Positions 1-12,774 of a DNA stretch of 12,774 bases are shown here, one piece after another (position 1 is the first letter of the stretch; each line of letters begins with the position of its first letter). Source of the stretch: Actinobacteria bacterium 13_1_40CM_66_12 (GTDB lineage: Bacteria; Chloroflexota; Dormibacteria; Dormibacterales; Dormibacteraceae). The notes below the pieces were generated by a model. The model searched no databases. It saw only the letters and a list, made by a program, of their open reading frames with translations, and had not been told where the DNA came from. The position numbers and the translations under genes were made by a program. The stretch covers positions 1 through 12,774 of the forward strand of contig MNEW01000040.1 in the NCBI GenBank assembly GCA_001917895.1. Direction: 5' to 3'.

Positions 1-324
1 CCCGCCGGTCGAGGTCTTGAGGCCGGTGTCCATCAGATGGACCTTCCAATCGTCGACCTCCGACTCGTGAAAGCTCGCGCGGCCCGTGGCGACGTCGATG
101 GTCACGCTCTTGCTCATGCCGTGGTAGTCGAGGAAGTAGCGCTTGATGACCTCGCCCTTGTAACCGAGGGCGACGAAGAACTCCTTGAATCCCTGGGTCG
201 CGTACGACTTCATGATGTGCCACAGGATCGGGCGCTCTCCGATGTCGACCATCGGTTTTGGACGCAGCTCCGTCTCCTCGGAGAGCCGGGTGCCGAGGCC
301 ACCGGCCAGGATCACGACTTTCAT
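1..324 (-). CDS. rfbF: Glucose-1-phosphate cytidylyltransferase, N-terminal part (cut by window edge)
   Basis: The reverse strand reads from an ATG at 324-322 to the window edge, giving 108 residues; the C-terminal half lies outside. The enzyme couples CTP and glucose 1-phosphate to CDP-glucose, the entry to CDP-linked dideoxysugars of O-antigens. Seen: the nucleotidyltransferase loop LAGGLGTRL at residues 6-14, the RPKPMVDIG segment with Lys23, PILWHIMK at 32-39, and a DTG...TGG stretch at 99-108 that matches my memory of Salmonella RfbF and separates it from glucose-1-phosphate thymidylyl- or uridylyltransferases. The ATG overlaps the TGA of the upstream ligase-like gene (ATGA at 324-321), so translational coupling is likely. 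A TAGGCT box 9 nt upstream could also give a leaderless start. A CDP-glucose 4,6-dehydratase would be expected just beyond the window. Confidence 0.9.
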   Translation of the reverse strand, partial: MKVVILAGGLGTRLSEETELRPKPMVDIGERPILWHIMKSYATQGFKEFFVALGYKGEVIKRYFLDYHGMSKSVTIDVATGRASFHESEVDDWKVHLMDTGLKTSTGG

Positions 325-333
325 GCGGCGACT

Positions 334-339
334 AGCCTA
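334..339 (-). promoter_or_regulatory. TAGGCT -10-like box before rfbF
   Basis: TAGGCT on the minus strand lies 9 nt before the rfbF ATG and fits the TANNNT pattern seen before other genes here. It is inside the last codons of the upstream ligase-like gene, and the ATGA overlap offers another way to start translation, so this one may be chance. Confidence 0.3.
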
Positions 340-1365
340 CCAATGGGTTGCGTTTTCTGCCTCTGGCCCGCAACGGTCACTGAATACCCGACTGCCCACC
401 AGAACAGGAAGGTGACCGAGAAGTCGGACCACACGTCGCTGGTCAGCGTGATCAGGATCAGCACCACTCCGCCCACAGCGGCGACCAGCGGCAGAGCCTG
501 CGCGAGCGACCGGCGTGGAGCAATCAGGAAGGCGCGCAGGCCGAAGTACATGCCGAGGACATACAGCGCGACATAGAGCACGCCACCCACGAGGCCGACA
601 TCGCCGAAGAAGCCGAGCACCGCGCTCTCGCCGGTCCCCGCAGTGTCGACGGTTGTCTGCACAAAGCGATGGACCGATCCGCCCAACCCGCTGCCAAGCG
701 GGTGATGGCTGACCACCTTCATGTCGGCGGCGAGGGCGCGGAGGTGCTCGGCAAACGAGGGGTCGCCGATGTACAGGATCGTGTGCCGGTGCGATTCGCC
801 GGGCAGCAAGTACGGGTCCACGACAGGCCCGACCTGCGGGTACAGGAACAGGACGGCGGCCACGCATGCGATGACCACCGGAGCCAGCGCCAGGGCAAGC
901 CGCGTCCTAAAAAGCACCGCGAGCAAGACGACCTCGCCCGCCAGCATCAACAGCGCCAGCCTTGTGACGGCGAAGAGAATTCCGAGGAGTAGGAACGCCG
1001 CCGCCACGGCTGCGAGCGCCCTTATGCGCCGGCTCAGGTTGGGTCGATCCATCATCACGACCGCGATCGGCCATGCGAGCAGCCCGGTGTATGCGATGCC
1101 CAGCGGGCTGATGTACGTGGACACCATGCGCCTGAGCAGCAGGCCGTCGGGCAGGCTCTGAAAGAAGTTGGCGGGCAAGCCGGCGGGTCCGTTGTATTTG
1201 AATCCCAGCCAGCTCGAGAAGAGGTTGACGCCCCAATCGAGCCAGGTTGCCGTGGGCACGAGCCAGAGCTCGTAGAGGCCGAAGGCGCCGACGACGGCAC
1301 CCGCGCCGACGATGAGCCAGTACGCATCTCTCAGGTCGAGCTCAGACGGGCTCGAGAAGACCCGG

Positions 1366-1391
1366 CCCAGCGCGTAAAGCAGCGGGATGAG
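1366..1391 (+). repeat. Inverted repeat, native arm (26 bp)
   Basis: On the minus strand this stretch encodes LIPLLYALG within a membrane helix of the ligase-like protein, continuous in frame with the sequence on both sides. It is therefore the likely source copy. Its exact reverse complement is at 1551-1576, separated by 159 bp. The match stops at both ends: 1365 against 1577 and 1392 against 1550 do not pair. Confidence 0.9.
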
Positions 1392-1550
1392 CGCCGCGGT
1401 GCGGAAGGCGGCCAGCCTCTGCAGGAAGTTCGCGCTGCCGGGCAGCACGCTCGAGGGCAGCAGCAGGTACACGATCAAGACCAAAGCGAACGCGAGCACG
1501 ATCCAGTCAGTTGGAATCAGTTGTGGAAGCAATCGCCGCACTTGCCAGCT

Positions 1551-1576
1551 CTCATCCCGCTGCTTTACGCGCTGGG
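1551..1576 (-). repeat. Inverted repeat, copied arm at the frame break (26 bp)
   Basis: This is the exact reverse complement of 1366-1391. Read on the minus strand it follows the codons for HTPS, and its GCG TAA ends the first frame. The second frame resumes as protein-like sequence directly after it, at 1550. The six bases CCCAGC at its upstream edge (1576-1571) can belong either to the native HTPS codons or to the copy, which is microhomology of the kind expected in a template switch. Confidence 0.85.
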
Positions 1577-1748
1577 AGTGTGCAGGGCAAGCAGGACCAT
1601 CAGCGCGAAGTTGTGAAACGCCATTCCTCCGACCAGGACGCCCAGCCCGACGAACGGCCGGCGCCACACGAGCCACAGTCCCACGGCGACAAGACAGAGC
1701 AGGAGGACGGCGAGACCCGCGCCGATCACGGAGTTGGGCACGGCGCTC

Positions 1749-1754
1749 AAGATA
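1749..1754 (-). promoter_or_regulatory. TATCTT -10-like box before the ligase-like gene
   Basis: TATCTT on the minus strand overlaps the TTG at 1750-1748 and lies 7 nt before an in-frame GTG at 1741-1739. If the TANNNT rule of this window holds, GTG 1741 (MPNSVIGAG) is the true leaderless start rather than TTG 1750. No convincing -35 hexamer is visible. Confidence 0.45.
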
Positions 1755-1785
1755 GTCGGTGCCCCTGAGGGCAGGTTGCGAGCGT

Positions 1786-1791
1786 TACCCT
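1786..1791 (+). promoter_or_regulatory. TACCCT -10-like box before the sugar-phosphate transferase
   Basis: TACCCT lies 7 nt before the ATG at 1799, and there is no Shine-Dalgarno-like purine run between them, as expected for a leaderless mRNA. It faces the divergent TATCTT box at 1749-1754 across a 57-bp intergenic region (1742-1798 if the neighbour starts at GTG 1741). Confidence 0.5.
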
Positions 1792-1798
1792 GTCTGCC

Positions 1799-3304
1799 AT
1801 GGCTCGCCGGTCACCCGGCGGTCAGGCCCGAGTCGAACAGGCCACGCCGCCGGCCATCACCATTCCGCTGCCGATCACGCCGCCGGCGGGTCGTCTTGTC
1901 TTCCTTCCACCCGACTGGCTGCCCAAAGCGCTCATCGCCGGTGACATCGTCATCGCGGCGGCGTCGGTGCTGCTCGCGTACTGGTTCCACCACAGATTCG
2001 ACCCGATCCACACCCTCACCCCGGGCGAGCTGCCGCTCGGGCCGTACCTGGCCGCGATCCCGTTCGTGGTCCTCATCTACGTCGCCGCGCTGACCGCCAA
2101 TCACCAGTACCAGTCCTGGCGCGGGCGCACCCTCGTGGACCTCCTGCTGCAGCTCTACAGCGGTATCGGTCTGGCGGCCATATTGATTCTGGCGGTGATC
2201 TCGATCACCAACCTGGGATCTCACTACTCCAGGCTGACGATCACCTACGCCATCGTCCTCAGCGCGGTCCTCATGACCGTCGAGCGCTACTTCCTGCGCC
2301 AGTACGAGACCCGCTTGCGAAGGCAGGGGATCGGCACGGAGCGCGTGCTGATGGTCGGCACCGGGGCCGGAAGCGAGATGCTGATCCAGCGGATGAACAT
2401 GTTTCCGCAGTACGGGTTCCAGGTCATCGGCGTCGCCGACGACGATCGCGCGCCCGGCTCGACCTTCGCCGGGGCGCCGGTGGTCGGCAAGATCGACGAG
2501 CTGCACAGCCTGGCGCAGGACCTGCGCGTCGACCAGGTCTTCCTGGCCCTGACGAGCGGCAGCCGCACCGAGCTCATGAAGCTGATCAAGCTCTGCGAGG
2601 ATCAGAACCTCGAGTTCAAGATCGTCCCCGACCTGCTCGACGTCATGAGCACGCGCGTCGACGTGAACGCCATCGACGGCGTGCCGCTGGTCGGCATCCG
2701 GCGCAACCGGCTGCGCGGCGCCAATGCCGCGATCAAGCGCGCCATCGACGTCGCGGTCAGCGCCGTCCTGCTGCTGGTGCTGAGCCCGATCCTGCTCATC
2801 ATCGCGGTGTTCATCAAGGTCACCTCGCCTAAGGGGCCGGTCATCTTCCGGCAAGAGCGCATCGGCATGTACAGGCGGCCGTTCATGGTGTTCAAGTTCC
2901 GGACGATGATCCCGGACGCGGAGGCGGCGAGCGGACCGATGGTCGCCAAGCCTGGCGATCCGCGCACGACGATGTTGGGCCGGATCTTGCGGCGGATCAG
3001 CCTCGACGAGCTGCCGCAGCTCTACAACATCCTGCGAGGCGACATGAGCCTGGTCGGGCCGCGCCCGCAGCCAACGTTTTTCGACGAGCGCTACAGCGTC
3101 GACGTGCCGCGCTACTTAGAGCGACAGCAGGTGCGGCCGGGCCTGACGGGTTGGGCGGAGGTCAACGACCTTCGCGGCGCGGCCCCCATCGGCGACCGCA
3201 CGCTCTACGACGTTTACTACATCGAGAGCTGGTCTCTGGCGCTGGACGTCAAGATCCTGCTGCTGACGGGCATTCGGATATTCTTCCAGCGCCACGCGTA
3301 CTGA
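1799..3304 (+). CDS. Polyprenyl-phosphate sugar-1-phosphate transferase (WcaJ/WbaP-type)
   Basis: Transfers a sugar 1-phosphate from a nucleotide sugar to undecaprenyl phosphate at the inner membrane, the first step of exopolysaccharide or O-antigen assembly. The 501 residues show a Pro-rich N-terminal tail (1-40), four membrane helices (about 45-65, 84-103, 113-135, 147-163), a Rossmann-like CoA-binding-type middle domain starting at ERVLMVGTGAGSEML (181-195), then the bacterial sugar transferase domain from about 311. The latter has a membrane segment (317-339), FRQERIGMYRRPFMVFKFRT (350-369), SLDELPQLYNILRGDMSLVG (401-420) with PRPQP, and RPGLTGWAEVN (446-456). This is full length for the five-helix family. 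The sugar, perhaps glucose or galactose, cannot be read from sequence. It starts divergently from the broken ligase-like gene behind a TACCCT box and probably leads the plus-strand polysaccharide genes. Confidence 0.93.
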   Translation: MARRSPGGQARVEQATPPAITIPLPITPPAGRLVFLPPDWLPKALIAGDIVIAAASVLLAYWFHHRFDPIHTLTPGELPLGPYLAAIPFVVLIYVAALTANHQYQSWRGRTLVDLLLQLYSGIGLAAILILAVISITNLGSHYSRLTITYAIVLSAVLMTVERYFLRQYETRLRRQGIGTERVLMVGTGAGSEMLIQRMNMFPQYGFQVIGVADDDRAPGSTFAGAPVVGKIDELHSLAQDLRVDQVFLALTSGSRTELMKLIKLCEDQNLEFKIVPDLLDVMSTRVDVNAIDGVPLVGIRRNRLRGANAAIKRAIDVAVSAVLLLVLSPILLIIAVFIKVTSPKGPVIFRQERIGMYRRPFMVFKFRTMIPDAEAASGPMVAKPGDPRTTMLGRILRRISLDELPQLYNILRGDMSLVGPRPQPTFFDERYSVDVPRYLERQQVRPGLTGWAEVNDLRGAAPIGDRTLYDVYYIESWSLALDVKILLLTGIRIFFQRHAY

Positions 3305-3359
3305 ACTCGACGCCTTTCTAAAGGTCGCACCCTAACGGCTTCTATCCGACCACACTGCT

Positions 3360-3363
3360 GGAG
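3360..3363 (+). promoter_or_regulatory. GGAG, possible ribosome binding site for GTG 3373
   Basis: GGAG lies 9 nt before GTG 3373. It would support that start, but the same bases also read as codons (CTG GAG) of an open frame that looks like part of the protein, so the match may be chance. Confidence 0.35.
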
Positions 3364-3372
3364 ACGGCGATC

Positions 3373-4473
3373 GTGGTCACGGTGCTCGTCTTCGCGTTAG
3401 AAACGTGGCGCGCTCACCTTGCACTGCAGTGGCGCACGGCGTTCACGGTTCCGGCGCTGATCTTCATTTTCGCGGGCGCGATTTCGGTGCTGGTCGCTCC
3501 GAACAGAACCGCTGGGCTCGGCTTGTTCCGCGCCTACATCATCGAACCGATCGCTTTCGCGTTCGTGCTCCTTCACGCGGTGACCACGTGGCGGCGCGCT
3601 GTCGTCGTGCTTTCAGGCTTCGCCGTTGCCGGCGTTGTGGTCGGCATCGCCAACTCGGTCGTTGTCATCGAGGCATTGCGGGCGCACACGTACGACGTCG
3701 CGCAGACGCCGCCGGTCGTCATCTACACCACCGCCAACGCGCTGGCGCTGTTCCTGGGCCCGCTGATCGCCGTCGCGGCGAGTTTGTTCCTGCACGGGAC
3801 GGATAGCGTGACGCGCATCGGCAGCGGCGCCTTTCTGATCGTCGCCGTGCCGTCGATGCTCCTCAGCTTCTCGCGCGGTGGCTACCTGGCGATGGCCGCG
3901 GTCGCGGTCGGGCTGGCGCTTTCGCACCGGCGCCGCTGGTTGTTGCTGGCCGGCCTGGTGATCGCGGGCGGTTTGGTCTCCGCCATCCCGCCGATCTTTC
4001 ATCGGATCTCGATCGAGTTTCAGAACGTCGGCGGGACCACGTTCTTCGGCCGCGCGGGCCGCCTCGAGCTCTGGTCGGCGACGTTGCGAATGCTCAGCCA
4101 CTACCCGATCTTCGGCGTCGGCCTGTCGGGTTTTGCCGAGCGCATCGGCCCGTACTGGAACGCCAACCATCCAGAGCGCTTCATCGACCCGCACAACATC
4201 GTCCTCAACTTCTGGGTCGAGACAGGGCTGCTCGGCCTGTTCGCGTTCGTATGGCTGCTGGTGGTCGTGCTTCGCATTTCCTGGGAGGGCTGGAAGCAGT
4301 CCGATTCCGAGTGGCGCCCGATATTCCTCGGCGTTCTGCTGGCGATGGTCGCGATCGTCGTCCACGGTCTGGTCGACGTGCCCTACTTCAAAAACGATCT
4401 CAGCCTCTTGTTCTGGGCTCTTGCGGGGCTGGCCGCCGCCGGCCAGAAGACGCTGAAAACCGGGCTGCGGTAA
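3373..4473 (+). CDS. O-antigen ligase/polymerase-like membrane protein (Wzy/WaaL type), possibly N-terminally truncated
   Basis: Polytopic inner-membrane protein of the O-antigen ligase family, which polymerises or attaches lipid-linked glycans. From GTG 3373 it has 366 residues with about nine or ten hydrophobic segments. Family-like features: [11 protein letters not shown] (165-175) with Arg168, [12 protein letters not shown] (243-254) and [18 protein letters not shown] (272-289) with His274, the usual large periplasmic-loop signatures with Arg and His. The frame stays open upstream of GTG 3373 to a TAA at 3319-3321 and reads [12 protein letters not shown] straight into the first helix, which looks like real protein; family members usually have further N-terminal helices, absent here. 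So the gene is either 5'-truncated or starts at GTG 3373 with GGAG in front. It lies 68 bp after the sugar transferase and 13 bp before fcl. Confidence 0.82.
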
Positions 4474-4476
4474 AGT
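4471..4476 (+). promoter_or_regulatory. TAAAGT -10-like box before fcl
   Basis: TAAAGT begins with the stop codon of the preceding ligase-like gene and lies 10 nt before the fcl ATG at 4487. No purine-rich ribosome site is present in the gap. It fits the recurrent TANNNT pattern and suggests fcl can be transcribed separately, without a leader. Confidence 0.45.
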
Positions 4477-4486
4477 CCCCGGCAAG

Positions 4487-5467
<981 letters not shown>

Positions 5468-5483
5468 GCCACCACAACTGATC

Positions 5484-5489
5484 AAGGAG
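5484..5489 (+). promoter_or_regulatory. AAGGAG ribosome binding site of folE
   Basis: AAGGAG lies 6 nt before the folE ATG at 5496, a textbook Shine-Dalgarno spacing. It is the clearest one in the window and shows that this genome uses leadered translation alongside the TANNNT-type starts. Confidence 0.75.
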
Positions 5490-5495
5490 ATCGCG

Positions 5496-6149
5496 ATGTC
5501 GACCCTCGCCTTCGATCCCGAAGAGACCACCCATTGGGAGCAGTCACACCCTCGCTCGATCGCACCTGAGCAGTGGACCAAGTTCGAGGGTTATGCCGCC
5601 GAGATGTTCTCCGCTTTCGGAATGGACCTCGACACGCCAGGTACCAAGACCACGCCATTCCGGTTCGTGCACGCGCTCTTCGACGCCACCAACGGGTACG
5701 AGGGTGACCCCAAGCTGCTCACGGCCTTCCCGACCGAATGCCGTGGCGGCTCCGACTGCAACATTGCGCAGACGATCGAGGGACCCATCGAATTCTTTTC
5801 GCTGTGCGAGCACCACGCGCTTCCGTTCCACGGCCATGCGTACATCGGTTACATCGCGCACGAGGAAATCATCGGCATCTCCAAGCTGACCAGGCTCGTG
5901 CGCGTCTTCGCGCGGCGCTTCACGGTTCAGGAGCGCGTCGGGGTCGAGATCGCCGACGAGCTGGTGCGCCTGCTGGAGCCGCACGGGGTCGCCGTGCACC
6001 TGAATGCGATGCACCTTTGCACGCAGATGCGAGGGGTGCGCGAGGCTCACTCGCGGACCTTGACCTCGAACTGGCGCGGCAACTACGAAACGGATCCCCA
6101 GCTCAGGACCGAGTTCCTCCAGGCTGCGAGGGGTCTCAGCGACCACTGA
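5496..6149 (+). CDS. folE: GTP cyclohydrolase I
   Basis: Converts GTP to 7,8-dihydroneopterin triphosphate, the first step to tetrahydrofolate or other pterins, in the cytoplasm as a zinc-dependent homodecamer. The 217 residues carry all key positions by hand alignment with the E. coli enzyme: zinc ligands Cys104 and His107 in LCEHH (103-107) and Cys175 in HLCTQMRG (173-180); catalytic-site His106 and His173; SKLTRLVRVFARR (129-141) with Lys130; QERV (145-148). The 71-residue spacing between the two Cys ligands equals that of E. coli. The N-terminal half is less typical: a HWEQSHPRSIAPEQW stretch (13-27) and a Cys-containing ECRGGSDCNI segment (81-90) before the active site. The start is fixed by AAGGAG 6 nt upstream. 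It is followed after 11 bp by a RibD-C-type reductase, probably co-transcribed. Confidence 0.95.
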   Translation: MSTLAFDPEETTHWEQSHPRSIAPEQWTKFEGYAAEMFSAFGMDLDTPGTKTTPFRFVHALFDATNGYEGDPKLLTAFPTECRGGSDCNIAQTIEGPIEFFSLCEHHALPFHGHAYIGYIAHEEIIGISKLTRLVRVFARRFTVQERVGVEIADELVRLLEPHGVAVHLNAMHLCTQMRGVREAHSRTLTSNWRGNYETDPQLRTEFLQAARGLSDH

Positions 6150-6160
6150 CAGCAGCACCC

Positions 6161-6967
6161 GTGCTCGCGCCGTTCAGCGTTTTGGCAGATGAAACGCATC
6201 GCCCTTCTTACGATTTGCCCGAGGCGCTGAGCCAGATCTACGGGCGGCTTGGTTTCGCGGATCGGGTCCTGTACTCGAACTTCGTCTCGTCGCTGGACGG
6301 CGTGGTGACGGTCGGCTCCGGGATCTCGGCCGGCTCGGTGATCAGCGGCAAGAACCAGGCGGACCGGTTCCTGATGGCGCTCCTGCGCGCCTGCGCCGAC
6401 GCGGTGGTCATCGGCGCCGGCACGCTGCGCGCGACCCCGGGCCACCTGTGGACTCCCGCTCATGTCTATCCCGACCTCGCGTCCGAGTTCGCCTCGTTGA
6501 GGCAAACACTCGGCCTCGGTCTGGAGCCGCGGCTGGTGTTGCTGACCGCCACCGGTGACCTGGACTTGAAGCATCCCGCGCTTGTGAAGGGAGCCGTCGT
6601 GCTGACGACCAGGGCCGTGGCCGACCAGATCGGCAGCCGGTTGCCGCCTGCCTGTGAGGTGATCGCCCTGGGCGAGGGCAAGACGCTCAACATCAAGCAT
6701 GCCTTCGGTGAGTTGACCAGGATGGGCATGGACGTCGTGCTCACCGAGGGCGGGCCGCATCTCATGGGCGAGCTGATCAAAGCTCAGCTCCTGGACGAGA
6801 TGTTCCTGACGCTTTCACCCGTGCTTGCGGGACGAGACAAGGAGCTCCGCCTGGGAATGGTCGAAGGCGCCGAGCTCCTGCCGAAGCTTCCGGTCTGGAG
6901 CCGCCTCCTCAGCGCCCGGCGCCACGGCGACTACTTATTTCTGCGCTACGCCTTGCCGCGTCCCTGA
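6161..6967 (+). CDS. RibD C-terminal / dihydrofolate-reductase-fold reductase
   Basis: Single-domain NADPH-dependent reductase of the RibD-C family, 268 residues from GTG 6161, chosen because protein-like sequence begins here just after the folE stop. Seen: RVLYSNFVSSLDGVVTVG (35-52), the usual start of the fold; ADAVVIGAGTLRATPGHLW (79-97); a Rossmann-like LTEGGPHLMGELI (194-206) for cofactor binding; and DEMFLTLSPVLAGR (212-225). There is no deaminase domain, so it is not a complete RibD. Riboflavin synthesis would draw on GTP cyclohydrolase II, not I, so pairing with folE points to a pterin or folate reductase; from memory, the M. tuberculosis relative Rv2671 has dihydrofolate reductase activity. 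That role is inference. Its last 22 bases overlap the end of the convergent aminopeptidase gene. No ribosome site is visible. Confidence 0.85.
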   Translation: MLAPFSVLADETHRPSYDLPEALSQIYGRLGFADRVLYSNFVSSLDGVVTVGSGISAGSVISGKNQADRFLMALLRACADAVVIGAGTLRATPGHLWTPAHVYPDLASEFASLRQTLGLGLEPRLVLLTATGDLDLKHPALVKGAVVLTTRAVADQIGSRLPPACEVIALGEGKTLNIKHAFGELTRMGMDVVLTEGGPHLMGELIKAQLLDEMFLTLSPVLAGRDKELRLGMVEGAELLPKLPVWSRLLSARRHGDYLFLRYALPRP

Positions 6968-9489
6968 GCTGAGTCGAGAGCGCGCGTCCGCAGCGCGCGC
7001 TTCGTGCCGTCCTGCGACTCGAGCAGAGAGCGCCGCACCGGCCCCGGCAGGTCCCGCTCGAGCAACCGGTCCACGAGCGCAACCACCTCTGGTGTGACGA
7101 TCGTCACCGGGTAGTACAGCTTCGTGAACACGAGCGCCTCGTCTATGTCATGCGACTCCCAGAACGGCAGGAGAGTGTCGAAGTAGGGCTGCACGTATTC
7201 GGCCAGGATGGATTCCTGGTCGGGCCGGTGGAAACCGTCGGCGATCGCCTTCTTGGTGGCGAGAGAAACGCGCCCGTTGGTGACGGCCTCCCACGCCTCT
7301 GCCTTGGCCGCCGGCACCGGACGCGCCGCCCGGGCAGCGGCGGCGGCGCGGCTTCCGATGTCGGTGGGGTCTCGCTCGAGCTCGTCGGCGATGACCTCGG
7401 GCCCCGCAGCGCCAACCGTAGCGAGCGCGATCACCGCGGCCCAGCGGACGGTGAAGTCCACGGCCAGGCCATCGGGCCGGGTCCTACCGTCGAGGAGTCC
7501 CGCCACCCAGTCGAGGTCCTCAGGCCGGCGGGCCGCATCGATGAAGGTGAGCGTCCAGTGCAGCTGGAGGTCGCTGCCCGGCGGGATCCGCTGCAGCCAG
7601 TCGAAGGCGCCTCGTGCGACCGCCTCGCGCAGCGCGCCACGCTTTGCGGGATCGGCGAACTCCTCGAATGCGGTGAAAGCGCGGAAGATCAGCGACTGGA
7701 AAACGGCCGGATCGTCCTCGACGCCGATGCATCGGAGCGAGATGTCGACGTAGTCGCCGGAGGGCAGTTCAGCGTTGCGCACCATGTCCCACAGGCTGCC
7801 CCACACGACCGCGCGCGCCAGGTCGTCGTCGAGCCGCAAGTGACCCTGGAGGAGCACATCGAGGGACTTCGTATCGATCGCAACTCTCGCGTATGCGAGG
7901 TCGCCGTCGTTGACGAGCACGAAGTCACTCGCGACCTGGCCGGCGAGCTGAGGTATAGGAGTTAGCGCGCCGGCAACGTCGAGGTCGACGGTGCCTCGCC
8001 GCTCGAACGCCCAGTCGGCGTCGGCGCTGACGTCGAACAGACCGATCCGCAGGTGGTGCGGGCGCAGGATGGGATTCGACGCGGGCGCCGTCTGCAACAC
8101 CGCGGCCGACTTGATTTTGCCGTCCTCGATTTCCTGCTCCACGGCCAGCTTGTTCAACCCTGCTTCCTCGAGCCAGACGTGCGCCCACTCTTTCAAGTCG
8201 CGTCCGGATGCTTCTTCGAGCGCCGCGAGAAAGTCCGCGAGGGTGGCATTGGCGTATGAGTGGCGCTCGAGGTAGAGGTGCACGCCGTCGAAGAAGGTGT
8301 CTTCGCCCAACCACGCGGCAAGCTGCTTGAGGACCGCCCCGCCCTTGTTGTAAGTGATCTTGTCGAAGTTGAGATGCACTGAATCGACATCGGGGATGTC
8401 GGCCACGATGGGGTGCGTCGTCGGCATTTCATCCTGGATCCTCGCCTCGACCTTGGTGTCGGCCGCGAAAAACGTCCAGGCGTCCTTGAACCGCGTCGCC
8501 TCAGCGCTCGCGAGGCTGCCCATGTAGGTGGCGAAGCTCTCGTTGAGCCAGAGGTCGTCGAACCATTTCATCGTCACCAGGTCGCCGAACCACATATGCG
8601 CCATCTCATGGAGGATCGTGTTCGCTCGTCTCTGGCGCGCAGCTTGAGTGACGCGCGAGCGAAAGATGTACCGCTCGCTGAAAGTCACGCATCCCGGGTT
8701 CTCCATCGCGCCGGCAGAGAACTCGGGCACGAAGAGCTGGTCGTACTTGCCGAACATGTAGGGGATCCCGTACTTCGACGCGAAATAGTCGAGACCCGAG
8801 CTGGTGATCTCGACGATCTCCGCTGTCTCATTGGTGTCGAGGTATTGCGCGAGCGATTGGCGGCAGTACAAGCCGACCCCGATGTCGCCGTGCTGCCTGT
8901 GAACCGAGTGGTACTCGCCGGCCACAAGCGCCGAGAGGTAGGTGGAGATGACCTTGGTGGTGGGGAAGCGCCACACGCCGCCGTCGTTGGTGGCGCCGTC
9001 GCTGTTGGAGACGACAGTCCACTCTTTGGGCGCTTTGACCTGGAACGTGAATGTGCCTTTGATGTCGGGCTGGTCGAAGCACGCGAACACTCGGTGGGCG
9101 TCGTTGCTTTCGAAGGAGGTGTGGAGGTACGAGCGGCCGTCGAGCGGATCCTGGAAGCGACTCAACCCGGTCCCGTCGTGCATGTACTTCGCCGTGCCCG
9201 TGACGTGCAGCACGTTGTTCTCTTCGAGGTGGGGGAGGGCGATCCGCCCGCCGTCGAACGCGCCGGACGGGAGCGCCTTGCCGTTCAGCTCGATGCGCTC
9301 GACCGCCGGGCCGATGAATTCGACGAAGGTGCCGGCGCCGGGCTGGCGGCAGGTGAATTCGACGGTGGTGTCCGTTGCGAACGTCTCGTCGCTGCCGGTG
9401 AGGTCCAGGTGGACCTCGTATCGCGGTTCCGACAGGAGCGCGGCGCGCGACCGGGCTTCCTCACGGGTGAGATTGTTTCGAGTGGTTAT
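6946..9489 (-). CDS. pepN: Aminopeptidase N, M1 zinc metallopeptidase, apparent ATA start
   Basis: Removes N-terminal residues from peptides, mainly cytoplasmic peptide recycling. Numbered from ATA 9489 it has 847 residues, close to actinobacterial PepN. Seen: NLTREEARSRAALL near the N-terminus (6-19), the exopeptidase motif GAMEN (260-264), the zinc site HEMAH (294-298) with Glu317 in LWLNESF, and the transition-state Tyr380 in ITYNKGGAVL. The C-terminal half is a helical ERAP1-type domain. The usual WWDDLW is WFDDLW here. Between the in-frame stop at 9514-9516 and GTG 9213 there is no ATG, GTG or TTG, yet about 92 residues there match the family; starting at GTG 9213 would remove part of the N-terminal beta domain. 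ATA at 9489-9487 aligns with the expected Met, 7 nt behind TAAAGT. Its 3' end overlaps the RibD-C gene by 22 bp. Confidence 0.93.
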   Translation of the reverse strand: MTTRNNLTREEARSRAALLSEPRYEVHLDLTGSDETFATDTTVEFTCRQPGAGTFVEFIGPAVERIELNGKALPSGAFDGGRIALPHLEENNVLHVTGTAKYMHDGTGLSRFQDPLDGRSYLHTSFESNDAHRVFACFDQPDIKGTFTFQVKAPKEWTVVSNSDGATNDGGVWRFPTTKVISTYLSALVAGEYHSVHRQHGDIGVGLYCRQSLAQYLDTNETAEIVEITSSGLDYFASKYGIPYMFGKYDQLFVPEFSAGAMENPGCVTFSERYIFRSRVTQAARQRRANTILHEMAHMWFGDLVTMKWFDDLWLNESFATYMGSLASAEATRFKDAWTFFAADTKVEARIQDEMPTTHPIVADIPDVDSVHLNFDKITYNKGGAVLKQLAAWLGEDTFFDGVHLYLERHSYANATLADFLAALEEASGRDLKEWAHVWLEEAGLNKLAVEQEIEDGKIKSAAVLQTAPASNPILRPHHLRIGLFDVSADADWAFERRGTVDLDVAGALTPIPQLAGQVASDFVLVNDGDLAYARVAIDTKSLDVLLQGHLRLDDDLARAVVWGSLWDMVRNAELPSGDYVDISLRCIGVEDDPAVFQSLIFRAFTAFEEFADPAKRGALREAVARGAFDWLQRIPPGSDLQLHWTLTFIDAARRPEDLDWVAGLLDGRTRPDGLAVDFTVRWAAVIALATVGAAGPEVIADELERDPTDIGSRAAAAARAARPVPAAKAEAWEAVTNGRVSLATKKAIADGFHRPDQESILAEYVQPYFDTLLPFWESHDIDEALVFTKLYYPVTIVTPEVVALVDRLLERDLPGPVRRSLLESQDGTKRALRTRALDSAQGRGKA

Positions 9490-9496
9490 GAACTTG

Positions 9497-9502
9497 ACTT
9501 TA
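9497..9502 (-). promoter_or_regulatory. TAAAGT -10-like box before pepN
   Basis: TAAAGT on the minus strand lies 7 nt before the ATA codon at 9489, in the 24-bp gap after the stop of the kinase-like gene. The spacing matches the other TANNNT boxes in this window and supports ATA 9489 as the place where the message and the protein begin. Confidence 0.45.
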
Positions 9503-9513
9503 GGCCGTTCCGA

Positions 9514-11715
9514 TCAGCAGGATTCGGCGCTGCCCGGGAGGAAGTAGGCGCCAGAAGCGGCCACGGCGGTGCCGGCTTGCGCGAGCACGACGATGGCACC
9601 GGCCTTGGCGGAGGGCAGCGTTATCGCGAAGCCGCCCTTCGGTGCGGGCAGGAAGATCCGGAATGTGGGATTGGGCGTGTCAGTCCGCTTGAAGACAGTC
9701 GTGGTCGTGCCCGTACAGCGGTCGAAGAAGTTCACCGAGTAGGTCAGCTGGCCGACGGCTGCGTCGTAGTAGATCCCGATGTCTACGTGGCAGGTTCCGT
9801 TCAGCGTGCAGTTGGTGTCCGCCGACGTGGCCCCCTGGCAAGGCGCCTGTGGCAGGCAGAATTGGACTTTGGTGATCGGGCTGCTGCTCTCGGGCGCGTA
9901 GGCCGGCACCGGCTGCAGCGCGGTTCCAGATGAAGGCGAAGCCTTCGGTGAGGTCTTCGGTGAGGTCTTCGGTGAGGTCTTCGTGCCGGGTGACTGCGTT
10001 GTGCCGACGTTGTTTGAGGATCCACCTCGAGTGGCCGCGAAAATGCCGCCGCCCACGCCGATCAGAAGCAGCAGCACGATCGCCGCGATCGCCGGCACCA
10101 GCCATGGCGGCCGCTCGGATTGCTGGTCGCGGACCGGGCGGCGGGGGGCGGGGGGCTTTCGCGCGGGCGCCGACGGCACCGGGACCGGAGCCGGCGTCGA
10201 AACCGGTGCGCGGGTGGTCGTCGGTGAAGGCGCGGGCGCCACGTACGCCGGGGCGGCAGGCGTCGGTTCGGGTGGGGCCTTCTCCACTTCCTTGGGGGCG
10301 ATCTCCCCGGCCGGCGTCCAAGCCGGGGTCGGAATCGAGGTCCAGCTGGGCTTCGACTCGGCCGGGGCGGGCTCCGGCGCCTTCTCCGGGGCCGGGGCCG
10401 CGGGCTCTGCCGGCGCCTCGGTGGCAGGCTTGGGCGGAAGGGGAGCGGGTTCCCACGTTTCGATTGGCTTTGGCGTGGGCTCGGCAGGCTTGGGGGGCGC
10501 TGCGGGGGCCTCCGGCGGGGGCGCGATCGGCACGCCGCCCCAGGTAGCTTGCGGGGAGACCGGTTTCTCATCCCACGTTGGGACCGCTGAGGGCGGCGAA
10601 GGCGGCTCGGCCGGCTTCGGCGGGACGGTTGGGAACGTTTCGGGCGCCCGGGGCGCGGGCTCGTAGGAGGCCGGTGGGCGCACCTCCTCGTCGGGAGGTC
10701 GAGGCGGCGGTACGTAGGGCGGCGGGACCGGAGGCGCTGGAGGGGGCGGATAAGTTTCAAGCGAACGCGAAGGGGCGTCATAAGACACCGGAGCGCGCGC
10801 GGGCGTCTCGTCGGGCGCGGGGCTCGGAGTGAAGGTGCTCGTGGGCGCAGGAGGCTGCTGTTGCGGAGCCGGGGCGGGGGCCGGCGCGGGCGCGGGCGCG
10901 CCCCAGGGCAGCGGTCCTGATGGCGTTTGCGTATGCGATGTCGACGGTGCGGGCGGGAACGTCTCCTTGGGCAGGAACGGAGTGATCGATGGCATCTCGC
11001 GACCGCCTGCACGCAACGCGAGCTCCGACTGCGCGGCGGTCATGCGGTCAGGCGCGAGCAGGGCGGCTGCCATTTCGCGCAGCGCTCCCTGGGCTCTGTC
11101 CGCGGCCGGGCCCATCGCGCCGCTTGCCATCGAGCGCATCGTGACCACCAATCCGGGCGGGATGCTCGGCGGGGCCGGCGCGCCGGCCGGGTCCACGCCG
11201 AATGCCGCGCATATCGCCATGCCACATGAGCGCACGTCCGCACGCAGATCGCTTTGCGATGGAGCGCCACGCACCGCGGCCGCGGGATGACCGCTGAGCC
11301 GCACCTCACCGTTTCCGGTCACGCGAATCGCGGCGGCGCCGAAACCGCCCATCGCGATGCCGGCCTCGTGCAGTGCCGCGACGCCCGACAGGACCGCGGC
11401 GCCGAGCGCGGCAGCCGCGGGCGGCGTGAGCGGCCCGCGAGAGAGGATCGTGCCCAATGGCGTGCCTTCGTTCGGCTCCACCGCGACCCAGATACCGTTG
11501 GGATCCGTGCCCCATGCAAGCACCGGAGCCAGCGCCGGGTGCCGGTGGTCGGCCAGCCTCTGCAGGCGGGGAACCGCGGCCGCGGCTTCAGCTGCGGGCG
11601 CCGGAATCTCGTGGATCACGACCGCCTTTCCGCTCTTGAGCACCGCCTTCCAGCCCTGGCCCGCGCCAGGCGCGACGAGCTCGATCAGCTTCGGTTTGGT
11701 CTCGCTCTCGGGCAT
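9514..11715 (-). CDS. Membrane-anchored pseudokinase-like protein with proline-rich linker and Cys-rich outer domain
   Basis: The 733 residues from ATG 11715 fall into four parts. Residues 1-235 resemble a Ser/Thr kinase fold: LQRLADHRHPALAPVLAWG (51-69), then LHEAGIAMGGFGAAAIRV (115-132) where HRDxxxxN should be, and EVRLSGH (137-143) where DFG should be. The catalytic Asp, the metal-binding Asn and the DFG Asp are all absent, so it should not phosphorylate. Residues about 243-530 are very rich in Pro, Ala and Glu. A single membrane helix spans about 539-563. Outside lie a (TSPK)3 spacer and a roughly 120-residue domain with six Cys (620, 626, 636, 642, 667, 733). The layout resembles bacterial receptor kinases, so a sensory or scaffolding role is possible; no function is known to me. 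An extra 36 upstream codons overlap the ferredoxin gene and look unreal. It precedes pepN by 24 bp. Confidence 0.85.
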   Translation of the reverse strand: MPESETKPKLIELVAPGAGQGWKAVLKSGKAVVIHEIPAPAAEAAAAVPRLQRLADHRHPALAPVLAWGTDPNGIWVAVEPNEGTPLGTILSRGPLTPPAAAALGAAVLSGVAALHEAGIAMGGFGAAAIRVTGNGEVRLSGHPAAAVRGAPSQSDLRADVRSCGMAICAAFGVDPAGAPAPPSIPPGLVVTMRSMASGAMGPAADRAQGALREMAAALLAPDRMTAAQSELALRAGGREMPSITPFLPKETFPPAPSTSHTQTPSGPLPWGAPAPAPAPAPAPQQQPPAPTSTFTPSPAPDETPARAPVSYDAPSRSLETYPPPPAPPVPPPYVPPPRPPDEEVRPPASYEPAPRAPETFPTVPPKPAEPPSPPSAVPTWDEKPVSPQATWGGVPIAPPPEAPAAPPKPAEPTPKPIETWEPAPLPPKPATEAPAEPAAPAPEKAPEPAPAESKPSWTSIPTPAWTPAGEIAPKEVEKAPPEPTPAAPAYVAPAPSPTTTRAPVSTPAPVPVPSAPARKPPAPRRPVRDQQSERPPWLVPAIAAIVLLLLIGVGGGIFAATRGGSSNNVGTTQSPGTKTSPKTSPKTSPKASPSSGTALQPVPAYAPESSSPITKVQFCLPQAPCQGATSADTNCTLNGTCHVDIGIYYDAAVGQLTYSVNFFDRCTGTTTTVFKRTDTPNPTFRIFLPAPKGGFAITLPSAKAGAIVVLAQAGTAVAASGAYFLPGSAESC
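9943..9983 (+). repeat. 12-bp tandem repeat, three copies plus a 5-bp partial
   Basis: CTTCGGTGAGGT occurs three times without mismatch at 9943-9954, 9955-9966 and 9967-9978, then CTTCG. On the minus strand it encodes TSPK three times in the spacer just outside the membrane helix of the kinase-like protein. A unit of four codons means copy-number change would keep the frame. Confidence 0.9.
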
Positions 11716-11724
11716 ATCGGGTGC

Positions 11725-11730
11725 ATGGTA
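11725..11730 (-). promoter_or_regulatory. TACCAT -10-like box before the kinase-like gene
   Basis: TACCAT on the minus strand lies 9 nt before ATG 11715. It shares 11729-11730 with the opposite-strand TAACCT box of the ferredoxin gene, so both polymerases would compete for the same DNA. No purine-rich ribosome site lies between the box and the ATG. Confidence 0.5.
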
Positions 11731-11734
11731 ACCT
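11729..11734 (+). promoter_or_regulatory. TAACCT -10-like box before the ferredoxin gene
   Basis: TAACCT lies 8 nt before ATG 11743, with TGCGGCAC between them and no Shine-Dalgarno sequence. It fits a leaderless message. It overlaps the divergent TACCAT box by two bases. Confidence 0.55.
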
Positions 11735-11742
11735 TGCGGCAC

Positions 11743-11991
11743 ATGGCTTATGTCATCGTTCAGCCGTGCGTCGGGGTAAAAGATGCCTCTTGCGTAGAGG
11801 TCTGCCCCGTGGACTGTATTCACACTGACGACGCGGCAACGATGTATTTCATCGATCCCGACGAGTGCATCGACTGCGGCGCTTGCGTTGATCCCTGCCC
11901 CGTCGACGCCATCTTCCCCGAGGACGAAGTTCCGGAGCAGTGGCGCGAATACATCAAGATCAACGCGGACTATTTCAAGAATCCTAAGTAA
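11743..11991 (+). CDS. fdxA: Seven-iron [3Fe-4S][4Fe-4S] ferredoxin
   Basis: Small cytoplasmic electron carrier, 82 residues. It begins MAYVIVQPC, as FdxA-type ferredoxins do. Cys9, Cys17 and Cys52 correspond to the 3Fe-4S ligands of Azotobacter ferredoxin I, and Cys21, Cys42, Cys45 and Cys48 to the 4Fe-4S ligands; Cys25 matches the extra free Cys near the cluster. Motifs are CVEVCPVDC (17-25) and CIDCGACVDPCP (42-53). The C-terminal WREYIKINADYF is typical, but the protein stops there and lacks the roughly 20-25 residue tail of longer relatives. The start is set by family alignment and by the TAACCT box 8 nt before ATG; the frame is open further upstream, but that sequence overlaps the divergent gene. 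An isocitrate dehydrogenase follows after 22 bp, probably in the same transcript. Confidence 0.95.
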   Translation: MAYVIVQPCVGVKDASCVEVCPVDCIHTDDAATMYFIDPDECIDCGACVDPCPVDAIFPEDEVPEQWREYIKINADYFKNPK

Positions 11992-12013
11992 GCTCCTGGC
12001 GCAGTCCTAAGGC

Positions 12014-12774
12014 TTGGCGAGGCACTCAGTCACCCTGGTCCCTGGGGACGGGGTCGGCCCCGAGATATGCGACGCGGCCGTGCGCGTGCTCGAGGCCACG
12101 GGCGTCCAGTTCGACTGGGACGTGCAGCAAGCCGGCGAGGCCGCCATCAAAGAGTTCGGGACGCCGCTGCCAGAACCTGTGCTCGCCTCCATCCGCAAGA
12201 ACAAGGTCGCGCTCAAAGGGCCGATCACCACACCAATTGGATCCGGTTTTAGAAGTGTCAACGTTGCTTTGCGCCAGGAGCTCGACCTGTATGCGCTCGT
12301 GCGCCCGGTCAAGGCCTACAAGGGCGCGCGCAATCTGCGCGACGACCTCGACTTCGTCATCGTGCGCGAGAACACGGAAGACATCTACGCGGGCATCGAG
12401 TTCGAGCAGGGCACGACCGACGCTTCGCATCTGATCGAAGAGATCTCGACGCTGGCGAAGAAGAAGATCCGGCCCGACAGCGGGCTGTCCATCAAGCCGA
12501 TCTCGATCAGCGGCTCAGAGCGGATCGTGCAGTTCGCGTTCGACTACGCGCGCAAGAACAAGCGGCGCAAGGTGACCGCGGTGCACAAGGCGAACATCAT
12601 GAAACACACCGACGGCCTGTTCCTCTCCGTCGCGCGCAAGGTGGCCGAGCGCAATCAGGACATCGAGTTCGAGGACCGGATCGTCGACAACATGTGCATG
12701 CAGCTGGTCTTGCGGCCGCGCGAGTACGACATCCTCTGCTGCCCCAACCTCTACGGCGACATCATCTCCGACCT
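12014..12774 (+). CDS. icd: Isocitrate dehydrogenase, short (IDH/IPMDH) type, N-terminal part (cut by window edge)
   Basis: Oxidative decarboxylation of isocitrate to 2-oxoglutarate in the TCA cycle. The frame runs from TTG 12014 to the window end, 253 complete codons. Seen: TLVPGDGVGPEICDAAV (7-23), TPIGSGFRSVNVALRQELDL (73-92) with substrate residues Ser81, Asn83 and Arg88, ALVRPV with Arg98, VRENTEDIYAGIE (117-129) with Arg118 and Tyr125, HKANIMK (191-197) with Lys192, IVDNM with Asp226, and the start of NLYGDIISD (245-253). The SVNVALRQ segment favours isocitrate over isopropylmalate or homoisocitrate. Residues that decide NAD or NADP lie beyond the window. The TTG start is the first codon in good homology; no ribosome site or TANNNT box at 7-10 nt is visible, consistent with read-through from the ferredoxin gene. 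Confidence 0.9.
   Translation, partial: MARHSVTLVPGDGVGPEICDAAVRVLEATGVQFDWDVQQAGEAAIKEFGTPLPEPVLASIRKNKVALKGPITTPIGSGFRSVNVALRQELDLYALVRPVKAYKGARNLRDDLDFVIVRENTEDIYAGIEFEQGTTDASHLIEEISTLAKKKIRPDSGLSIKPISISGSERIVQFAFDYARKNKRRKVTAVHKANIMKHTDGLFLSVARKVAERNQDIEFEDRIVDNMCMQLVLRPREYDILCCPNLYGDIISD

Follow-up and report, generated by a model that had tools for sequence, protein, structure and literature searches.

A 26-nt inverted copy at a frame break in a surface-polysaccharide gene of a Dormibacteraceae bacterium: a probable two-jump template switch

Introduction

In the four-point model of template switching, the growing strand exits at point 1, copies backwards from point 2 to point 3 and resumes at point 4, and the orders 1-4-3-2 and 3-2-1-4 are the majority patterns, yielding single inverted repeats (PMC7954356). 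According to the same study, which concerns great apes, the copied length has a median of 12 and a maximum of 128, 29.5% of the events shorten the sequence, deletions were limited to 50 per event and larger ones with a short copied fragment were unconvincing to its authors under their model; template switches of this type are frequently interpreted as several independent changes lying close together (PMC7954356). Among bacteria, mutation by template switching with the nascent strand has been described for imperfect inverted repeats of Escherichia coli (PMC7202029), and template-switch-like loop inversions are reported for bacterial rRNA genes (PMC8794818). Inverted joins of nearby sequence are also made in vitro as chimeras of phi29 MDA (PMC4595205, PMC6515389), the commonest form of which consists of two parts with a 5-8 nt overlap.

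Here we describe a locus of Actinobacteria bacterium 13_1_40CM_66_12 and compare it with these processes. The window, by which we mean the whole analysed stretch of contig MNEW01000040.1, is 12,774 nt long. Like the products of four-point template switches, the locus carries a short reverse-complement copy of nearby DNA in place of native sequence. It differs from them in its longer copy (26; published median 12) and in the extent of the loss (~93 nt; published limit 50), as well as in being a single case in a bacterial coding gene whose ancestral form is known only through the proteins of relatives. As in the quasipalindrome template-switch mutations of E. coli, which proceed onto the nascent strand (PMC7202029), the host is bacterial, but the E. 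coli process perfects an existing imperfect repeat, whereas none is seen at the protein level in the relatives of this gene, and the spacer here is 159 bp. Compared with the commonest MDA chimera, the locus shows two joins around 26 nt, at which probably no more than ~3-4 nt are shared.

The inverted repeat and the broken gene

Positions 1366-1391 and 1551-1576 of the window are reverse complements of each other (26/26 identical) and are separated by a spacer of 159 bp. On the inner side of the arms, one mismatch is followed by two further matching bases, which extends the similarity to 29 nt at 97%. Among the perfect inverted repeats of the window with arms of at least 12 bp and a spacer of at most 1,000 bp, the next longest after this one are only 13 and 12 bp. 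Order-2 Markov simulation of the window, run 100 times, produced no inverted repeat longer than 16 bp (median of the longest, 12), and 30 loci of relatives (196,646 bases, some loci overlapping) contained two perfect inverted repeats of at least 14 bp with a spacer of at most 600 bp, both of exactly 14 bp. Given these maxima of 16 and 14 bp, the 26-bp repeat is not due to chance. The DNA is predicted to fold into a long hairpin (z -5.46), and 0 of 200 shuffles folded equally well; the fold results from the 26-bp repeat and carries no evidence of function.

Both arms lie within a membrane-protein gene on the minus strand (1741-321) that is distantly similar to O-antigen ligases and belongs to a surface-polysaccharide locus. 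The source arm (1366-1391) consists of native codons for LIPLLYALG on the minus strand and is itself unchanged, the same residues being found in P0001-P0004, the four nearest full-length relatives in the protein database. The second arm (1551-1576, minus strand) is the inverted copy, which replaces ~93 native nt and contains a premature TAA (1567-1565). This stop divides the gene into two pieces. The 5' piece (1565-1741, minus strand) comprises ~58 codons, and by tblastn residues 1-58 of P0002 align to positions 1741-1568; its frame reads ...FVGLGVLVGGMAFHNFALMVLLALHTPSA and closes with ...LALHTPSA before the TAA within the second arm. The 3' piece (321-1550, minus strand), 409 codons plus a stop, is open and 97-98% identical to P0001-P0004; its frame, SWQVRRLLPQLIPTDWI..., resumes with SWQVRRLLP from 1550 and continues to TGA at 323-321. 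Judged from the reading frames, the product would be cut after ~58 residues. Since the downstream 409 codons have stayed open, the lesion is either recent or was made in vitro. An earlier note on this DNA had described a perfect 26-bp inverted repeat with a copy 159 bp away and a frame break at the second arm, where HTPSA-TAA gives way to SWQVRRLLP from 1550, and both descriptions were confirmed.

Comparison with relatives

A protein search with the 409-aa downstream piece, in which the 7,998 candidates sharing most words with the query were scored, matched 458 proteins, the best 120 of which were listed. Among these 120 are the four full-length relatives P0001-P0004 (496 aa), which are 97-98% identical over the whole 409-aa query. 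In all four, 31 residues (93 nt) separate HTP from SW, as exemplified by P0002 (PALIRVVQSWKELVLVLLSLLAVRQLLRARE), whereas the window has 23 nt between the P codon (1576-1574) and the S codon (1550-1548), all of them belonging to the inverted copy. The difference between 93 and 23 nt amounts to a net loss of 70 nt and therefore shifts the frame. At the protein level, the copy was thus absent from the target site in the ancestor, as 31 other residues occupy that site in the four nearest relatives. Within the alignment of the best 120 of the 458 relatives, 116 have all 31 positions filled, and the other four (P0017, P0044, P0085 and P0120) begin inside or after the stretch; truncated forms could lie within 90%-identity clusters. 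Nothing in the rest of the window, on either strand, credibly matches the 31 residues; the best two hits have identities of 27% (22 residues, E 0.03) and 42% (31 residues, E 0.46). A further relative, P0043 (383 aa), is missing an internal stretch, with AAFLLLG joined directly to ILYIGDPSF, which may be an in-frame deletion or an assembly effect.

The relatives also define the edges of the copy. At the upstream edge, CCC (1574-1576, minus strand) is the P codon of HTP and is common to the native sequence and the copy over 2-3 nt, the third base being deduced. At the downstream edge, GAG (1551-1553, minus strand) is probably the native E codon of ARESW, to judge from the proteins, and would be common to the copy over 0-4 nt, most likely 3. 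Each jump may therefore have involved ~2-3 shared nt (0-4 at the second) and at most about 3-4. The earlier note had taken the whole of CCCAGC as both native and copied. Its CCC can be native, but AGC does not fit the four nearest relatives, in which HTP is followed by P and not by S; their proteins thus leave CCC as the sole native candidate. A more distant relative, P0015 (74% identity), does have S after HTP.

DNA relatives are more distant than the nearest proteins. A scan of genome contigs yielded 12 loci, all from MAGs (11 Chloroflexi and one Dormiibacterota), that are 40-70% identical in their best segment, and the protein P0020 (71%) is named Candidatus Dormibacteraceae. Whole-genome searches of overlapping sets found matches in 2 of 2, 10 of 400 and 7 of 42 genomes at 28-70% identity, so that the best genome relative has 70% amino acid identity; a scan of viral contigs found no relative. 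In one MAG (L011, 3362-4755), three frames share the related membrane-protein gene (70% identity in its best segment), which also contains a run of unknown bases; this may be an assembly problem.

Second carriers of the junction were sought with residues 1-45 of the window's 451-codon frame, a query that runs off-frame through the copy to SWQ. The search of the protein database returned 25 candidates, none at E <=1. A lone junction is compatible with an allele private to this genome or with an artefact, and equally with other carriers whose frame was not called as a protein or which lie inside a cluster. A literature search on intragenic inversions found no paper.

Origin of the inverted copy

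We propose that the lesion probably arose in the cell, while DNA was being replicated or a break repaired, through one short-range, two-jump template switch that inactivated the gene. In such an event, the growing strand would depart from its template on one side of the gap, copy ~20-26 nt in reverse orientation from DNA 159 bp away and rejoin the original template ~93 nt further on. If the plus strand was being synthesized, the source would already be present in the new strand, which could have folded back on itself (order 3-2-1-4); if the minus strand was being synthesized, the jump would have had to be made onto the opposite parental strand (order 1-4-3-2). The outcome would be the net loss of 70 nt, the shifted frame and the TAA inside the copy, leaving an inactivated O-antigen ligase/polymerase-like gene. 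This reading is favoured by the 26/26 copy, which is far above chance, the 31 residues kept by the relatives, the edges CCC and GAG, which are compatible with native codons, and the open 409 codons downstream. It is also favoured by the lack of a credible match to the missing stretch in the rest of the window, by a layout that corresponds to the majority orders of the four-point model (PMC7954356) and by the known use of the nascent strand in E. coli template switching (PMC7202029). That a template switch had put an inverted copy in place of a stretch of the gene was already suggested in the earlier note, which also proposed a protein alignment; the alignment, in which the four nearest relatives each have 31 residues between HTP and SW, supports the suggestion. 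We infer that the event was single, took place in the cell and used the shared edge bases, and that the loss of gene function came about through it. Against this reading, the loss of ~93 nt exceeds the limit of 50 applied in the great-ape study and the copy of 26 exceeds the median of 12, the 25 candidates included no other carrier of the junction, and the best-supported E. coli process needs pre-existing imperfect repeats, of which there is no sign here.

An in-vitro origin is the main alternative and is possible, though less likely. The inverted copy would then have been made by phi29 MDA, library preparation or assembly, and the gene would be whole in the organism. The inverted type is dominant among single-end MDA chimeras (91.36% on average; PMC6515389), MDA chimeras may have two or more parts, and their distances are reported to peak at ~250-300 nt (PMC4595205), with which the distance here is compatible. 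The lack of another junction carrier among the 25 candidates speaks for such an origin, as do the relatives reaching the site among the best 120 of 458, which have the whole stretch (116) or start inside it (P0085), and the M1 aminopeptidase frame elsewhere in the window, which is without a common start codon at the expected start and possibly represents another sequence error. By reasoning, however, a chimera requires two jumps around just 26 nt, and the chimeric form must prevail when a contig of at least 12.8 kb is assembled. Moreover, reported MDA overlaps have their peak at 6 nt (PMC4595205), above the ~3-4 nt that are probably the most shared here, and the stretches checked contain no other frame break.

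Two further explanations start from the cell. The ~93-nt deletion and the insertion of the inverted copy could have been separate steps, or the lesion could stem from end-joining repair with a templated patch. The loss is large for a fork slip, and end joining at breaks typically yields deletions that carry a short templated patch. We consider this very unlikely, as an insertion that is 26/26 identical to the same gene points to one copying event and the stretch is complete in 116 relatives (of the best 120 of 458). Repair by end joining would itself be a template switch, and sequence alone does not tell the two apart. The perfect inverted repeats ~160 bp apart in a surface-polysaccharide locus also recall an inverton, in which the 26-bp arms would be recombinase sites flipping the 159-bp spacer to turn the gene on and off. 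Flipping the spacer in silico keeps the same TAA in the upstream frame, and the 31 missing residues have no credible counterpart on either strand of the window, so that the on/off switch is rejected. In addition, one arm is ordinary coding sequence common to relatives, and none of the nine window proteins scanned against Pfam matches a recombinase family, although one could be encoded elsewhere in the genome. We regard an inverton here as scarcely conceivable.

If the template switch is real, the locus is a clean and freshly preserved example of a two-jump inverted switch with a deletion in a natural bacterium. The kind of mutation is already known and is here clearly preserved. With its perfect 26-nt copy and relatives at 97-98% identity, the locus would make a good test case for searching bacterial pangenomes; as a chimera, it would usefully illustrate how an artefact can produce a false pseudogene. 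A much wider proposal, to which we give very little credence, is that a replication or repair process of bacteria generates two-jump inverted patches of long reach (~160 bp) together with large deletions, and that these patches repeatedly and irreversibly switch off surface-polysaccharide genes of the lineage when phages or grazers exert pressure.

Gene family and locus

The window's 409-aa piece matches 0 Pfam families at E <=0.001 and P0002 matches 0 at E <=1, and neither matches an NCBIfam family at E <=0.01. Two of the relatives come close to PF04932 (Wzy_C), P0045 with 30.5 bits and P0113 with 28.3, just under its cut-off of 31.7, and several of the best 120 of the 458 relatives have Wzy_C as a precomputed domain. 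The curated score of PF04932, the O-antigen ligase/polymerase family, is not reached by the window piece or P0002.

The genes around the broken gene place it in a surface-polysaccharide locus: a nucleotidyltransferase, a glycosylphosphotransferase, a gene with Wzy_C and an epimerase. The nucleotidyltransferase gene (1-324, minus strand) is cut by the end of the window, and its start codon (ATG, 324-322) overlaps the stop codon of the broken gene (TGA, 323-321). This overlap suggests that it is perhaps translationally coupled to the broken gene and might lose coupled translation. On the other side lies a divergent and open gene for a polyprenyl glycosylphosphotransferase (1799-3304, plus strand). 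A scan of 1300-1850 predicted 0 promoters and 0 terminators.

A second ligase-like gene with Wzy_C (3373-4473, plus strand) is found ~1.6 kb from the broken gene. It was considered as a second broken gene that had lost the N-terminus of Wzy_C at 3304-3373, but its nearest relative, P0121, starts at the same residue, GTG 3373, and the candidate was not supported. P0122, P0127 and P0143 start 17-18 residues before P0121 and the window's gene; in that region the window has a TAA (3319-3321) and no ATG.

A possible frame break in the M1 aminopeptidase gene was rejected, as the frame is open upstream of 9213 to a stop at 9516-9514. Between 9213 and this stop, the frame (minus strand) contains no ATG, GTG or TTG, and at the expected start there is an ATA (9489-9487), which may be a rare start codon, a loss of the start codon or a sequence error. 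The minus strand at 9514-11823 holds a long frame rich in Pro and Ala, which matches no Pfam family at E <=1 and in which a likely membrane-spanning stretch can be recognized by eye.
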